Positions 1 through 64,000 of a stretch of DNA of 64,000 nucleotides are shown here, one piece after another (position 1 is the first letter of the stretch; each line of letters starts with the position of its first letter). The notes below the pieces were generated by a model that saw nothing but the letters and a program-made list of their open reading frames with translations, was not told the origin of the DNA and ran no database searches. The DNA is from Cupriavidus nantongensis (GTDB lineage Bacteria; Pseudomonadota; Gammaproteobacteria; Burkholderiales; Burkholderiaceae). The DNA lies in assembly GCF_001598055.1 (NCBI RefSeq), contig NZ_CP014844.1:1550001-1614000 (forward strand). Reading direction: 5' to 3'. The position numbers and the translations under genes were made by a program.

Positions 1-106
1 AGACCTTGACCAGCAGCTTGCCCTCGCGCGCGGCCTGCCAGAACGGCAGGTTGTCGGGCTGTTCGTCGGGCGCCTTGTAGACGGCGGGGATGTGTGGGGT
101 CGTCAT
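1..106 (-). CDS. DUF35/OB-fold Zn-ribbon protein (5' end only)
   Basis: Only the first 35 codons are in the window; the gene runs off the left edge. The start ATG is at 106-104, and the protein begins MTTPHIPAVYKAPDEQPDN followed by a segment around FWQAAREGKLL. That pattern (short N-terminus, then 'FW.a..egkL') is typical of the DUF35 family: a rubredoxin-like zinc ribbon followed by an OB fold. DUF35 proteins are known partners of thiolase-fold enzymes, and this one lies 17 bases downstream of such a gene on the same strand, so the two probably form a complex. The zinc-binding cysteines and the OB fold lie outside the window, so the assignment rests on the N-terminus and the context. Confidence 0.65.
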   Translation of the reverse strand, partial: MTTPHIPAVYKAPDEQPDNLPFWQAAREGKLLVKV

Positions 107-123
107 GTCAGTGCTCCCGCGCT

Positions 124-1290
124 TTATTCACGTTCAAGGATCAGGGTGGCGCTGCCGTGGCGCGAGCCCAGGTAGCCGCCGGTGCCCTGCGCCAGCGCGA
201 GGTCGCAGTTGGCGACCTGCACCGCGGGGTGGGCCTCGCCGCGCAGCTGGCGCACGGCTTCGATGACCTTGGTGATGCCGCCGCGGTTGGCCGGGTGGTT
301 GTTGCACAGTCCGCCGCCATCGGTATTGAACGGCAGCTTGCCGACGCCCGAGATCAGGTTGCCGTCGGCGACGAACCTGCCGCCTTCGCCTTTCTTGCAG
401 AAGCCCAGGTCTTCCAGCTGCATCAGCACGGTGATGGTGAAGCTGTCGTAGATCGACGCGTACTTGATGTCGGCCGGGGTCACGCCGGCTTCGGCAAACG
501 CGCTCGCACCCGAGAAGCGCGCGCCGGACCAAGTCAGGTCGACTTCGCCGCCGAGCTGGCCCTTGATGTATTCGCCGGCGCCGCGGATCTTCACCTTCGG
601 CCGCCGCAGCGTGGCGGCGATCTCGGGGCGCGCCACCACCAGCGCGCCGCCGCCGTCAGAGACCACGCAGCAGTCGAGCTTGTGCAGCGGGTCCGAGATC
701 ATCGGCGAGTTCAGCACGTCTTCGACCGTGACCACGTCGCGCAGCATGGCGTGCGGGTTGTGCTGGGCGTGGTGCGACGCCGCCACCTTGACCCACGCCA
801 GCTGCTCGGCAGTGGTGCCGTACTCGTGCATATGGCGCATCGCTGCCATCGCGTACAGGTTGACCGTGACCGGGCTGAACGGGCTCTCGAACGGCTGGTC
901 GGGCAGGTTGGCGCCCCAGTTGCGCGCCTGCGTGCCGGTCGAGCCTTCCGAGCGCGGCCGGCCCGCCAGCGTGATCAGCGCGACGTTGCACTTGCCCGCG
1001 GCGATCGCCTGCGCGGCGTGCGAGACATGGACCAGGTAGGCCGAACCGCCGGTATCGGTGGAATCGACATGGCGCACCTTCAGGCCGAGGTAGTCGACCA
1101 TGTTGACCGCGCCCAGCCCGGGCGCGTCGCCGGCGCAGAAATAGCCGTCGACGTCGGCCAGCGTCAGGCCGGCATCCTGCAGCGCGCCCTTGGCGCTCTC
1201 GGCGTGCAGCTGTGCCACGGTCTTGTCGGGTGCCTTGCGGGTCGGGTGCTCGTAGGCCCCGACGATGTAGGCCTTGCCGTTGATGCTCAT
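124..1290 (-). CDS. Thiolase-fold protein (SCP2-thiolase/Ltp aldolase-like)
   Basis: A 388-residue thiolase-superfamily protein of usual length. The N-terminal half starts SINGKAYIVGAYEHPTR; the GG and HP elements of the C-terminal half are kept around residues 324-333 (NTDGGGLCNNHP), and the end reads GGYLGSRHGSATLIL. Where a classical thiolase has its nucleophilic cysteine, this protein reads VDSTDTGGSAYL (75-86) with no Cys. The usual NEAF position reads YDSF (Tyr281), and the last CxG motif is replaced by GGYLG. Databases normally call such proteins acetyl-CoA acetyltransferase or lipid-transfer thiolase. The loss of Cys plus a DUF35 partner next door resembles Ltp-type retro-aldolases of side-chain degradation. 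Substrate unknown. It is divergent from an IclR regulator. Confidence 0.8.
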   Translation of the reverse strand: MSINGKAYIVGAYEHPTRKAPDKTVAQLHAESAKGALQDAGLTLADVDGYFCAGDAPGLGAVNMVDYLGLKVRHVDSTDTGGSAYLVHVSHAAQAIAAGKCNVALITLAGRPRSEGSTGTQARNWGANLPDQPFESPFSPVTVNLYAMAAMRHMHEYGTTAEQLAWVKVAASHHAQHNPHAMLRDVVTVEDVLNSPMISDPLHKLDCCVVSDGGGALVVARPEIAATLRRPKVKIRGAGEYIKGQLGGEVDLTWSGARFSGASAFAEAGVTPADIKYASIYDSFTITVLMQLEDLGFCKKGEGGRFVADGNLISGVGKLPFNTDGGGLCNNHPANRGGITKVIEAVRQLRGEAHPAVQVANCDLALAQGTGGYLGSRHGSATLILERE

Positions 1291-1392
1291 CTGTTCTCCT
1301 TCGGTGCGTCAGGGGTGCCAGCGTGGGGCGGGGCAGGCGCGGCGATGCTGGCACGGCGATCCCGAGAGTATTGCGTAGCTTGCCCGCTGCGT

Positions 1393-1423
1393 TGTATTCG
1401 GAAGTGCCGAAGGGTGTATTCGG
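1393..1423. promoter_or_regulatory. Repeat-containing site between thiolase-like gene and iclR
   Basis: The 245-base divergent intergenic region holds two direct copies of TGTATTCGG (1393-1401 and 1415-1423), 22 bases apart or about two helical turns. The first overlaps an inverted repeat TTCGG-N5-CCGAA (1397-1411). Spacing and position suggest a regulator binding site, plausibly for the adjacent IclR protein. A TACAAT hexamer at 1494-1499 could be the -10 box for iclR. No factor can be assigned from sequence alone. Confidence 0.4.
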
Positions 1424-1535
1424 TACGGCAGGGAGCCCTGCATCCAGGCCGGGCGCAAGGCACTTGCAGCGCGAACGATTGCAGCGACCGCTACAATCTG
1501 CGCTGGATATTCCTGAATCTGGACGAAAAGGATCG

Positions 1536-2294
1536 ATGACCTACATCGTTGAAGCGGTGGACGAGGCCCTGGGCCTGCTGATGCTGGTGGCCGAGCACCC
1601 ATCGCTGGGCGTGACCGAGCTGGCACGGCGCGCGGGACTGACCAAGGCGCGCGCGTTCCGCCTGCTGACCACGCTCGAGCACCGCGGCCTGATCGCGCGC
1701 GAGTCGCCGGCGGCGGTCTACAAGCTCAGCTACAACGCGCTGCTGGTGGGCAATGCCGCGCGCGAACAGTTCGACCTGGTCAAGCTGGTGGGCCCGCGGC
1801 TGGCGGCGATCGGCGCGGCCTGCGGCGAAAACGTGATCGTGCGCGTGCGCGACGGGCTCGAGTCGGTCTGCGTGGCGCGGCACGAGTCGACCCAGTCGGT
1901 GCGCGTGCATACCGAGATCGGCAACCGCCGGCCGCTGCATGTGGGGGCCTCCGGCAAGCTGCTGCTGGCCTTCGCCGCACCCGAGCTGGTGGATGCCGTG
2001 CTGGCGCAGCAGCTGGAACGCTTCACCGCCAAGACCATCGTCGAGCCGCAGGCGCTGCGCGAGGAACTGGCGGCGATCCGTGCCGCCGGCTATGCGGTCT
2101 CGGTCGGCGAGCGCGACGTCGACGCCGTCTCCGCCGCCGCGCCGCTGCGCGACCACAGCGGCGCGGCGGTGGCGTCGCTGAGCATCGCCAGCCCGGCCAG
2201 CCGCACCACGCAAGAGGCGCTGGACAGCCATGTGGCGATGGTGGTGGCCGAGGCCGCCAACCTGTCGCGGGCACTCGGCTACACCGGTGGCTGA
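1536..2294 (+). CDS. IclR-family transcriptional regulator
   Basis: A 252-residue IclR-type regulator. The N-terminus (MTYIVEAVDEALGLLMLVAE) leads into a winged helix-turn-helix: 'LGVTELARRAGLTKARAFRLLTTLEHRGLI' spans roughly residues 23-52. The rest is the effector domain, with features such as NVIVRVRDGLESVCVAR and the HVGASGKLLLAF segment common in this family. The start at 1536 is chosen because it begins right before the HTH domain; the reading frame is open further upstream, but that extension looks like noncoding translation. The gene is divergent from the thiolase-like gene and followed by a strong terminator, so it is monocistronic. Likely targets are the thiolase/DUF35 pair and the ABC operon downstream, whose leader carries IclR-like dyads. 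Confidence 0.9.
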   Translation: MTYIVEAVDEALGLLMLVAEHPSLGVTELARRAGLTKARAFRLLTTLEHRGLIARESPAAVYKLSYNALLVGNAAREQFDLVKLVGPRLAAIGAACGENVIVRVRDGLESVCVARHESTQSVRVHTEIGNRRPLHVGASGKLLLAFAAPELVDAVLAQQLERFTAKTIVEPQALREELAAIRAAGYAVSVGERDVDAVSAAAPLRDHSGAAVASLSIASPASRTTQEALDSHVAMVVAEAANLSRALGYTGG

Positions 2295-2347
2295 GCCCGA
2301 TACGAGTGCGACCCAAGCGCGGCCACGTCCCGCGCACTTCCCGTCCC

Positions 2348-2375
2348 AAACGGCGCTTCGGCGCCGTTTTTTTTT
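2348..2375 (+). terminator. Rho-independent terminator after iclR
   Basis: A perfect 6-bp stem CGGCGC/GCGCCG with a stable TTCG tetraloop (2351-2366) is followed by nine T residues and preceded by AAA. It ends iclR transcription and isolates it from the peptide transporter operon. Confidence 0.9.
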
Positions 2376-2406
2376 GCCTTGTGCGCGCCTCGGGGGTAAA
2401 CCCTGC

Positions 2407-2471
2407 TTAACGACATGGGTGTCGATGTCTTATTCTTCGATACACGGTATCACTGAATGAAACAAAGTTTC
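2407..2471 (+). promoter_or_regulatory. Promoter region with two IclR/KdgR-like dyads for the ABC operon
   Basis: Two dyads share the same 5-3-5 geometry: GATAC-ACG-GTATC (2439-2451) and GAAAC-AAA-GTTTC (2459-2471). Their centres are 20 bp apart, two helical turns. The second matches the GAAAC-N3-GTTTC core known for KdgR, an IclR-family regulator. A possible promoter lies just upstream: TTAACG (2407-2412) and TATTCT (2431-2436), spacer 18. The start point would then fall within the first dyad, as expected for repression. The neighbouring IclR protein is the obvious candidate binder. Confidence 0.55.
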
Positions 2472-2491
2472 GGCAAACGAACCACCCCACC

Positions 2492-4138
2492 ATGCCCAAC
2501 CCTGCCGTCAACCTGGCGTCGCGCCTTTCCGTCGCCATCCTTGCTGCCGCAACGCTGCTCGCCGGCGCGAACACCGCGAACGCTGCGAACGCCGCGAACG
2601 CCGCCGATCTGCGCATCGGCTACAAGGCCGAGATCAGCGCCGCCGATCCCCATGTGCTCGACGCCGCCGGGCGCAACCTGTGGGGCCATGTCTACGAAAC
2701 CCTGGTTGGCCTGGACAACGCGCTGCGCCCGGTGCCGCTGCTGGCCACCGCCTGGCGCCAGCTCGACGACCGCACCTGGGAGTTCCAGCTGCGCCCCGGC
2801 GTGCGCTTCAGCAATGGCGAGCCGTTTACCGCCGACGATGCGCGCTACTCGATCGAGCGCGCGCTGAAGCTGCCGGGCGCGCGCACCTTCCGCACCTACC
2901 TGAAGTCGGTGGCGGCGGTCGAGGTCACCGGCCCGCTGACCCTGCGCGTGCGCACGCGCTCGCCCAACCCGGTGCTGCCGCAGAACGTGGGCATGGTGGC
3001 GATGCTGCCGCGCTCGCTGGGCGCGGGCGTGCGCGAGGCCGATTTCGCCCACGGCAATGCCGCGATCGGCACCGGCCCGTACCGGCTGGTGGCGTGGGAG
3101 CATGGCCAGCAGCTGACGCTGTCGCGCAATCCGGGCTACTGGGGCGGGCCGCAGCCGTGGCAGCGGGTGGTGTTCCAGTTCATCCCGAAGGAGCCGGCGC
3201 GGGCCTCGGCGCTGCTGTCGGGGCTGGTCGACGTGATCGACGCCTCGTCGGCCAGCATCGCCGAGGCCTTTGCACGCACCAACGGCCGCATCCGCGTGGT
3301 CTCCGCCACCTCGTACATGCTGAACTACCTGCAGCTGGACCAGGCGCGTGCGGTCTCGCCCTATGTGCAGGACCATGCGGGCCAGCCGCTGGCGGCCAAC
3401 CCGTTGCGCGACGTGCGGGTGCGGCAGGCGCTCAGCCTGGCGATCGACCGCGACCTGATCGCCGCGCGCGTGACCAAGGGCGATTCCGTGCCGGCCGGGC
3501 AGATGGTGCCGCAGGGCTTCTTCGGCTTCGCCCCGGCGGTGCCGGCGCCGCGCGCCGATGTGGAGCAGGCGCGCCGGCTGCTGGCGCAGGCCGGCTATCC
3601 GCAGGGCTTCCGCCTGACGCTGCACTGCCCCAACGACCGCTACCTGAACGACGCCAAGACCTGCGAGGCGGTGGGGCAGATGCTGACCCGCGCCGGCATC
3701 CGCACCGAGGTGCGCACGCTGCCGTATTCGGTCTATATCACCCGCGCCACCTCGGGCGGCGCCGGCGGCAAGCCAGAGTTCAGCGCCTTCCTGCTCGGCA
3801 TCGGCGCGGTCAGCGGCGATTCGCTGGAGCCGCTGGTGGCGGTGGCGCACTCGCAGGACAAGGCTGCCGGCCTGGGCGCCAACAACCGCAGCGGCTATGC
3901 CAACGCGGCCGTCGACGAACTGATCGGGCAGGCCATGCACACCATGGCGCCGGCCCCGCGCGAGCTGGCGCAGCAGGGCGCGGCGCAACGGCTGGCGGCC
4001 GACGCCGGCATCGTGCCGCTGCACCACCTGCGCGCCGCCTGGGCCTATCGCGACGGGCTCGCGGTGCAGCCGCGCAGCGACGGCTTCACCTATGCCGGCA
4101 ATATCCGCCCGGCGCCGCCGGCGCTGCCGCAACGTTGA
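2492..4138 (+). CDS. Periplasmic peptide-binding protein, ABC transporter family 5
   Basis: A 548-residue extracellular solute-binding protein of the DppA/OppA family. A signal peptide is clear (residues about 1-37: basic start, hydrophobic core VAILAAATLLAG, then an unusual Asn-Ala repeat NTANAANAANAA around the cleavage region). The mature part starts ADLRIGYKAEISAADPH and shows family blocks such as YETLVGLD, WEFQLRPGVRFSNGEPFTADDARYSIERAL and NPLRDVRVRQALSLAIDRDLI. It captures oligopeptides or similar ligands in the periplasm and hands them to the permeases encoded next. First gene of the operon 2492-8086; the ligand cannot be read from the sequence, but the amidohydrolase at the operon's end hints at N-acylated amino acids or peptides. 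Confidence 0.9.
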   Translation: MPNPAVNLASRLSVAILAAATLLAGANTANAANAANAADLRIGYKAEISAADPHVLDAAGRNLWGHVYETLVGLDNALRPVPLLATAWRQLDDRTWEFQLRPGVRFSNGEPFTADDARYSIERALKLPGARTFRTYLKSVAAVEVTGPLTLRVRTRSPNPVLPQNVGMVAMLPRSLGAGVREADFAHGNAAIGTGPYRLVAWEHGQQLTLSRNPGYWGGPQPWQRVVFQFIPKEPARASALLSGLVDVIDASSASIAEAFARTNGRIRVVSATSYMLNYLQLDQARAVSPYVQDHAGQPLAANPLRDVRVRQALSLAIDRDLIAARVTKGDSVPAGQMVPQGFFGFAPAVPAPRADVEQARRLLAQAGYPQGFRLTLHCPNDRYLNDAKTCEAVGQMLTRAGIRTEVRTLPYSVYITRATSGGAGGKPEFSAFLLGIGAVSGDSLEPLVAVAHSQDKAAGLGANNRSGYANAAVDELIGQAMHTMAPAPRELAQQGAAQRLAADAGIVPLHHLRAAWAYRDGLAVQPRSDGFTYAGNIRPAPPALPQR

Positions 4139-4177
4139 CCGCGCCCCTACGTATCCGCATCCCACCGGCTTCCTACC

Positions 4178-5149
4178 ATGCTTGAAACCTTACTCAAACG
4201 GCTGCTGCAGAGCATCGCGGTGCTCTGGATCATGTCGGTGCTGACGTTCTGCGCGGTCAACCTGATCGGCGACCCGGTGCACCTGCTGGTCAGCCCGACC
4301 GCCACCGAGCAGGAGATCACCGAGGCGCGCCATGCGCTCGGCCTGGACCTGCCCGTGCCGCAGCAGTACCTGCGCTTTCTGAAGGGCGCGCTGCACGGCG
4401 ACCTCGGCGACTCCTTCGTCTACAACCGGCCCGCGATCGAGCTGATCGTCAGCCGCGTGCCGGCGACGCTGGAACTGGCGGTGACGGCGCTGCTGCTGTC
4501 GCTGGGCATCGGCATCCCGATGGGCGTCTATGCCGGCCTGAAGCCGCACAGCCGGCTGGCGCGGATGCTGATGGCGGCCTCGCTCGGCGGCGTGATCATG
4601 CCCACTTTCTGGATCGGCATGATCGGCATCCTGGTGTTCTCGGTGAACCTGGGCTGGCTGCCGTCGGGCGGGCGCGGGCCGGTCAGCACGGTGCTGGGCG
4701 TGCCGCTGTCGGTGACCAGCTGGGAGGGCATCCGCTTCCTGCTGCTGCCGGCGCTGACGCTGTCGCTGTTCAAGATCTCGCTGGTGGCGCGGCTGACCGA
4801 GGCCGGCACGCGCGAGGTGGCGGGGCAGGAGTACATCAAGTTCGCCCGCGCCAAGGGCGTGGGCGGCGCGCGGCTCGTGCTGCGCCACGTGGTGCCCAAT
4901 GTGCTGATCCCGATCGTGACCGTGGTCGGGCTCGAGTTCGGCCACCTGATCGCGTTCTCGGTGGTGACCGAGTCGGTGTTCTCGTGGCCCGGCATGGGCA
5001 AGCTGATCATCGATTCCGTGCTGGCGCTGGACCGCCCGGTGGTGGTGGCCTACCTGCTGGTCACGCTGCTGCTGTTCGTGGTGCTGAACCTGGTGGTCGA
5101 CCTGCTGTACGTGGTGCTCGACCCGCGCCTGCGGCACAAGGCGGCCTAG
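4178..5149 (+). CDS. Peptide ABC transporter permease, DppB/OppB type
   Basis: A 323-residue inner-membrane permease. It opens MLETLLKRLLQSIAVLWIMSVLTFCAVNLIGDPV, the standard first helix plus long periplasmic loop of the B-type permease. It has about six membrane segments and an EAA-type coupling loop (YIKFARAKGVGGARLVLRHVVPNVLIP), which contacts the ATPases. Length is normal for DppB. It lies 39 bases after the binding-protein gene and before the partner permease. No strong Shine-Dalgarno is seen, so translation may depend on the upstream gene. Confidence 0.92.
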   Translation: MLETLLKRLLQSIAVLWIMSVLTFCAVNLIGDPVHLLVSPTATEQEITEARHALGLDLPVPQQYLRFLKGALHGDLGDSFVYNRPAIELIVSRVPATLELAVTALLLSLGIGIPMGVYAGLKPHSRLARMLMAASLGGVIMPTFWIGMIGILVFSVNLGWLPSGGRGPVSTVLGVPLSVTSWEGIRFLLLPALTLSLFKISLVARLTEAGTREVAGQEYIKFARAKGVGGARLVLRHVVPNVLIPIVTVVGLEFGHLIAFSVVTESVFSWPGMGKLIIDSVLALDRPVVVAYLLVTLLLFVVLNLVVDLLYVVLDPRLRHKAA

Positions 5150-5209
5150 CCCTTGCCGCCTCCATTCCCCGCTATCGAAGATTGAATACCGAAGACCGAG
5201 ACCGAACCG

Positions 5210-6157
5210 ATGTCCCTGCCTCTATCCGAAAACGATGACGCCGTGCCCGCGCTCCCCACGCTCGCGCCGGCGCCGGCCGCCGCGCCGCCGGCACGGCCTT
5301 CGCTGCTGCGGCGCTTCTGCGCCAACCGCGTCGCCGCCGCCGCGCTGGCCTTGCTGCTGGTGCTGCTGCTGGTGGCCGTGCTGGCCCATGCGCTCAGCCC
5401 GCAGAACCCGTATGACCTGGCCACGGTGTCGGTGATCGATTCCGAGCTGCCGCCCGGCAGCACCGGCTATGAAGGCCGGCCGCACTACTGGCTCGGCACC
5501 GACGGCGCCGGGCGCGACCTGCTCAGCGCCATCTTCTACGGCATCCGCATCAGCGTGGGCGTGGGCGTGATCAGCGCGGTGGTGGCGCTGATGGTAGGCA
5601 GCGCGGTCGGGCTGGCCGCGGCGTACTTCGGCGGCGTGGCCGATGCCGCGATCATGCGCGTGGTCGACCTGCAGCTGAGCCTGCCGGCGGTGCTGGTGGC
5701 GCTGATCCTGCTGGCGGTGCTGGGGCAGGGCGTCGACAAGACCCTGCTGGCGCTGGTGATCGTGCAATGGGCCTATTTTGCCCGCACCGTGCGCGGCGCG
5801 GCGCAGGTGGAGCGGCGCAAGGAGTATGTCGAGGCCGCGCTGGGCCAGGGGCTGCCGGCGCTGCGCGTGATGTTCCGCCATATCCTGCCCAACTGCATGG
5901 CGCCGCTGGTGGTGACCGGCACGCTGCAGATCGCGCATGCGATCACGCTCGAGGCCACCATGAGCTTCCTCGGCATCGGCCTGCCGCGCACGCAGCCGTC
6001 GCTGGGCATGCTGATCGCCAACGGCTTCGAATACATGCTGTCGAACAAGTACTGGATCAGCGTGTTCCCGGGCGTGGCCCTGGTGCTGCTGATCGGCTCG
6101 ATCAACCTGGTGGGCGACCGCCTGCGCCGCGTGCTCAACCCGCGGCTGGAAGCGTAA
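5210..6157 (+). CDS. Peptide ABC transporter permease, DppC/OppC type
   Basis: A 315-residue permease. A Pro/Ala-rich cytoplasmic N-terminus of about 35 residues is followed by a first helix (VAAAALALLLVLLLVAVLAHAL), then the conserved HYWLGTDGAGRDLLSAIFYGIRISV block typical of DppC, and an EAA loop around YVEAALGQGLPALRVMFRHI. It pairs with the DppB-type permease to form the membrane channel. The C-terminus (NLVGDRLRRVLNPRLEA) is the family's normal ending. The next gene starts 10 bases downstream behind AAGGAG. Confidence 0.92.
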   Translation: MSLPLSENDDAVPALPTLAPAPAAAPPARPSLLRRFCANRVAAAALALLLVLLLVAVLAHALSPQNPYDLATVSVIDSELPPGSTGYEGRPHYWLGTDGAGRDLLSAIFYGIRISVGVGVISAVVALMVGSAVGLAAAYFGGVADAAIMRVVDLQLSLPAVLVALILLAVLGQGVDKTLLALVIVQWAYFARTVRGAAQVERRKEYVEAALGQGLPALRVMFRHILPNCMAPLVVTGTLQIAHAITLEATMSFLGIGLPRTQPSLGMLIANGFEYMLSNKYWISVFPGVALVLLIGSINLVGDRLRRVLNPRLEA

Positions 6158-6167
6158 GGAGCCCGGC

Positions 6168-7130
6168 ATGGCACTACTGGAAGTTTCCGGACTGAGCACC
6201 AGCTTCGCGTTCGCGCACGGCGCGGTGAAGGCGGTCGACGGCGTGTCGTTCACGCTGGAGCCGGGCGAGATCCTGGGGATCGTGGGCGAATCGGGCTCGG
6301 GCAAGTCGGTGACGGCGTTCTCGCTGATGAACCTGCTCGATCCGCCCGGGCGCGTTACCGGCGGCTCGGTGCGCTTCAAGGGGCAGGAGCTGCTGGCGTG
6401 CTCGCCGCGCCAGTGGCAGGCGCTGCGCGGCGACCGCATCGCCATGGTGTTCCAGGACCCGATGATGTCGCTCAACCCGGTCATGCGCGTGGGCGACCAG
6501 CTCGCCGAGACCGTGCTGGTGCATCACCGCCGCACCCGTGCGCAGGCGCATGCGCAGGCGCTCGATGCGCTGGCGCGGGTCGGCATCCCGGCGCCGCAGG
6601 AGCGCATGCGCGCCTATCCGCACGAGCTGTCCGGCGGCATGCGCCAGCGCGTGGCGATCGCCAATGCGCTGATCAACCGGCCCGACCTGATCATCGCCGA
6701 CGAGCCGACCACCGCGCTCGACGTCACCATCCAGGCGCAGATCCTCTACGAGATGAAGCAACTGGTGCGCGAGACCGGCGCCGCCGCGATCTGGATCAGC
6801 CACGACCTTGCCGTGGTCAAGGACCTGGTCGACCGTGTCTGCGTGATGTACGCGGGCCGGGTGGTGGAGCAGGGCCCGGTCGATGAACTGATCAGGCGGC
6901 CGCTGCATCCGTACACGCGCGGCCTGCTCGATTCGCTGCCGACGCCGGCGATGCGCGGCGCCACGCTGCGCGCGATTCCGGGCGCGGCGCCGGCACTGGC
7001 CGCGCTGCCGCCAGGCTGCGCCTTCGCGCCGCGCTGCCCGCGCGCACGCCCGGCGTGTGCGCAGATCCCTGTCGAAACCACTGTGCGCGGCCGCACGCTG
7101 CGCTGCTTTTATCCCCTGGAGGCGGCATGA
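6168..7130 (+). CDS. Peptide ABC transporter ATP-binding protein, DppD/OppD type
   Basis: A 320-residue cytoplasmic ATPase. It shows Walker A GESGSGKS (residues 40-47), the ABC signature [15 protein letters not shown], Walker [13 protein letters not shown] and the switch histidine in ISHDLAVV. The C-terminal extension with [14 protein letters not shown] is the oligopeptide-transporter-specific Cys-rich region. ATP hydrolysis together with its DppF-type partner powers import. A good AAGGAG site precedes the ATG. Its stop overlaps the next start (ATGA), indicating translational coupling and equal subunit production. Confidence 0.94.
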
Positions 7131-8086
7131 CGGTCATGCTCGAAGCGCACAACCTGCAGAAACGCTTTCTGCTCAAGCCCGGCCTGCTCGCGCGCATGGC
7201 CGGCAAGCCGGCGCAGGCGGTGCATGCGGTCAACGATGTCTCGCTGCAGGTGCGCCAGGGCGAGGTGCTGGGCGTGGTCGGCGAGTCCGGCTGCGGCAAG
7301 TCCACGCTGGGACGCATGCTGGCCGGCCTGCTGCCGCAGACCGGCGGCGAGATCGCGTGGCAAGGCCAGCGCGCCGACATCGCTTCGGCAGCCTATCACC
7401 GCGCGGTGCAGATGGTGTTCCAGAATCCTTATGCGTCGCTGAACCCGCGCCTGCGCATCGGCCAGGCCATCACCGAAGGCGCGGTCTACCACGGCCTGAT
7501 CAAGCGTGCGCGCGCCGCCGCGGCCGCCGGCGAGCTGCTGCAGCAGGTCGGGCTCGATCGCGGCTATGCCGAGCGCTATCCGCACGAGTTCTCCGGCGGC
7601 CAGCGCCAGCGCGTGGCGATCGCGCGCGCGCTGGCGCTGCACCCGCGCCTGCTGATCTGCGACGAGGCGGTGTCCGCGCTCGATGTCTCGGTGCAGGCGC
7701 AGATCATCAACCTGTTTATGCAGCTGCGGCGCGAGCACGCGCTGACCTATGTCTTCATCAGCCACAACCTGGCGGTGGTGGAGCATATGTCCGACCGCGT
7801 GGTGATCATGTACCTGGGCCGCATCGTCGAAAGCGGCCCCGCGCGCGAGGTGTTCGCCGCGCCCAACCATCCCTATACCCGCGCGTTGCTGGCCGACGCG
7901 CCGCGCCTGGGCGCCAGTCCGCCCGCGCACCAGCCCATCCGCGGCGAGCTGCCCAGCCCGCTGGCGCCGCCTGGTGGCTGCGCCTTCCATCCGCGCTGCC
8001 CGCACGCGAGCGCGCGTTGCAAGACACAAGTGCCGCTGCTGCGCGATATCGGCGGACGCCTGTCCGCCTGCCATTTGAATGACTAG
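7127..8086 (+). CDS. Peptide ABC transporter ATP-binding protein, DppF/OppF type
   Basis: A 319-residue second ATPase. The start at 7127 gives [14 protein letters not shown] and overlaps the previous stop by four bases (ATGA) behind GGAGG. Walker A GESGCGKST (residues 52-60), signature FSGGQRQRVAIARAL and the D-loop are present. Walker B reads LLICDEAVSALD, with Ala where most relatives have Pro, a tolerated change. The C-terminal CAFHPRCPHASARC region is typical of OppF. It forms the heterodimeric motor with the preceding ATPase. The open frame extends 24 codons upstream, but that part overlaps dppD and lacks family similarity. Confidence 0.93.
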   Translation: MTVMLEAHNLQKRFLLKPGLLARMAGKPAQAVHAVNDVSLQVRQGEVLGVVGESGCGKSTLGRMLAGLLPQTGGEIAWQGQRADIASAAYHRAVQMVFQNPYASLNPRLRIGQAITEGAVYHGLIKRARAAAAAGELLQQVGLDRGYAERYPHEFSGGQRQRVAIARALALHPRLLICDEAVSALDVSVQAQIINLFMQLRREHALTYVFISHNLAVVEHMSDRVVIMYLGRIVESGPAREVFAAPNHPYTRALLADAPRLGASPPAHQPIRGELPSPLAPPGGCAFHPRCPHASARCKTQVPLLRDIGGRLSACHLND

Positions 8087-8259
8087 ATAGCCGCGGCCCG
8101 GCGCGGCGCGCTCACGCTCCCGGTCGAACCCGATCGAACGGTCCCATCCCGCCCGCGCGGGATGGGCGGGTGCGTGCGCGCTGCGCGGGCAGCACACGCG
8201 GCAGTCGGACCACAGAGGGGGATTTCTTGCATGACAGACCACGACAGGGGAGCAACAGC

Positions 8260-9297
8260 ATGAACGGTATCCACACCCGGCGCGCACTCGCACGCGCCTG
8301 CCTCGGCGGCGCGCTGGCGCTGTTGTCGGCCGCGGCCGGCGCCACGGTGACGCTGTACGGCCGCATCGACACCGACATCGAATACCAGAAGGGGCCCGAT
8401 GGCCGCGCCACGCAGATCGCCGACAACGCCTCGCGCTGGGGCCTGCGCGGCAGCGAAGAGCTGGGCGGCGGCCTGCGCGCGGCATTCGGCCTGGAGCAGG
8501 GCTTTGGCGCCGACAACGGCGTCGCCACCAACCCGCAGTTCCGCCATGCCTTCGTCGGCCTGCAGGGCGGCTTCGGCGCGATCGCGCTGGGCCGGCTCGA
8601 TTCGGCGACGATCGTCGGTTCGCCGATCTATTCGCAGGTGACGCAGAACATCGACTTCGCCATCCACGATGCGGGCGCCACCGCGATCGGCACCAAAGTG
8701 CTGAATGCGCGCAACCGCGTGTCGAATGCGCTGGGGTATATGACGCCGAGCTTCGGCGGCTTCTCGCTGCGCGCGCGCATGAACCTGGCGGGGCCGGATG
8801 CGAGCACGCCCAATACCCGGCCGCCGCTGCAGGCGGAGGACGATTTCCGCCAGTTCGACCTGGGCCTGAACTACGCCGCCGGCAAGTTCGCCGCAGGCCT
8901 GGGCTATTCGCGCGATGCCAAGAGCGGCGGCCTGGTGGCCAACGATTTCCGCGACAAGGTGCAGGCGGTGGCTTCGTACGACTTTACCGTGGTCAACCTC
9001 TACGGCATCGTCGGGCGCGACCGCTACGCCGGCACCGCGACCACGCGTACCGACGTGCCGTACTGGCTGGTCGGCTTCTCGGTGCCGTACGGCGCGCACA
9101 AGCTTACCGTCAACTACATGCAGCGCGCGGTGCAGCGCGACCCGCAAGGCCGGCTGAGCAAGGTGCAGGCCGGCTACGGCTACAGCCTGAGCAAGCGCAC
9201 CATGCCCTATGTCTTCTTCGACCGCGAGGATCCCAACTCGCACAAGTCCGGCGACACCGTGACCACGGTGGGCGTCGGCATCCAGCACAAATTCTGA
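8260..9297 (+). CDS. Outer-membrane porin (general diffusion, beta-proteobacterial type)
   Basis: A 345-residue porin. A signal peptide (MNGIHTRRALARACLGGALALLSAAAGA) precedes a mature start TVTLYGRIDTDIEY, the hallmark first beta strand of beta-proteobacterial porins. RWGLRGSEELGGGLRAAFGLEQGF and the loop region follow, and the protein ends in the outer-membrane insertion signal GVGIQHKF with a terminal Phe. It should form a trimeric 16-strand barrel. Its place between the peptide ABC operon and an amidohydrolase suggests it supplies the outer-membrane entry for the same substrate. The intergenic gap of 173 bases could hold its own promoter. The next gene starts two bases after its stop. Confidence 0.9.
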   Translation: MNGIHTRRALARACLGGALALLSAAAGATVTLYGRIDTDIEYQKGPDGRATQIADNASRWGLRGSEELGGGLRAAFGLEQGFGADNGVATNPQFRHAFVGLQGGFGAIALGRLDSATIVGSPIYSQVTQNIDFAIHDAGATAIGTKVLNARNRVSNALGYMTPSFGGFSLRARMNLAGPDASTPNTRPPLQAEDDFRQFDLGLNYAAGKFAAGLGYSRDAKSGGLVANDFRDKVQAVASYDFTVVNLYGIVGRDRYAGTATTRTDVPYWLVGFSVPYGAHKLTVNYMQRAVQRDPQGRLSKVQAGYGYSLSKRTMPYVFFDREDPNSHKSGDTVTTVGVGIQHKF

Positions 9298-9299
9298 CC

Positions 9300-10163
9300 A
9301 TGACGCTTCCGTATTCGCTGACTGAACCGGCCGGGCCGGCGCTGCCGCTGGTGGTGGATTCCCCGCACAGCGGCCTGCTGCATGCCGAGACCCTGCCGCT
9401 GGCGGCACCGCCCGAGGCCCTGCTGTCGGGCTGGGACGCCTATGTCGACCAGCTCTTCGCGCATGTGCCGCGGGTGGGCGGCACCTTGCTGTGCGCGGAC
9501 TTCCCGCGCTGGCTGGTCGACGTCAACCGCGCCCGCGACGATATCGATCCCGACCTGATCGACGGCGCCATGCCTTACGAAGTGCGCCCCAGCGACAAGT
9601 CCGGCCGCGGCATGGGCGTGCTGCGCCGGCTGGCGCTGCCGGGCGTGCCGGTCTATGCCGCGACGCTGTCGCCGCATATGGCGGAATACCTGCTCAGGAC
9701 CTACTACGATCCGTACCACGCCGCGCTGTCCGGCCTGCTGGCGCAGCACCATGCGCGCTGTGGCGCGGTCTGGCACCTCGACTGCCATTCGATGAAGTCG
9801 CGCGGCAATGCGATGAACATCGACAACGGCGCGGCGCGGCCAGATTTCGTCGTCAGCAACGGCGACGGCGCGACTTGCTCGGCGGGATTCGTCGAACTGG
9901 TGGCGGAGTGCCTGCGCAGCCTGGGCTATGAGGTGGCGGTCAACTGGCCGTACAAGGGCGCGCAGCTGATCCGTGCCTATGCCGATCCGGCGCGGCAGCG
10001 CCACAGCCTGCAGATCGAGATCAACCGGGCGCTGTACATGGACGAGGCCACGCTGGCGCAGCATGAAGGCTTTGCCGTGCTGCGCGGCCATCTCGACGAA
10101 CTGCTCGAGCACGTCGCTGCGTATATCCAGACCGAACTGCGCCACACCGAACTGCGCCGCTGA
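9300..10163 (+). CDS. N-formylglutamate amidohydrolase family protein
   Basis: A 287-residue protein of the FGase (HutG-type) family, zinc-dependent hydrolases that release formate and glutamate from N-formylglutamate. Visible family features are PLVVDSPHSGLL near the N-terminus (the His of PHSG is a typical metal ligand), DFPRWLVDVNRARDDIDPDLIDG and the WHLDCHSMKSRG segment with further metal ligands, plus QIEINRALYMDE. No histidine-utilisation genes are nearby. Instead it sits directly behind a porin and a peptide ABC importer, suggesting a role on an imported N-acylated amino acid or peptide. The substrate is inferred from the family, not shown. Confidence 0.85.
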   Translation: MTLPYSLTEPAGPALPLVVDSPHSGLLHAETLPLAAPPEALLSGWDAYVDQLFAHVPRVGGTLLCADFPRWLVDVNRARDDIDPDLIDGAMPYEVRPSDKSGRGMGVLRRLALPGVPVYAATLSPHMAEYLLRTYYDPYHAALSGLLAQHHARCGAVWHLDCHSMKSRGNAMNIDNGAARPDFVVSNGDGATCSAGFVELVAECLRSLGYEVAVNWPYKGAQLIRAYADPARQRHSLQIEINRALYMDEATLAQHEGFAVLRGHLDELLEHVAAYIQTELRHTELRR

Positions 10164-10175
10164 GCGCAGGCGCGC

Positions 10176-11594
10176 TTACACCACCTTGCCGGGATTCATC
10201 AGCCCGAGCGGGTCCAGCGCGCCCTTGATCGCCCGCATCATGGCGAGCTCGACTTCGCTCTTGTAGTGCCGGTTTTCCTCGCGCTTGAGCTGGCCCAGGC
10301 CGTGCTCGGCCGAGATCGAGCCGTTATGCGAGCGCACGCTGTCGTGCACGATGCGGTTGACCTGGTCCTGGTGCGCCAGGAAGTCATCGTGGTCGACGCC
10401 TTCGGGCGGCGCCACGTTGTAGTGCAGGTTGCCGTCGCCGAGATGGCCGAAGGTGACCATGCGCGCGCCGGGAAAGGCGTTCTGCAGCAGCGCGTCGGTA
10501 CACTCGATAAAGTCCGCGACGCGCGAGACCGGCACGGCGATATCGTGCTTGATGTTCTTGCCGTCTTCCACCTGCGCCAGCGGAATATGCTCGCGCAGGT
10601 TCCAGAAGTCGCGCGACTGCTGCACCGATTCGGCCACCACCGCGTCGGCGACCACGCCGGCGTCGAACGCGGCCGACATCATGGTCTCGAAGATGCCGCG
10701 CGCATGGGCTTCGCTTTCGCTGTCGGACAGCTCCAGCAGCACCAGCTGCGGATGCATCTCCGCGAACGGATAGCGCAGCTGCGGGAAGTGCCGCGTCACC
10801 AGCGTCATGCTGAGCGCGGACATCAGCTCGAAGCCGGTCAGCATGGCGCCGGCGTGCGACTGGGCGATGGCCAGCAGCGCCAGCGCGGCGCGCGGGCTCT
10901 GCACCGCGGCCAGCGCCGTGACCGACGCACGCGGCAGCGGGAACAGCTTCATCACCGCGGCGGTGATGATGCCCAGCGTGCCCTCGGCGCCGATAAACAG
11001 GTCGCGCAGGTCGTAGCCGGTATTGTCCTTGCGCAGGCCGCGCAGCCCGTGCCAGGTTTCGCCGGAGGGCGTCACCACTTCCAGCCCCAGGCACAGTTCG
11101 CGCGTGTTGCCGTAGCGCAGCACCGCGGTGCCGCCGGCATTGGTCGACAGGTTGCCGCCGATGGTGCAGCTGCCCTCGGCCGCCAGGCTCAGCGGAAACA
11201 GCCGGCCGTGCTCGCGCGCGACCTCTTGCAGCTGCTGCAGCACCACGCCGGCCTCGACCGTGATGGTGTTGTTGAGCGGATCGACCTGGCGGATGCGGTT
11301 GAGCCGCTGCAGCGAGATCACCACCTGCGGCGCCCCCGCCACCGGCGTGGCGCCGCCGCACAGGCCGGTGTTGCCGCCCTGCGGCACCACCGCGATCCGG
11401 TGCGCGTGGCAGGCATGGACTACCTCGGCGACTTCCGCGGTGTTGCCGGGGCGCAGCACCGCCAGCGCCTCGCCGCGATAACGCTTGCGCCAGTCGGTCA
11501 GGTACGGCGCCTGGTCGGCCGCATCGGTCAGCACGTGCTGCGGGCCCAGCGCGGCGCGGCACAGTGCGAGGAAGGAGTCTTGAGGCGAGGTCAT
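10176..11594 (-). CDS. FAD-linked oxidase (D-2-hydroxyacid dehydrogenase, GlcD-like)
   Basis: A 472-residue flavoprotein with the PCMH/VAO fold. The FAD-binding half includes the PQGGNTGLCGGATP loop (residues about 70-85), VEAGVVLQQLQ, GSCTIGGNLSTNAGG and GAEGTLGIIT. The C-terminal half ends with the SAEHGLGQLKREE and DPLGLMNPGKVV motifs of the GlcD / D-lactate / D-2-hydroxyglutarate dehydrogenase group. It would oxidise a D-2-hydroxy acid and pass electrons to ETF or the quinone pool. Which acid cannot be decided. It is convergent with the amidohydrolase (12-base gap) and probably in one transcript with the DUF2069 and WrbA genes upstream. Confidence 0.88.
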   Translation of the reverse strand: MTSPQDSFLALCRAALGPQHVLTDAADQAPYLTDWRKRYRGEALAVLRPGNTAEVAEVVHACHAHRIAVVPQGGNTGLCGGATPVAGAPQVVISLQRLNRIRQVDPLNNTITVEAGVVLQQLQEVAREHGRLFPLSLAAEGSCTIGGNLSTNAGGTAVLRYGNTRELCLGLEVVTPSGETWHGLRGLRKDNTGYDLRDLFIGAEGTLGIITAAVMKLFPLPRASVTALAAVQSPRAALALLAIAQSHAGAMLTGFELMSALSMTLVTRHFPQLRYPFAEMHPQLVLLELSDSESEAHARGIFETMMSAAFDAGVVADAVVAESVQQSRDFWNLREHIPLAQVEDGKNIKHDIAVPVSRVADFIECTDALLQNAFPGARMVTFGHLGDGNLHYNVAPPEGVDHDDFLAHQDQVNRIVHDSVRSHNGSISAEHGLGQLKREENRHYKSEVELAMMRAIKGALDPLGLMNPGKVV

Positions 11595-11613
11595 GGCGAT
11601 GGGTGGACGCGGT

Positions 11614-12689
<1,076 letters not shown>

Positions 12690-12814
12690 TTATAGATGCG
12701 CCCCCCACGCCATCTGCCGATGGCCTCGTGCCGCGTGCGCTGCGGGGCCCGCACGTCGAACCCTCAACGCTCGACCAACCATCCGACCAACCCGATCCAG
12801 GAGCTTGCTTGCGC

Positions 12815-14161
12815 ATGATTGGAGCCCGCGTCGCCCGCCTGCGCCGGGAATGGAACCTGCAAAAGGTGCGTGCCCTGGCGCGCTACGCGCTGCGCCGCGC
12901 CGCCGAAGACCGGCTGCCGCAGGTCTCGGCCAGCCTGACCTTCACCACCGTGCTGGCGGTGGTGCCGGTGCTGACCGTGGCCTTCGCGCTGCTGGCCGCG
13001 TTCCCGGTGTTCCGCGACTTCCGCAATGCCATCGAGGCATTCCTGTTCCAGAACCTGATTCCCGGCAACGTCAGCGAATCGATCCAGCGCTATCTCGGCA
13101 TGTTCGCCAAGAGCGCGCGCGGACTGACCGCGATGGGCCTGGCCGGGCTGATGGTGACCTCGGTGCTGACCATGCTGACGGTGGAAGACGCGCTCAACGC
13201 GATCTGGCGCGTCAAGCAGCGCCGCCCGCTGGCGCAGCGGGTGCTGGTGTTCTGGGCGGTGCTGACCTTCGGCCCGGTGCTGATCGGCGCGAGCCTGTCG
13301 ATCAGCTCCTACCTGATCTCGATCTCGGCCGGCTATGTCGGCACCATGCCGGTGGGGCTGGGACTGCTGGTGGGCGCGGCGCCGGTGCTGCTGTCGGCGC
13401 TGGCCTTTGCCTTCCTGTACACGGCGGTGCCCAACGCCTATGTCGAGTGGCGCGATGCCATCGTGGCCGGGCTGGTCGCGGCGGTGGCGTTCGAATTCGC
13501 CAAGCGCGGCTTCGGCTATTTCATCACCGAGATCCCGGCCTACACCGCGGTCTACGGCACCTTCGCCGCGCTGCCGCTGTTTCTGCTGTGGATCTACCTG
13601 AGCTGGCTGGTGACGCTGCTGGGCGCGACCATCGCCGCCAACCTGCCGGTGATCCGGCAGGGCTACTGGCGCCGCCGCAGCTTTGCCGGCAGCGAGTTCT
13701 TCGACGCGCTGGGCGTGCTGCTGCTGCTCTACCGCGCCCGCGACGAAGTGCCGCGCAGCGTCGGCGAACTGGACCTGAGCCGCAAGCTGCGGGTCGAGGC
13801 CGACTACCTGTCGAGCCTGCTGGACAAGCTCAAGGCCATGCACCTGGTTGGCCGGCTGCAGCAGGAGCGCGGCCAGGCCCACTGGGCACTGCTGTGCGAC
13901 CCGTCGCAGGTGACGCTGCGCACGCTGCATGACCGGCTGGTGCTGAACCTGCCGCGGCTGCCGCGCACTGCGCTGGCGCAGCATTTGCGCGGGGCCGAGG
14001 CGCTCAAGTCGATATTGGACAATCCGCAGCTGGATCAGACGCTGGAGGCGGTGTTCCGGCAGCAGCCGGTGGATTTGCCGCCGACGGCCGGCGATGGCGA
14101 CGGGCAGCGACCGCGGCGTGCGCTGGAGGTGGTGCCGCCGGGGTGGCATGGACAGGTTTGA
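12815..14161 (+). CDS. YihY-family inner-membrane protein
   Basis: A 448-residue protein of the YihY (once 'RNase BN') family. Six membrane helices lie between residues about 35 and 290; the diagnostic block is LPQVSASLTFTTVLAVVPVLTVAFALLAAFPVF, followed by VEDALNAIWRVKQRR and YLSWLVTLLGATIAANLPVI. A cytoplasmic C-terminal part of about 160 residues (LSRKLRVEADYLSSLLDKLKAM onward) resembles a winged-helix-like region. The old RNase label is known to be wrong for this family; its role is unclear. The start is taken at ATG 12815, before the first helix; a TTG at 12809 is better spaced from the upstream AGGAG and would add two residues. Confidence 0.87.
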   Translation: MIGARVARLRREWNLQKVRALARYALRRAAEDRLPQVSASLTFTTVLAVVPVLTVAFALLAAFPVFRDFRNAIEAFLFQNLIPGNVSESIQRYLGMFAKSARGLTAMGLAGLMVTSVLTMLTVEDALNAIWRVKQRRPLAQRVLVFWAVLTFGPVLIGASLSISSYLISISAGYVGTMPVGLGLLVGAAPVLLSALAFAFLYTAVPNAYVEWRDAIVAGLVAAVAFEFAKRGFGYFITEIPAYTAVYGTFAALPLFLLWIYLSWLVTLLGATIAANLPVIRQGYWRRRSFAGSEFFDALGVLLLLYRARDEVPRSVGELDLSRKLRVEADYLSSLLDKLKAMHLVGRLQQERGQAHWALLCDPSQVTLRTLHDRLVLNLPRLPRTALAQHLRGAEALKSILDNPQLDQTLEAVFRQQPVDLPPTAGDGDGQRPRRALEVVPPGWHGQV

Positions 14162-14196
14162 ATGATTGGTTAGACGTCAGACGTTGGCGTTGTTGA

Positions 14197-14304
14197 GTGG
14201 TCGCTGTTTGTGACATGCTGTCGGCTGTTGAAATGCATTGTTCCGCCCTCCTGGGCGGAACCACGCGGTTCAAGCGCCGACAGCATGTCACCAACAGCGA
14301 CCAC
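14197..14304. repeat. 108-bp imperfect palindrome between convergent genes
   Basis: The outer arms 14197-14225 and 14276-14304 are 29 bp each and inverted copies with a single mismatch. A perfect inner 8-bp hairpin TTCCGCCC-TCCT-GGGCGGAA lies at 14241-14260. Both share the same centre (14250/14251), and the stretches between pair partially. It lies between the ends of the yihY gene (+) and the DUF962 gene (-). It has no long T tract, so it is not a textbook terminator. It could be a small mobile palindromic repeat, a bidirectional transcription stop or a structured RNA. Confidence 0.85.
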
Positions 14305-14331
14305 CCCAACAAGGGCCAAGCCCCGCCCCCT

Positions 14332-14649
14332 TCAAAACGGAATCCTCCCCCGCCAGATATCGGCATACATCACCCAATCCCCCATCAGGCTATAAACGGG
14401 ATGCCGGAACGTAGCCGGCCGGTTCTTCTCGAACCCGAAGTGCCCGACCCAGGCAAACGCATAGCCCGCCACCATCGCAGCGAGCAGCCACCACCAATTG
14501 CCGGTCACGACCAGCGCCACCAGGCACAGCAGCGCCACCGTCGAGCCGGCAAAATGCAGCCGCCGGCAGGTCCGGTTCTGGTGCTCGCTCAGGTAGTACG
14601 GATAAAAGGCTGCAAAATTCTCGAACTCGCGCGCGCTGGTGTGGGCCAT
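14332..14649 (-). CDS. DUF962/Mpo1-like membrane protein
   Basis: A 105-residue protein with two hydrophobic helices (STVALLCLVALVVTGNWWWLLAAMVAGYAFAWVGH). The pattern FENFAAFYPYYLSEHQNRTCRRLHFAG ... GYAFAWVGHFGFEKNRPATFRHPVYSLMGD is the DUF962 signature, in which conserved His residues probably bind metal. The yeast relative Mpo1 is an iron-dependent dioxygenase acting on 2-hydroxy fatty acids. That chemistry may apply here but is not proven for bacterial members. Single gene, convergent with yihY. Confidence 0.88.
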   Translation of the reverse strand: MAHTSAREFENFAAFYPYYLSEHQNRTCRRLHFAGSTVALLCLVALVVTGNWWWLLAAMVAGYAFAWVGHFGFEKNRPATFRHPVYSLMGDWVMYADIWRGRIPF

Positions 14650-14747
14650 GGCTGTCTCCGGCAGGTCTTGTTTGCTGCAGTGTAGACCTTCGGCGCCGGG
14701 ATGTAATGCGGACGGCCGCCGGCGTGGCCAGCCGTCCGGGACCAGCG

Positions 14748-15572
14748 TCAGCCCGCTGCTACCACCTTGCGCGCAAACGCCGCCAGCGCATCCAGCACTT
14801 CATCCGGACGCTCGCCCATCAGCGCATGGCCGCACGGCACCGTTACCACGCTCGCGCTGCGCATCTTGCCGGCCAGCGCCTGCGCCGCCTTGGGCGAGGT
14901 CATCATGTCCTTGCTGCCGGTGATGAACAGCGCCGGGCACGCCGCCGCCGCGGCGGCTTCCTCGCCATGGGCATAGGCGTTGCAGGCCGAGAAGTCGTTG
15001 TGGAACACATGCGCCTGCGGGTTGTTGCGCGACACCCGTTCCATCAGCCGCTGGCTGCCGCCGTGCATCCACGCGCCGGGGCCCGGCGACGACGGCTTGT
15101 TGGCGAGGCTCGAGTGCGACCAGGCATTGACCATGGCGATGGCGTCGCCCTCGTGGTTGAGCGAGGCGTCGAGCAGCGCGTCCGAGACCTTCATCGGATA
15201 GGCCGTGGCCAGCAGGCCGATGCCGCGCACCGCCTGCGGATGCCGCGCCGCACATTCCAGCGCGATCAGCGAGCCCATGCTGTGGCCGAACACGAAGGCC
15301 GGCGCGGTGACGCCGGCGGCGGCCACCAGCGCCATGACCCAGTCCGCCATGGCTTCGACCGTGGCCAGCGGCGCGCCCTGGCTGCGGTTGTGGCCGGGCA
15401 GGTCCACCGCCAGCACCGAGAAGCCATGGTTGGCGAACCAGCGCGTCTGCAGCGCCCAGACGCTATGGTCGTTCTGCGCGCCGTGGACGAAGACGGCGCA
15501 GGGCAGGGCGGGATCGAACGGTTTGCCGCCGGTATAGGCGTAGGCCGGCTGGCCGGCGAGGTTCAGTTCCAT
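14748..15572 (-). CDS. Alpha/beta hydrolase
   Basis: A 274-residue alpha/beta-hydrolase. It shows the oxyanion-hole motif FVHGAQND, the strand-turn VLAVDLPGHNRS, the nucleophile elbow GHSMGSLIAL (Ser of GHSMG), an acid in FITGSKDMM and the catalytic His in VPCGHALMG. The substrate is unknown. Its ATG overlaps the stop of the metY-like gene upstream (ATGA at 15574-15570), so the two are co-translated, unusual company for a sulfhydrylase. Homoserine O-acetyltransferases (MetX) also belong to this fold but are larger and start differently, so a MetX role is unlikely though not excluded. Confidence 0.85.
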   Translation of the reverse strand: MELNLAGQPAYAYTGGKPFDPALPCAVFVHGAQNDHSVWALQTRWFANHGFSVLAVDLPGHNRSQGAPLATVEAMADWVMALVAAAGVTAPAFVFGHSMGSLIALECAARHPQAVRGIGLLATAYPMKVSDALLDASLNHEGDAIAMVNAWSHSSLANKPSSPGPGAWMHGGSQRLMERVSRNNPQAHVFHNDFSACNAYAHGEEAAAAAACPALFITGSKDMMTSPKAAQALAGKMRSASVVTVPCGHALMGERPDEVLDALAAFARKVVAAG

Positions 15573-16882
15573 CAGGCTTGTCCTCCCTTGCCACTCATGG
15601 CCTTCTCGGCCGCCTTCAGGCCGCGCTTGAGGTCGTCGATCAGGTCATCCGGGTCTTCCAGGCCGACCGACAGCCGGATCGTGCCTTCGGTAATGCCCGC
15701 CGACTGCAGCGCGGCTGCGTCCATGCGGAAGTGCGTGGTCGAGGCCGGATGGATCACCAGCGAGCGCGCGTCGCCGACATTGGCCAGGTGCGAGAACAGC
15801 GCCAGGCTTTCGATAAAGCGCTGGCCGGCCAGCCGGTTGCCCTTCAGGTTGAAGCTGAACACCGCACCGCAGCCGCGCGGCAGCAGGCGCTTGGCGAGTT
15901 CGTAGTCGGGGTGCGATTCCAGCTCCGGATACGACACCGACTCGACCATCGGGTGCGACACCAGGAACTGCACCACCTTGCGGGTGTTGTCGACATGGCG
16001 GCTCATGCGCAGCGGCAGCGTCTCGACGCCCTGCAGCAGCTGCCACGCCGCCATCGGGTTCATGCAGGCGCCGAAATCGCGCAGCCCTTCGCGGCGCGCG
16101 CGCAGCAGGAACGGCGCCACCGTGCTTTCCTCGGTGAACACCATGTTGTGGAAGCCCTCGTAGGGCTCGGACAGCTCCGGGAAGCGCCCCGAGGCCTCGA
16201 AGTCGAAGGTGCCGCCCTCGGCCAGCACGCCGCCGATGGTGGTGCCGTGGCCGCCCAGGAACTTGGTGGCCGAGTGGTAGAGCAGCCCGGCGCCATGGTC
16301 GAACGGGCGCAGCAGGTAGGGCGTGGTGAAGGTGGAATCGACCAGCAGCGGGATGCCATGGTCCTGGCCCAGCTGCGCCAGGGTCGGGATGTCGAGCACG
16401 TCGAGGCCGGGGTTGCCGAGCGTCTCGCCGAACAGCAGCCGGGTCTCGGGCCGGATCGCGGCGCGCCAGGCGTCGATATCGCGCGCCTTGACGAAGGTGG
16501 TCTCGATGCCGAAGCGGCGCAGCGTGTAGTGCAGCAGGTTGTGCGAGCCGCCGTACAGCGCCGACGACGCGACGATATGCGAGCCCGCGCCCATCAGCGT
16601 GGCCACCGCCAGGTGCAGCGCGGCCTGGCCCGAGGCCGTGGCGATGGCGCCGGCGCCGTTCTCGAGCGCGGCGATGCGTTCCTCGAGCACGGCCACGGTG
16701 GGGTTGGAAATGCGCGAGTAGACGTGCCCCGCGCGTTCCATGTTGAACAGCGACGCGGCGTGCTCGCTGTCGCGGAACACGAAGGACGTGGTCAGGTGGA
16801 TGGGGGTGGCGCGGGCCCCGGTGGCGGGGTCGGGCGCGGCGCCGGCGTGCAGCGCCAGCGTGTCGAAGCGGGTTCCGGACAT
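15572..16882 (-). CDS. metY: O-acetylhomoserine sulfhydrylase (MetY-like)
   Basis: A 436-residue PLP enzyme of the Cys/Met metabolism family. The start at 16882 gives MSGTRFDTLALHAGAAPDPATGARATPIH, matching MetY proteins. Key parts are YSRISNPTVAVLEERIAALENG, the SALYGGSHNLL loop, SATKFLGGHGTTIGG with the PLP-binding Lys, and the end SVGLEDPDDLIDDLKRGL. It makes homocysteine from O-acetylhomoserine and sulfide. The extra length over cystathionine gamma-synthase also fits MetY. No SAM-riboswitch-like structure was recognised upstream. Confidence 0.92.
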   Translation of the reverse strand: MSGTRFDTLALHAGAAPDPATGARATPIHLTTSFVFRDSEHAASLFNMERAGHVYSRISNPTVAVLEERIAALENGAGAIATASGQAALHLAVATLMGAGSHIVASSALYGGSHNLLHYTLRRFGIETTFVKARDIDAWRAAIRPETRLLFGETLGNPGLDVLDIPTLAQLGQDHGIPLLVDSTFTTPYLLRPFDHGAGLLYHSATKFLGGHGTTIGGVLAEGGTFDFEASGRFPELSEPYEGFHNMVFTEESTVAPFLLRARREGLRDFGACMNPMAAWQLLQGVETLPLRMSRHVDNTRKVVQFLVSHPMVESVSYPELESHPDYELAKRLLPRGCGAVFSFNLKGNRLAGQRFIESLALFSHLANVGDARSLVIHPASTTHFRMDAAALQSAGITEGTIRLSVGLEDPDDLIDDLKRGLKAAEKAMSGKGGQA

Positions 16883-17063
16883 GGTCGGTCGGCCTTGAGT
16901 TGTCTCCGGCCAGCATCGTAGCATCGTGCGCCCGCCCACGCGCGCTCACACGGCCACCCGCCCGCAAACCGGCCTCCCGCTTTACTTTGGCGGCGGGTTT
17001 GGGCTAGCATCGGCCAACGGGCACGCGGTGCCCGCACACCCATAGACAGATAACAATGTGACC

Positions 17064-17098
17064 GGTATCGCCCCCGGTGCCACGGCCGGCGCGATACC
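17064..17098. promoter_or_regulatory. Inverted repeat upstream of the CBS-domain gene
   Basis: GGTATCGC (17064-17071) and GCGATACC (17091-17098) are perfect 8-bp inverted copies with a 19-base loop, 42 bases before the CBS gene start. It may be an operator or a leader hairpin; nothing more can be said from sequence. Confidence 0.35.
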
Positions 17099-17140
17099 CT
17101 CAGTTTCAGCTCAGTGTGAGCGCAGGCAGCGGAGACCAAC

Positions 17141-17587
17141 ATGAAAGTCAGCGACATCCTCCAGATCAAGGGCAATACGCTCTATACCGTGACGCCTGAC
17201 ACCTCATTGCTGGTTGCCGTGCACACCATGGCCGAGCACGATATCGGCTCGCTGGTGGTGATGGAGTACGGCGACCTGGTCGGCATGCTGACCTTCCGCG
17301 AGATCATCGAGACCCTGGCCCGCAACAACGGCAACGTCGGCACCAGCAGCATCCGCAAGGTGATGGACGATGCGCCGCTGACCTGCACCATGGAAACCGA
17401 CGTCAACGAGGTCCGCCGCATGATGCTGGAGCGTCACACCCGCTACCTGCCCGTGCTCGACAACCGCACGCTGATGGGCGTGATCTCGTTCTACGACGTC
17501 GCCAAGGCCGTGGTCGAGGACCAGAGCTTCGAGAACAAGATGCTCAAGGCCTATATCCGCGACTGGCCGGAAGAGCGCGCCGAGTGA
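17141..17587 (+). CDS. CBS-domain-pair protein
   Basis: A 148-residue protein made almost entirely of two CBS motifs: first around residues 8-65 (LYTVTPDTSLLVAVHTMAEHDIGSLVVME, GDLVGMLTFREII), second around 75-135 (PLTCTMETDVNEVRRMMLERHTRYLPVLDN, LMGVISFYDVAKAVV). CBS pairs bind adenosine nucleotides (AMP, ATP, SAM) and usually regulate a partner; here there is no fused enzyme domain, so it is a stand-alone sensor module of unknown partner. Not clearly part of an operon. Confidence 0.9.
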   Translation: MKVSDILQIKGNTLYTVTPDTSLLVAVHTMAEHDIGSLVVMEYGDLVGMLTFREIIETLARNNGNVGTSSIRKVMDDAPLTCTMETDVNEVRRMMLERHTRYLPVLDNRTLMGVISFYDVAKAVVEDQSFENKMLKAYIRDWPEERAE

Positions 17588-17764
17588 GGGCGCCGGGCCG
17601 CGCCGGCTGTGTCTGCCGGAAGCCCCCAGGCTTACTGAAGCCGCCTGCGGAAATACCCTCGGTTGGCGCCACCCGGCCGCGGCAAGGTGGCGGCAAGGCC
17701 GCGGCTGCGGCACACTAGCCGGCGTTTCCATTTCCGTTGGCGGTCGCCCCCGACCGGCCCCTCC

Positions 17765-19663
17765 ATGAGCCAACACAGCCAGTTCCGACTGCTCGGCCTG
17801 CGCCGTTTCGCGCCGTTCTTCTGGACCCAGTTCCTGGGGGCGATGAACGACAACGTGTTCAAGGTCGCCTTCACCTCGCTGGTGACGTACCACACGGCGC
17901 TGTTCGACGGCGTCGACGCGCGCAGCGCGGCGTTCCTGATCTCGGCCATCTTCATTGCGCCGTTCGTGCTGTTCTCGGCCACCAGCGGGCAGATTGCCGA
18001 CAAGCTGGAGAAGTCGCGCCTGATCCGGCTGGTCAAGTCGCTGGAGATCGCCATCATGGTGCTGGGCCTGGCCGGCTTTGCCTGGCACAGCGCGCCGCTG
18101 CTGTACGCCGGCACCTTCCTGATGGGTTTGCATTCCACGCTGTTCGGGCCGGTCAAGTTTGCCTACCTGCCGCAGCACCTGGACGAGAGCGAACTGGTCG
18201 GCGGCAACGGGCTGGTCGAGATGGGCACCTTCGTCGCGATCCTGATCGGCACGCTGATCGGCGGCGAGCTGGCCGGGCTGCAGCACGGCGGCGCCATGGT
18301 CGGGCCGCTGTACGTCGGCGCGGCCTGCGTGATCATCGCCGTCGCCGGGCGCCTGGTGGCGGGCCGGATCCCGGCGTCGCCGGCGCCGCAACCGGACCTG
18401 CGCATCAACTGGAACCCGTTTTCCGAGACCTGGCGCAACCTGGTGCTGGCGCGCGGCAACCGCACCGTGTTCCTGAGCCTGCTCGGCATTTCGTGGCTGT
18501 GGTTCCTTGGCGCGACCTTCCTGACCTCGTTCTTCAGCTATGCCAAGGATGTGCTGGGCGGCGACCAGAACGTGGTGACGCTGCTGCTGGCGGTGTTCTC
18601 GCTCGGCATTGGCACCGGTTCGCTGCTGTGCGAGCGCCTGTCCGGGCGCCATGTCGAGATCGGGCTGGTGCCGTTCGGCTCGATCGGCATGACCGTGTTC
18701 GCGGTCGACCTGTACTTTGCCAGCCAGGGGCAGGCGCCGGCCGCGCTGAGCGGCATCGGTGCCTTCCTGGCCGCGCCGCACCACTGGCGCGTGCTGGCCG
18801 ACCTGTTCCTGCTGGCGATGTTCGGCGGCTTCTACAGCGTGCCGCTGTACGCGCTGATCCAGAGCCGCAGCGCGCCCACGCACCGCGCCCGCATCATCGC
18901 CGCCAACAACATCCTGAACAGCTTCTTCATGATCGCGGCCTCGCTGCTGGGCGTGGCGCTGACGCAGGCGGGCTATACCATCCCGCAGCTGTTCCTGGTG
19001 GTGGGGCTGCTCAATGCGGTGGTCGCGGTCTACATCTATTCGCTGGTGCCGGAGTTCCTGCTGCGCTTTATCGCGTGGATCCTGGTCCATACCCTCTATC
19101 GCCTGCGCCGCATCAACGCCGAGCGCATTCCCGCCGAGGGGCCGGCGGTGCTGGTGTGCAACCACGTCAGCTTTGCCGATGCGGTGGTGCTGATGGCGTG
19201 CAGCCCGCGCCCGGTGCGCTTCGTGATGGACCACAACATCTTCAGGGTGCCGCTGCTGTCGTGGTTCTTCCGCCAGGCGCGCGCGATCCCGATCGCGCCG
19301 GCGCACCAGGACCCCGAGATGCTCAGGCGCGCCTACGACAGCGTGGCCCAGGCGCTCGAAGACGGCGACCTGGTCTGCATCTTCCCGGAAGGCAAGATCA
19401 CCGCCACCGGCGACATCAATCCGTTCAAGCAGGGCGTGCAGCAGATCATCCGCCGCACGCCGGTGCCGGTGGTGCCGATGGCACTGCGCGGGCTGTGGGG
19501 CAGCTTTTTCTCGCGCAAGGGCGCGCCGGCGATGTCGCGGCCGTTCCGGCGCGGCATCCTGAACCGGCTCGAGCTGGTGGTGGGCGAGCCGGTGCCGCCG
19601 GAATCCGCAACCCCCGAAGGCCTGCAGCAGATGGTGCAGGCCCTGCGCGGCGACTGGCGCTAG
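17765..19663 (+). CDS. MFS transporter-acyltransferase fusion (LplT/PlsC-like)
   Basis: A 632-residue fusion. Residues about 10-420 form a 12-helix MFS part (FAPFFWTQFLGAMNDNVFKVAF is typical of LplT-type lysophospholipid flippases). Residues about 440-632 form a PlsC-type 1-acylglycerol-3-phosphate acyltransferase with NHVSFAD (catalytic H467 and D472 of HX4D) and FPEGKIT (540-546). Related proteins in other bacteria add an acyl-ACP synthetase domain (Aas); that domain is absent here. The likely role is moving lysophospholipids across the inner membrane and reacylating them. The start at 17765 (MSQHSQFRLLGL) is chosen over an upstream in-frame ATG whose 34-residue extension is Arg-rich and noncoding in appearance. 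Confidence 0.9.
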   Translation: MSQHSQFRLLGLRRFAPFFWTQFLGAMNDNVFKVAFTSLVTYHTALFDGVDARSAAFLISAIFIAPFVLFSATSGQIADKLEKSRLIRLVKSLEIAIMVLGLAGFAWHSAPLLYAGTFLMGLHSTLFGPVKFAYLPQHLDESELVGGNGLVEMGTFVAILIGTLIGGELAGLQHGGAMVGPLYVGAACVIIAVAGRLVAGRIPASPAPQPDLRINWNPFSETWRNLVLARGNRTVFLSLLGISWLWFLGATFLTSFFSYAKDVLGGDQNVVTLLLAVFSLGIGTGSLLCERLSGRHVEIGLVPFGSIGMTVFAVDLYFASQGQAPAALSGIGAFLAAPHHWRVLADLFLLAMFGGFYSVPLYALIQSRSAPTHRARIIAANNILNSFFMIAASLLGVALTQAGYTIPQLFLVVGLLNAVVAVYIYSLVPEFLLRFIAWILVHTLYRLRRINAERIPAEGPAVLVCNHVSFADAVVLMACSPRPVRFVMDHNIFRVPLLSWFFRQARAIPIAPAHQDPEMLRRAYDSVAQALEDGDLVCIFPEGKITATGDINPFKQGVQQIIRRTPVPVVPMALRGLWGSFFSRKGAPAMSRPFRRGILNRLELVVGEPVPPESATPEGLQQMVQALRGDWR

Positions 19664-19684
19664 CCGACGCAAAGGCGATCCCCG

Positions 19685-20418
19685 ATGATTACCCTCTACA
19701 CCTTCGGCCCCGCCTTCGGGCTGCCCGACGCCAGCCCCTTCGTCACCAAGGCCGAGATGCTGCTCAAGCTGGCCGGCCTGCCGTACACCGCGCGCCCCGG
19801 CAGCCTGCGGCGCGCGCCCAAGGGCAAGCGCCGTACCTGGACGACATGGGCCGGATCGTGGCCGATTCCACCATGATCCGCTGGCATATCGAGAAGACCT
19901 ACCACATCGATTTCGACGCGGGCCTGAGCGCGGCCGAGCGCGGCATCGCCTGGGCCGCCGAGAAGCTGATGGAGGACCATCTCTACTGGGCGGTGGCGCG
20001 CGTGCGCTGGCTCGACCAGGCCAATTTCGACAAGGGCCCGGCCCAGTTCTTCCGCAGCGTGCCGGCGCCGGTGCGCGGGCTGGCCGAGCGGCTGGTGCGC
20101 TACAAGGTGCGCAAGACGCTGTGGGGGCAGGGCCTGGGGCGGCATAGCGAGGAAGAGCTGGTGGCGCTGGCGAGCAAGGGCGTGACCTCGATTGCCGACA
20201 TCCTGGGCGACAAGCGCTACCTGATGGGCGACCAGCCGTGCGGGGCCGATGCCACGCTGTTTGCCTTCGCCGGCAGCCTGCTGTGCCCCGTATTCGACAC
20301 CCCGATCCGCACCGCGGCCGAGGGCCATGCCAACCTGGTGGCCTATATGGAGCGGATGCGCGCCGAGTTCTACCCGGAGCTGGCCGCCGCGCCGGTGGCG
20401 CAGGGCGTCGCCGCCTGA
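19685..20418 (+). pseudogene. Glutathione S-transferase family gene with a -1 frameshift
   Basis: The reading starts MITLYTFGPAFGLPDASPF (19685, 22 bases after the previous gene) and is a normal thioredoxin-like N-terminal GST domain up to PKGK at 19817-19828. Similarity then jumps to another frame: APYLDDMGRIVADSTMIRWHIEKTYHID continuing to 20418. One missing base (most likely a G) between 19828 and 19829 explains this; restoring it gives a protein of about 244 residues with a full all-helical C-terminal domain. The N-terminal motif and 'DDMGRIVADSTMI' resemble the metaxin/FAXC-like GST group. As written, only a 63-residue product is made. This may be a real mutation or a sequencing error. 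Confidence 0.82.
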
Positions 20419-20512
20419 CCTGACGCCGCCGGCTGGGTCCGCCCAGGCCCGCCCGAGCCCGGCCATTGGCCTTACAATGGAGGCCGTCCCCAATTCCTGT
20501 GCGGTTTCCATC

Positions 20513-21622
20513 ATGTCCGGCAACACCCTTGGCCTGCTTTTCACTGTCACCACCTTCGGCGAATCGCACGGGCCGGCCATCGGCGCGGTGGTGGACGGCT
20601 GCCCGCCGGGCCTGGCGCTGACCGAGGCCGATATCCAGGGCGACCTGGACCGCCGCAAGCCCGGCACCTCGCGCCACGTGACCCAGCGCAAGGAGCCCGA
20701 CCAGGTCGAGATCCTGTCCGGCGTGTTCGAGGGCAAGACCACCGGCACCCCGATCTGCCTGCTGATCCGCAACACCGACCAGCGCAGCAAGGACTACGGC
20801 AATATCGTCGAGACCTTCCGCCCGGGCCATGCCGACTACACCTACTGGCAGAAGTACGGCATCCGCGACCATCGCGGCGGCGGCCGTTCGTCGGCGCGCC
20901 TGACCGCGCCGGTGGTGGCGGCGGGCGCGGTGGCCAAGAAATGGCTGCGCGAGCAGTACGGCACCGAGATCCGGGGCTATATGTCGCAGCTGGGCGAGAT
21001 CGCGGTGCCGTTCACCGACTGGTCGCATGTGCCGGAGAACCCGTTCTTCGCCGCCAATGCCGACATCATCCCCGAGCTCGAAACCTATATGGACGCGCTG
21101 CGCCGCGACGGCGACTCGGTCGGCGCGCGCATCGAGGTGGTGGCCAGCCACGTGCCGGTGGGCCTGGGCGAGCCGCTTTTCGACAAGCTCGACGCCGATA
21201 TCGCGCACGCGATGATGGGCATCAACGCGGTCAAGGGCGTCGAGATCGGCGCCGGCTTCGACAGCGTCGCGCAGCGCGGCAGCGTGCATGGCGACGAGCT
21301 GACCGCCGCGGGCTTCCGCACCAACAACGCCGGCGGCGTGCTGGGCGGCATCTCCACCGGGCAGGACATCACCGTGTCGCTGGCGATCAAGCCGACCTCG
21401 TCGATCCGCACCCCGCGCGAATCGATCGACAAGGCCGGCAACGCCGCCACCGTCGAGACCTTCGGCCGCCACGACCCGTGCGTGGGCATCCGCGCCACGC
21501 CGATCGCCGAGGCCATGCTGGCGCTGGTGCTGATCGACCACGCGCTGCGCCACCGCGCCCAGTGCGGCGACGTCCGCGTCGACACGCCGCGCATCCCCGC
21601 GCAGGCCGGCCAGACCCGCTGA
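20513..21622 (+). CDS. aroC: Chorismate synthase
   Basis: A 369-residue enzyme that converts EPSP to chorismate using reduced FMN, the last shikimate step. Signature motifs are [19 protein letters not shown] (starting near residue 15), the long loop [43 protein letters not shown] and [19 protein letters not shown]. The start at 20513 ([15 protein letters not shown]) is the family-typical one. It is followed two bases later by the start proposed for an MFS gene, so they may be co-transcribed. Confidence 0.97.
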
Positions 21623-21623
21623 C

Positions 21624-22895
21624 TTGACGCCGCAGCGCGCGGGCGGCCAAGGCGGGGCCGGCGGCCCCGACCATGCCCGCTTCGGGCTCTTCTACCTGGG
21701 CTATTACGGCTACGTCGGCCTGATCTCGCCCTACGTCAGCCTGTACTTCGCCGACCGCGGCTTCGACCCGGTGCAGATCGGCGTGCTGATGGCGAGCTTC
21801 CAGGTCAGCCGCATCGCCGGGCCCTACCTGTGGGGCTGGCTCTCCGACATGATGCACACGCGCGTGCGCATCCTGCGCGTGAGCGCGTTCACCTCGCTGC
21901 TGGCGTTCCTGGTGCTGCCGGGCGTCGGCAGCTACGGCGGCATGATGGCGATGATGCTGACGCTGAGCCTCTTGACCAGCGCGATGTCGCCGCTCGGCGA
22001 TGCCCTGACCATTTCCACGCTGCGCCGCTACGGCGCCTTCGACCACAGCTACGGCCGCATCCGCATGTTCGGCTCGCTCGGCTTTATCGGCGCGGTGCTG
22101 GCCGGCGGGGCGCTGTTCGAGGCGGTCGGCATGCGCGCGTTCCCGTGGGTGGCAAGCGCGGTGCTGGCAATCCTGGCCGGGGTGGTGCTGACCATGCGCG
22201 ACGCCGCCGACGAAGGCCCGCGCACGACGCCGCCGCGCGCCTTGCCGCTGCTGCGCCGCCCGGACGTGGCCTGGTTCCTGGCGTCGGCCTTCCTGATGAT
22301 GTTCGCGCACGCCGCGCTCTACGTGTTCTACTCGCTGTGGCTGGAGACACTGGGCTACAGCAAGTTCGCCATCGGCATGATGTGGACCATCGGCGTGGTC
22401 GCCGAGATCGTCTTCTTCTACTACCAGGGGCTGCTGTTCGCGCGCCTGGCGCTGCGCACCATCCTGGCCGGCACCTTCGTGCTGGCGGCACTGCGCTTCG
22501 GGCTGACCGGCTACTTCGCGCAACTGGCGTGGCTGATGGCGCTGGTGCAGGTGCTGCACGCGGCGACCTTCGCCGCGCACCACAGCGCCAGCCTGAAGCG
22601 CCTGCAGGCCTGGTTTGCCGGGCCGCTGCAGGGGCGCGGGCAGGCGCTGTACACAGGCATTTCCTACGGCGTCGGCGGCACGCTCGGCGGGCTGGCGATG
22701 GGCTGGACCTGGAACGCGCTGGCGCCGGCGCACACCTTCGGGCTCGCCGCCGTGGCCGCGGCGGCGGGCGCCTTCTGCGCGGTGATGAGCTTTCGCGCGG
22801 AGGGCGACGGTGCGCTTCAGTCCAGCACCGCGCAGACCCGCTCCGCAATCGCCAGCGACGAGGTCAGCCCCGGCGATTCGATGCCGAACAGGTGA
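21624..22895 (+). CDS. MFS transporter (HcaT/PPP-like)
   Basis: About 423 residues with 12 membrane helices. The pattern [56 protein letters not shown] is that of the MFS_1-like/3-phenylpropionate transporter (HcaT) group. The start is uncertain: no ATG or GTG lies before the first helix, so TTG at 21624 is used, immediately after the aroC stop. The last 26 codons overlap the end of the convergent FAD oxidoreductase by 79 bases, and the tail (after [10 protein letters not shown]) does not look membrane-related. The substrate is unknown. Confidence 0.85.
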
Positions 22896-23923
22896 ACCAG
22901 CCCCGGCACGCCGTGCACGGCGGGGCCGTCGATGCGGAAGTCGGCCGCGGCTTCGTGCGGGCCGCTGATCTTGGGGCGGATGCCGGCGTAGCCGGGCTGC
23001 AGCGCGCCGTCGGCCAGTCCCGGCCAGTAGCGGCGCACCTCGTCATAGAAGGCGTCGGCGTCGGCCGCATCCACCCCGTATTCGATCTCGTCGATCCAGC
23101 GCACATTGGGGCCGAAGCGCGCCTGGCCGCCCAGGTCGATGGTCAGGTGCACGCCAAGTCCGGCGGCCTCGGGCACGGGATAGATCAGCCGTGAGAACGG
23201 CGCGCGGCCGGCCAGCGTGAAATAGCAGCCCTTGGCGTAGTACTGCGGCGGGATATGGGCTTCGGGCATGCCATCGAGGCGGCGTGCCAGCTCGGGTGCC
23301 GTGAGCCCGGCCGAATTGACCACCGTGCGCGCCAGCAGCGTGGTGGTGCTGCCGTCTTCCGCGCCGATCTCCAGGCGGATGCCGTCCGCCGTGACCGCGC
23401 CGCCCAGCACCGGCGACTGCACCGCCAGCATCGCGCCGACGTTTTCCGCATCGCCCAGCAGCGCCGTCATCAGGCCGTGGCTGTCGACGATGCCGGTCGA
23501 CGGCGACAGCAGTGCCGCCTCGCACTGGAGTTGCGGCTCCAGTGCCTGCGCTTCGGCCCGGTCGATCAGGCGCAGGTCGTCCACGCCGTTGGCGGCGGCC
23601 CTGGCGCGGATGCTTTCGAGCGTCGCCACCTGGGCCGCGCTGGTGGCGACGATCAGCTTGCCGCAGCGCTGGTGCGCGACGTGGCGGCTGGCGCAGTAGT
23701 CGTACAGCATGGCCTTGCCGCGCACGCACAGCTGCGCCTTGAGCGAGCCCGCCGGATAGTAGATGCCGGCATGGATGACCTCGCTGTTGCGCGCGCTGGT
23801 GATGGTGCCGAAGGCGTTCTCGGCTTCCAGGATGATCACTTCGCGGCCTTGCAGCGCCAGTGCGCGCGCCACCGCCAGTCCCACCACGCCGGCGCCGATC
23901 ACGACGCAATCCACTGTTTCCAT
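22817..23923 (-). CDS. FAD-dependent oxidoreductase (L-2-hydroxyglutarate oxidase-like)
   Basis: A 368-residue DAO-fold flavoprotein. The dinucleotide-binding motif [26 protein letters not shown] is at residues 7-32, followed by [26 protein letters not shown], the block that marks the LhgO group. Near the C-terminus, [12 protein letters not shown] and [18 protein letters not shown] are as in that group. The expected reaction is oxidation of L-2-hydroxyglutarate or a similar 2-hydroxy acid to the 2-oxo acid with electrons going to the quinone pool. Upstream on the same strand is an FCD-type GntR regulator, 45 bases away, which probably controls it. Confidence 0.88.
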
Positions 23924-23968
23924 GGTTGTTCCTTGCTTCAGGGTTCAGGGGTCTCGATATATCCGGGT

Positions 23969-24685
23969 TCAGGCGGGCAGGCCCAGGCGCGCGGCGGCGG
24001 CCGCCAGGTGCTGCTGCGCGGCGTTGCGCGCGGCCGCGGCATCGCCGGCGGCAATCGCTTCGGCCAGGGCCGCGTGCTCCTGGTCGGCGGCGCGCGGCGC
24101 GCCGGTGGCGCTGGCCAGCCGCGCGGTGTTCTCCCACGCGCGCTGGCGCGCGGCCAGCATCTGCTGGCTTACGAAATCCGTCAGCCCGGTAAAGCAGGGG
24201 TTGTGCGCGGCCTCGGCAATGGCATGGTGGAACGCCATGTCGGCCGCGGCGGCGCTGGCCATGTCGCCGTGGCCGTCGGCCTGCGCCTGCATTGCCGCCA
24301 GCGCGGCGCGGATGGCGTCGAGGTCGGCCTCGGTGCGCCGCTGCGCCGCCATTTCGGCGCAGGCGGTTTCCACCACGCGGCGCAGCTCGAACAGCTGGGC
24401 CAGCGTCGGGCCGCCGTCGGGCGCGCTGGCCACGCGCCAGGCCTGGCCGCCCGGGGTGTCGGACACATAGGCGCCGGAGCCCTTGCGCGTGACCAGCACG
24501 CCGTCGGCCTTCAGCTGGGCAATGGCCTCGCGCACGATCGGGCGGCTGACGCCGAAGGCGTCGGCCAGCGCGGACTCGGCCGGCAGGCGCGCGCCCGCGC
24601 CGTAGCGGCCGGCAAGGATGTCGTCATGCAGGGTCTGCGCGATGCGGGTGGCAAGCGATGCGGGGCGGGGCAGGAGAGTGTTCAT
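23969..24685 (-). CDS. GntR-family regulator, FadR/FCD subfamily
   Basis: A 238-residue regulator. The winged HTH near the N-terminus reads LHDDILAGRYGAGARLPAESALADAFGVSRPIVREAIAQLKADGVL (about 18-63), and the rest is the all-helical FCD effector domain with FELRRVVETACAEMAA and FHHAIAEAAHNP (metal/ligand-binding His). FCD regulators usually sense organic acids; with the adjacent LhgO-like gene the ligand could be a hydroxy or keto acid. The start at 24685 (MNTLLPRPASLATRIAQ) follows GGGCAGGAGAG-type purines poorly; an in-frame ATG 51 bases upstream gives an extension unlike the family. Confidence 0.9.
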   Translation of the reverse strand: MNTLLPRPASLATRIAQTLHDDILAGRYGAGARLPAESALADAFGVSRPIVREAIAQLKADGVLVTRKGSGAYVSDTPGGQAWRVASAPDGGPTLAQLFELRRVVETACAEMAAQRRTEADLDAIRAALAAMQAQADGHGDMASAAAADMAFHHAIAEAAHNPCFTGLTDFVSQQMLAARQRAWENTARLASATGAPRAADQEHAALAEAIAAGDAAAARNAAQQHLAAAAARLGLPA

Positions 24686-24703
24686 GGCGCTCGATGTGTC
24701 AGG

Positions 24704-24714
24704 CTGTCTGACAG
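24704..24714. promoter_or_regulatory. Candidate GntR/FCD operator
   Basis: CTGTCTGACAG is a perfect 11-bp palindrome containing the GT-N3-AC core seen in FadR-subfamily operators. It lies 18 bases upstream of the start of the GntR gene, fitting autoregulation. Confidence 0.5.
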
Positions 24715-24929
24715 CTTTTCGCGATTCTGGCCTCAACTTTGCGGCGCGTCAAGCTTGCAGCAGGTAACCGATGCTACACATGCGGCCTTGGTGTCCATTG
24801 CCCGGCACTTAATTTCGCCGCGCGGACGCCGATAGAAGCCCAATACAGGCGGCGGAGTCCCGTGCGTCAGTGCTGCCCAGGGCTCGGCGCGTCCCAGCAC
24901 GCCCACGCCGGGGCCAACTGCAAACAGCC

Positions 24930-25829
24930 ATGATCCAGCTCACCCCTAACGATCTTCCCGTCGGCCACCCGCTGCCCTGGTCATTGCTCGATGGCGATGG
25001 CAACCTGGTGCTCGGCAGCGGCAACATCATCCCCGATGCGCGCGACCTGGCGCTGGTGTTCCGCCACGGCACGGTGTGCCGCGACGATGTCGGCGATGAA
25101 GCCGGCAACAAGGCCGCCGACGAGCTGCGACCTGCCACCGGGCCGCTCGGCCTGCAGGTCGGCACGCTGCTGCATATCAAGCTGGACGGCGAGGCCGCGC
25201 GCCCGGCCGCGAGCCGCCTGATCGGCTTTATCGAGCAGGGCCTCTTTGTCACCTGGCCGCAACTGGGCGGGCGCGACCTGCCGCTGCAGGCTGGCGACGG
25301 CGTGCTGCTGCGCGGCTTCTCGGGACACGCCATCCACAGCTTCACTTCGACCATTACCGCGGTGTGTCGCAGCCCGTTCCGCTATCTGGTGCTGTCGGCG
25401 CCGGTGCAGCAGCACGCGACGCCGGTGCGCAAGGCGGCGCGCGTGCCGACCCGCCTGGCCGCTTACCTGACCGAACCCGGCGATGACGAGGGTAGCGACG
25501 GCAGCGCCGCGCGCCTGTCGCTGCTGTCGGACCTCAGCACCGGCGGCGCGCTGGTGCAGACCACCTCGCCGGCCCCCGCGCCGGGCAGCCGCGTGCGGCT
25601 GCGCTTCAAGCTGCGTACCGCGTCGCTGGACAGCGAGGTGGTGATCGATGGCTGGGTCCGCATCGCGCCTGCCAGGGCCGCTGGCGACGATGCCGACTTC
25701 CCCGCCTTCGGCGTGGCCTTCGATGTGCTGGCCGAGCGCGAACTGACGCTGCTGCAGTGCTACATCTACGAACAGCTGCTCTCCAGTACCCGCATGCCGG
25801 TGCAACCCGCAGCTGTAGCGGCCGTTTAG
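24930..25829 (+). CDS. PilZ-domain protein, YcgR-like flagellar brake
   Basis: A 299-residue protein. The N-terminal part (about 1-150) resembles the YcgR N domain (LQVGTLLHIKLDGE, SRLIGFIEQGLFVTWPQL). The C-terminal PilZ domain (about 170-290) carries the c-di-GMP motifs RKAARVPTR (RxxxR-like) and DLSTGGALVQ (D-x-S-x-x-G). With c-di-GMP bound, such proteins slow the flagellar motor or control other surface behaviour. No flagellar genes are nearby. The start at 24930 is chosen because MIQLTPNDLPVGHPL aligns with the start of the domain; the open frame upstream is Arg-rich. Confidence 0.83.
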   Translation: MIQLTPNDLPVGHPLPWSLLDGDGNLVLGSGNIIPDARDLALVFRHGTVCRDDVGDEAGNKAADELRPATGPLGLQVGTLLHIKLDGEAARPAASRLIGFIEQGLFVTWPQLGGRDLPLQAGDGVLLRGFSGHAIHSFTSTITAVCRSPFRYLVLSAPVQQHATPVRKAARVPTRLAAYLTEPGDDEGSDGSAARLSLLSDLSTGGALVQTTSPAPAPGSRVRLRFKLRTASLDSEVVIDGWVRIAPARAAGDDADFPAFGVAFDVLAERELTLLQCYIYEQLLSSTRMPVQPAAVAAV

Positions 25830-25918
25830 AGGGAATCCGCTAATGTTTTGATTGTCTCCCCGGGGCGGGCCGTCTTTACTGCTTCCAACATAAAAAGACC
25901 CACCACCGAGGAGACCAG

Positions 25919-27040
25919 ATGGAGCACGGCGAATCCCACGCGTGCGGGCAACGCACGCCCGTAGCGCGCACGCAGCAGCAGTCCCGCAATTCCCGAGGCA
26001 GGCTGGCAGGCACGGCCGCGGCGCTGGCCGCCGCAGCCATGCTGGCGCTGCCGGTACCCGTCGCCGCGGCCACCGCCAATGGCGACTACGCCAAGACGCG
26101 CTACCCGATCGTGCTGGTCCACGGCCTGACCGGCGCGGCGAAGATGGCCGGCGTGCTCGACTACTGGTATGGCATTCCTGAAATGCTGCGGGCCCACGGC
26201 GCGCAGGTCTATGTCGCGACGGTGCCGTCGTTCAACAGCGATGCCGAGCGCGCGCTGGCGCTGCAGGCCTATGTGCGCGCGGTCAAGCTGGAAAGCGGCG
26301 CCGACAAGGTCAACCTGATTGGCCACAGCCAGGGCGGGCCGACCTCGCGCGTGCTGGCGGCGATGTCGCCGCAGGACGTGGCCTCGGTCACCACCATCGG
26401 CAGCCCGCACCGCGGCAGCGAAGTGGCCGACACCGTGCTCGACCTGATCCAGGGCATCGGCGCCATCCCGATTGCCGGACCGGTGCTGGTCAGCCTGATC
26501 CAGGGCGTGTTCGATACGGTCGGCTGGTTCAACGGCATCAGCAACGGCCAGGCGCTGGACCAGGATGCGCTGGCTTCGCTCAAGAGCCTGACCACGCGCG
26601 GTGCCGCCGAACAGAATGCGCGGCTCGACGCCACGCTGGTGCCGGGCACGAAGTCGGCGCTGGGCGCGGACTGCGACAGCGCCGGCGCCGTGTCCGAGCA
26701 GCGCCAGGCGCGCGACGCCGCGGGCAATCTCGTCACCCATACCCAGGCCGCGTATTCGTGGACCGGTCAGGGCGGGCCACTGAGCCTGCTGCGCTCCAAC
26801 CTGCTGGATCCGTCCACGGTGATGATGTCGACCTCGGCGGGGCTGATGGCGCTGAAGGGCGCCGGCGCCAATGACGGGCTGGTCTCGGTGTGCAGCAGCA
26901 AGTGGGGGCGGGTGCTGGCCACCGGCTATTACTGGAACCATCTCGACGAGGTCAACCAGATGGCCGGCCTGTACCAGGATGCCGATCCGCGCACGGTGAT
27001 CCTGAACCACGCCAACCGGCTGCGCAATGACCAGCTCTGA
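25919..27040 (+). CDS. lipA: Secreted triacylglycerol lipase (family I, LipA type)
   Basis: A 373-residue extracellular lipase. The signal region is long: about 28 hydrophilic residues, then GTAAALAAAAMLALPVPVAAA. The mature part starts near TANGDYAKTRYPIVLVHGLTG with the oxyanion-hole HGL. The catalytic Ser lies in GHSQGGPTSR, the acid and Ca-binding Asp residues lie in the DGLVSVCSSKWG region, and His in the YYWNHLDEVNQ segment. Two cysteines (in GADCDSAG and VCSSK) fit the family's disulfide. The gene has a good GAGGAGA site and is followed by an overlapping foldase gene, as in Burkholderia and Pseudomonas. It is exported by Sec, folded with Lif help, then secreted by the type II system. 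Confidence 0.94.
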   Translation: MEHGESHACGQRTPVARTQQQSRNSRGRLAGTAAALAAAAMLALPVPVAAATANGDYAKTRYPIVLVHGLTGAAKMAGVLDYWYGIPEMLRAHGAQVYVATVPSFNSDAERALALQAYVRAVKLESGADKVNLIGHSQGGPTSRVLAAMSPQDVASVTTIGSPHRGSEVADTVLDLIQGIGAIPIAGPVLVSLIQGVFDTVGWFNGISNGQALDQDALASLKSLTTRGAAEQNARLDATLVPGTKSALGADCDSAGAVSEQRQARDAAGNLVTHTQAAYSWTGQGGPLSLLRSNLLDPSTVMMSTSAGLMALKGAGANDGLVSVCSSKWGRVLATGYYWNHLDEVNQMAGLYQDADPRTVILNHANRLRNDQL

Positions 27041-28073
27041 GCGAGCGCCGCGGTTCTGGCTGGCCTTGCTACCGGCCGGCGCCGCGGCCGCAGCGGTGTA
27101 CTGGCTGACCATGCCGCCGGCTGCGGCGCCCGTGTCGCAGCAGGCGGCGGTGGCGGTCGCCGCGGCTCCGCTTGCGTCATCGGCGGCGCCGGCACCCGCT
27201 GGCGCCGCCGCCTGGCCATCGCTGGCCGGCGTGGAGATGCCCGCAGGTCCCGAGGCCGATGCCGCGGGCAACCTGCGGCTGACGCGCGCGCTGCGGACCT
27301 ATTTCGATTATTTCCTGAGCGCGCGCAACGACGCCGGCGGCATCGATGCGCTCGACGCGCTGGTGCATGACGATATTCGCCGCCACGTGCCGCAGCCCGC
27401 GGCCGGACAGGCGTGGCAGCTGTGGCGCCGCTACGTGGCCTACCTGGCCGAGATCCAGCCCGAGGCCGTGCGCAAGCCGCTGGCGGACGCGGACGGCACG
27501 CTCGATGCGCAGCAGGTGCAGCAATTGCGCGCGCTGCTGGCGCAGCGCAACGCGGCGCGCCAGCGCTGGCTGCCTGAAGTCGCGCAGGCTTGGTTCGGCG
27601 AAGAGCAGGCCTATGACGAGGCCATGCTGGCGCGGCTGGAGATCATGGCGCAGGCGGGCCTGGACGACGCGCAGCGGCGGCAGCGGCTGGCCGACCTCGA
27701 CGCCACGCTGCCTGAACCCTTGCGCGCCGCAAGCGCAGCCAGCGCGCGCCCGCAGGCCATCAGCCAGACCATCTCAGAGCTGCAGGCGGCCGGACGCACC
27801 ACGCAGGACATCGGCGCCGCGCTGGCACAGGCCTACGGCCCCGAGGTGGCGCAGCGCTACCAGCAGCAGGCGCAGGCCGAGCAGTCATGGCAGCAGCGTT
27901 ACCACGACTACGCGGCGCGGCGCGCGCAGATCGAGGCGTTCGCGGGGTTGTCGGAGCAGGATCGGCGGCAGCAACTTGACGCGCTGCGCAGGCAGGCTTT
28001 CGACAATCCGAGCGAGGCGCTGCAGGCGGAAGTGGTGGATAGTGCGATGGCTGCAAGAAAAACGGCACCGTAA
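27027..28073 (+). CDS. lipB: Lipase-specific foldase (Lif chaperone)
   Basis: A 348-residue membrane-anchored periplasmic chaperone. An N-terminal anchor (FWLALLPAGAAAAAVYWLTM) and an Ala/Pro-rich linker precede the folding domain. The key motif RTYFDYFLSARNDAG (about residue 90-105) matches the Lif consensus RxxFDY(F/C)LSA. The C-terminal two thirds is strongly helical with many Gln, Arg and Ala, as for the alpha-helical embrace around the lipase. It overlaps lipA by 14 bases, so both proteins are made together. A REP-like hairpin that could have ended this transcript is interrupted by an IS481 element just downstream. Confidence 0.92.
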   Translation: MTSSERAPRFWLALLPAGAAAAAVYWLTMPPAAAPVSQQAAVAVAAAPLASSAAPAPAGAAAWPSLAGVEMPAGPEADAAGNLRLTRALRTYFDYFLSARNDAGGIDALDALVHDDIRRHVPQPAAGQAWQLWRRYVAYLAEIQPEAVRKPLADADGTLDAQQVQQLRALLAQRNAARQRWLPEVAQAWFGEEQAYDEAMLARLEIMAQAGLDDAQRRQRLADLDATLPEPLRAASAASARPQAISQTISELQAAGRTTQDIGAALAQAYGPEVAQRYQQQAQAEQSWQQRYHDYAARRAQIEAFAGLSEQDRRQQLDALRRQAFDNPSEALQAEVVDSAMAARKTAP

Positions 28074-28108
28074 ATCGGTGCCGTCATTGCGTCAGCTGAT
28101 TGTGTGCT

Positions 28109-28123
28109 CCCTCTCCCGCGTGC
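28109..28123. repeat. Left half of a REP-like hairpin split by the IS
   Basis: CCCTCTCCCGC (28109-28119) followed by GTGC is the left arm of a hairpin. Its right arm GCGGGAGAGGG lies across the IS at 29384-29394. Removing the IS and one copy of the 6-bp duplication restores an 11-bp perfect stem with a GT loop, then CTGGGGTGAGGG, a typical intergenic palindrome of the REP kind. Confidence 0.8.
28118..28123. repeat. Target-site duplication (left copy)
   Basis: GCGTGC just outside the left IS end equals GCGTGC at 29380-29385 just outside the right end, a 6-bp direct duplication within the range known for the IS481 family. Confidence 0.85.
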
Positions 28124-29379
28124 TGTATAGACCGGGGACATAGGTAACAGGTGTGCCAGGACATGGGTAACACTTTTCCCGCTTAGTCAGCGGGAGGATA
28201 ACGTTGCCCTGGAGCCAAACCACCGTGAAGCAGCAAAGAGAAGAGTTCGTCCGCCTGGCACGCCAGGCGGACGCCAACATTGCGGAGCTTTGCCGCCGCT
28301 TCTGCATCAGTCGCAAGACCGGTTACAAGTGGTTGAATCGAGAGGATCTGGACGACCGAACTCGGCGTCCACATAGCTCTCCCGGTCGAACTCCAGCTGC
28401 CGTCGAAGAGCGCGTGCTAGCGATTCGAGCCGAACATTCGGCCTGGGGCGCCCGCAAGATCGCACACGTGCTGGAGCGCGACCACCGCCTCCAGATCGCC
28501 CCGAGTACAGTCAATTGGGTGCTGCGCCGCCATGGCTTGATCGATCCGGCCGCCAGCGCGGCCGCGACAGCATGGCAGCGCTTCGAGCACGACCGGCCCA
28601 ATGCACTATGGCAAATTGACTTCAAAGGTCACTTCGCGACCGACACGCAGAGGTGCCACCCGCTCACGGTCTTGGACGATCACTCCCGGTTCAATGTGCT
28701 GCTCAGGGCCTTGGGCAACGAACAGTTTGAATCCGTACAAGAAGCGTTAGCGAAGGCTTTTGCGCGCTATGGGCTGCCCGAGCGGATCAATGCAGACAAC
28801 GGCCCGCCCTGGGGTTCTCCAGTGCCTCGTGCGTTAACCACGCTGGGCGCCTGGCTGATTCGCCTGGGCGTGCGGCTCAGTCATAGCCGACCTGGCCATC
28901 CTCAGACCAACGGCAAGGACGAGCGCTTCCATCGAACCATGCAGGCAGAGCTGCTGGCCAACCAGCGCTTCCGGGATCTGGATGATGCGCAGCATCACTT
29001 CAGCCATTGGCGCCACGTGTACAACTTCAAGCGCCCACACCACGCGCTGGATATGGAGACACCCGCAAGCCGCTATGCGCCTAGTCCACGGGCGATGCCG
29101 CGCGAACTCCCGCCTATCGAGTACGACAGCGATGACATCGTGCGAAAGGTAGGCGACGGTGGGCGCATCTGCTTCCGGGGAAAGACGTTCCGGGTCGGAC
29201 GAGCCTTGATCGGAACGCCCGTAGCATTGCGCCCTCGCGTGGACCTGGACGGCACCTTTGACGTCTACTTCTGCCATCAAAAGGTGGCCACAATAGACCT
29301 ACAGCAGGTCTATTAAACTGGAGACTGGACTGTTACCCATGTCCCGGCACATGTGTTACCCATGTCCCCGGTCCATACA
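28124..29379 (+). mobile_element. Complete IS481-family insertion sequence
   Basis: 1256 bp. The ends are inverted repeats: left TGTATAGACCGGGGACAT and right (reversed) TGTATGGACCGGGGACAT, 17 of 18 identical. Similarity continues inward, including two copies of a GGACATRGGTAACA motif at each end (28136-28149 and 28159-28172 on the left), 23 bp apart, likely transposase-binding sites. One transposase gene fills the interior. A 6-bp target duplication flanks it. All parts look intact, and codon use and GC are lower than in the surrounding genes, which suggests recent arrival. Confidence 0.92.
28204..29316 (+). CDS. IS481-family transposase
   Basis: A 370-residue DDE transposase. An N-terminal HTH (IAELCRRFCISRKTGYKWLNR, about 26-46) is followed by a second HTH-like region (WGARKIAHVLERDH, STVNWVLRRHGL) and an RNase H-like rve core. 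The probable catalytic triad is D139 (QIDFKGHF), D198 (NADNGPPW) and E240 (DERFHRTM). The C-terminal part (FRGKTFRVGRALIGTPVALRP) is the usual IS481 tail. The start is a TTG at 28204 with GGGAGG eight bases upstream; a GTG at 28225 is a weaker alternative. No frameshift or stop is seen, so it should be active. Confidence 0.93.
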   Translation: MPWSQTTVKQQREEFVRLARQADANIAELCRRFCISRKTGYKWLNREDLDDRTRRPHSSPGRTPAAVEERVLAIRAEHSAWGARKIAHVLERDHRLQIAPSTVNWVLRRHGLIDPAASAAATAWQRFEHDRPNALWQIDFKGHFATDTQRCHPLTVLDDHSRFNVLLRALGNEQFESVQEALAKAFARYGLPERINADNGPPWGSPVPRALTTLGAWLIRLGVRLSHSRPGHPQTNGKDERFHRTMQAELLANQRFRDLDDAQHHFSHWRHVYNFKRPHHALDMETPASRYAPSPRAMPRELPPIEYDSDDIVRKVGDGGRICFRGKTFRVGRALIGTPVALRPRVDLDGTFDVYFCHQKVATIDLQQVY

Positions 29380-29412
29380 GCGTGCGGGAGAGGGCTGGGG
29401 TGAGGGCCAGCA
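29380..29412. repeat. Right half of the split REP-like element
   Basis: After the duplicated GCGTGC (29380-29385) the sequence GGGAGAGGG-CTGGGGTGAGGG follows. This is the right arm and tail of the palindrome whose left arm is at 28109. The same arm and tail, inverted, appear about 40 bases further on. Confidence 0.8.
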
Positions 29413-29450
29413 GATCCACGAAGTAAAGACCCGTGGTATGCCAGTGCCTG

Positions 29451-29489
29451 CCCTCACCCCCGGCCCCTCTCCCGCAAGCGGGAGAGGGG
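29451..29489. repeat. Second REP-like palindrome, inverted relative to the first
   Basis: CCCTCACCCCCGG (29451-29463) is followed by a perfect 12-bp hairpin CCCCTCTCCCGC-AA-GCGGGAGAGGGG (29464-29489). It is the same family as the split copy but in opposite orientation, so the two form a head-to-head pair (REPIN/BIME-like). It sits 18 bases beyond the end of the ETF-QO gene and may help end that transcript. Confidence 0.85.
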
Positions 29490-29506
29490 AGCAAACCGGC
29501 AGCGTC

Positions 29507-31195
29507 TTACATCCCAACGTAGTTCGGCCCGCCACCACCCTCCGGGGTCACCCACACAATATTCTGCGTCGGGTCCTTGATGTCGCAGGTCTTGCAGTGC
29601 ACGCAGTTCTGCGCGTTGATCTGCAGCCGTTCCTTGCCCGAGGTCTCGTCCTGCACGAACTCGTACACCCCCGCCGGGCAGTAGCGCGACTCGGGGCCGG
29701 CGTACTTGTCCAGGTTGATGTCGACCGGCACGCTGGCATCCTTCAGCGTCAGGTGCGCCGGCTGGTTTTCTTCATGGTTGGTGTTGCTGATGAAGACGGA
29801 GCTGAGGCGGTCGAAGGTCAGCTTGCCGTCCGGCTTCGGGTATTCGATCTTCTGGCACTCGGCGGCCGGCTTCAGGTAGACATGGTCCGGCTTCTCGCGG
29901 TGCAGGGTCCAGGGCGGGTTGCGCACGCCCAGCTTGGGTAGCAGCCATTGCTCGATGCCGGTCATCAGCGTGGCGGTGGTGCGGCCCTTCTTGAACCACT
30001 GCTTGAAGTTCTTGGCCTGCAGCAATTCCTTGTACAGCCAGCTCTGCTCGAACGCGGCCGGGTAGGCGCTCAGCTCGTCATGCTGGCGGCCGGCCTGCAG
30101 CGCGTCATAGGCGGCCTCGGCGGCGAGCATGCCGGTCTTGATCGCGGCATGGCTGCCCTTGATGCGCGAGGCGTTCAGGTAGCCAGCATCGCAGCCGACC
30201 AGCGCGCCGCCCGGGAACACGGTCTTGGGCAGCGACAGCAGGCCGCCGGCGGTAATGGCGCGCGCGCCGTACGACAGGCGCTTGCCGCCTTCGAAGTACT
30301 GGCGGATTTCCGGATGGGTCTTGAAGCGCTGGAATTCCTCGAACGGCGACAGCCACGGGTTGGTGTAGTCCAGGCCGACCACGAAGCCGACCGCGACCTT
30401 GTTGTCTTCCATGTGGTACAGGAACGAGCCGCCGTAGGTGGCCGGGTCCAGCGGCCAGCCGGCGGTGTGCACCACCAGGCCGGGCTTGTGCTTGGCCGGG
30501 TCGATCTCCCACAGCTCCTTCAGGCCGATGCCGTAGCTCTGCGGATCCTTGCCGGCATCGAGGCCGAACTTGGCGATCAGCTGCTTGCCCAGGTGGCCGC
30601 GCGCGCCTTCGGCGAAGATGGTGTACTTGGCATGCAGCTCCATGCCCAGCTGGAAGTTGTCGGTGGGCTCACCTTCCTTGTTGATGCCCATGTTGCCGGT
30701 AGCCACGCCCTTGACCGAGCCGTCTTCGTTGTACAGCACCTCGGCGGCCGGGAAGCCCGGGAAGATCTCGACGCCGAGCGCCTCGGCCTGCTGGCCCAGC
30801 CAGCGCACGAAGTTCGACAGGCTGACGATGTAGTTGCCTTCGTTGTGGAAGCACTCGGGCAGCAGCGCCGGGGGCGTGCCCTTGGAGCCGGTCTCGTTCA
30901 GGAACAGGAACTTGTCCTCGGTCACGGCCTGGTTCAGCGGCGCGCCCAGCTCCTTCCAGTTGGGGATCAGCTCGTTCAGGGCGCGCGGGTCCATGATGGC
31001 GCCCGACAGGATATGCGCGCCGGGCTCGGAGCCCTTTTCCAGCACGCACACGTTGACGTCGGCGCCTTTCTCCTGCGCGAGTTGCTTCAGGCGGATGGCC
31101 GTGGCCAGGCCGGCGGGGCCGCCGCCGACGATGACCACGTCATATTCCATGGCTTCGCGCGGGCCGAACTGCTCCAGGAGCTGTTGCTGATCCAT
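29507..31195 (-). CDS. Electron-transfer flavoprotein-ubiquinone oxidoreductase
   Basis: A 562-residue membrane-associated flavoprotein that moves electrons from reduced ETF (beta-oxidation, amino-acid dehydrogenases) to ubiquinone. The FAD motif YDVVIVGGGPAGLATAIRLKQ is at about 18-38. The C-terminal [4Fe-4S] region has four Cys: YCPAGVYEF plus CVHCKTCDIKDPTQNI. The final PEGGGGPNYVGM is the standard ending of this family. It is normal in length. Transcribed away from an SDR gene across a 351-base region; no ETF genes are in the window. Confidence 0.96.
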   Translation of the reverse strand: MDQQQLLEQFGPREAMEYDVVIVGGGPAGLATAIRLKQLAQEKGADVNVCVLEKGSEPGAHILSGAIMDPRALNELIPNWKELGAPLNQAVTEDKFLFLNETGSKGTPPALLPECFHNEGNYIVSLSNFVRWLGQQAEALGVEIFPGFPAAEVLYNEDGSVKGVATGNMGINKEGEPTDNFQLGMELHAKYTIFAEGARGHLGKQLIAKFGLDAGKDPQSYGIGLKELWEIDPAKHKPGLVVHTAGWPLDPATYGGSFLYHMEDNKVAVGFVVGLDYTNPWLSPFEEFQRFKTHPEIRQYFEGGKRLSYGARAITAGGLLSLPKTVFPGGALVGCDAGYLNASRIKGSHAAIKTGMLAAEAAYDALQAGRQHDELSAYPAAFEQSWLYKELLQAKNFKQWFKKGRTTATLMTGIEQWLLPKLGVRNPPWTLHREKPDHVYLKPAAECQKIEYPKPDGKLTFDRLSSVFISNTNHEENQPAHLTLKDASVPVDINLDKYAGPESRYCPAGVYEFVQDETSGKERLQINAQNCVHCKTCDIKDPTQNIVWVTPEGGGGPNYVGM

Positions 31196-31546
31196 TTGTC
31201 TCTAACCCTCTGTTTCTTTGCTGCTAGCTGGCAATTGTGGGAAATGCGGTGATCGTTGTGCTGAGAACCCGGCCCGGGCGCGGCGCATGGGCCGCCGGGG
31301 AGCCGCGCGGGCGCGGCGGTGAAATCGGTGCTGTTTCGCGTTCGATCAGCGCCCGAACGGCGTCCGGACACGGCGGATCGCGCGTTTTCCCTCTTTCCCT
31401 TTGCGGGCCAAGTTCTTAGAATCTCCGGCATTGTCCGGGACTCGCCACCCACAGGCAAGGATTTTTTTGGAACGGTCGTTCTTTTTTTTGATATGCTGCC
31501 TTCTGCTCCTGCTCAGGCCGGAGGGGCTCCCGCGCAAGAGGTAATC
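31196..31546. other. Divergent intergenic region (351 bases)
   Basis: No gene found. It must hold the ETF-QO promoter (- strand) and the SDR promoter (+ strand). The middle is GC-rich; the SDR-proximal part is markedly T-rich and contains the GAACG-GT-CGTTC palindrome described separately. A possible -10 (TATGCT, 31492-31497) with TTGGAA (31467-31472) as -35 has a 19-base spacer. Confidence 0.5.
31470..31481. promoter_or_regulatory. Palindrome GAACGGTCGTTC upstream of the SDR gene
   Basis: A perfect 12-bp palindrome flanked on both sides by runs of seven or eight T, 65 bases before the SDR start and overlapping the probable -35 box. Geometry and sequence resemble TetR-family operators controlling fatty-acid or acyl-CoA genes. 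The factor is not encoded in the window. Confidence 0.55.
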
Positions 31547-32332
31547 ATGGGTTTGTCGATCAATCTGGAAGGGAAGGTGGCGCTGGTAACCGGCGCCTCG
31601 AGCGGGCTGGGCTCGCGTTTCGCCACGGTGCTGGCAGCCGCCGGCGCCAAGGTGGTGCTGGCCTCGCGCCGCACCGAGCGGCTCAAGGAACTGCGCGCCG
31701 CGATCGAGGCCGAGGGCGGCAGCGCGCATGTGGTGCGGCTGGACGTGACCGACCCGGACAGCATCCGCGCCGCGGTGGCGCACGCCGAGACCGAAGCCGG
31801 CGCCATCGATATCCTGGTCAACAATTCGGGCGTGTCGACCACGCAGAAGCTGACCGAGGTGGCCCCGGAAGACTTCGATTTCGTCTTCGACACCAATACC
31901 CGCGGCGCGTTTTTCGTCGCGCAGGAAGTCGCCAAGCGCATGATCGCGCGCGCCAAGGGCGCCGAGCGCAACGGCAGCCCGCTGCCGCAGGCGCGCATCG
32001 TCAATATCGCGTCGGTGGCGGGGCTGAAGGTGCTGTCGCAGATCGGCGTCTATTGCATGAGCAAGGCGGCGGTGGTGCATATGACCAAGGCCATGGCGCT
32101 GGAGTGGGCGCGCCATGGCATCAATTCCAACGCCATCTGCCCCGGCTATATCGACACCGATATCAACCACCACCACTGGGATTCCGACGCCGGGCAGAAG
32201 CTGATCCAGATGCTGCCGCGCAAGCGCCTGGGCAAGCCGGAAGACCTCGACGGCCTGTTGCTGCTGCTGGCATCGGACCAGTCGCAGTTCATCAACGGCG
32301 CGGTGATCACCGCCGACGACGGCATGGTCTGA
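31547..32332 (+). CDS. Short-chain dehydrogenase/reductase
   Basis: A 261-residue classical SDR. It has the Rossmann motif TGASSGLG (about 15-22), NNSG (usual NNAG), a catalytic Ser region NIASVAGL, YCMSK (Tyr-x3-Lys), and the PGYIDTDIN loop. FabG-type enzymes end with a similar GAVITADDGMV. The start at 31547 follows AAGAGG and begins MGLSINLEGKVALVTG. It likely oxidises or reduces a hydroxyacyl substrate with NAD(P). It stands alone between ETF-QO and the TRAP operon, with a probable TetR-type operator, suggesting fatty-acid-linked regulation. Confidence 0.88.
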   Translation: MGLSINLEGKVALVTGASSGLGSRFATVLAAAGAKVVLASRRTERLKELRAAIEAEGGSAHVVRLDVTDPDSIRAAVAHAETEAGAIDILVNNSGVSTTQKLTEVAPEDFDFVFDTNTRGAFFVAQEVAKRMIARAKGAERNGSPLPQARIVNIASVAGLKVLSQIGVYCMSKAAVVHMTKAMALEWARHGINSNAICPGYIDTDINHHHWDSDAGQKLIQMLPRKRLGKPEDLDGLLLLLASDQSQFINGAVITADDGMV

Positions 32333-32599
32333 GCGCCCGCGCGCTGACACCGGGGGCGCCAGTCCCCCGCATCCCGCCCATGCGCCACAAGCGCCGCGGG
32401 ATGCCCGAGCGCCAGCCCAGGGCTTATCCGGTCCCCTTGGGCGCGCCGTCGTCAGCAAGCATCAATATTCAGAAATTTCGTGCGTGGCAGGCCAGTCTTG
32501 GCATAATCCGCCATGTCTGCAGATTAAGTCTTTACATACAAAGCGAGAACGCCGCGGTGGCCGCATGGCCCGAGCGGCCCTGGACCGGAGGCCGGGGAG

Positions 32600-33202
32600 A
32601 TGGAGCAACAACCAGAGGCACGGCGCAACGCCGTGCCGCAACACGTCGTCGATTCCGCGGTGATTCCGCAGGCCGCCGACGAAGCGCAGGACGCTGAATT
32701 CCGGGTATCGCCCCGCCTCGAGGACTGGATTGGCGTGATCGTGATGGTGCTGCTGGTCGGCATCACCTTTGCCAACGTGGTGGTCCGTTATTTCACCGAC
32801 GAGTCGTTCGCCTGGACCGAGGAATTCTCGGTGTTCCTGATGATCGTGCTGGCGCTGGTGGCTGGCAGCGCCGCGGTGGCGCGCGACCGCAATATCCGCA
32901 TCGAGTTCTTCTTCGAACGCGGCAGCGCCGCGCGGCAGCGACGCCTGGCAATCCTGTCGGCGCTGGCGGTGGCGGTGATGTTTATCGCGCTGGCGGTGCT
33001 GGGCGCGCGCATTACCTGGGACGAATACACTTTCGGCGAGACCTCGCCCGGCATCGGCGTGCCGAGCTGGTGGTACTCGATCTGGCTGCCGGTGCTGTCG
33101 GCCGGCATCGCGCTGCGCGCGCTGGCGCTGATGGTGCGCAACGTGCGGGCGCTCAAGGCGCTGCATCAACAGAGCCAGGCGGCGACGGAGCGTGCGCAAT
33201 GA
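32600..33202 (+). CDS. TRAP transporter small permease (DctQ type)
   Basis: A 200-residue protein: a polar N-terminus of about 40 residues, then four membrane helices (WIGVIVMVLLVGITFANVVVRYF; FSVFLMIVLALVAGSAAVA; LAILSALAVAVMFIALAVLG; YSIWLPVLSAGIALRALALM). FANVVVRYFTDESFAWTEEFS is a typical DctQ motif. It works with DctM to import a substrate with Na+ coupling. It ends with ATGA overlap into the large permease gene. Confidence 0.9.
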   Translation: MEQQPEARRNAVPQHVVDSAVIPQAADEAQDAEFRVSPRLEDWIGVIVMVLLVGITFANVVVRYFTDESFAWTEEFSVFLMIVLALVAGSAAVARDRNIRIEFFFERGSAARQRRLAILSALAVAVMFIALAVLGARITWDEYTFGETSPGIGVPSWWYSIWLPVLSAGIALRALALMVRNVRALKALHQQSQAATERAQ

Positions 33203-34503
33203 CGCTGGTTGCCATCATCCTGTTCGTGGTCTTTATCGGCCTGATGCTGCTGGGCGTGCCGATCGGCGTGTCTTTGGGCCTGGGCGGCCTGGTTGCGATC
33301 GGCCTGTCCAATCTCGATACGCAGATGTTCGGCCTGCTGGCGGTGCCGCAGAACTTCTACGCCGGCCTGGCCAAGTATCCGCTGCTGGCGATCCCGATGT
33401 TCGTGCTGGTGGGCTCGATCTTCGACCGCTCCGGCGTGGCGCAGCGGCTGGTGACCTTTGCCATCGCCGTGGTCGGGCGCGGCCCGGGCATGCTGCCGCT
33501 GGTGGCGATCCTGGTGGCGATGTTCCTCGGCGGCATTTCGGGCTCGGGCCCGGCCAACGCGGCCGCGGTCGGCGGCGTGATGATCGCGGCGATGTCGCGC
33601 GCGGGCTATCCCGGCTCGTACAGCGCGGCGGTGGTCGGCGCGGCGGCCGCGACCGACATCCTGATCCCGCCGTCGGTGGCGTTCATCATCTACAGCGTGC
33701 TGGTGCCGGGCGCATCGGTGCCGGCGCTGTTCGCGGCCGGCATGATCCCGGGCGTGCTCGCCGGCATCGCGCTGATCGTGCCGGCGGTGTGGCTGGCGCG
33801 CAAGCACAATATGGGCGCCGCCGAAGCCGCGCTGCCACGCCCGCCGTTCTGGAAGAGCCTGCGCGAGGCCGCGTGGGGCCTGGTGGCGCCGTTCCTGATC
33901 CTGGGCGGCATGCGCGCCGGCTGGTTCACGCCGACCGAGGCCGCCGTGGTGGCGGTGGTCTATGGCCTGTTCGTCGGCATGGTGGTGTACCGCAGCATCG
34001 GCATGCGCGACCTGTTCACGATCTTCCAGGAAGCGGCCGAGACCTCGGCGGTGATCCTGCTGGTGGTGGCGCTGGCCGGCATCTTCGCCTATGCGCTGTC
34101 GACGCTGGGCGTGATCGACCCTCTGGCGCAGGCGATTGCCACCTCCGGCCTGGGCGAGTACGGCGTGCTGGCGCTGATCGTGCTGCTGCTGATGACGGTG
34201 GGCATGTTCCTCGACGGCATCTCGATCTTCCTGATCTTCGTGCCGCTGCTGCTGCCGATCGCCAATGCCTTCCAGTGGAACCCGGTGTGGTTCGGCGTGG
34301 TGCTGACGCTGAAGGTGGCGCTGGGCCAGTTCACGCCGCCGCTGGCCGTGAACCTGATGGTGTCGTGCCGGATCGCGCGCGTGCGCATGGAAGAAACCGT
34401 GCCCTGGGTGATCTGGATGCTGCTGGCGATGTTTATCGCCATGCTGATGGTGCTGGCCTATCCGCCGCTGGCGACGTGGCTGCCGGAGTACCTGGGCTAT
34501 TGA
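33199..34503 (+). CDS. TRAP transporter large permease (DctM type)
   Basis: A 434-residue permease with about 12 helices. Diagnostic regions are LAIPMFVLVGSIFDRSGVAQRLV, GGISGSGPANAAAVGGVMIAAM, ATDILIPPSVAFIIYSVL and GMFLDGISIFLIFVPLLLPI (the family's substrate/Na site). The start at 33199 overlaps the dctQ stop by four bases. The frame is open further upstream inside dctQ but lacks similarity there. Together with the DctP gene 65 bases later it makes a complete high-affinity secondary transporter. Confidence 0.94.
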   Translation: MTLVAIILFVVFIGLMLLGVPIGVSLGLGGLVAIGLSNLDTQMFGLLAVPQNFYAGLAKYPLLAIPMFVLVGSIFDRSGVAQRLVTFAIAVVGRGPGMLPLVAILVAMFLGGISGSGPANAAAVGGVMIAAMSRAGYPGSYSAAVVGAAAATDILIPPSVAFIIYSVLVPGASVPALFAAGMIPGVLAGIALIVPAVWLARKHNMGAAEAALPRPPFWKSLREAAWGLVAPFLILGGMRAGWFTPTEAAVVAVVYGLFVGMVVYRSIGMRDLFTIFQEAAETSAVILLVVALAGIFAYALSTLGVIDPLAQAIATSGLGEYGVLALIVLLLMTVGMFLDGISIFLIFVPLLLPIANAFQWNPVWFGVVLTLKVALGQFTPPLAVNLMVSCRIARVRMEETVPWVIWMLLAMFIAMLMVLAYPPLATWLPEYLGY

Positions 34504-34568
34504 TCGCTGTCGATGTCGTGTTTGCATTCACCAACAAGAACCTGACGCTTTTCCCCTGAGGAGATGAA

Positions 34569-35597
34569 ATGAAACGTCGTGCCCTGATGCTTGCAACGGC
34601 CGCCGCCCTGGCCGCTTCCGCCTTCGCCCCCGCCGGTGCGATGGCCCAGACCTACAAGTCCGAGTACAAGATGTCGCTGGTGCTCGGCCCGGCCTTCCCG
34701 TGGGGCAAGGGCGGCGAGATCTGGGCCGACCTGGTCAAGCAGCGCACCAACGGCCGCATCAACATCAAGCTGTACCCGGGCACCTCGCTGGTGGCCGGCG
34801 ACCAGACCCGCGAGTTCTCGGCGATCCGCCAGGGCGTGATCGACATGGCGGTGGGCTCGACCATCAACTGGTCGCCGCAGGTCAAGGAACTGAACCTGTT
34901 CTCGCTGCCGTTCCTGATGCCCGACTACAAGGCGCTCGACGCGCTGACGCAGGGCGAGGTCGGCAAGTCGATCTTCACTACCCTGGAGAAGGCCGGCGTG
35001 GTGCCGCTGGCGTGGGGCGAGAACGGCTTCCGCGAAGTGTCGAACTCCAAGCGCGAGATCCGCAAGCCGGAAGACCTGAAGGGCCTGAAGCTGCGCGTGG
35101 TGGGCTCGCCGCTGTACATCGAGACCTTCAACGCGCTGGGTGCCAACCCGACCCAGATGAGCTGGGCCGACGCGCAGCCGGCGATGGCGTCGGGTGCGGT
35201 CGATGGCCAGGAGAACCCGCAGTCGGTGTTCGCCGCCGCCAAGCTGTACACGGTCGGCCAGAAGTACGTCACCACCTGGGGCTACGTCGCCGATCCGCTG
35301 ATCTTCGTGGTCAACAAGCAGATCTGGGAAAGCTGGACCCCGGCCGACCGCGAGATCGTCAGGCAGGCCGCCATCGACGCCGGCAAGCAGGAGATCGCAC
35401 TGGCGCGCAAGGGTTTGGCCGAGGCCGGCACGCCCGCGTGGAAGGACATGGAAGCCCACGGCGTCAAGGTCACGCACCTGACCCCGGCCGAGCACGACGC
35501 CTTCCGCAAGGCCACCGCCAAGGTCTACGACAAGTGGAAGAAGCAGATCGGCGCCGACCTTGTCACCAAGGCCGAAGGCGCGATCGCCAAGCGCTAA
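34569..35597 (+). CDS. TRAP transporter substrate-binding protein (DctP family)
   Basis: A 342-residue periplasmic protein. The signal peptide MKRRALMLATAAALAASAFAPAGAMAQ precedes YKSEYKMSLVLGPAFPWGKGGEIWADLVKQRTNGRI. The DctP region GLKLRVVGSPLYIETFNALGANPTQMSWADAQPAMASGAVDGQENPQSV contains the conserved Arg that binds the carboxylate of organic-acid ligands. A good GAGGAG site precedes ATG. The ligand class (C4-dicarboxylate or another organic acid) cannot be refined. Confidence 0.93.
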   Translation: MKRRALMLATAAALAASAFAPAGAMAQTYKSEYKMSLVLGPAFPWGKGGEIWADLVKQRTNGRINIKLYPGTSLVAGDQTREFSAIRQGVIDMAVGSTINWSPQVKELNLFSLPFLMPDYKALDALTQGEVGKSIFTTLEKAGVVPLAWGENGFREVSNSKREIRKPEDLKGLKLRVVGSPLYIETFNALGANPTQMSWADAQPAMASGAVDGQENPQSVFAAAKLYTVGQKYVTTWGYVADPLIFVVNKQIWESWTPADREIVRQAAIDAGKQEIALARKGLAEAGTPAWKDMEAHGVKVTHLTPAEHDAFRKATAKVYDKWKKQIGADLVTKAEGAIAKR

Positions 35598-35606
35598 GTC
35601 ATGAAG

Positions 35607-35632
35607 CAGGCCCGCCGGCATCGGCGGGCCTG
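35607..35632 (+). terminator. Probable terminator after dctP
   Basis: An 11-bp perfect stem CAGGCCCGCCG/CGGCGGGCCTG with a GCAT loop, 9 bases after the stop codon. Only a weak T run (TTGCATT) follows, so termination may be partial and read into the thioesterase gene. Confidence 0.65.
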
Positions 35633-35649
35633 TTGCATTGGAGGCTGAG

Positions 35650-36051
35650 ATGAAGCACGTCTATACCGTGGTGATGCCGATCCGCTGGGGCGACATGGAC
35701 GCCATGGGCCATGTCAACAACACCGTCTATTTCCAGTACCTGGAACAGGCGCGCATCGAATGGTTCGCCTCGCTGGGCCGCGGCGGCAAGGATGCGCAAG
35801 GGCAGGGGCCGGTCATCATCAATGCGCATATGACCTTCCTGAAGCAGCTGCGTTATCCGGGCGAGATCGAATGCCGGGTCTATGCCGGGCAGCTGGGCCG
35901 CACCAGTTTCGAGACGCGCATGGAGATCCGGCGCACCGATCTGCCCGAGGTGGTGTGGGCAGAAGGTGGGGCCAAGGTAGTGTGGTGCGACTATGCGCAG
36001 GAGAAGTCGGTGCCGGTGCCGGCGGAGATCCGGGCGATCATCGAAGGGTGA
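35650..36051 (+). CDS. Acyl-CoA thioesterase (hot-dog fold, YbgC/4HBT-like)
   Basis: A 133-residue single hot-dog domain. The signature IRWGDMDAMGHVNNTVYFQYLEQARIEWF has the conserved Asp (D15/D17) used for thioester hydrolysis in the YbgC/4-hydroxybenzoyl-CoA thioesterase family. The start at 35650 follows GGAGG; a TTG 12 bases upstream is less likely. It follows the TRAP operon and may hydrolyse an acyl-CoA formed from the imported acid; the substrate is unknown. Confidence 0.88.
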   Translation: MKHVYTVVMPIRWGDMDAMGHVNNTVYFQYLEQARIEWFASLGRGGKDAQGQGPVIINAHMTFLKQLRYPGEIECRVYAGQLGRTSFETRMEIRRTDLPEVVWAEGGAKVVWCDYAQEKSVPVPAEIRAIIEG

Positions 36052-36063
36052 TGGTTTTCGGCG

Positions 36064-36609
36064 TCAGTGCGCCACCAGCCGCTGCACCAGATCCACCGAC
36101 GTGCTCGCCCCATACTTCTTCATCAGCCGCGCCCGGTAGATATCGACCGTGCGCGGGCTGATCGCCAGCAGCTTGCCGATCTGCTTGCTGGTCTTGCCTT
36201 CCACCAGCTGCGCCGCGATCTCGCGTTCGCGCGCGGTCAGTTCGGCGGTGACCTGGCGCTTTTGCGACAAGTCCTCGAAGGTCCAGATCCCTGCGCCAAG
36301 CGGCTGGCTGCGGTCCAGCGCGCGGCCGGTGACGTGGCACCAGAACAGTTCCCCGCCGGCGCGCTTCATGATGCGTTCGTCCGAATACATGCCGCGCTTT
36401 CCCATGATCGGCGCGATGCGCGCGCCGGTGCGCTCGAATTCGTCGGCGGTGGGGTAGAGAACCTGGAACGACTGGCCCAGCAGCGCCTCGCGCGTGGTGC
36501 CGAAGATGCGGCAGACCTCTTCGTTGCAGTCTTCGATCACGCGCTCGCGTGAAAGCACCAGGCCCACGGGAGCGAGCTGGAAGGCGGTCTGGTAGTCGAT
36601 GGCGGGCAT
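36064..36609 (-). CDS. PAS-LuxR transcriptional regulator
   Basis: A 181-residue regulator. An N-terminal PAS domain (about 5-115; [19 protein letters not shown] and [12 protein letters not shown]) probably binds a small ligand. The C-terminal LuxR/FixJ HTH ([44 protein letters not shown], about 122-165) binds DNA. No receiver domain is present. It is divergent from scoAB, with the shared 180-base region containing TTACGTAA and other CGTA repeats, so it probably controls the CoA transferase genes and itself. Confidence 0.92.
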
Positions 36610-36623
36610 CTGCTTATGTATTT

Positions 36624-36631
36624 TTACGTAA
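36624..36631. promoter_or_regulatory. TTACGTAA palindrome with nearby CGTA repeats
   Basis: A perfect 8-bp palindrome 15 bases upstream of the PAS-LuxR start, followed by further CGTA elements (GCGTAG 36634-36639, GCGTAT 36652-36657). LuxR-type HTHs bind TACG/CGTA-containing dyads, so this is a candidate operator for the adjacent regulator. Confidence 0.45.
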
Positions 36632-36703
36632 TGGCGTAGCCGGCTGTGCTTGCGTATGCTGTCGGTCGGACGCGTTACGGCGACGGCCGACCGCCGCTGC
36701 CGA

Positions 36704-36717
36704 TTGTACCGTTACAA
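36704..36717. promoter_or_regulatory. Inverted repeat TTGTA-CCGT-TACAA upstream of scoA
   Basis: A 14-bp perfect dyad, 72 bases before the scoA start, in the divergent PAS-LuxR/scoA region. TACAAT (36713-36718) within it could serve as a -10 box. Binding factor unknown. Confidence 0.4.
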
Positions 36718-36789
36718 TTTCCCTGCGTCGCCCGCCGCACTACCCGCCGGCGGGGAGATCGACAGGGACTACCGAGGAAGGAGCGAAGC

Positions 36790-37491
36790 ATGAACAAGGT
36801 CTACGCCAGCGCCGCAGAAGCGCTTGCAGGCGTCGTCCGCGACGGCCAGACGATCGCTGTGGGCGGTTTCGGCCTGTGCGGCATCCCCGAGGCGCTGATC
36901 GGCGCGCTGCGCGACAGCGGTGCCAAGCAGCTGACCTGCATCTCCAACAACGCCGGCGTCGACGGCTTCGGCCTGGGCTTGCTGCTGGCCACGCGCCAGA
37001 TCAAGAAGATGATCTCGTCCTACGTGGGCGAGAACAAGGAGTTCGAACGCCAGTACCTGGCCGGCGAACTGGAACTGGAATTCACCCCGCAGGGCACGCT
37101 GGCCGAAAAGCTGCGCGCCGGCGGCTCGGGCATCCCGGCCTTCTTCACCAAGACCGGGGTCGGCACCATCGTCGCCGAAGGCAAGGAAATCCGCGAATTC
37201 GACGGCGAAAAGTATGTGATGGAGCGTTCGCTGACCGCCGACGTCGCGCTGGTCAAGGCCTGGAAGGCCGACAAGGCCGGCAACCTGGTGTTCCGCCGCA
37301 CCGCGCGCAACTTCAACCCGATGTGCGCGATGGCGGGCAAGGTCACCGTGGCCGAGGTCGAGCAGATCGTCGAGACCGGCGAGCTCGATCCCGACGAGAT
37401 CCACCTGGCCGGCATCTTCGTGCAGCGCCTGGTGCTCAACGCCAACCCCGAGAAACGCATCGAGCAGCGCACCGTGCGCGCGGCCAGCTAA
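36790..37491 (+). CDS. scoA: 3-oxoacid CoA-transferase subunit A
   Basis: A 233-residue alpha subunit of a succinyl-CoA:3-ketoacid (acetoacetate) CoA transferase. The N-terminal block [30 protein letters not shown] includes the Gly-rich loop of the family. [59 protein letters not shown] is diagnostic. The start at 36790 follows AAGGAG. Subunit B starts 11 bases after its stop. With the nearby bdhA it forms the route 3-hydroxybutyrate to acetoacetate to acetoacetyl-CoA. Confidence 0.93.
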
Positions 37492-37502
37492 GGAGACCCA
37501 TC

Positions 37503-38141
37503 ATGGCATGGACACGTGACGAAATGGCCGCGCGCGCCGCGGCCGAGCTGCAGGACGGTTTCTACGTCAACCTGGGCATCGGGCTGCCGACGCTGGTGGC
37601 CAACTGGGTGCCGGAAGGCATGGAAGTCTGGCTGCAATCCGAGAACGGCCTGCTCGGCATCGGCCCGTTCCCGACCGAGGAAGAGGTCGACGCCGACATG
37701 ATCAACGCCGGCAAGCAGACCGTGACCACGCTGCCGGGCTCGTCGATCTTCTCGTCGGCCGACTCGTTCGCGATGATCCGCGGCGGCCACATCAACCTGG
37801 CCATCCTGGGCGCGATGCAGGTCAGCGAGAAGGGCGACCTGGCCAACTGGATGATTCCCGGCAAGATGGTCAAGGGCATGGGCGGCGCGATGGACCTGGT
37901 CGCCGGCGTCGGCCGCGTGGTGGTGCTGATGGAACACACCGCCAAGAAGAAGGACGGCACCGAGGACCTCAAGATCCTGAAGCAGTGCAACCTGCCGCTG
38001 ACCGGCGTGGGCGTGGTCAACCGCATCATCACCGACCTGGGCGTGATCGACGTGACCGCGGACGGCCTCAAGCTGGTGGAAACCGCGCCGGGCGTCAGCC
38101 GCGAGGAAATCCAGGCGAAGACGGGGGCGCCGCTGCTGTAA
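37503..38141 (+). CDS. scoB: 3-oxoacid CoA-transferase subunit B
   Basis: A 212-residue beta subunit. The catalytic Glu, which forms the enzyme-CoA thioester, is in [13 protein letters not shown] (about residue 47). [42 protein letters not shown] is the characteristic glycine-rich part. Start ATG 37503 follows AAGGAG. The frame is open far upstream inside scoA, without meaning. A strong terminator follows. Confidence 0.94.
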
Positions 38142-38168
38142 GCCAGCCCTTCGGTCAAGGCCTGACGA

Positions 38169-38204
38169 GCCCTGTGGCGCACTGCGCCACAGGGCTTTTT
38201 TCTT
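38169..38204 (+). terminator. Rho-independent terminator after scoB
   Basis: A perfect 12-bp stem GCCCTGTGGCGC/GCGCCACAGGGC with a 3-base loop (38169-38195), followed by TTTTTTCTT. It ends the scoAB transcript. Confidence 0.93.
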
Positions 38205-38347
38205 GAGGTGTCCGGATAACCGATTAGGTCGGTCGGCTGGGCCAGCTAGCTCTATCGGCGAATGGCCTGTCCCCGCACGTGTCGCTATGCTGGCCGCTTC
38301 CGCGCAGGCGTGTGCCTGCCAAGTCAATGCTCTACGCAAGGTGCGCG

Positions 38348-38728
38348 ATGCCCGCTTCCCCCACCCCATCCCTGCCCCTGGTCTACGCCTGCTCCGGCTG
38401 CTCCAGCGTGGCGCAGCTGGCCAATGCCTGCGCGGTGCGGCTGGACCGCGGCGGCCGCGCGGAAATGTCGTGCATCAGCGGCGTGGGCGGCGGCGTGCCG
38501 GCGCTGACGCGGGTGGCGCGGTCGGGCCGGCCGATCCTGGCGCTGGACGGGTGTCCGCTGGCTTGCGTGCAGGCGTGCCTGGCCAACGTGGGCGTGGTGC
38601 CGGACCAGCACCTGGTGCTGAACCGGCTGGGCGCGGTCAAGCGCCAGCACGGCGCATGCACCGAGGGCGAGACCGAGGCGGTGTGGCGGGAGGTCGAGGC
38701 GGCGCTGCAGCGCCTCGCGGTGGGGTAG
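38348..38728 (+). CDS. DGC-domain (putative zinc-binding) protein
   Basis: A 126-residue Cys-rich protein. The pattern VYACSGCSSVAQLANACAVRLDRGG ... EMSCISGVGGGVPALTRVARSGRPILALDGCPLACVQACLANVGV is that of the DGC family, named for its conserved Asp-Gly-Cys (DGCPL here). The Cys residues are thought to bind zinc. Some relatives sit next to metal or arsenic resistance genes. Start 38348 is chosen for CAAGG six bases upstream; an in-frame ATG at 38327 is possible. Role unknown. Confidence 0.82.
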   Translation: MPASPTPSLPLVYACSGCSSVAQLANACAVRLDRGGRAEMSCISGVGGGVPALTRVARSGRPILALDGCPLACVQACLANVGVVPDQHLVLNRLGAVKRQHGACTEGETEAVWREVEAALQRLAVG

Positions 38729-38769
38729 GGCTGCCGGATGCGCCGCGGCGCATCCGGCGCGGCGGCAAC

Positions 38770-39261
38770 TCAGGCCGCCGGCTTGTTGTGGCGGCTGAAC
38801 ACCGACGCGGCGCCGTCGGCCTTGACCAGCAGCACGTCGAACGGATCCTTGCGCGGTCCCTGTTCCATGCCCGGCGAGCCGACCGGCATGCCCGGCACCG
38901 CCAGCCCGACTGCCTTGGGCTTGGCCGCCAGCAGCTTGCGGATATCGGCGGCGGGCACATGGCCCTCGATCGCATAGCCGGCGATATGGCCGGTATGGCA
39001 GGAGCCGAAGCGCTCGGGCATGCCGAAACGCTTGCGGTATGCGCCGGTATCCTCGACGTCATGCACCGTCACGGTGAAGCCGTTGGCGCGCAGGTGCTTG
39101 ACCCATTCCTCGCAGCAGCCGCACAGCGGGCTCTTGTAGACGTCGATCGCGAGCGGCTTCGCCTGCGCGAAGGCATCGGCCGCGGGGCCCAGCACGCCCA
39201 CTGCAAGCGTGCCGAGCGCGAGCGCGCCCAGGGTCCCGAGAAAACGTCGTCGTGCCATCAT
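38770..39261 (-). CDS. DUF411 exported metal-binding protein
   Basis: A 163-residue protein with a Tat-like signal (MMARRRFLGTLGALALGTLAVGVLG) and a mature domain VYKSPLCGCCEEWVKHLRANGFTVTVHDVEDT. The CGCC pair together with GSCHTGHIAGYAIEGHVPA are the DUF411 motifs; related proteins in gamma-proteobacteria are linked to copper or silver resistance. The domain resembles a thioredoxin-like fold. It should act in the periplasm. It is convergent with the DGC gene and upstream of nothing obvious in copper handling. Confidence 0.88.
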   Translation of the reverse strand: MMARRRFLGTLGALALGTLAVGVLGPAADAFAQAKPLAIDVYKSPLCGCCEEWVKHLRANGFTVTVHDVEDTGAYRKRFGMPERFGSCHTGHIAGYAIEGHVPAADIRKLLAAKPKAVGLAVPGMPVGSPGMEQGPRKDPFDVLLVKADGAASVFSRHNKPAA

Positions 39262-39313
39262 TGCTTGTTGCTCCTTGCTGCGGTGCCCTGATGCGGCACC
39301 TTACTGCTCCACC

Positions 39314-40090
39314 TTACTGCGCCACCCAGCCGCCATCCATGTTCCAGATCGCGCCGCGCACCTGGCGTGCCGCTTCGGACGACAGGAACACGGCCAGCGC
39401 GCCCAGCTCGTCGGGCGTGACGAACTGCCCCGAGGGCTGCTTTTCCAGCACCAGTTCGCGCTTGGCCTGCTCGACCGGGATGCCTTCCTTCTGCGCGCGG
39501 GCTTCGACCTGCTTCTGCACCAGCGGCGTCAGCACCCAGCCGGGGCAGATCGCGTTGGCGGTCACGCCGGTCTGCGCGGTTTCCAGCGCGGTCACCTTGG
39601 TAAAGCCGACGATGCCGTGCTTGGCCGCGACGTAGGCGGATTTCTGTGCCGACGCCACCAGCCCGTGAGTGGAGGCGACGTTGATGATGCGGCCCCAGTT
39701 CTTCTGCTTCATGCCGGGCAGCGCCAGGCGCGTGGTATGGAAGGCCGAGGTCAGGTTGATGGCGATGATCGCGTCCCAGCGCTCGGGCGGGAAATCCTCG
39801 ATGGTGGCGACGTGCTGGATGCCGGCGTTGTTGACCAGGATGTCGGCGCCGCCGAACTCGGCCTGCGCGTAGCGCATCATGTCTTCGATCTCGGCCGCCT
39901 TGCTCATGTCGGCGCCGTGGTAGCCGACGCGGATGCCCTGTCCGGCCTGCGCGATCTCGCTCTTTGCGGCGTCCGCGTCACCGAAGCCGTTGACGATGAT
40001 GTGAGCGCCCTGCGCCGCCAGCGCCTTTGCGATGCCGAGCCCGATGCCGCTGGTCGAGCCAGTCACCAGTGCGGTCTTGCCGTTGAGCAT
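39314..40090 (-). CDS. bdhA: D-3-hydroxybutyrate dehydrogenase
   Basis: A 258-residue SDR that oxidises (R)-3-hydroxybutyrate to acetoacetate with NAD+. TGSTSGIG (10-17), NNAGIQHVATIEDFP, NVASTHGLVASAQKSAYVAAKHG (Ser, Tyr, Lys catalytic set) and CPGWVLTPLVQKQVEARAQKEG are typical of BdhA rather than generic FabG. The start at 40090 (MLNGKTALVTG) is family-typical; the frame upstream is Arg-rich. It sits near scoAB, fitting PHB or ketone-body use, and is divergent from an alpha/beta hydrolase. Confidence 0.93.
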   Translation of the reverse strand: MLNGKTALVTGSTSGIGLGIAKALAAQGAHIIVNGFGDADAAKSEIAQAGQGIRVGYHGADMSKAAEIEDMMRYAQAEFGGADILVNNAGIQHVATIEDFPPERWDAIIAINLTSAFHTTRLALPGMKQKNWGRIINVASTHGLVASAQKSAYVAAKHGIVGFTKVTALETAQTGVTANAICPGWVLTPLVQKQVEARAQKEGIPVEQAKRELVLEKQPSGQFVTPDELGALAVFLSSEAARQVRGAIWNMDGGWVAQ

Positions 40091-40296
40091 GTAAGCCTCC
40101 GTCGAGAGAAAGGGGATGCCACGGCAGTACAGCCGCCGGATGGGCGGCGCGCGCCGTGGCGGTGCGCGCTCCGCGCGCGAGGGCGCGGACACTGTGCTGT
40201 GGCATTGTACCCGCTGCGGCGTACAATCCAGCTTTGCTCAACCTCCGGCGGCGGCGCCTCATGGCGCTGTGCGGTCCGGTTTGTCAGGGAGTCCAG

Positions 40297-41178
40297 ATGT
40301 CTGCCAGTCCGCGTCTCGGTTTCGTCCAGTGCATCAGTCCGGCGGGCCTGCACCGCATGGCCTACCACGAGTGGGGCGACCCCGCCAATCCGCGCGTGCT
40401 GGTGTGCGCGCACGGCCTGACGCGCACCGGGCGCGACTTCGACGCCGTGGCGCGCGCGCTGTGCGGCGACTACCGCGTGGTGTGCCCCGACGTGGTCGGC
40501 CGCGGCCGTTCCGAATGGCTGGCCGATGCCAACGGCTACGTGGTGCCGCAGTATGTCTCCGACATGGTCACGCTGATCGCGCGGCTCAATGTGGAGAAGG
40601 TGGACTGGTTCGGCACCTCGATGGGCGGGCTGATCGGCATGGGCCTGGCCGGGCTGCCCAAGTCGCCGGTGCGCAGGCTGCTGCTCAATGACGTCGGCCC
40701 CCGCATCGCGCCGTCGGCGGTCGAGCGTATCGGTGCCTACCTTGGCTTGCCGGTGCGCTTCAAGACCTTCGAGGAAGGGCTGGCGTACCTGCAGACCATC
40801 AGCGCCTCGTTCGGGCGCCACAGCCCCGAGCAGTGGCGCGAGCTCAACGCCGCCATCCTGAAACCGATGCAGGGCGCCGACGGGCTGGAATGGGGCTTGC
40901 ATTACGATCCGCAGCTGGCGCTGCCGTTCCGCAAGTCGACGCCCGAGGCCATCGCCGCCGGCGAAGCCGCGCTGTGGCGCAGCTTCGAAGCGATCGAGGC
41001 GCCGGTGCTGGTGGTGCGCGGCGCGCAGTCCGACCTGCTGCTGCGCGAGACCGTCGCCGAGATGGTGGCGCGCGGCCAGCATGTGAGCTCGGTGGAAGTG
41101 CCCGATGTGGGCCACGCCCCGACCTTTGTCGATCCGGCGCAGATCGCGATCGTGCGCCAGTTCTTTACCGGCGCCTGA
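40297..41178 (+). CDS. Alpha/beta hydrolase
   Basis: A 293-residue alpha/beta-hydrolase. It shows the oxyanion region CAHGLTRTGRDF, CPDVVGRGRSEW, nucleophile elbow GTSMGGLIGMGLAG, acid in VRGAQSDLL and His in VPDVGHAPTF. The start at 40297 follows CAGGGAG. The substrate is unknown; its place between bdhA and ridA/relA may point to an ester or oligomer of 3-hydroxybutyrate, but nothing in the protein shows that. Confidence 0.87.
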   Translation: MSASPRLGFVQCISPAGLHRMAYHEWGDPANPRVLVCAHGLTRTGRDFDAVARALCGDYRVVCPDVVGRGRSEWLADANGYVVPQYVSDMVTLIARLNVEKVDWFGTSMGGLIGMGLAGLPKSPVRRLLLNDVGPRIAPSAVERIGAYLGLPVRFKTFEEGLAYLQTISASFGRHSPEQWRELNAAILKPMQGADGLEWGLHYDPQLALPFRKSTPEAIAAGEAALWRSFEAIEAPVLVVRGAQSDLLLRETVAEMVARGQHVSSVEVPDVGHAPTFVDPAQIAIVRQFFTGA

Positions 41179-41260
41179 GCGCGCCCGCGGCCGGAAGGTT
41201 GCCGGCCCGGGTTGCCGGCCAGTTTGTGATCCGGCTGTTTTTATCGAGTTACGCATTGCC

Positions 41261-41623
41261 ATGAGTCTTCCTGAACTGAAGCGCGCCCACGTGGGCAAGC
41301 GCCTGTCCGAATACGCGGTCTACAACGGTGTGGTCTATCTGGCCGGCCAGGTGCCCGAGGTCGATCCCAAGGCCGATATCCGCGGCCAGACGCGCGAGGT
41401 GCTGGGCCATATCGACCGCCTGCTGGCCGAGGCCGGCAGCGACAAGACCCGCATCCTGTCGTGCCAGATCTTCCTGACCAACATCGACCTGATCGGCGCA
41501 ATGAACGAGGTCTGGGACGCCTGGGTGCCGCAAGGCAACACGCCGCCGCGCGCCACCGTCGAGGCCCGCCTGGCCAATCCCGATTACCTGATCGAAGTGG
41601 TGGTGACCGCTGCGCTCAACTGA
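41261..41623 (+). CDS. RidA/YjgF/Rid-family deaminase
   Basis: A 120-residue Rid protein. LKRAHVGKRLSEYAVYNGVVYLAGQVPEVDPKADIRGQTREVLGHIDRLLAEAGSDKTRILSCQIFLTNI and PPRATVEARLANPDYLIEVVVTAALN are typical, including the Arg in PPRAT that holds the carboxylate of an imine substrate in active RidA proteins. The N-terminal half is more like the RidA-related subfamilies than the canonical one. It is expected to be a small trimer that hydrolyses reactive enamines/imines. It precedes relA by 15 bases and may share its transcript. Confidence 0.88.
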   Translation: MSLPELKRAHVGKRLSEYAVYNGVVYLAGQVPEVDPKADIRGQTREVLGHIDRLLAEAGSDKTRILSCQIFLTNIDLIGAMNEVWDAWVPQGNTPPRATVEARLANPDYLIEVVVTAALN

Positions 41624-41638
41624 TGCAGGCGCTGTGAC

Positions 41639-43867
41639 ATGGTGACGTCGACCGACCTGGCTGGCCGGGTCGCGGGCATTCCGGATACCGAGCTGGTCGA
41701 GCGCGCACTGGCGTATGTGCGCGAGCACGGCGCCGGCGTTGCGCTGCCCACCGGCGAGACCGTGCAGTCGCACGCGGAAGGGATGCTGCGCATCCTCGAC
41801 GGCCTGCGCGTGGACGATTCCGCGCGCGCGGCCGCGTGCCTGTTTGGGCTGGCGGCATTCGTGCCCGAGACCGAGGCCGAGATCGAACCGCGCTTCGGCG
41901 AGGAAGTGGCGCGGCTGGTCAATGGCGTGCGGCAGCTGCTGCGCATCGGCGCGATCGCCGGCAACCGCCCCGGCGTGGAGTCGGCCGCGCCGTCGAAGAA
42001 CGAGGCCCAGGCCCGCCACGAGCAGGTCGAGGCGCTGCGCAAGATGCTGCTGGCGTTCGCGCAGGACATCCGCGTGGTGCTGGTGCGGCTGGCGTCGCGG
42101 CTGCAGACGCTGCGCTGGCTGGCCGAGACCAAGCAGGCACCGCTGCCCGGCGTGGCGCGCGAAACGCTCGACATCTACGCGCCGCTGGCCAACCGCCTGG
42201 GCATCTGGCAGATGAAGTGGGAGCTGGAAGACCTGGCCTTCCGCTTCGAGCAGCCCGATACCTACAAGCGCATCGCCCGCCTGCTGGATGAAAAGCGCAT
42301 CGAGCGCGAAGGCTATATCGCCGGCGCGATCGCGCGGCTGCAGTCCGAGCTGGCCACCGCCGGCATCCGCGCCGAGGTGAGCGGACGCCCGAAGCACATC
42401 TACAGCATCTGGAAGAAGATGCGCGGCAAGGAGCTGGATTTTGCCGACCTGTACGATGTGCGCGCGTTCCGCGTGATCGTCGACGATATCAAGGACTGCT
42501 ATACGGTGCTCGGCATCGTCCACCATATCTGGCAGCCGATCCCGCGCGAGTTCGACGACTACATCTCGCGGCCCAAGGCCAACGGCTACAAGTCGCTGCA
42601 CACGGTGGTGATCGGCGACGACGGGCGCGCCTTCGAGGTGCAGATCCGCACCCACGAGATGCACCACTTCGCCGAGTACGGCGTGGCCGCGCACTGGCGC
42701 TACAAGGAGGCGGGCAGCCGCGGCTATGCCGGGCAGTTCTCCGCCAGCGAGCGCTACGACGAGAAGATCGCCTGGCTGCGCCAGCTGCTGGCGTGGAAGG
42801 ACGATGCCGATCACAGCGTGGCGCACGACGAATCGTGGGAGCAGATCAAGCACGCCGCGATCGACGACCACATCTACGTGCTGACGCCGCAGGCGCGCGT
42901 GGTGGCGCTGCCGCAGGGCGCGACCGCGGTGGACTTCGCCTACTACCTGCACAGCGACCTCGGCCACCGCTGCCGCGGCGCGCGCGTGGACGGCACCATG
43001 GTGCCGCTGAACACGCCGCTCAAGAACGGTCAGACCGTCGAGATCATCGCGGTCAAGCAGGGCGGGCCGTCGCGCGACTGGCTCAATGCCGACTTGGGCT
43101 ACCTGGCCAGCAGCCGCGCCCGGGCCAAGGTGCGTGCGTGGTTCAACGCGATGGATTCGCAGGAAACCATTGCGCAGGGCCGCGCGCTGATCGACAAGAC
43201 CCTGCAGCGCGAAGGCAAGACCGCGGTCAAGCTGGAAGACCTGGCGACGCGGCTGGGCTTCAAGACTCCCGACGAGCTGTTCGCCGCGGTGGCCAAGGAC
43301 GAGTTCAGCCTGCGCCATGTGGAGCACGCGCTGCGCCACCCGGAAGGCGAAGTCCAGGCGCCGCTGAGCGAGGAAGACGCCGTCACCAAGAAGAGCCGCG
43401 CCACCAGCGTGGCGCGCGGCGCCAAGAGCGGCGTGCTGGTGGTGGGCGTCGATTCGCTGATGACGCAGATGTCGCGCTGCTGCAAGCCGGCGCCACCCGA
43501 CGAGATCGTCGGCTTTGTCACGCGCGGGCGCGGGGTGTCGATCCATCGCCGCAACTGCCATACCTTCCAGCAGCTGTCAGCGCGCGCGCCCGAGCGCGTG
43601 ATCCAGACCGAATGGGGCAAGAAGAGCCACGCCGCGGTCTACCCGGTCGATATCCAGGTCGAGGCGATCGACCGGCAGGGCCTGCTGCGCGACATCTCCG
43701 AAGTGCTGTCGCGCGAGAAGATCAACGTCACCGGGGTCAAGACGCTGTCGAGCAAGGGCGTGGCGCGCATGCAGTTCACCGCCGAGGTGTCCGAGGCCAC
43801 GCAGCTGCAGCGGGCACTGCTGATGATCGAAGAGGTCCAGGGGGTGTTGCAGGCAAAAAGAAAGTGA
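41639..43867 (+). CDS. relA: (p)ppGpp synthetase RelA (monofunctional)
   Basis: A 742-residue long Rel protein making (p)ppGpp from ATP and GTP/GDP on stalled ribosomes. Domains: an inactive hydrolase domain (about 40-210) where the HD catalytic pair is lost, reading ACLFGLAAFVPETE at 66-79; a synthetase domain (about 260-380) with EFDD (304-307), the ExDD form specific to synthetase-only RelA, and GYKSLHTVV; TGS (from about 410, DHIYVLTPQARVVALPQG); a zinc-finger region with CCKPAPPDE; and a C-terminal ACT domain (VEAIDRQGLLRDISEVL). SpoT is not in the window. Confidence 0.96.
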   Translation: MVTSTDLAGRVAGIPDTELVERALAYVREHGAGVALPTGETVQSHAEGMLRILDGLRVDDSARAAACLFGLAAFVPETEAEIEPRFGEEVARLVNGVRQLLRIGAIAGNRPGVESAAPSKNEAQARHEQVEALRKMLLAFAQDIRVVLVRLASRLQTLRWLAETKQAPLPGVARETLDIYAPLANRLGIWQMKWELEDLAFRFEQPDTYKRIARLLDEKRIEREGYIAGAIARLQSELATAGIRAEVSGRPKHIYSIWKKMRGKELDFADLYDVRAFRVIVDDIKDCYTVLGIVHHIWQPIPREFDDYISRPKANGYKSLHTVVIGDDGRAFEVQIRTHEMHHFAEYGVAAHWRYKEAGSRGYAGQFSASERYDEKIAWLRQLLAWKDDADHSVAHDESWEQIKHAAIDDHIYVLTPQARVVALPQGATAVDFAYYLHSDLGHRCRGARVDGTMVPLNTPLKNGQTVEIIAVKQGGPSRDWLNADLGYLASSRARAKVRAWFNAMDSQETIAQGRALIDKTLQREGKTAVKLEDLATRLGFKTPDELFAAVAKDEFSLRHVEHALRHPEGEVQAPLSEEDAVTKKSRATSVARGAKSGVLVVGVDSLMTQMSRCCKPAPPDEIVGFVTRGRGVSIHRRNCHTFQQLSARAPERVIQTEWGKKSHAAVYPVDIQVEAIDRQGLLRDISEVLSREKINVTGVKTLSSKGVARMQFTAEVSEATQLQRALLMIEEVQGVLQAKRK

Positions 43868-43888
43868 TGCTATACTTGCGGCTTCGCT

Positions 43889-43965
43889 AGGCTCGTAGCT
43901 CAGCTGGTTAGAGCACCACCTTGACATGGTGGGGGTCGTTGGTTCGAGTCCAATCGAGCCTACCA
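43889..43965 (+). tRNA. tRNA-Val (GAC)
   Basis: 77 bases with encoded CCA. The acceptor stem AGGCTCG/CGAGCCT is 7 bp. The anticodon stem CCACC/GGTGG encloses loop TTGACAT with anticodon GAC, and the T arm has TTCGAGT. It sits 21 bases after relA; a terminator is found at 44126-44152. Confidence 0.96.
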
Positions 43966-44125
43966 ACGAATTGCAGTAAAGCAGTAACAAGAAGTGCGGC
44001 AAGTCCGATTCAACCCCATACGGAACGGAAGGCATCATGGTTATGACACCGCGAACTACTACCGCTGGCAAGCGACAGTAGTCGAGGTGCGCCTTCGACC
44101 CGGTTGGATCGGGTTTGACAAAGAG

Positions 44126-44152
44126 AAACGCGGCCTTGGCCGCGTTTTTTTT
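44126..44152 (+). terminator. Rho-independent terminator downstream of tRNA-Val
   Basis: CGCGGC-CTTG-GCCGCG (44129-44144) followed by eight T and preceded by AAA. It ends the tRNA-Val transcript or acts in the long leader before thrS. Confidence 0.9.
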
Positions 44153-44322
44153 CGTCCGTCGCTTGCCAGCCGCCCTGATAAGCTGCCGCCTTCCCGTGCG
44201 GCAGGGCGGGGCAGCCAAGAACCAATCGCCGGCGCGCAGGCATGCGGGCCGGTGCCACAAGATGCAGTTTGATCCGCTCAGGCGAGGCGCAAGACGCCGC
44301 CGGCGGAACCTGGAGAGTCGAA
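44153..44322 (+). promoter_or_regulatory. thrS upstream region with competing stems
   Basis: Between the terminator and thrS there are two hairpins that cannot form together: CTGCCGC/GCGGCAG (44183-44189 with 44198-44204) and CCGCCCTG/CAGGGCGG (44170-44177 with 44202-44209). They share bases 44202-44204. thrS is autoregulated by leader structure in E. coli; similar control here is a guess. Together with 43966-44125 this is the only longer stretch without a gene in the translation block. Confidence 0.35.
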
Positions 44323-46230
44323 ATGATCGCAATCACGCTGCCGGACGGGTCCCGCCGCGAGTTTCCCGGCCCGGTGACGGTTGCCGAAGTGGCGCAGAGC
44401 ATCGGCGCGGGCCTGGCCAAGGCCGCGCTGGCCGGCAAGGTCGACGGCCAGCTGGTTGACACCAGCTACCGGATCGAGCGCGATGCGCAACTGGCCATCG
44501 TCACGGACAAGGATGCCGACGGCGTCGATGTGATCCGCCACTCCACGGCGCACTTGCTGGCCTATGCCGTCAAGGAGCTGTATCCGGACGCGCAGGTGAC
44601 GATCGGGCCGGTGATCGAGAACGGCTTCTACTACGACTTTGCCTACAAGCGGCCCTTCACGCCGGAAGACCTCGCCGCCATCGAGAAAAAGATGACGGAG
44701 CTGGCGCGCAAGGACGAAAAGGTCACGCGCGAGGTGTGGAACCGCGACGAGGCGGTGGCGCTGTTCGAGTCGATGGGCGAGAAGTACAAGGCCGAGATCA
44801 TCGGCTCGATTCCGGCCGACCAGGAAATCGGCCTGTACCGCGAAGGCAATTTCGTCGACCTGTGCCGCGGTCCGCACGTGCCGTCGACGGGCAAGCTCAA
44901 GGTCTTCAAGCTGATGAAGGTGGCCGGCGCCTACTGGCGCGGCGATGCCAACAACGAGATGCTCCAGCGCATCTACGGCACGGCATGGGCGAAAAAGGAA
45001 GACCAGGAAGCCTACCTGCACATGCTGGAAGAGGCCGAGAAGCGCGACCACCGCAAGCTGGGCAAGACGCTCGACCTGTTCCACCTGCAGGAAGAGGCGC
45101 CCGGCATGGTGTTCTGGCACCCGAAGGGCTGGCACGTGTGGCAGGCCGTCGAGCAGTACATGCGCGGCCGCCTGACGGACGCCGGCTACGACGAGGTGCG
45201 CACGCCGCAGGTGATGGACCGTTCGCTGTGGGAGAAGTCGGGCCACTGGCAAAACTACAAGGAGAACATGTTCGTCACGGAGTCGGAGAAGCGCGACTAC
45301 GCGATCAAGCCGATGAACTGCCCGGGCCATGTCCAGATCTTCAACCACGGCTTGCGCTCGTACCGCGACCTTCCGCTGCGCCTGGCCGAGTTCGGCGCCT
45401 GCCATCGCAACGAGCCGTCCGGCGCGCTGCACGGGCTGATGCGCGTGCGCGGCTTTGTGCAGGACGATGCGCATATCTTCTGCACGGAAGAGCAGATCGT
45501 CGCCGAGGCCAAGGCCTTCAACGAACTGGCTTTCTCCGTTTATGACGACTTCGGCTTCAAGGATGTGAAGGTCAAGCTGTCGCTGCGCCCGGACCAGCGC
45601 GCCGGCTCGGACGAGATCTGGGACCACGCCGAGGAAGGCCTGCGCCTGGCGCTGCGCGCCTGCGGCGTGGACTGGGAAGAACTGCCGGGCGAGGGCGCCT
45701 TCTATGGCCCCAAGGTCGAATACCACATCAAGGACGCCATCGGCCGCTCATGGCAGTGCGGCACGCTGCAGCTGGACCTGGTGCTGCCCGAGCGCCTGGG
45801 TGCCGAGTACGTCTCGGAAGACAACTCGCGCAAGCGCCCGGTGATGCTCCATCGTGCGATCCTGGGCTCGTTCGAGCGCTTCCTGGGCATCCTGCTGGAA
45901 AACCATGCCGGCGCGCTGCCGGCCTGGCTGGCCCCAGACCAGGTGGTGGTGATGAATATTGCGGATTCGCAGGCAGAATACGCCGAAAGCGTCGTGCAAT
46001 TGCTGCAAAAACAAGGGTTTAGGGCCAAGGCCGATTTGCGTAACGAGAAAATTACGTATAAAATCCGCGAGCATTCGCTTCAAAAGGTCCCCTACCTGCT
46101 GGTGGTGGGCGACAAGGAGCGGGATGCCAATCAAGTGGCCGTGCGTGCCCGTGGCAACGTGGATCTGGGTGTGATGCCCGTCTCCGCGTTTGTTGAGCGT
46201 CTGCAACACGACGTCGCCAGCAAAGCCTGA
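44323..46230 (+). CDS. thrS: Threonyl-tRNA synthetase
   Basis: A 635-residue class II synthetase. Domains: TGS (1-61, [25 protein letters not shown]), the editing domain with [16 protein letters not shown] and [10 protein letters not shown] (metal/His residues that clear Ser-tRNA-Thr), the catalytic core with [10 protein letters not shown] (zinc Cys), [19 protein letters not shown] (motif 2) and [12 protein letters not shown] (motif 3), and the anticodon domain ([20 protein letters not shown]). The start at 44323 follows TGGAGAG and gives the family-typical [10 protein letters not shown]. Confidence 0.97.
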
Positions 46231-46277
46231 GGGTGGTGAGCACGGCTTGTTTTTTTGTCTTCTTGAGGTAACGCAAC

Positions 46278-46799
46278 ATCGCTACGGACAAAGGTCATCG
46301 CATCAACCGGGAAATCAGCGCGCCTGAACTGCGCCTGGTAGGGGTTGATAACGAGCAGCTCGGCATCGTCAAGTTCATGGACGCTCTGCGGCTGGCTGAG
46401 GACAAGGACTTGGACCTGGTGGAGATCGCCCCCAACGCGACTCCGCCCGTCGCCCGGATCATGGATTACGGGAAGTTCAAGTACGAGGAAGCCAAGCGCG
46501 CCCACGAGGCCAAGCTGAAGCAGAAGATCATCCAGGTCAAGGAAGTCAAGTTCCGGCCGGGTACGGATGATGGCGACTACAACGTCAAGCTGCGCAACCT
46601 GAAGCGCTTCCTGGAAGATGGCGACAAGACCAAGATCACGCTGCGGTTCCGTGGTCGCGAGATGGCCCACCAGGAAATCGGCGCGCGCATGCTCGAACGC
46701 CTGAAGGCGGACCTGGAAGAGATCGGCCAGGTCGAGCAGATGCCGAAGATGGAAGGGCGCCAGATGGTGATGGTGCTCGCCCCCAAGAAGAAGAAGTAA
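46278..46799 (+). CDS. infC: Translation initiation factor IF-3, ATC start codon
   Basis: A 173-residue IF-3 that prevents subunit joining and checks the initiator tRNA. N domain: [28 protein letters not shown] domain: [29 protein letters not shown]. In-frame TAA at 46269-46271 leaves only three codons (CGC AAC ATC) before conserved protein begins, so the start must be ATC at 46278, read as Met (MATDKGHRI...), with GAGGT eight bases upstream. Rare infC starts (AUU, AUC) let IF-3 repress its own translation; the ATC keeps that autoregulation. The first in-frame ATG (46377) would remove a third of the N domain. Confidence 0.96.
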
Positions 46800-46817
46800 T
46801 TCCTGCGCGGTGCGGCG

Positions 46818-46840
46818 GCCGGGATGCCAGTCATCCCGGC
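46818..46840 (+). promoter_or_regulatory. Hairpin between infC and rpmI
   Basis: A perfect 9-bp stem GCCGGGATG/CATCCCGGC with a 5-base loop, 18 bases after infC, followed by GTTGCTTTGT. In other bacteria L20 binds RNA in this intergenic region to repress rpmI-rplT; this hairpin may be part of such a leader, or a weak terminator. Confidence 0.4.
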
Positions 46841-46966
46841 GTTGCTTTGTGCGGAAGTCGCGCGCGCCCTGCAAGGGGTGTCGTGCAACAACAAGTGGAT
46901 GCGGGTCTTGCAAGCGTCGGCGTCAGCCGTCCACCTGCATGCATGTCATATGAGCTGGAGTTTTTC

Positions 46967-47164
46967 ATGCCGAAGATGAAGACGAAGAAAAGCGCTTCCA
47001 AGCGCTTTACTGCCCGTCCGAACGGTTCGTTCAAGCGTGGCCAGGCCTTCAAGCGTCACATCCTGACCAAGAAGACCACCAAGAACAAGCGTCAACTGCG
47101 CGGTACTCAGGACGTCCATGAGACGAACCTGAAGTCGGTGCGCGCGATGATGCCTTACGCATAA
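46967..47164 (+). CDS. rpmI: 50S ribosomal protein L35
   Basis: 65 residues, very basic: [20 protein letters not shown] ... [25 protein letters not shown] ... MMPYA, matching bacterial L35 along its whole length. The start at 46967 follows CTGGAG. It is part of the 50S subunit and is encoded with L20. Confidence 0.98.
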
Positions 47165-47192
47165 CCCCTGACGACAACGAAAGGAGAATTAC

Positions 47193-47549
47193 ATGCCTCG
47201 AGTAAAGCGTGGGGTCACTGCACGGGCCCGTCACAAGAAGGTTATCGACGCTGCCAAGGGTTACCGCGGCCGTCGCAATAATGTCTATCGCATCGCCAAG
47301 CAGGCGGTCATGCGTGCTGGCCAGTACGCGTACCGCGATCGCCGCAACAAGAAGCGCGTGTTCCGCGCGCTGTGGATTGCGCGTATCAATGCCGCGACGC
47401 GTGAGCATGGCATGACCTACAGCGTGTTCATGAACGGTCTGAAGAAGGCCTCGATTGAACTGGACCGCAAGGTGCTGTCGGACATGGCTATTCACGACAA
47501 GCCTGCCTTTGCCGCCATCGTCAACCAGGTGAAAGCCACCGTTGCTTGA
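47193..47549 (+). CDS. rplT: 50S ribosomal protein L20
   Basis: 118 residues: [67 protein letters not shown]. The standard length and conserved basic N-terminus that threads into 23S rRNA are present. Strong AAAGGAG site. L20 is needed early in 50S assembly and often represses its own operon. Confidence 0.98.
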
Positions 47550-47628
47550 TGCCGGCTCCGGTAGCGCGCAAGCGCTGCCGGGCAAGCACCGACCGCATGG
47601 TCGACCGCTGACCGCAAGGTCTGCTGAA

Positions 47629-47659
47629 ACGGGGCTCCTCACCGAGCCCCGTTTTTATT
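47629..47659 (+). terminator. Rho-independent terminator/attenuator between rplT and pheS
   Basis: A 9-bp stem ACGGGGCTC/GAGCCCCGT with a 6-base loop (47629-47652) followed by TTTTATTT. It separates infC-rpmI-rplT from pheST; full or partial stop. Confidence 0.88.
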
Positions 47660-47799
47660 TGCGGTTCCGCATACCGTCTTGCGCTGCCTGGCGAGACGGC
47701 ATCCGGAAACGCATACCGCACGAAGTGCCAACCCACGTCGGGCCGGCCCTGTCGCATGACAGGGTTGCGCCGACGCCAGAACACTCCACGACCGCCGCC

Positions 47800-48831
47800 A
47801 TGTCTCAGGATCTGGACCAAATCGTCGCCGACGCCCAGGCCGCTTTCGCCGCCGCCAATGACAACGCCACGCTGGAAAACGAAAAAGCCCGCTTCCTCGG
47901 CAAGACCGGCGCGCTGACCGAACTGCTCAAGGGCCTCGGCAAGCTCGACCCGGAGACCCGCAAGAGCGAGGGCGCGCGCATCAACCAGGTCAAGCAGCAG
48001 GTCGAAGCCGCGCTGCAGGCGCGCCGCCAGGCGCTGGCCGACGCGCTGATGAACGCGCGCCTGGCCGCCGAGGCCATCGACGTCACGCTGCCCGGCCGCG
48101 CGGTGGCGCGCGGCAGCCTGCATCCGGTGATGCGCACCTGGGAGCGCGTCGAGCAGATCTTCGGCTCGATCGGCTTCGACGTGGCCGACGGCCCCGAGAT
48201 CGAAACCGACTGGATGAACTTCACCGCGCTGAACAACCCGGACAACCACCCGGCGCGTTCGATGCAGGACACCTTCTACGTGGACGGCCGCGACAGCGAA
48301 GACAAGCTGCTGCTGTTGCGCACCCACACCAGCCCGATGCAGGTGCGCTACGCGAAGATGCACGTGGAGAAGTACGCCGGCAAGGCGATGCCGCCGATCA
48401 AGGTGATCTGCCCGGGCCGCACCTATCGCGTCGACAGCGACGCCACCCATTCGCCGATGTTCAACCAGGTCGAAGGCCTGTGGATCGGCGAGGACGTCAG
48501 CTTCGCCGACCTGAAGGGCGTGTATACCGATTTCCTGCGCAAGTTCTTCGAGCGCGACGACATCCAGGTGCGCTTCCGTCCGTCGTACTTCCCGTTCACC
48601 GAGCCGTCGGCGGAAATCGACATGGCCTTCGGCAATGGGAAATGGCTCGAAATCTCCGGTTCGGGCCAGGTGCATCCGAACGTGCTGCGCAACATGGGCC
48701 TCGATCCCGAGCGCTATATCGGTTTCGCGTTCGGCTCCGGCCTCGAGCGCCTGACCATGCTGCGCTATGGCATCAACGACCTGCGCCTGTTCTTCGAGGG
48801 CGACGTGCGCTTCCTGCGCCAGTTCGCCTGA
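47800..48831 (+). CDS. pheS: Phenylalanyl-tRNA synthetase alpha subunit
   Basis: A 343-residue class II catalytic subunit. The N-terminal coiled-coil (about 1-90; [21 protein letters not shown]) binds tRNA-Phe. The core has [29 protein letters not shown] (motif 1 region), [22 protein letters not shown] (motif 2) and [15 protein letters not shown] (motif 3). The start at 47800 ([16 protein letters not shown]) is the family-typical point; the frame is open upstream but that part spans the terminator. Confidence 0.97.
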
Positions 48832-48890
48832 TCGGCGCAACGTCAAACTCGTCACCGACTACACAGAATACTTACCGGATCAGAAGCGCC

Positions 48891-51338
48891 ATGCAATTCT
48901 CGGAATCCTGGCTTCGCACCTTCGCCAACCCTGAAAAGATCTCCACCGACGCGCTGTCGCACAGCCTGACCATGGCCGGCCTGGAAGTGGAAGAGGTGGG
49001 CCCGGTCGCGCCGCCGTTCGACAAGGTGGTGGTCGCGCACGTGCTGTCGACCGAGCGCCATCCCAACGCCGACCGCCTCAACGTGTGCCAGGTCGACGCC
49101 GGCACCGGCGAGACCCTGCAGATCGTCTGCGGCGCGCCCAACGTCAAGCCCGGCATCAAGGTGCCGTGCGCGCTGGTCGGCGCGGTACTGCCGCCCGCAG
49201 AGGACGGCGGCAAGCCGTTCGAGATCAAGGTCGGCAAGCTGCGTGGCGTCGACAGCTACGGCATGCTGTGCTCGGCGCGCGAACTGAAGCTGTCGGAAGA
49301 CCACGGCGGCCTGATGGTGCTGCCGGAAGACGCGCCGGTCGGCCAGAGCATCCGCCAGTACCTGGACCTCGACGACCAGGTCTTCGTCATCAAGCTGACG
49401 CCGAACAAGGCTGACTGCCTGTCGATCCATGGCGTGGCACGCGAAGTGTCGGCGCTGACCGGTGCCGCGCTGAACCTGCCCGACATGAAGCCGGTGCCGG
49501 TGACGATCGAGGACAAGCTGCCGGTCAAGGTGTCGGCCCCCGATCTTTGCGGCCGTTTCTCCGGTCGTATCATCCGCGGCGTCAACGCGCGTGCCGCCAC
49601 CCCGCTGTGGATGGTGCAGCGGCTGGAGCGCTCGGGCCAGCGCAGCGTGTCGGCGCTGGTCGATATCTCCAACTACGTGATGCTGGAGCTGGGCCGTCCG
49701 TCGCACGTGTTCGACCTGCACAAGATCCATGGCGGCCTGGACGTGCGCTGGGGCCGCAAGGGCGAGCAGATCAAGCTGCTGAACGGCAATACCATCGAGG
49801 TCGACGAGCAGGTCGGCGTGATCGCCGACGACAAGGAAATCGAAAGCCTGGCCGGCATCATGGGCGGCGACAGCACTGCGGTGACGCTGGACACCACCGA
49901 CATCTATCTTGAAGCCGCATTCTGGTGGCCGGCCGCGATCCAGGGCCGCAGCCGCCGCTATAACTTCTCGACCGACGCCGGGCATCGTTTCGAGCGCGGC
50001 GTCGACTACGCCACCACGGTCGAGCATATCGAGCGCATCACCGCGCTGATCCTCGACATCTGCGGCGGCCAGGCCGGCCCGGTCGACGACCACGTGGTCA
50101 ACCTGCCGGTGCGCAAGCCGGTCAGCCTGCGTGTGGCGCGCGCCGAGCGCGTGCTCGGCATCGAACTGTCGCCGGCGGCCATCGCCGACGTGTTCCAGCG
50201 CCTGCAGCTGCCGTTCACGCGTGCGCAGGGCGCTGAAGGCGAAGTATTCGAAGTCACGCCGCCGAGCTACCGCTTCGATATCGAGATCGAGGAAGACCTG
50301 ATCGAGGAAGTCGCGCGCATCTACGGTTTCGAGCGCATCCCCGCGCGCCCGCCGGTTGCCGAAAGCGAAATGCGGCCGACCAACGAAGCCCGTCGCTCGA
50401 CCCACGTGGTGCGCCACGCCGTGGCCGCGCGCGACTACCAGGAAGTGATCAACTTCGCCTTCGTCGAAGAGAAGTGGGAGCGCGACTTCGCCGCCAATGA
50501 CAAGCCGATCCGCCTGCTCAACCCGATCGCCAGCCAGCTGGCGGTGATGCGCTCGACGCTGATCGGCGGGCTGGTCGACAAGGTGCGCTACAACCTGAAC
50601 CGCAAGGCCGCGCGCGTGCGCCTGTTCGAGGTCGGCCGCGTGTTCCATCGCGATGGCGGGATCAAGGACGGCGGCCTCACCGTCGCCGGCTATGACCAGC
50701 CGATGATGGCCGCGGGCATCGCCTACGGCCCGGCGTTCGAAGAGCAGTGGGGCGTCGCCACGCGCAATGTCGACTTCTTCGACATCAAGGGCGATGTCGA
50801 GGCGCTGTTCCATCCGCGCGTGCCGCGCTTCGAGCCGGTCTCGCACCCGGCGCTGCATCCGGGCCGCGCCGCGCGCGTGCTGCTCGACGGCAAGCCGGTG
50901 GGCGTGGTCGGCGAACTGCATCCGCGCTGGCTGCAGGAATATGAGCTGGCGCATGCGCCGGTGCTGTTCGAACTGCAGCTCGACGCGCTGCGCGCTACCG
51001 GCCTGCCGGCATACACCGAGATCTCCAAGTTCCCTGCGGCCGTGCGCGACCTGGCCGTGGTCGTGAAGCAATCGGTACGCGTGCAGGACCTGCTCGACAC
51101 CATGCGCGCGGCCCTGGAAAAACAGGCTTACGGCCGCTTCTGCCAGAGCCTGGTGCTGTTCGACGAGTTCCGTCCCAAGGGGGCTTCCACGGCCATCGGC
51201 GCGGACGAGAAAAGCCTTGCGTTCCGGGTGACCTTGCAAGATACTGGGTCGACCCTCCAGGACGAAACCGTCGACAGCGCGGTGCGCTGCATGGTCGACG
51301 CGCTGGCCGAAGCCTTCCAGGCGCGGCTGCGCGGCTGA
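48891..51338 (+). CDS. pheT: Phenylalanyl-tRNA synthetase beta subunit
   Basis: An 815-residue partner of PheS in the alpha2beta2 enzyme. Domains: [14 protein letters not shown] start, a tRNA-binding OB fold (about 40-150; [26 protein letters not shown]), B3/B4 editing domain that hydrolyses Tyr-tRNA-Phe (about 210-385), B5, the class II-like core ([25 protein letters not shown]), and the C-terminal FDX-ACB anticodon domain ([17 protein letters not shown]). It begins 59 bases after pheS. The frame is open upstream within pheS, without meaning. Confidence 0.97.
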
Positions 51339-51370
51339 TCCGTCGCCACCGACCGACGGAGCACGATAAA

Positions 51371-51397
51371 AAAGGGCGCCCGGGCTCGCCCCGGGCG
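51371..51397 (-). terminator. Minus-oriented terminator-like hairpin between pheT and ihfA
   Basis: An 8-bp stem CGCCCGGG/CCCGGGCG (51377-51397) has a run of A on its upstream side (51368-51373 AAAAAA), giving hairpin plus T run only when read on the minus strand. No minus-strand gene is known here; it may block antisense transcription toward pheT. Confidence 0.5.
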
Positions 51398-51427
51398 GAT
51401 CGCCAGACAGACACTCGAGCGATCGAC

Positions 51428-51838
51428 ATGAATGATCGAGACGCGAATTCCATGACCGCTGCAGCACTGGGTGAGATGAGCGACCGGCAGGCATCCTCCC
51501 TTGACGATGCAATGCCGGACGCCCGCGCGACCGAAGTTCCCACGCTGACCAAGGCTGAGCTTGCCGAGATGCTGTTCGACCAGGTGGGCCTGAACAAGCG
51601 TGAGTCGAAGGACATGGTCGAGGCCTTCTTCGATGTCATTCGCGAAGCGCTGGAGCAGGGCGACAGCGTCAAGCTATCCGGCTTCGGCAACTTCCAGTTG
51701 CGCGACAAGCCGCAGCGGCCCGGCCGCAATCCCAAGACCGGCGAAGTCATCCCCATCACCGCGCGCCGCGTGGTGACGTTCCACGCCAGCCAGAAGCTCA
51801 AGGGCCTGGTCGAAGAACGCGCCGGCATCGCCGGCTGA
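51428..51838 (+). CDS. ihfA: Integration host factor alpha subunit
   Basis: A 136-residue DNA-bending protein. The IHF domain starts near residue 39 ([38 protein letters not shown]) and includes [22 protein letters not shown], the beta arm whose Pro intercalates in DNA. About 37 extra N-terminal residues (Asp-, Ala- and Met-rich) precede the domain compared with the 99-residue E. coli protein. An ATG at 51452 and an internal GTG lie in this extension, so part of it could be noncoding, but a long form is common in Burkholderiales. Placement after pheT is the standard order. Confidence 0.94.
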
Positions 51839-51954
51839 CCCGTCACCCGAACGGCGGATTGCTTCCCGAGGCCGGCATCGGTATTCTTCTGGGCGCGCGC
51901 GTGACGCGCGCCAACCTCCTGGCCGGCATGGCCTGACGCTCGTCTACACACTGC

Positions 51955-52380
51955 ATGTCGGACAAACCCAGCGACCGCATCGCGTTGCCGCCGATCCCGG
52001 CCAAGCGCTACTTCACCATCGGTGAGGTGAGCGAGCTGTGCGCCGTCAAGCCGCACGTGCTGCGCTACTGGGAACAGGAGTTCACGCAGCTCAAGCCGGT
52101 CAAGCGCCGCGGCAACCGCCGCTACTACCAGCATCATGAAGTCCTGTTGATCCGCCGAATCCGCGAGCTGCTCTACGAGCAGGGCTTCACTATCAACGGC
52201 GCGCGCAACCGCCTCGACGAGGGCCGTCATCACAGCGCCGCCACGGCAACGCAGGAATCGATGGAAGCAAGCGTGGAAAAAGCGCCGGCATTGTCGGTCG
52301 ACATCGCCGGCCTGCGCAATGCGCTGGTCGACGTGCAGCACCTGCTGGCGCAGCTTCGAGAGATCGCGAAGCACGGATAA
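51955..52380 (+). CDS. MerR-family transcriptional regulator
   Basis: A 141-residue regulator. The HTH is KRYFTIGEVSELCAVKPHVLRYWEQEFTQLKPVKRRGNRRYYQHHEVLLIRRIRELLYEQGFTINGAR (about 17-84). The C-terminal part (SVDIAGLRNALVDVQHLLAQLREIAK) looks like a coiled-coil dimerisation helix. No metal-binding Cys set of MerR proper is present, so it belongs to the general MerR/MlrA-like type. In many beta- and gamma-proteobacteria a gene of this kind follows ihfA; target unknown. Confidence 0.9.
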   Translation: MSDKPSDRIALPPIPAKRYFTIGEVSELCAVKPHVLRYWEQEFTQLKPVKRRGNRRYYQHHEVLLIRRIRELLYEQGFTINGARNRLDEGRHHSAATATQESMEASVEKAPALSVDIAGLRNALVDVQHLLAQLREIAKHG

Positions 52381-52435
52381 TTTCCACGTCAGGAGCTAGT
52401 CATACGAGAAATGCTTCTGTTATAATCTTTTGCTT

Positions 52436-52512
<77 letters not shown>

Positions 52513-52514
52513 GA

Positions 52515-52556
52515 CAAAAAAACCCGCTTGGTAAATCGCCAAGCGGGTTTTTTTAT
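52515..52556 (+). terminator. Rho-independent terminator after tRNA-Pro
   Basis: An 11-bp stem AACCCGCTTGG/CCAAGCGGGTT with a 7-base loop (52521-52549), a run of A before it and a run of T after. Bidirectional in form. Confidence 0.94.
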
Positions 52557-52687
52557 TTCCGTCTCCCGCTATTGAGCGTGTGCTATTTCGCGCGTCGTCA
52601 CGCGTGAGCGCAGCCTGCCCGTTTTTCGATTCAGCCCGTTGCACCTATAGTGGTGGCACAGTGAACTTCATCGCGACGGAGGCTGTA

Positions 52688-52828
52688 ATGAGCGACAAGG
52701 GCAACGGGATCGTCGGCACCACATGCATCGCTTTGGCAGTAGCCGGGCTGGCACTGACCGCATCGCTGGTGCTTGCTTATTACGCGACGCGCGCGCGTGT
52801 GGAAGGGCAGCGCGCCAGCGGCGGCTGA
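52688..52828 (+). CDS. Small single-helix membrane protein
   Basis: 46 residues, too short for most gene finders. The start ATG at 52688 is preceded by CGGAGG, a strong ribosome site. It is a polar start (MSDKGNGIVGT) followed by one helix of about 22 residues (TCIALAVAGLALTASLVLAYYA) and a basic tail (TRARVEGQRASGG), so the tail should be in the cytoplasm. No family was recognised. Upstream is the tRNA-Pro terminator; downstream a DUF2188 gene converges with it. Confidence 0.6.
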   Translation: MSDKGNGIVGTTCIALAVAGLALTASLVLAYYATRARVEGQRASGG

Positions 52829-52843
52829 CGCGCTGCGGACTGT

Positions 52844-53068
52844 TCAGCCTTGGATATCGCGAGGATCGTTGCCGAAGCTGTTGCGCATCCGGATGCGGCC
52901 GTCGCGGCCGTGGACGAGCAGTTCTGCCTGCAGCTGCCGGGCCTTTTCCGTCCCCGCGGCGATCGCGTCTTCTTGCGTCGCGTAGAGCTGGCGCCCGCCA
53001 GCGCCGTCTTCGGATTCAATGGCCCAGCCGTTGTCGAGCGGTACGACGTGGATGTTCTTGGCCGGCAT
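52844..53068 (-). CDS. DUF2188-domain protein
   Basis: 74 residues covering one DUF2188 domain: NIHVVPLDNGWAIESEDGAGGRQLYATQEDAIAAGTEKARQLQAELLVHGRDGRIRMRNSFGNDP. The repeated 'v.p...gW.v....a.r...t..eAi..g...A....aelvvhgrdGrI' pattern fits. These small soluble proteins are widespread and uncharacterised. It converges with the small membrane protein gene (15-base gap). Confidence 0.85.
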   Translation of the reverse strand: MPAKNIHVVPLDNGWAIESEDGAGGRQLYATQEDAIAAGTEKARQLQAELLVHGRDGRIRMRNSFGNDPRDIQG

Positions 53069-53290
53069 GGCGCACCTCCGTGGTGGAAGATGCCCTAGTC
53101 TCCACGCTGCTTCCCGCGGCCGGTATCAGTGACCGTCTGACAGCGCCGGTGTCTTTTGCGGCGCAGTTGCCGGTCGCGGCCTGGGCCATGTGACCCCTCG
53201 GGCCGGAAATCAGAAAAGGCGCCCGGATACCGGGATGCTCGTGGCATGGCGCCGGCGGCGGTGCACGTAGACTGGCGGGGCTGTACTCAC

Positions 53291-53328
53291 CAGCCCGCCC
53301 GCACCCCGCCGTGGCGGGCTGTTTTTTT
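53291..53328 (+). terminator. Plus-strand terminator with no known upstream gene
   Basis: CAGCCCGCC (53291-53299) pairs with GGCGGGCTG (53313-53321), followed by seven T. The nearest plus-strand gene ends about 460 bases earlier and is separated by a minus-strand gene, so this may end an unannotated small RNA from 53100-53290, or serve the minus gene in a structural way. Confidence 0.65.
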
Positions 53329-53336
53329 GTGCGGCG

Positions 53337-53843
53337 CTATCGGAGCAGCCGCTGCCACCGCAGGTCATGTCCGCGCACGAGCCTGGCAAGCGTCGCCGCG
53401 CTGGCCAGTTCGAATTCGCTGAACTGGAAGGCCGGCGCGACGGTGCAGCCGACCAGCGTAAAGTCCTCGGGGCCGCCAGCGTCCACGCGTTCGGCGGCAA
53501 ACCACTGGCCACCCGGCACCAGCGCCTGGAACGCCGCGCCGGGATGCCGCAGCGGGTCGCCCAGGCGCTGGGTGACGATGGTGCCGTCGACGATGCGGTG
53601 CACGTCCAGCGGCGAGCCGGCGTGGTAGTGCCACAGCTCGTCGGAGCGGATGCGATGCCAGGCCGAATAGTCGTTGCCGCAAAGCATGTAGTGGATGGCG
53701 GTGCAGGCCTCGCGGGTGCGTCCGTCCTGGCACGTGACGCGTTCCTCGCTGCGATAGGTTTCGCGGTAGTAGCCGCCTTCCGGATGCGGCCGCAGGTCGA
53801 GTGCGTGGATCAGCTGGCGGGCGGTCGGGCTCAGGTCTGGCAT
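53337..53843 (-). CDS. DUF985 cupin protein
   Basis: A 168-residue single cupin. RQLIHALDLRPHPEGGYYRETYRS is the DUF985/cupin_5 signature, followed by TAIHYMLCGNDYSAWHRIRSDELWHYHAGSPLDVHRI (the cupin metal-site region with His residues) and AAFQALVPGGQWFAAERVDAGGPEDFTLVGCTVAPAFQFSEFELA. Yeast and bacterial members are uncharacterised; some are annotated as sugar epimerase-like. Single gene. Confidence 0.9.
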   Translation of the reverse strand: MPDLSPTARQLIHALDLRPHPEGGYYRETYRSEERVTCQDGRTREACTAIHYMLCGNDYSAWHRIRSDELWHYHAGSPLDVHRIVDGTIVTQRLGDPLRHPGAAFQALVPGGQWFAAERVDAGGPEDFTLVGCTVAPAFQFSEFELASAATLARLVRGHDLRWQRLLR

Positions 53844-53887
53844 GGGGGCATGGCGCGCGGCGCATTGGCGGAATCGGAAGGCGTAGC

Positions 53888-54148
53888 TTAAAGCAGGGCG
53901 AAGCGTGCCTGCGCCGGGCCGACCAGCGCCGGGCGGCTCACCGGATAGCGGTGGCGCTTGCCTTGCGCCTCGAACGACAGGAAGTCAGGGGTCCAGCGCA
54001 GCGATTGCAGCTGGCGCGGCTCGATGCCGTCGACCAGGATGGCGCCGGCGTTGACGCAGACGCTGCCGCAGCGCAGGCGTACGGATTCGGCGTCGTCGCC
54101 GAAGTAATAGGCTTCGAGCAGGATGAAATCAGACTGGTACAAGGGCAT
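53888..54148 (-). CDS. Small protein of unknown function under a LexA box
   Basis: 86 residues, soluble: MPLYQSDFILLEAYYFGDDAESV, then RCGSVCVNAGAILVDGIEP, ending PALVGPAQARFALL. No family recognised; the layout suggests a compact beta-rich fold. The start at 54148 is chosen as the first ATG downstream of a clear promoter/operator; an in-frame ATG at 54193 lies above the operator and is improbable. The near-consensus LexA box (54161-54182) means it is probably induced by DNA damage. No neighbour with an SOS role is visible, and it is divergent from an unknown membrane protein gene. Confidence 0.75.
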   Translation of the reverse strand: MPLYQSDFILLEAYYFGDDAESVRLRCGSVCVNAGAILVDGIEPRQLQSLRWTPDFLSFEAQGKRHRYPVSRPALVGPAQARFALL

Positions 54149-54160
54149 GGCAGTGTCCTG

Positions 54161-54182
54161 ATACTGTATGGATGTACAGTAT
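54161..54182. promoter_or_regulatory. LexA (SOS) box
   Basis: TACTGTATGGATGTACAGTA (54162-54181) contains CTGT-N8-ACAG with matching flanks, very close to the E. coli LexA consensus. On the minus strand TATACT (54183-54178) is a good -10 box for the gene at 53888-54148; LexA would cover the -10 and start point. The box ends 13 bases before that gene's ATG. Confidence 0.8.
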
Positions 54183-54311
54183 AGCCGCGGCATGACGTTG
54201 GGTCATCCTCCCGATTCTCAATTTCGGGCGTGGGTACGTGATTCGGTGCCTGGTATAACCTGAAACCGGTGACAGTCCTTGCAAGACCGTCTTGCCGCTA
54301 CAGGAGATGCC

Positions 54312-54698
54312 ATGGCTGGGAGCGCAAGCAAAGCCTGCTGGTTCGGCCTGGGCGTGCTGCTGGGTGCGGTGGCCGGGGGCGCGTTGGCGCGGTCGGCGCG
54401 CACGACTGCTGGTCGGCGCGATTTGCGCCAGCCCGATGCACCCCTGCTGCCTGCCGATGTCACCGCGGACCAGGTGCTGACCGATGCCGCCACCGATGTG
54501 GTCGAGTACCGCGGCTTCGTCATCCACGTGTTCTGCCATGCGCTGGGGATGGGGCGGTTCAAGGCGCTGTGCGATATCTGGGAATCGGGCGCCGTGGTGC
54601 TCGAGGGCGGGGCGCCGCCGACCACGCATGCGACGCCGGACGAGGCGCGCGCCGCGGCGATTGCGTGGGCGCAGCAATGGGTGCAGCGCAATGGTTGA
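54312..54698 (+). CDS. Hypothetical protein with N-terminal membrane helix
   Basis: 128 residues. The N-terminus has one hydrophobic segment (CWFGLGVLLGAVAGGALA, about 9-26), then a soluble part: VTADQVLTDAATDVVEYRGFVIHVFCHALGMGRFKALCDIWESGAVVLEGG and a helical end (TPDEARAAAIAWAQQWVQRNG). The soluble part looks like a small domain of the kind found in proteins with a 'yrGy.i...' start (DUF-type, not identified). The start at 54312 follows CAGGAG. Its promoter may overlap that of the divergent LexA-box gene. Confidence 0.65.
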   Translation: MAGSASKACWFGLGVLLGAVAGGALARSARTTAGRRDLRQPDAPLLPADVTADQVLTDAATDVVEYRGFVIHVFCHALGMGRFKALCDIWESGAVVLEGGAPPTTHATPDEARAAAIAWAQQWVQRNG

Positions 54699-54838
54699 CG
54701 CCCGACGCCATGCCGGCTGGCCGGCGCAATTCGGCGCAATTCGGCACAATCGGCGGCAAATCGACCCGCTGGCGCGCGCCAGGCCTGATAATCGCGTCCG
54801 TGCCGCCAGTCGATCGGCACGATCCTCCAGGAGAACTC

Positions 54839-55111
54839 ATGTTTGTTTGTGGGAACCAGGCGTGCGGCGCCAGCTGGCAGCCGGACGAGGTGCAGATCCG
54901 CGATGAAGGGCAGGGACTGATTTTCCGCTGCCCGCAGTGCGGCGCGCGCAATCATGTCGTGGCGCGCACGGCCAGGGATGGCAGCACGAGCTATCGCCAG
55001 GTACCCGCCAGCGCAGCGCCGCAGGCAGCGGCGAAGCGGCCCGCCGGAGCGCGGCCGAAGGCGCCGGGGAAGGGACCAGGCCAGGGCCGCGCCAAGTCCG
55101 CATCGCGCTGA
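54839..55111 (+). CDS. Small zinc-ribbon protein
   Basis: 90 residues. Four Cys (CGNQAC at 4-9 and CPQC at 31-34) form a probable zinc ribbon: MFVCGNQACGASWQPDEV ... LIFRCPQCGARN. The rest is a basic, Ala/Pro/Lys-rich disordered tail (KRPAGARPKAPGKGPGQG). A strong AGGAG precedes ATG 54839. No specific family was recognised; such proteins may bind nucleic acid or a partner. The frame is open far upstream but without coding features there. Confidence 0.68.
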   Translation: MFVCGNQACGASWQPDEVQIRDEGQGLIFRCPQCGARNHVVARTARDGSTSYRQVPASAAPQAAAKRPAGARPKAPGKGPGQGRAKSASR

Positions 55112-55209
55112 TCGGGCACCGGCGGAGGGCAAAGTTACCCCACCTGTGTGGGGTCAAATTCACATCGTTGGCGGCTTAAGCTAGTTTAGGCAGGACCGTT
55201 AAACACAAC

Positions 55210-55575
55210 ATGGACTTTGCCGACCTCCCCAACGACCCCGCTTCCAATGCCGAGCGCATGGGCTGGGCCAACGCTTCGCCCGAAGTCATCGCGAAGGTGT
55301 TGAACTCGGCGCTGGCGGCGCAGGACCTGTCCGGGTTTGCCGCGCTGCTGTCGGACATCGCACGCGACCGCGGCCTGAAGGGCGAGCGCGCGGCACACCA
55401 GTCGATCTACGACATGCCGTACGCCAGCCTGTTGCCGCGGCAGAAGCACCTGCTGTCCGATGCCTTCGAGCTGCTGATCCTGCTCGGCCTGGAGCTGCGT
55501 CCGCGCAGCGACGATGCCGATGCGGACCTCGACGCCGACACCGACACCGACGCCGACGCCGACACCGAAGAATAA
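55210..55575 (+). CDS. Hypothetical protein with Asp-rich C-terminal tail
   Basis: 121 residues. Residues 1-98 are mostly helical (ASPEVIAKVLNSALAAQDLSGFAALLSDIARD, LLSDAFELLILLGLELRP). The last 22 are a strikingly acidic alternation of Asp with Ala or Thr (DDADADLDADTDTDADAD) coded by repeated GAC-GCC/GAC-ACC triplets, a stretch likely to vary in length by slippage. No family recognised. No clear ribosome site; ATG 55210 is the first plausible start. It converges with the glutamate dehydrogenase gene 21 bases on. Confidence 0.62.
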   Translation: MDFADLPNDPASNAERMGWANASPEVIAKVLNSALAAQDLSGFAALLSDIARDRGLKGERAAHQSIYDMPYASLLPRQKHLLSDAFELLILLGLELRPRSDDADADLDADTDTDADADTEE

Positions 55576-55596
55576 GCCGCCAGGCATCCGGCGCGG

Positions 55597-58500
55597 CTAG
55601 CTTCGCTCCAGCATGCCGATCTCGCGCACTGCGACCGACAGCATCGACAGTCCCGCGGCGCCCGAGGCGCGCTGGTCCGCCAGCATGCGCGTAAAGCGTT
55701 CGAGCGCGCCGTGGCGGCTGGCCCGCCAGGCGTCGATCATCGCTTCCGGCGAGGCCTGGTCGCCCGCCTGCGACAGCACGCTGACCGTCAGCGCGCGCTT
55801 GAGCCGTCCCAGGTCTTCCAGCGTGGTAGTGCGTGCCAGCAAGTCCCAGTGGGTGTCCGATGGCAGCGCCAGCGCGCGTTCGCGCAGCCAGCTGAAGCTC
55901 AGGTGGCTGTCCAGCGCGAAATAGACGCCGGCGACCAGGTCCAGGCTGCGCTCGCACGCCGCGGCCACTTCGGCGATGTCGAGCGCCGCGGCGGAGATCT
56001 CGCTGCCAGCCACGCGTGCGGCCAGCGTCTCGCCCACCCCTGCCTCGATCAGTGCACGCGTATGCCCGGTCAACGCCGCGGCATCGGCTTGCGGCAAGAG
56101 TTGCGGCAGGCGGGGGCCCAGCCACTGTGCCGCCTGCGCAAAGCGCGCCAGCTCTTCGCTGGCGCTGCTGCCGCTGCGCAGATAGCGGATGAACCACAGG
56201 CACGCGCGCTCCAGCAGCAGCGCCACCGCGCCGAACATGCGCGCCTGCTCGGCGTCGGCGACGCGATTGTCGAGCGCGTCGATCTCTTGCCACAGCGCAG
56301 TCAGCCCGAACACATCGCGCGCGATCAGGCAGGCGCGCACGATATCGGCGGGGCGCGCATCGGTTTCCTCCATGATCCGGTGCACGAAGGTGGCACCGAT
56401 GCGGTTGACCAGCATATTGGTCAGGTGCGTCGACAGGATCTCGCGCCGCAGCGGATGGCGCTGCATCGCTTCGCCGTAGCGCTGGCGCAGCGGCACCGGG
56501 AAATAATCGGCAAGCAGGCCCGCAACCAGCGCATCTTCCGGTACGTCCGAGCCGAGCAGTTCGTCGTACAGCCACATCTTGCTGTAGGCCAGCAGCACCG
56601 CGCGCTCGGGCGAGGTCAGCCCTTCGCCGGCCAGCTTGCGCTCGGCAATGTCCTCGTCCGACGGCAGGAACTCCAGCGCGCGATTCAGCCGCCCGGCGCG
56701 TTCCAGCCAGCGCACCAGGCGCGCCTCGCCGTCGAGCAGCGCGCCGCTGCTGCGGCCGGCCACCGACAGCGCCTGGGTCTGGTAGTAGTTGTCCTGCAGC
56801 ACCAGCAGGCCGACTTCGTCGGTCATCTCGGCCAGCAGCTTGTTGCGCTGCTTCTCGGTCATCTCGCCGTCGGCGACCACCAGTCCCAGCAGGATCTTGA
56901 TGTTGACCTCGTGGTCGGAGCAGTCGACGCCGGCCGAGTTGTCGATGGCATCGGTATTGATGCGACCGCCCTTGCGCGCAAACTCGATGCGGCCCAGTTG
57001 CGTAAAGCCGAGGTTGCCGCCTTCGCCGACCACCTTGCAGCGCAGTTCGTTGCCATTGACGCGCACCGCATCGTTGGTGCGATCGCCCGCCTGCAGGTGC
57101 GTCTCCTGGCTCGACTTGACGTAGGTGCCGATGCCGCCGTTGTAGAGCAGGTCCACCGGCGCCATCAGGATGGCGTGGATCAGTTCGGCCGGCGACAGCG
57201 CGCTTGCGGTGATGCCGAGCACCGCCTGCACCTGCGCCGACAGCGGGATGGTCTTGGCGGTGCGCGGATAGATCCCTCCGCCGGTGGAAATCAGCGTGGC
57301 GTCGTAGTCGGCCCAGCTCGAGCGCGGCAGCCCGAACAGCCGGGCGCGTTCCTGCAGGCTGCGCGCCGGATCCGGATCGGGGTCGAGGAAGATGTGGCGA
57401 TGGTCGAACGCGGCCACCAGCCGGATATGCGGCGACAGCAGCATGCCGTTGCCGAACACGTCGCCCGACATGTCGCCGATGCCGGCCACGGTGAAGTCGG
57501 TGGACTGGATGTCGACGCCCATCTCGCGGAAATGCCGCTTGACCGATTCCCACGCGCCGCGCGCGGTGATCCCCATCTTCTTGTGGTCGTAGCCGACCGA
57601 GCCGCCGGAGGCGAACGCATCGCCCAGCCAGAACCCGTACTCGCCCGAGATCGCATTGGCGAAATCCGAGAACGTGGCCGTGCCCTTGTCCGCGGCTACC
57701 ACCAGGTAGGGGTCGTTGTCGTCGTGGCGCACCACGTCGGGCGGCGGCACCAGTTCGCCGCCGACGAGGTTGTCGGTCAGGTCGAGCAGCCCGCGCAGGA
57801 AGGTCTGGTAGCAGGCAATGCCTTCGCGCAGGAAGGCGTCGCGGTCGGTGGGCGGCGGCGGGCGCTTGACCACGAAACCGCCCTTGGAGCCGACCGGCAC
57901 GATCACCGTGTTCTTGACCATCTGCGCCTTCATCAGGCCCAGCACTTCGGTGCGGAAGTCTTCGCGCCGGTCCGACCAGCGCAGCCCCCCGCGCGCCACG
58001 CGTCCGCCGCGCAGGTGCACTCCTTCCACGCGCGGCGAGTAGACCCAGATCTCGAACATCGGTCGCGGTTCCGGCAAGCCCGGTACCAGCGCGGGATTGA
58101 ACTTGAACGACAGGTACGGACGCGGCTGGCCGTCCTCGCCGCGATGGAAGTAATTGGTGCGCACGGTGGCGTTGATCACGCCGAGGAAGAGCCGCAGGAT
58201 GCGGTCTTCGTCGAGGTTGGGGACCTTGTCCAAAGCCGTGCCGATATCGGCCAGCAGCTTGTCGCAGCGCGCCTGGCGCGCGGTGTCGGCGGCGACCTGG
58301 CTGAAGGTGTCGAAGCGCGCCACGAACAGCGCCACCAGCATCGCGGCAATGCTGGCATTGCCGGTCAGCGCGCGTTCGATATAGGCGTCGCTGAAGGTCG
58401 AGCCCACCTGCCGCAGGTAGCGCGCGTAGGCGCGCAGGATGGTCACGTCGCGCGCGGCCAGCTCGGCGCGCAGCACCAGGCGGTTGAGGTCGTCGTTTTC

Positions 58501-60450
58501 GATCTCGCCGTGCCATGCGCGCGCAAAGGCATCCTCGAACAGCGCCTTGACGCGCGCGATGTCGAACTCCGCGGCGCTGCTGCCATCGGCGATTTCGAGT
58601 CCGAAGTCGTGCACCCATAGCGGTGCGCCGCTGTCGGGCTCGATCAGGTAGGGGCGCTCTTCATCGACGCGCACGCCCAGGTGCTCGAGCATCGGCAGGC
58701 TCAGCGACAGCGCGATCGGTTCGCCGGCGCGGTACACCTTGAAGCGGAACGCACCCGGCGCGGCCTCGATCGGCCGGTACAGGTTCATCGCCATGCCGTT
58801 GCCGCGCCGCGCATGTTCCATCAGCTCGATATCGCGCACCGCAGTGCGCGCCGGATAGTCTTCGCGGTAGCCGGCGGGGAACGAACCGCCATAGCGCTGC
58901 AGCAGCCGGTTGCCGTGCTCTTCGCCGTGGCTTTCGTGCAGCGCTTCGGCAAGGTCGTCCTGCCAGCGGCGGCTGGCATGCACGATGCGCGCTTCCAGTT
59001 CCTGCGTGTCGACCTTGGGCATGGTGCCGGGCTCGCCGCGCACGGTCAGCTGGATGCGCGCCAGCGGCGATTCCGACAGCAACGGCGTGAATTCGCAACT
59101 GGTGCCGTGGAAAGCGCTGGTCAGCAGCTTCTGGATCTTCTGGCGCAGGTCGGTGTTGTACTTGTCACGCGGCACGAACACCAGGCACGAGACAAAGCGG
59201 TCGAAGCGGTCGCGCCGCACGAACAGACGCGTACGCTGGTGCTCCTGCAGCCGCAGGATGCCGGTGGTGATGTCGAACAACTCATCCTCGGTCGCCTGGA
59301 ACAGCTCGTCGCGCGGATATTGCTCCAGGATCGTGACCAGCGACTTGTACAGGTGGCCCTTGGCGAGGAAGCCGGCGCGCGCCAGGATGTTGGCGCACTT
59401 GCGCCGCACCAGCGGGATGTCGGCGATCGGCGCCATGTAGGCGGTCGAGGTGTACAGGCCGACAAAGCGCCGCTCGCCGAACAGCTGACCGTTTTGGTCG
59501 AGCAGCTTGACCCCGACGTAGTCGAGATAGCCGGGCCGGTGCACGGTGGCGCGCGAATTGGCCTTGGTCAGGAAGATCGGCGAGCTGCCTTCGATGATCG
59601 CGGTGGCCGCCGCGGGCAGCGGCGTCAGGTCGTCGGCGTCGGGCTCGCGCAGGCTTTCACGCAGGATGCCGGCGCCCGAGCCCGCCACGCCGCGCAGGAA
59701 GTAGCGCCCGTCGCGCACCACCAGCTGATAGTCGCGCTGTCCCAGGAAGGAGAAATGGTCGTCCATCATCCATTCCAGGAAGGCGCGCGCCTCGACGATC
59801 TCCGCTGAAGCAGCGTCCGGCGCTTGCGCCATCGCGCCGATGGTGGCGCGCGTGATGTCGCACATCTTCGGCCAGTCTTCCACCGCGGCGCGCACATCGA
59901 CCAGCACCTGCGAGATGCCGTTGCGCAAGGCGTCGAGGCGCGACGACTCGCCGGTGCGGTCGATCTCGAAATGGATAAAGGACTCCAGGCGCGAGCCGTC
60001 GCCGGCCTCGCCGGCGCCGGCGGGGGCGATCCGCTCGATGCCGCTGCCGCCGCGCCAGACCCGGAACACTGGATGGATGGCCGAATGCAGCGCCAGGCCC
60101 TGGCGGTTGATCTCCATGGTCACGGAGTCGACCAGGAACGGCATGTCGTCGTTGACGATCTCGACCACGGTGTGGTCGGAGTGCCAGCCGTGCTCTTCCA
60201 GGTTGGGGTTGTAGACGCGGATGCGGGCGCTGCCGGGGGTGAACTTCTGTGCGGTCTGCCAGTGCGCCATCACGGCGCCGTACAGGTCGGCCACTTCGCG
60301 CCGCAGCAGGTCTTCGGCGTCGGCCTGGTCGTAGTAATGCAGCAGGAAAGGCTCGACCACGCTGAACATCGCCGCCGGCAGCCGCCCGCGCGCGAAGGTG
60401 GCCAGTTCGTCCAGCAGGTGCGCGACCTTGTCTTCGTTCTCCTGCGGCAT
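55597..60450 (-). CDS. NAD-specific glutamate dehydrogenase (large, 180-kDa class)
   Basis: A 1617-residue enzyme that deaminates glutamate to 2-oxoglutarate, feeding amino-acid carbon into the TCA cycle. The N-terminal third has ACT-like regulatory parts (DDMPFLVDSVTMEINRQGL, SRATVHRPGYLDYVGVKLLD). The catalytic part has RVARGGLRWSDRREDFRTEVLGLMKAQMVKNTVIVPVGSKGGFV, the Lys-rich active-site region, followed by the NAD fold with GIGDMSGDVFGNGMLLS and STGGGIYPR. Length fits the L-GDH180 class. The start at 60450 (MPQENEDKVAHLLDELATF) follows GAGGAGGGG; the frame extends 42 codons upstream without similarity. A MarR-like gene precedes it on the same strand. Confidence 0.96.
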   Translation of the reverse strand: MPQENEDKVAHLLDELATFARGRLPAAMFSVVEPFLLHYYDQADAEDLLRREVADLYGAVMAHWQTAQKFTPGSARIRVYNPNLEEHGWHSDHTVVEIVNDDMPFLVDSVTMEINRQGLALHSAIHPVFRVWRGGSGIERIAPAGAGEAGDGSRLESFIHFEIDRTGESSRLDALRNGISQVLVDVRAAVEDWPKMCDITRATIGAMAQAPDAASAEIVEARAFLEWMMDDHFSFLGQRDYQLVVRDGRYFLRGVAGSGAGILRESLREPDADDLTPLPAAATAIIEGSSPIFLTKANSRATVHRPGYLDYVGVKLLDQNGQLFGERRFVGLYTSTAYMAPIADIPLVRRKCANILARAGFLAKGHLYKSLVTILEQYPRDELFQATEDELFDITTGILRLQEHQRTRLFVRRDRFDRFVSCLVFVPRDKYNTDLRQKIQKLLTSAFHGTSCEFTPLLSESPLARIQLTVRGEPGTMPKVDTQELEARIVHASRRWQDDLAEALHESHGEEHGNRLLQRYGGSFPAGYREDYPARTAVRDIELMEHARRGNGMAMNLYRPIEAAPGAFRFKVYRAGEPIALSLSLPMLEHLGVRVDEERPYLIEPDSGAPLWVHDFGLEIADGSSAAEFDIARVKALFEDAFARAWHGEIENDDLNRLVLRAELAARDVTILRAYARYLRQVGSTFSDAYIERALTGNASIAAMLVALFVARFDTFSQVAADTARQARCDKLLADIGTALDKVPNLDEDRILRLFLGVINATVRTNYFHRGEDGQPRPYLSFKFNPALVPGLPEPRPMFEIWVYSPRVEGVHLRGGRVARGGLRWSDRREDFRTEVLGLMKAQMVKNTVIVPVGSKGGFVVKRPPPPTDRDAFLREGIACYQTFLRGLLDLTDNLVGGELVPPPDVVRHDDNDPYLVVAADKGTATFSDFANAISGEYGFWLGDAFASGGSVGYDHKKMGITARGAWESVKRHFREMGVDIQSTDFTVAGIGDMSGDVFGNGMLLSPHIRLVAAFDHRHIFLDPDPDPARSLQERARLFGLPRSSWADYDATLISTGGGIYPRTAKTIPLSAQVQAVLGITASALSPAELIHAILMAPVDLLYNGGIGTYVKSSQETHLQAGDRTNDAVRVNGNELRCKVVGEGGNLGFTQLGRIEFARKGGRINTDAIDNSAGVDCSDHEVNIKILLGLVVADGEMTEKQRNKLLAEMTDEVGLLVLQDNYYQTQALSVAGRSSGALLDGEARLVRWLERAGRLNRALEFLPSDEDIAERKLAGEGLTSPERAVLLAYSKMWLYDELLGSDVPEDALVAGLLADYFPVPLRQRYGEAMQRHPLRREILSTHLTNMLVNRIGATFVHRIMEETDARPADIVRACLIARDVFGLTALWQEIDALDNRVADAEQARMFGAVALLLERACLWFIRYLRSGSSASEELARFAQAAQWLGPRLPQLLPQADAAALTGHTRALIEAGVGETLAARVAGSEISAAALDIAEVAAACERSLDLVAGVYFALDSHLSFSWLRERALALPSDTHWDLLARTTTLEDLGRLKRALTVSVLSQAGDQASPEAMIDAWRASRHGALERFTRMLADQRASGAAGLSMLSVAVREIGMLERS

Positions 60451-60616
60451 GTTCCCCTCCTCGCGGTGTCGATGGGCCGCCGGGGCATGTGCCGGGGCAT
60501 GCTCATACTTTAGGAAAAATCCGAGTGCCCGGCGCAACAAAGTGGCGGGTACCGGCGATGGCGAGGGAAGGGGCAAGGACGGGTCCCGACGGCGAGCCGC
60601 GGGACCCGGGCAGCGC

Positions 60617-61186
60617 TCAGAAGCGCGTGGCGAGGCTGGGGCAGGAAGACGGTCGGTGCGCGACCGGCGGCAGGCCGGGGCAGGGCAGCGGCTGGGCGTG
60701 CTGGTTGTGCTGGTTGTGCCGTTCCTGCCGGCGGGCTTCGGAGACGGCCCTGGCCTGGCGCGAGGTGTGGCCGTCCAGCGTGGCTTTCATCCGGTCCAGC
60801 AGGCTGCTCAGCGCGGCGCGCTCCTGCGAGTTGAAGGCCGCGACCGAGACGCTGTGCAGGGCGCTCAGCGCCTGCGCGGTACGTTGCATCCGCGCGCTGG
60901 CGCCTTCCGCGATGCGGGGCGCCTGCGTCGCGGTGTACTCGATCCAGCCGTCGCGGCGCAGTTCGTCGAGCATGATTTCCGATTGCGCCGCGTCGAGCGG
61001 CATCGGACCGGCCAGCGGCAAGCCGCGCTTGAAGCCACCCTGGCGGATGGCCCGCAGCAGCAGCCACTGGGAATAGTTAAGGCCCGAGGCGCGCAGGGTC
61101 TGGTCCAACGCACCTTGCCAGGCGGTGACTGCGTCAATCAGGGCAAGGACAACCGGCTCGCTGGGTTCGAGGGGTCTTGGCTGCAT
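60617..61186 (-). CDS. MarR-like winged-helix protein
   Basis: A 189-residue protein. ALIDAVTAWQGALDQTLRASGLNYSQWLLLRAIRQGG (about 14-50) resembles the MarR N-terminal dimer helix plus first HTH helices; AAQSEIMLDELRRDGWIEYTAT would be the recognition helix and wing. The C-terminus after about residue 125 is a His/Gln-rich tail (RRQERHNQHNQHAQPLP) of no known fold. The start at 61186 follows CAGGAG. It lies 166 bases upstream of the glutamate dehydrogenase gene, possibly in the same transcript, and is divergent from a CoA-transferase gene. Confidence 0.72.
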   Translation of the reverse strand: MQPRPLEPSEPVVLALIDAVTAWQGALDQTLRASGLNYSQWLLLRAIRQGGFKRGLPLAGPMPLDAAQSEIMLDELRRDGWIEYTATQAPRIAEGASARMQRTAQALSALHSVSVAAFNSQERAALSSLLDRMKATLDGHTSRQARAVSEARRQERHNQHNQHAQPLPCPGLPPVAHRPSSCPSLATRF

Positions 61187-61574
61187 GAATGGCGTCTCCT
61201 GTTGTGGTTTGCCGCCACCGCAATGCACAGGCACCCGCAAGGGTGCAAGGGGCCGGAGCATGGCCGGCCCGGGCGGCACGGCCGCCGCAGCCTCTGGGGT
61301 GGGCTGGGTCGACCGAACGGCGAGACTAACAGAAACCTTTGCCACATTTGTGACAACTGCGGGAATGTCCTGAGCCGGCAGTGCCCGATAGTGGCGGCTG
61401 CGGCGCGTGCCTTGCGCCTGGCTATGAGAAAAGCGACTTGGATGGATGACTTTAAATCATCGCTGGAATGGACATGGCTGGCTACACTGCCTGCCGGAAA
61501 CCCCGCACCCAGCCGCCAGGCCAGCACGGGGCGAACGGCGCAGGCACGGGCCGGCCGTCAGACCGGAGATCAAG
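61187..61574. other. Divergent intergenic region (388 bases)
   Basis: No gene found. It should hold promoters for the MarR-like gene (- strand) and the acetyl-CoA hydrolase gene (+). A near-perfect inverted repeat TTGCCAC-ATTT-GTGACAA lies at 61339-61356 (one mismatch), a possible MarR operator. TACACT at 61483-61488 could be a -10 box on the plus strand. Confidence 0.45.
61339..61356. promoter_or_regulatory. Candidate MarR-type operator
   Basis: TTGCCAC and GTGACAA are 7-bp inverted copies (one mismatch) with a 4-base spacer, an 18-base dyad of the size typical for MarR regulators, located between the MarR-like gene and the CoA-transferase gene. Confidence 0.4.
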
Positions 61575-63092
61575 ATGGACAAGGAACGCATTCGCCTGGC
61601 CAGGCTGCATGACAAGGTAGTCTCGGCCGACGAAGCCGCCGCGCTGATCCGCGACGGCATGACGGTAGGCATGAGCGGATTCACTCGCGCGGGCGACTGC
61701 AAGGAAGTGCCGTTCGCGCTGGCGCGGCGCGCCGCCACCGAGCCGCTGCGCATCACGCTGATGACCGGCGCCTCGCTCGGCAACGACATCGACCGGGTGC
61801 TGGCGGAGGCCGACGTGATCGCGCGCCGCCTGCCGTTCCAGTCCGATGCCACGCTGCGCCGCAAGATCAATGCGGGCGAAGTGATGTTCATCGACCAGCA
61901 TCTGTCCGAGACCGTCGAGCAGCTGCGCTCGGGCCAGCTCGCGCCGGTGGATGTCGCGGTGGTGGAAGCGGTGGCGATCACCGAGCAGGGCGGCATCATC
62001 CCCAGCACCTCGGTCGGCAACTCGGCCAGCTTTGCCATGCTGGCGCGCAAGGTGATCGTAGAGATCAACCTGAACATGCCGCTGGAGCTGGAAGGACTGC
62101 ACGACATCTATTTCCCGGTGCAGCGTCCGTACCGGCAGCCGATCCCGCTGATCGCGCCCGCGCAGCGCATCGGCCTGCCGTATATCCCGATCGATCCCGA
62201 GAAGATCGCGGCCATTGTGTTCACGGCCAAGGACGACAGCCCGTCCAATGCGCTGCCGCCGGATGCCGAGACCAGCCAGATCGCCGGCCATCTCAATGAC
62301 TTCCTGCTGCGCGAGGTACGCGCCGGGCGGCTGTCGCCGTCGCTGCAGCCGCTGCAGGCCGGCATCGGCACCATTGCCAACGCGGTGCTGCACGGCATGG
62401 TCGAGTCGCCGTTCCGCGAGCTGCAGATGTATTCCGAGGTGCTGCAGGACAGCACCATCGAGCTGCTCGATGCGGGGCGCCTGGCCTTTGCCTCGGCCTC
62501 GTCGGTGACGCTGACGCGTGCGGTGTACCAGCGCTTCCTGTCGAACCTGGACCGTTACCGCTCGCGGCTGCTGCTGCGGCCGCAGGAGATCAGCAACCAT
62601 CCGGAGATCCTGCGCCGGCTGGGGCTGATCACCATCAACACGGCGCTCGAGTGCGATATCTACGGCAACGTCAACTCGACCCATGTGGGCGGCACGCACA
62701 TGATGAACGGCATCGGCGGCTCGGGTGACTTTGCCCGCAATGCGCACTTGTCGGTGTTCGTGACCAAGTCAGTGGCGAAGGGCGGCGATATCTCCAGCAT
62801 CGTGCCGATGGTGGCGCACGTCGACCATACCGAGCACGACGTCGACATCATCGTCACCGAGCACGGACTGGCCGACCTGCGCGGCCTGGCGCCGCGCGAG
62901 CGTGCGCGCACCGTCATCGCCAACTGCGCCGACCCGCAGTACCGCGAGCTGCTGGGCGACTACTTCCGCCGCGCCTGCGCGCATGGCGGGCAGACCCCGC
63001 ACCTAGTGGAAGAGGCGCTGTCCTGGCATGCCGACTTCCGCGACCGCGGCACCATGCAGCCGGCGCGGCCGGCACCGGCGCTGGCCGCCTGA
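61575..63092 (+). CDS. Acetyl-CoA hydrolase/CoA transferase (Ach1/ScpC family)
   Basis: A 505-residue class I CoA transferase (cat1/Ach1 type). Two domains are visible: IRDGMTVGMSGFTRAGDCKEVPFALARRA near the N-terminus and GIGTIANAVLHGMVESPFRELQMYSEVLQDSTIELLDAGRL in the second half. The catalytic Glu is probably in LQMYSEVL, and the GGSGDFARNAHLSVFVTKSVAKGG loop is typical. Members move CoA between succinate, acetate and propionate, or act as hydrolases; the exact use cannot be read. The start at 61575 gives MDKERIRLARLHDKV. Confidence 0.92.
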   Translation: MDKERIRLARLHDKVVSADEAAALIRDGMTVGMSGFTRAGDCKEVPFALARRAATEPLRITLMTGASLGNDIDRVLAEADVIARRLPFQSDATLRRKINAGEVMFIDQHLSETVEQLRSGQLAPVDVAVVEAVAITEQGGIIPSTSVGNSASFAMLARKVIVEINLNMPLELEGLHDIYFPVQRPYRQPIPLIAPAQRIGLPYIPIDPEKIAAIVFTAKDDSPSNALPPDAETSQIAGHLNDFLLREVRAGRLSPSLQPLQAGIGTIANAVLHGMVESPFRELQMYSEVLQDSTIELLDAGRLAFASASSVTLTRAVYQRFLSNLDRYRSRLLLRPQEISNHPEILRRLGLITINTALECDIYGNVNSTHVGGTHMMNGIGGSGDFARNAHLSVFVTKSVAKGGDISSIVPMVAHVDHTEHDVDIIVTEHGLADLRGLAPRERARTVIANCADPQYRELLGDYFRRACAHGGQTPHLVEEALSWHADFRDRGTMQPARPAPALAA

Positions 63093-63108
63093 GGCACGGG
63101 CTACCACC

Positions 63109-63139
63109 GAAAACAAAACAGCCCGCGCAAGCGGGCTGT
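63109..63139 (-). terminator. Rho-independent terminator for the repeat-protein gene
   Basis: A 9-bp stem ACAGCCCGC/GCGGGCTGT (63118-63139) with a GCAA loop; on the minus strand it is followed by TTTTGTTTT. It ends the minus-strand gene at 63160-63519 and lies just past the CoA-transferase stop, so it may act on both strands. Confidence 0.85.
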
Positions 63140-63159
63140 GCGAGCGGGCGGGGGCAGCC

Positions 63160-63519
63160 TTACTGCGCCTTGGTGCCCTGGCTGGCGGGCGCCTTGGCGC
63201 CGTCGGTGTAGGGATCGGCCTTGCCGGCCTTGGCGCCTTCGGTGTACGGATCGAACTTGCCGGCCCTGGCGCCATCGGTGTTGGGATCGAACTTCTTGCC
63301 GGAGTTGGTCAGTTCCGACTTGGTCGATTGCTTGGCGCCGTCGGTGTACGGGTCGAACTTGCCGGACTTGGCCGCGCCCTGGTTGGGGCCGGCCTTCTTG
63401 GTGTGGCTGCCGCCGTAGAGGTCGCCGCCGTCGGTGTAGTTCTTCTGCGCATAGACCTGCGTCGCGCCGAGGGCGGCCAGTGCTGCAACGATCAGGGTCG
63501 GAACGGACTTCTTCAGCAT
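63160..63519 (-). CDS. Secreted repeat protein (FDPYTDGAK repeats)
   Basis: 119 residues. A signal peptide (MLKKSVPTLIVAALAALGATQVYA, cleavage after AYA-like site) precedes a mature chain of about 95 residues built from repeats: KFDPYTDGAK, KKFDPNTDGAR, KFDPYTEGAK and KADPYTDGAK, with a related start YTDGGDLYGG. The chain is Lys-, Gly-, Asp- and Thr-rich, low in hydrophobic residues and probably unfolded. No known family; similar short repeat proteins are annotated only as hypothetical. Good GGATAAC-type purines (GAGGATAACAAG) precede ATG. It has its own terminator. Confidence 0.8.
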   Translation of the reverse strand: MLKKSVPTLIVAALAALGATQVYAQKNYTDGGDLYGGSHTKKAGPNQGAAKSGKFDPYTDGAKQSTKSELTNSGKKFDPNTDGARAGKFDPYTEGAKAGKADPYTDGAKAPASQGTKAQ

Positions 63520-63839
63520 CTTGTTATCCTCGCGAATGTCGGTCGCGCAGCGCCTGCGCGAAACCGGTTTGGGGCCGGACGTTGGCCGGTCGACTGCCGG
63601 CGAGTGTGGCGGAGCACCCGGAAAATGTACCGGGTCGGCGCGTGTCCGCAAAGTGAAAGTTTCTTCTAGACGTATTGAACGTTACCGACGCGGCCCGCAT
63701 GCTGCGCGGGATCAAACGCGCCAGCAATAGGAATAATCTGAGTGGCGCGCCGGGCCTTTTCGGATGCCGCGCATAAAAAAACCGGCTGCCGTGGCAGCCG
63801 GTTTCCGGGTCGGCAGACGGCTCGCGCCGCCTGGCCGGC
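63520..63839. other. Intergenic region (320 bases)
   Basis: No gene found. It holds the promoter of the repeat-protein gene on the minus strand, and from 63774 the terminator of the next minus-strand gene. No clear operator was seen. Confidence 0.45.
63774..63803 (-). terminator. Rho-independent terminator for the partial Bug-like gene
   Basis: An 11-bp perfect stem AACCGGCTGCC/GGCAGCCGGTT with a GT loop (63780-63803); on the minus strand it is followed by a run of T (63779-63774). It lies 36 bases past that gene's stop. Confidence 0.9.
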
Positions 63840-64000
63840 TTATTCCAGCGTGATGTTCTGGTCGCGCGCGATCTTCTTGCGCAGGTCCAGTTCGCGCTTG
63901 ATCTGCGCGGCGTATTGCTGCGGCGTGTTGCCGTCGGTGTAGGCACCGCTGTCGGCCAGGCGGCGCTTGACGTTGGGATCCTGCAGCGCCTTGACCGCGG
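63840..64000 (-). CDS. C-terminal end of a Bug/TctC-like binding protein (partial)
   Basis: The last 53 codons of a gene continuing beyond the right edge. It reads VKALQDPNVKRRLADSGAY, then TDGNTPQQYAAQIKRELDLRKKIARDQNITLE and TAA (63842-63840). The 'AL.dp.v..rla..Ga...gntPqqfa..i..El..rk.va...ni.l' ending is typical of the periplasmic receptors of the tripartite tricarboxylate family, numerous in Cupriavidus and Bordetella. With only the end visible, the assignment is tentative. A strong terminator follows. Confidence 0.6.
   Translation of the reverse strand, partial: AVKALQDPNVKRRLADSGAYTDGNTPQQYAAQIKRELDLRKKIARDQNITLE

Follow-up and report, generated by a model that had tools for sequence, protein, structure and literature searches.

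The lipAB Locus and the Inserted Element

The window, i.e., the whole stretch of 64,000 nucleotides from Cupriavidus nantongensis that was analyzed, contains an insertion sequence of the IS481 family, termed IS-A in the following, in an intergenic position with the lipase/lipase-chaperone gene pair on one side and a convergent flavoprotein-ubiquinone oxidoreductase gene on the other. The features of the locus are listed with their positions in the window.

27027..28073, plus strand: lipB, lipase secretion chaperone (NF002334, 376 bits vs. 285; PF03280)
28061..28085, no strand: inverted repeat distinct from the split palindrome and located between it and lipB, resembling a terminator on the minus strand
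28109..28119, no strand: left arm of the split palindrome, CCCTCTCCCGC, read from the sequence
28118..28123, no strand: left copy of the target-site duplication GCGTGC, read from the sequence
28124..29379, plus strand: IS481-family element IS-A, 1,256 bp, ends TGTATAGACCGGGGACAT / ATGTCCCCGGTCCATACA (six copies of the same length with 0-1 differences; terminal inverted repeats)
28204..29316, plus strand: transposase gene, 370 amino acids, listed with a TTG start (NF033577, 275.6 bits vs. a cut-off of 224; Pfam rve and HTH_32; structure model)
29380..29385, no strand: right copy of the target-site duplication GCGTGC, read from the sequence
29384..29394, no strand: right arm of the split palindrome, GCGGGAGAGGG, read from the sequence
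29395..29406, no strand: CTG GGGTGAGGG, completing the TM_ECO triplex pattern 3' of the right arm (sequence compared with the pattern printed in PMC4666352)
29449..29490, no strand: second, unoccupied repeat unit of the pair in inverse orientation (palindrome at 29464-29489)
29507..31195, minus strand: electron transfer flavoprotein-ubiquinone oxidoreductase gene, convergent with lipAB (PF05187 and PF21162)

As read directly from the sequence, IS-A runs from TGTATAGACC at position 28124 to GGTCCATACA at position 29379. The preliminary description of this DNA had placed the GCGTGC duplication around the 2-base loop of an 11-bp hairpin that reappears when the element and one duplication are removed. 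This description is correct to the base: the rejoined site reads CCCTCTCCCGC-GT-GCGGGAGAGGG, which is an 11-bp palindrome without any mismatch around a 2-base center, and the duplicated hexamer is centered on it. Such palindromes occur in pairs of inverse orientation with a distance of about 93-97 bp, both at this locus (28109-29490) and elsewhere in the genome.

The Transposase of IS-A

TGT...ACA ends and a short target duplication are the norm in the IS481 family, and IS-A shows both, its ends being terminal inverted repeats, together with a single open reading frame of 370 codons that contains an rve domain, i.e., the DDE/RNase-H integrase core. Its earlier designation as an IS481-type element is borne out by the transposase score above the NCBIfam IS481 cut-off. 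Residues D139, D198, and E240 do not vary among 25 relatives and represent the putative catalytic triad. An AlphaFold2 model of the protein (mean pLDDT 78.8, pTM 0.70) consists of two N-terminal helix groups (residues 8-45 and 65-109) with helix-turn-helix matches, followed by an RNase-H-like core and by C-terminal strands (312-365) that may be read as a barrel. The best fold matches of the model are IS21 IstA complexes, TnsB, and retroviral intasomes, with IstA (8b4h, E 3e-17) as the best match in the PDB, and the sequence likewise matches MMTV integrase (9e-8) and IstA (5e-4). IS21 IstA and the retroviral integrases are the closest PDB relatives in both fold and sequence, but they are distant: the identity with IstA amounts to 17% and the domain arrangement is not superposed (rmsd 26). 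Enzymes of the IstA/TnsB/retroviral integrase type act as two-fold symmetric assemblies, and with such an assembly the duplication would fall on the axis of an inverted pair of half-sites.

In a class-wide search, 4 of 369 genomes gave a match at E up to 1e-95, including the genome of the window itself, and a plasmid search for near matches to IS-A gave none. An Rfam search at E up to 1 returned 13 microRNA matches, none of which reached the gathering score.

Copies of IS-A in the Genome and the Genus

Six full copies of IS-A, differing from the window copy by 0-1 bases, are present in the 7.14-Mb genome, and all six lie at separate sites inside CTCTCCC-GCNNGC-GGGAGAG, exactly centered and with the GCNNGC hexamer duplicated (GCGTGC, GCTTGC, GCGGGC, and three times GCGCGC). 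The genome contains 165 palindromes of the type CTCTCCC-N2..12-GGGAGAG, so that a random insertion would hit such a center with odds of about 2.3e-5, compared with six of six for the full copies. Perfect CCTCTCCCGCNNGCGGGAGAGG palindromes devoid of any insertion number 120 in the same genome. The idea that the arms are part of the IS was consequently rejected, in view of these IS-free palindromes and of the empty site in a congener (G022) described below.

A survey of the genus detected IS-A matches in 7 of 60 genomes, including that of the window. At most six candidates were scored per genome, so the copy numbers for G049, G055, and G022 are lower bounds. From six genomes, 24 full-length copies were recovered, of which 20 carry intact duplications. 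The preliminary description had proposed inspecting the flanks of other copies, and these indeed lie at the center of the same palindrome in all six cases within the genome and in 19 of the 20 intact cases within the genus, corresponding to type 1 of Tobes and Pareja for REP-targeting insertion sequences, in which all copies occupy one position of the palindrome. At 19 of the 20 intact sites, 9-10 of 10 bases are paired per side, compared with about 2.3-3.0 of 10 at random flank positions; a single arm mismatch is present at three of the 19 centered sites (L041, L045, L050). The centers themselves vary across the genus (CTCATG, ATAAAT, GCCGGC, and others), and in the C. gilardii-type genome both the arm spacing and the duplication are 7 bp long. 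The one exception to centering (L058, G055:C1:1898041-1899296) also lies in this repeat, the palindrome of which has a center of only 3 bases here, but was inserted between its two G-rich stretches and has the duplication GGGCGG. Relative to the repeat tail, the orientation of IS-A varies over the 20 sites, with the tail on the left of the element in 5, on the right in 9, and without a call in 6 cases, L058 being labeled left as well. The occurrence of both orientations agrees with the expectation for a symmetric target. These counts exclude L032, L055, and L059 (unequal half-duplications), L033 (contig end), and six partial matches in G022. The three copies with unequal half-duplications, as well as copy L013 of the sister element IS-B, still have a repeat arm on both sides, and their flanks suggest recombination between copies.

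The Target Repeat

PMC4666352 defines the TM_ECO intrastrand triplex pattern as CCCTCNCCC N3-6 GGGNGAGGG N3 GGGNGAGGG, counts 3,610 occurrences in 262 proteobacterial genomes, and reports no tie of the E. coli copies to mobile elements. The rejoined window site, CCCTCTCCC-GCGTGC-GGGAGAGGG-CTG-GGGTGAGGG, fits the printed pattern exactly at the sequence level, with the duplicated hexamer GCGTGC as the first loop of the motif. The target is a high-copy palindrome, with 165 pattern matches in the genome, and a candidate REP element. Occupied sites may differ from TM_ECO in being tail-less, as the triplex tail is absent at least at L041, L051, and L054, and the tail was rejected as a requirement on the basis of these three sites.

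The Empty Site and the Question of a lipAB Terminator

In the congener G022, whose lipB stretch is 91% identical, the region downstream of lipB aligns with the window and contains the palindrome intact and without an insertion at the same locus. The unoccupied site that the preliminary description had suggested looking for in related genomes therefore exists, and G022 carries partial IS-A copies elsewhere. The lipB loci of the relatives have two, one, or zero palindromes: one is present in G057 and G049, none in the lipB spacers of G056, G054, G018, and G032, and a variant, CTCTCCCCCTGAGGGGAGAG, in G019.

The split hairpin had previously been taken for the probable terminator of lipAB, a reading that gained no support, since a separate intact inverted repeat (28061-28085) lies between lipB and the palindrome. 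A repeat of this GGCACC...GGTGCC type was found at the lipB loci of 10 of 11 relatives, including those without a palindrome, and the palindrome should therefore be dispensable for termination at those loci; the split hairpin was rejected as the lipAB terminator on these grounds. The case is weakened by two observations. The terminator scan called the 28061-28085 repeat on the minus strand only and stands at chance level, with 1 hit compared with 1.1 in shuffled sequences, and G019 (L152) lacks the GGCACC repeat and has the palindrome alone, which may serve as terminator in that species.

A Sister Element in a Different Register

A second IS481 element of 1,319 bp, termed IS-B, is present in the same genome in seven copies (L007-L013) and shows about 63-64% nucleotide identity with IS-A over the matched parts. 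It targets the same palindrome, with TCCCGC or TCCCAC as duplication or, when it enters the other arm, GCGGGA or GCGGGC, and the center of the duplication lies 4 bp from the palindrome center at all six sites with intact duplications (L013 was left out because of its unequal halves).

Target Sites of Related IS481 Elements

A view on the target sites of related transposases shows that insertion at palindromes is common to a whole clade of IS481 elements. Among 77 unique clade sites with duplications, 42 are centered on a palindrome, 24 are off-center, and 11 have no palindrome, while the respective values for 3,078 random flank positions are 11, 232, and 2,835; this represents an enrichment over background of about 150-fold for centered and about 4-fold for off-center sites, calculated from sites that are not independent, since 20 of the 77 are IS-A sites and several others come from one genome or lineage. 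None of 17 control sites of other IS481 groups from other genomes showed the palindrome pattern. The clade loci comprise 80 found by transposase search in named genomes, 13 plasmid loci, and further copies. Of the 80, 77 were analyzed for ends (all except L133-L135), 70 had an end pair, 45 passed a filter for a duplication of at least 4 bp, a TGT start, and a length of 1,240-1,300 bp, and 34 were counted after removal of repeats and of L093 (short flank). On the plasmid side, 13 of 27 records were fetched and 9 sites counted, and extra A. vinelandii copies were left out. The controls exclude G162, members of G229/G089 lacking a 4-bp duplication, L255, and the groups G095, G150a, G161, and G296; G309 and G150b were assigned to the clade after inspection of their flanks, in agreement with the tree.

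The palindromes differ strongly between lineages, as seen in the following sites with the duplication in brackets: CTTTTTCTTG[TCTGGC]CAAGAAAAAG in Azotobacter, TACTTTTCTTTG[CTCGCG]CAAAGAAAAGTA in Paraburkholderia, ATCGCCCGG[CTCGA]CCGGGCGAT in Bradyrhizobium, and TGTCATTCCCG[CGAAAG]CGGGAATGACA on a Legionella plasmid. ISRm20 from Sinorhizobium is centered in ATCCCTGTG[CTCGT]CACAGGGAT with a 5-bp duplication. Two S. meliloti strains carry it in the same palindrome (L289, L300, L301) but in opposite directions, as predicted by a symmetric target; once one of the flanks is reversed, they agree at 93 of 95 bases. More distant relatives from G309, P. fluorescens PfAR1, and Variovorax (L224-L227, L116-L121, L140, L110) insert off-center in CCCTCTCCC-type palindromes with 4-5-bp duplications, apart from L225 (G309), which has no palindrome, and L118, which has no duplication.

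A tree of 55 transposases unites the 52 rows of palindrome-associated elements in a single group (support 99/99) and leaves three control transposases outside it. Centered and off-center targeting both recur within this group, with 16 label changes compared with a mean of 20.5 after shuffling and 4 of 200 shuffles as low. These labels represent one site per row, several branches are long, the G229 transposase has no placement, and L093 is labeled off-center although its short flank is centered.

Some further observations concern the distribution of the named elements. Sinorhizobium plasmids gave 113 ISRm20 matches, but only 7 of 53 records contain most of the element and many only about its first 350 bases; the latter are possibly short derivatives moving without a transposase of their own. 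In E. coli, 361 of 5,426 genomes contain a match, most of them ISEc19 at 84% among the 60 of 362 rows listed, and these matches yielded no set of independent sites. ISEc19 (in yagA of E. coli K-12; L294) is a near relative whose match to the L295 element ends 24 bp before the right end, and no right end with a duplication was found for it.

Recognition of Sequence or of Structure

The preliminary description had suggested that the element recognizes the hairpin itself. Such structure recognition, by which an extruded cruciform or a single-stranded hairpin at replication forks would be cut at the stem-loop junctions and its loop duplicated, appears rather unlikely to us. It would readily account for the use of very different palindromes in different lineages and for duplications that coincide with the non-palindromic center in many of them, with cases of 5, 6, and 7 bp; the identical 7-bp spacing and duplication in C. 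gilardii are also what a loop-cutting enzyme should produce. However, the window contains 22 perfect palindromes with a stem of at least 9 bp and a center of 2-8 bases, corresponding to about 2,450 per genome if the window is typical, compared with about 165 of the repeat actually used. Similarly sized palindromes with a different sequence are therefore about 15 times more common, yet none of them was hit among the IS-A insertions examined, and the odds that six insertions guided only by structure would all end up in the used repeat are about 1e-7. IS-A thus does not accept hairpins regardless of their arm sequence. The sister element IS-B argues in the same direction by inserting into the palindrome used by IS-A, but at a distance of 4 bp from the axis, and L129 and L295 still have 6-bp duplications in spite of odd-spaced palindromes.

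Further evidence against recognition of the hairpin as such comes from the sites without a palindrome. Eight of these 11 were checked for similarity to the arm found in a near relative. Six of the eight were alike on at least one side (p < 0.05), with combined p values of 1.4e-6 for the better half and 1.4e-9 for both halves, in a comparison for which the relatives were picked by hand, partly after inspection, and which omits L058, L131, and L225. The remaining two of the eight showed no half-site resemblance. In addition, the 5' arm is rich in pyrimidines in 11 of the 13 distinct cases, the proportion among 90 background palindromes being 44% (p 0.0025; profile controls about 0.5).

As an intermediate explanation, the half-sites might fix the place of insertion, with perfect palindromes being favored and insertion being accelerated because the repeat bends, melts, or is transiently extruded. 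This is consistent with the arms, which combine conservation with good pairing in almost every case, and also with the one-mismatch arms of L041, L045, and L050. As plain half-site reading likewise favors two good half-sites, the results do not separate the two, and we regard a structural contribution of this kind as quite improbable. Finally, the absence of any real preference, with insertions elsewhere lost by selection, or arms that are merely outer parts of the IS, would be compatible with the intergenic repeat in the window and with the constant inner arms beside all copies in the genome, but is practically negligible as an explanation, because selection does not produce base-exact centering, 120 perfect palindromes and the corresponding locus of one relative lack the element, duplications, tails, and orientation differ between copies, and the control IS481 groups of other genomes show the pattern at 0 of 17 sites.

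A Proposed Model of Half-Site Reading

Insertion at or next to palindrome centers, as seen for IS-A and many related elements, apparently occurs because the enzyme reads mirrored half-sequences, and not the shape of a hairpin. The transposase of this IS481 insertion sequence thus probably owes its site specificity for palindromic repeats to a symmetric reading of half-sites. The centering, its repetition among copies, the empty site, the clade-wide occurrence, and the dependence on arm sequence are established from the compared genomes, while reading by a symmetric protein assembly, without the need for an extruded hairpin, is what we infer from them. The target in the genus is the triplex-type repeat CCCTCTCCC-N6-GGGAGAGGG, in which, according to the proposed mechanism, a two-fold symmetric transposase assembly would read one pyrimidine-rich half-site (CTCTCCC) per strand on ordinary duplex DNA. 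Each strand would then be joined to an IS end, with the points of joining staggered by the 5-7 bp that separate the half-sites, which would lead to duplication of the palindrome center. The relatives would possess other half-site specificities matching other palindromic repeats, and in some lineages the register would be shifted by 2-8 bp.

Relation to Known Systems

Several insertion sequences are known to target palindromic repeats (PMC1525189), namely ISPsy8 (IS3), ISRm22 (IS4), ISPpu9, ISPpu10, ISPa11, and IS621 (IS110), and IS1397 and ISKpn1 (IS3). Of these, ISPsy8 and ISRm22 insert on the symmetry axis, and the duplication generated by ISRm22 is 6 bp long. The remark in the preliminary description that some other IS target REP palindromes is thereby confirmed. 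The REP-targeting families named in that paper are IS3, IS110, IS4, IS256, and IS5, and IS481 is absent from its text (PMC1525189). IS-A resembles these elements in that every copy lies in one position of a palindromic repeat, but they belong to other transposase families, and the IS481 case consists of two sisters using one repeat in two registers and of a clade-wide habit. No report of palindrome targeting by IS481 elements was found among the listed titles and abstract openings of an open-access library with incomplete coverage. Other families are therefore known to insert into palindromic repeats, in some cases even on the axis, while the clade-wide habit of IS481 elements is apparently new.

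IS481 itself targets NCTAGN. The CTAG-type IS481 groups share with IS-A the NCBIfam family, the TGT...ACA ends, and 6-bp duplications (G313, G303), but differ from it in using short CTA/TAG-like targets, with a flanking palindrome at 0 of 17 sites. ISRm20 and ISEc19 (E. coli, yagA) are named IS481 elements in or near the IS-A group with about 47-50% transposase identity, and ISRm20 differs from IS-A in its palindrome and its 5-bp duplication. Inverted repeats are also targeted by IS1272 from Staphylococcus, which is reported to replace the inverted repeat without generating a duplication. Such a replacement does not occur with IS-A, which keeps both arms and generates 6-bp duplications. IS110 elements use a bridge RNA.

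The IS481 clade may tentatively be regarded, with slightly less than even confidence, as a natural series of DDE transposases with site specificity, the half-site reader of each lineage having been re-tuned to a palindromic repeat of its host. If this is true, the target sites read from genomes would amount to a table of protein-to-DNA specificities, with two registers on one repeat, and the transposases would be compact enzymes that may need neither a guide RNA nor a separate targeting protein. The old question of sequence versus shape in palindrome-targeting transposons becomes testable in this clade, because the target of each lineage can be read from genomes and two sisters differ in their register on one repeat. 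Targeting of an abundant repeat would allow these elements to multiply with little damage, and the members of the IS481 clade represent compact candidates for site-specific insertion.
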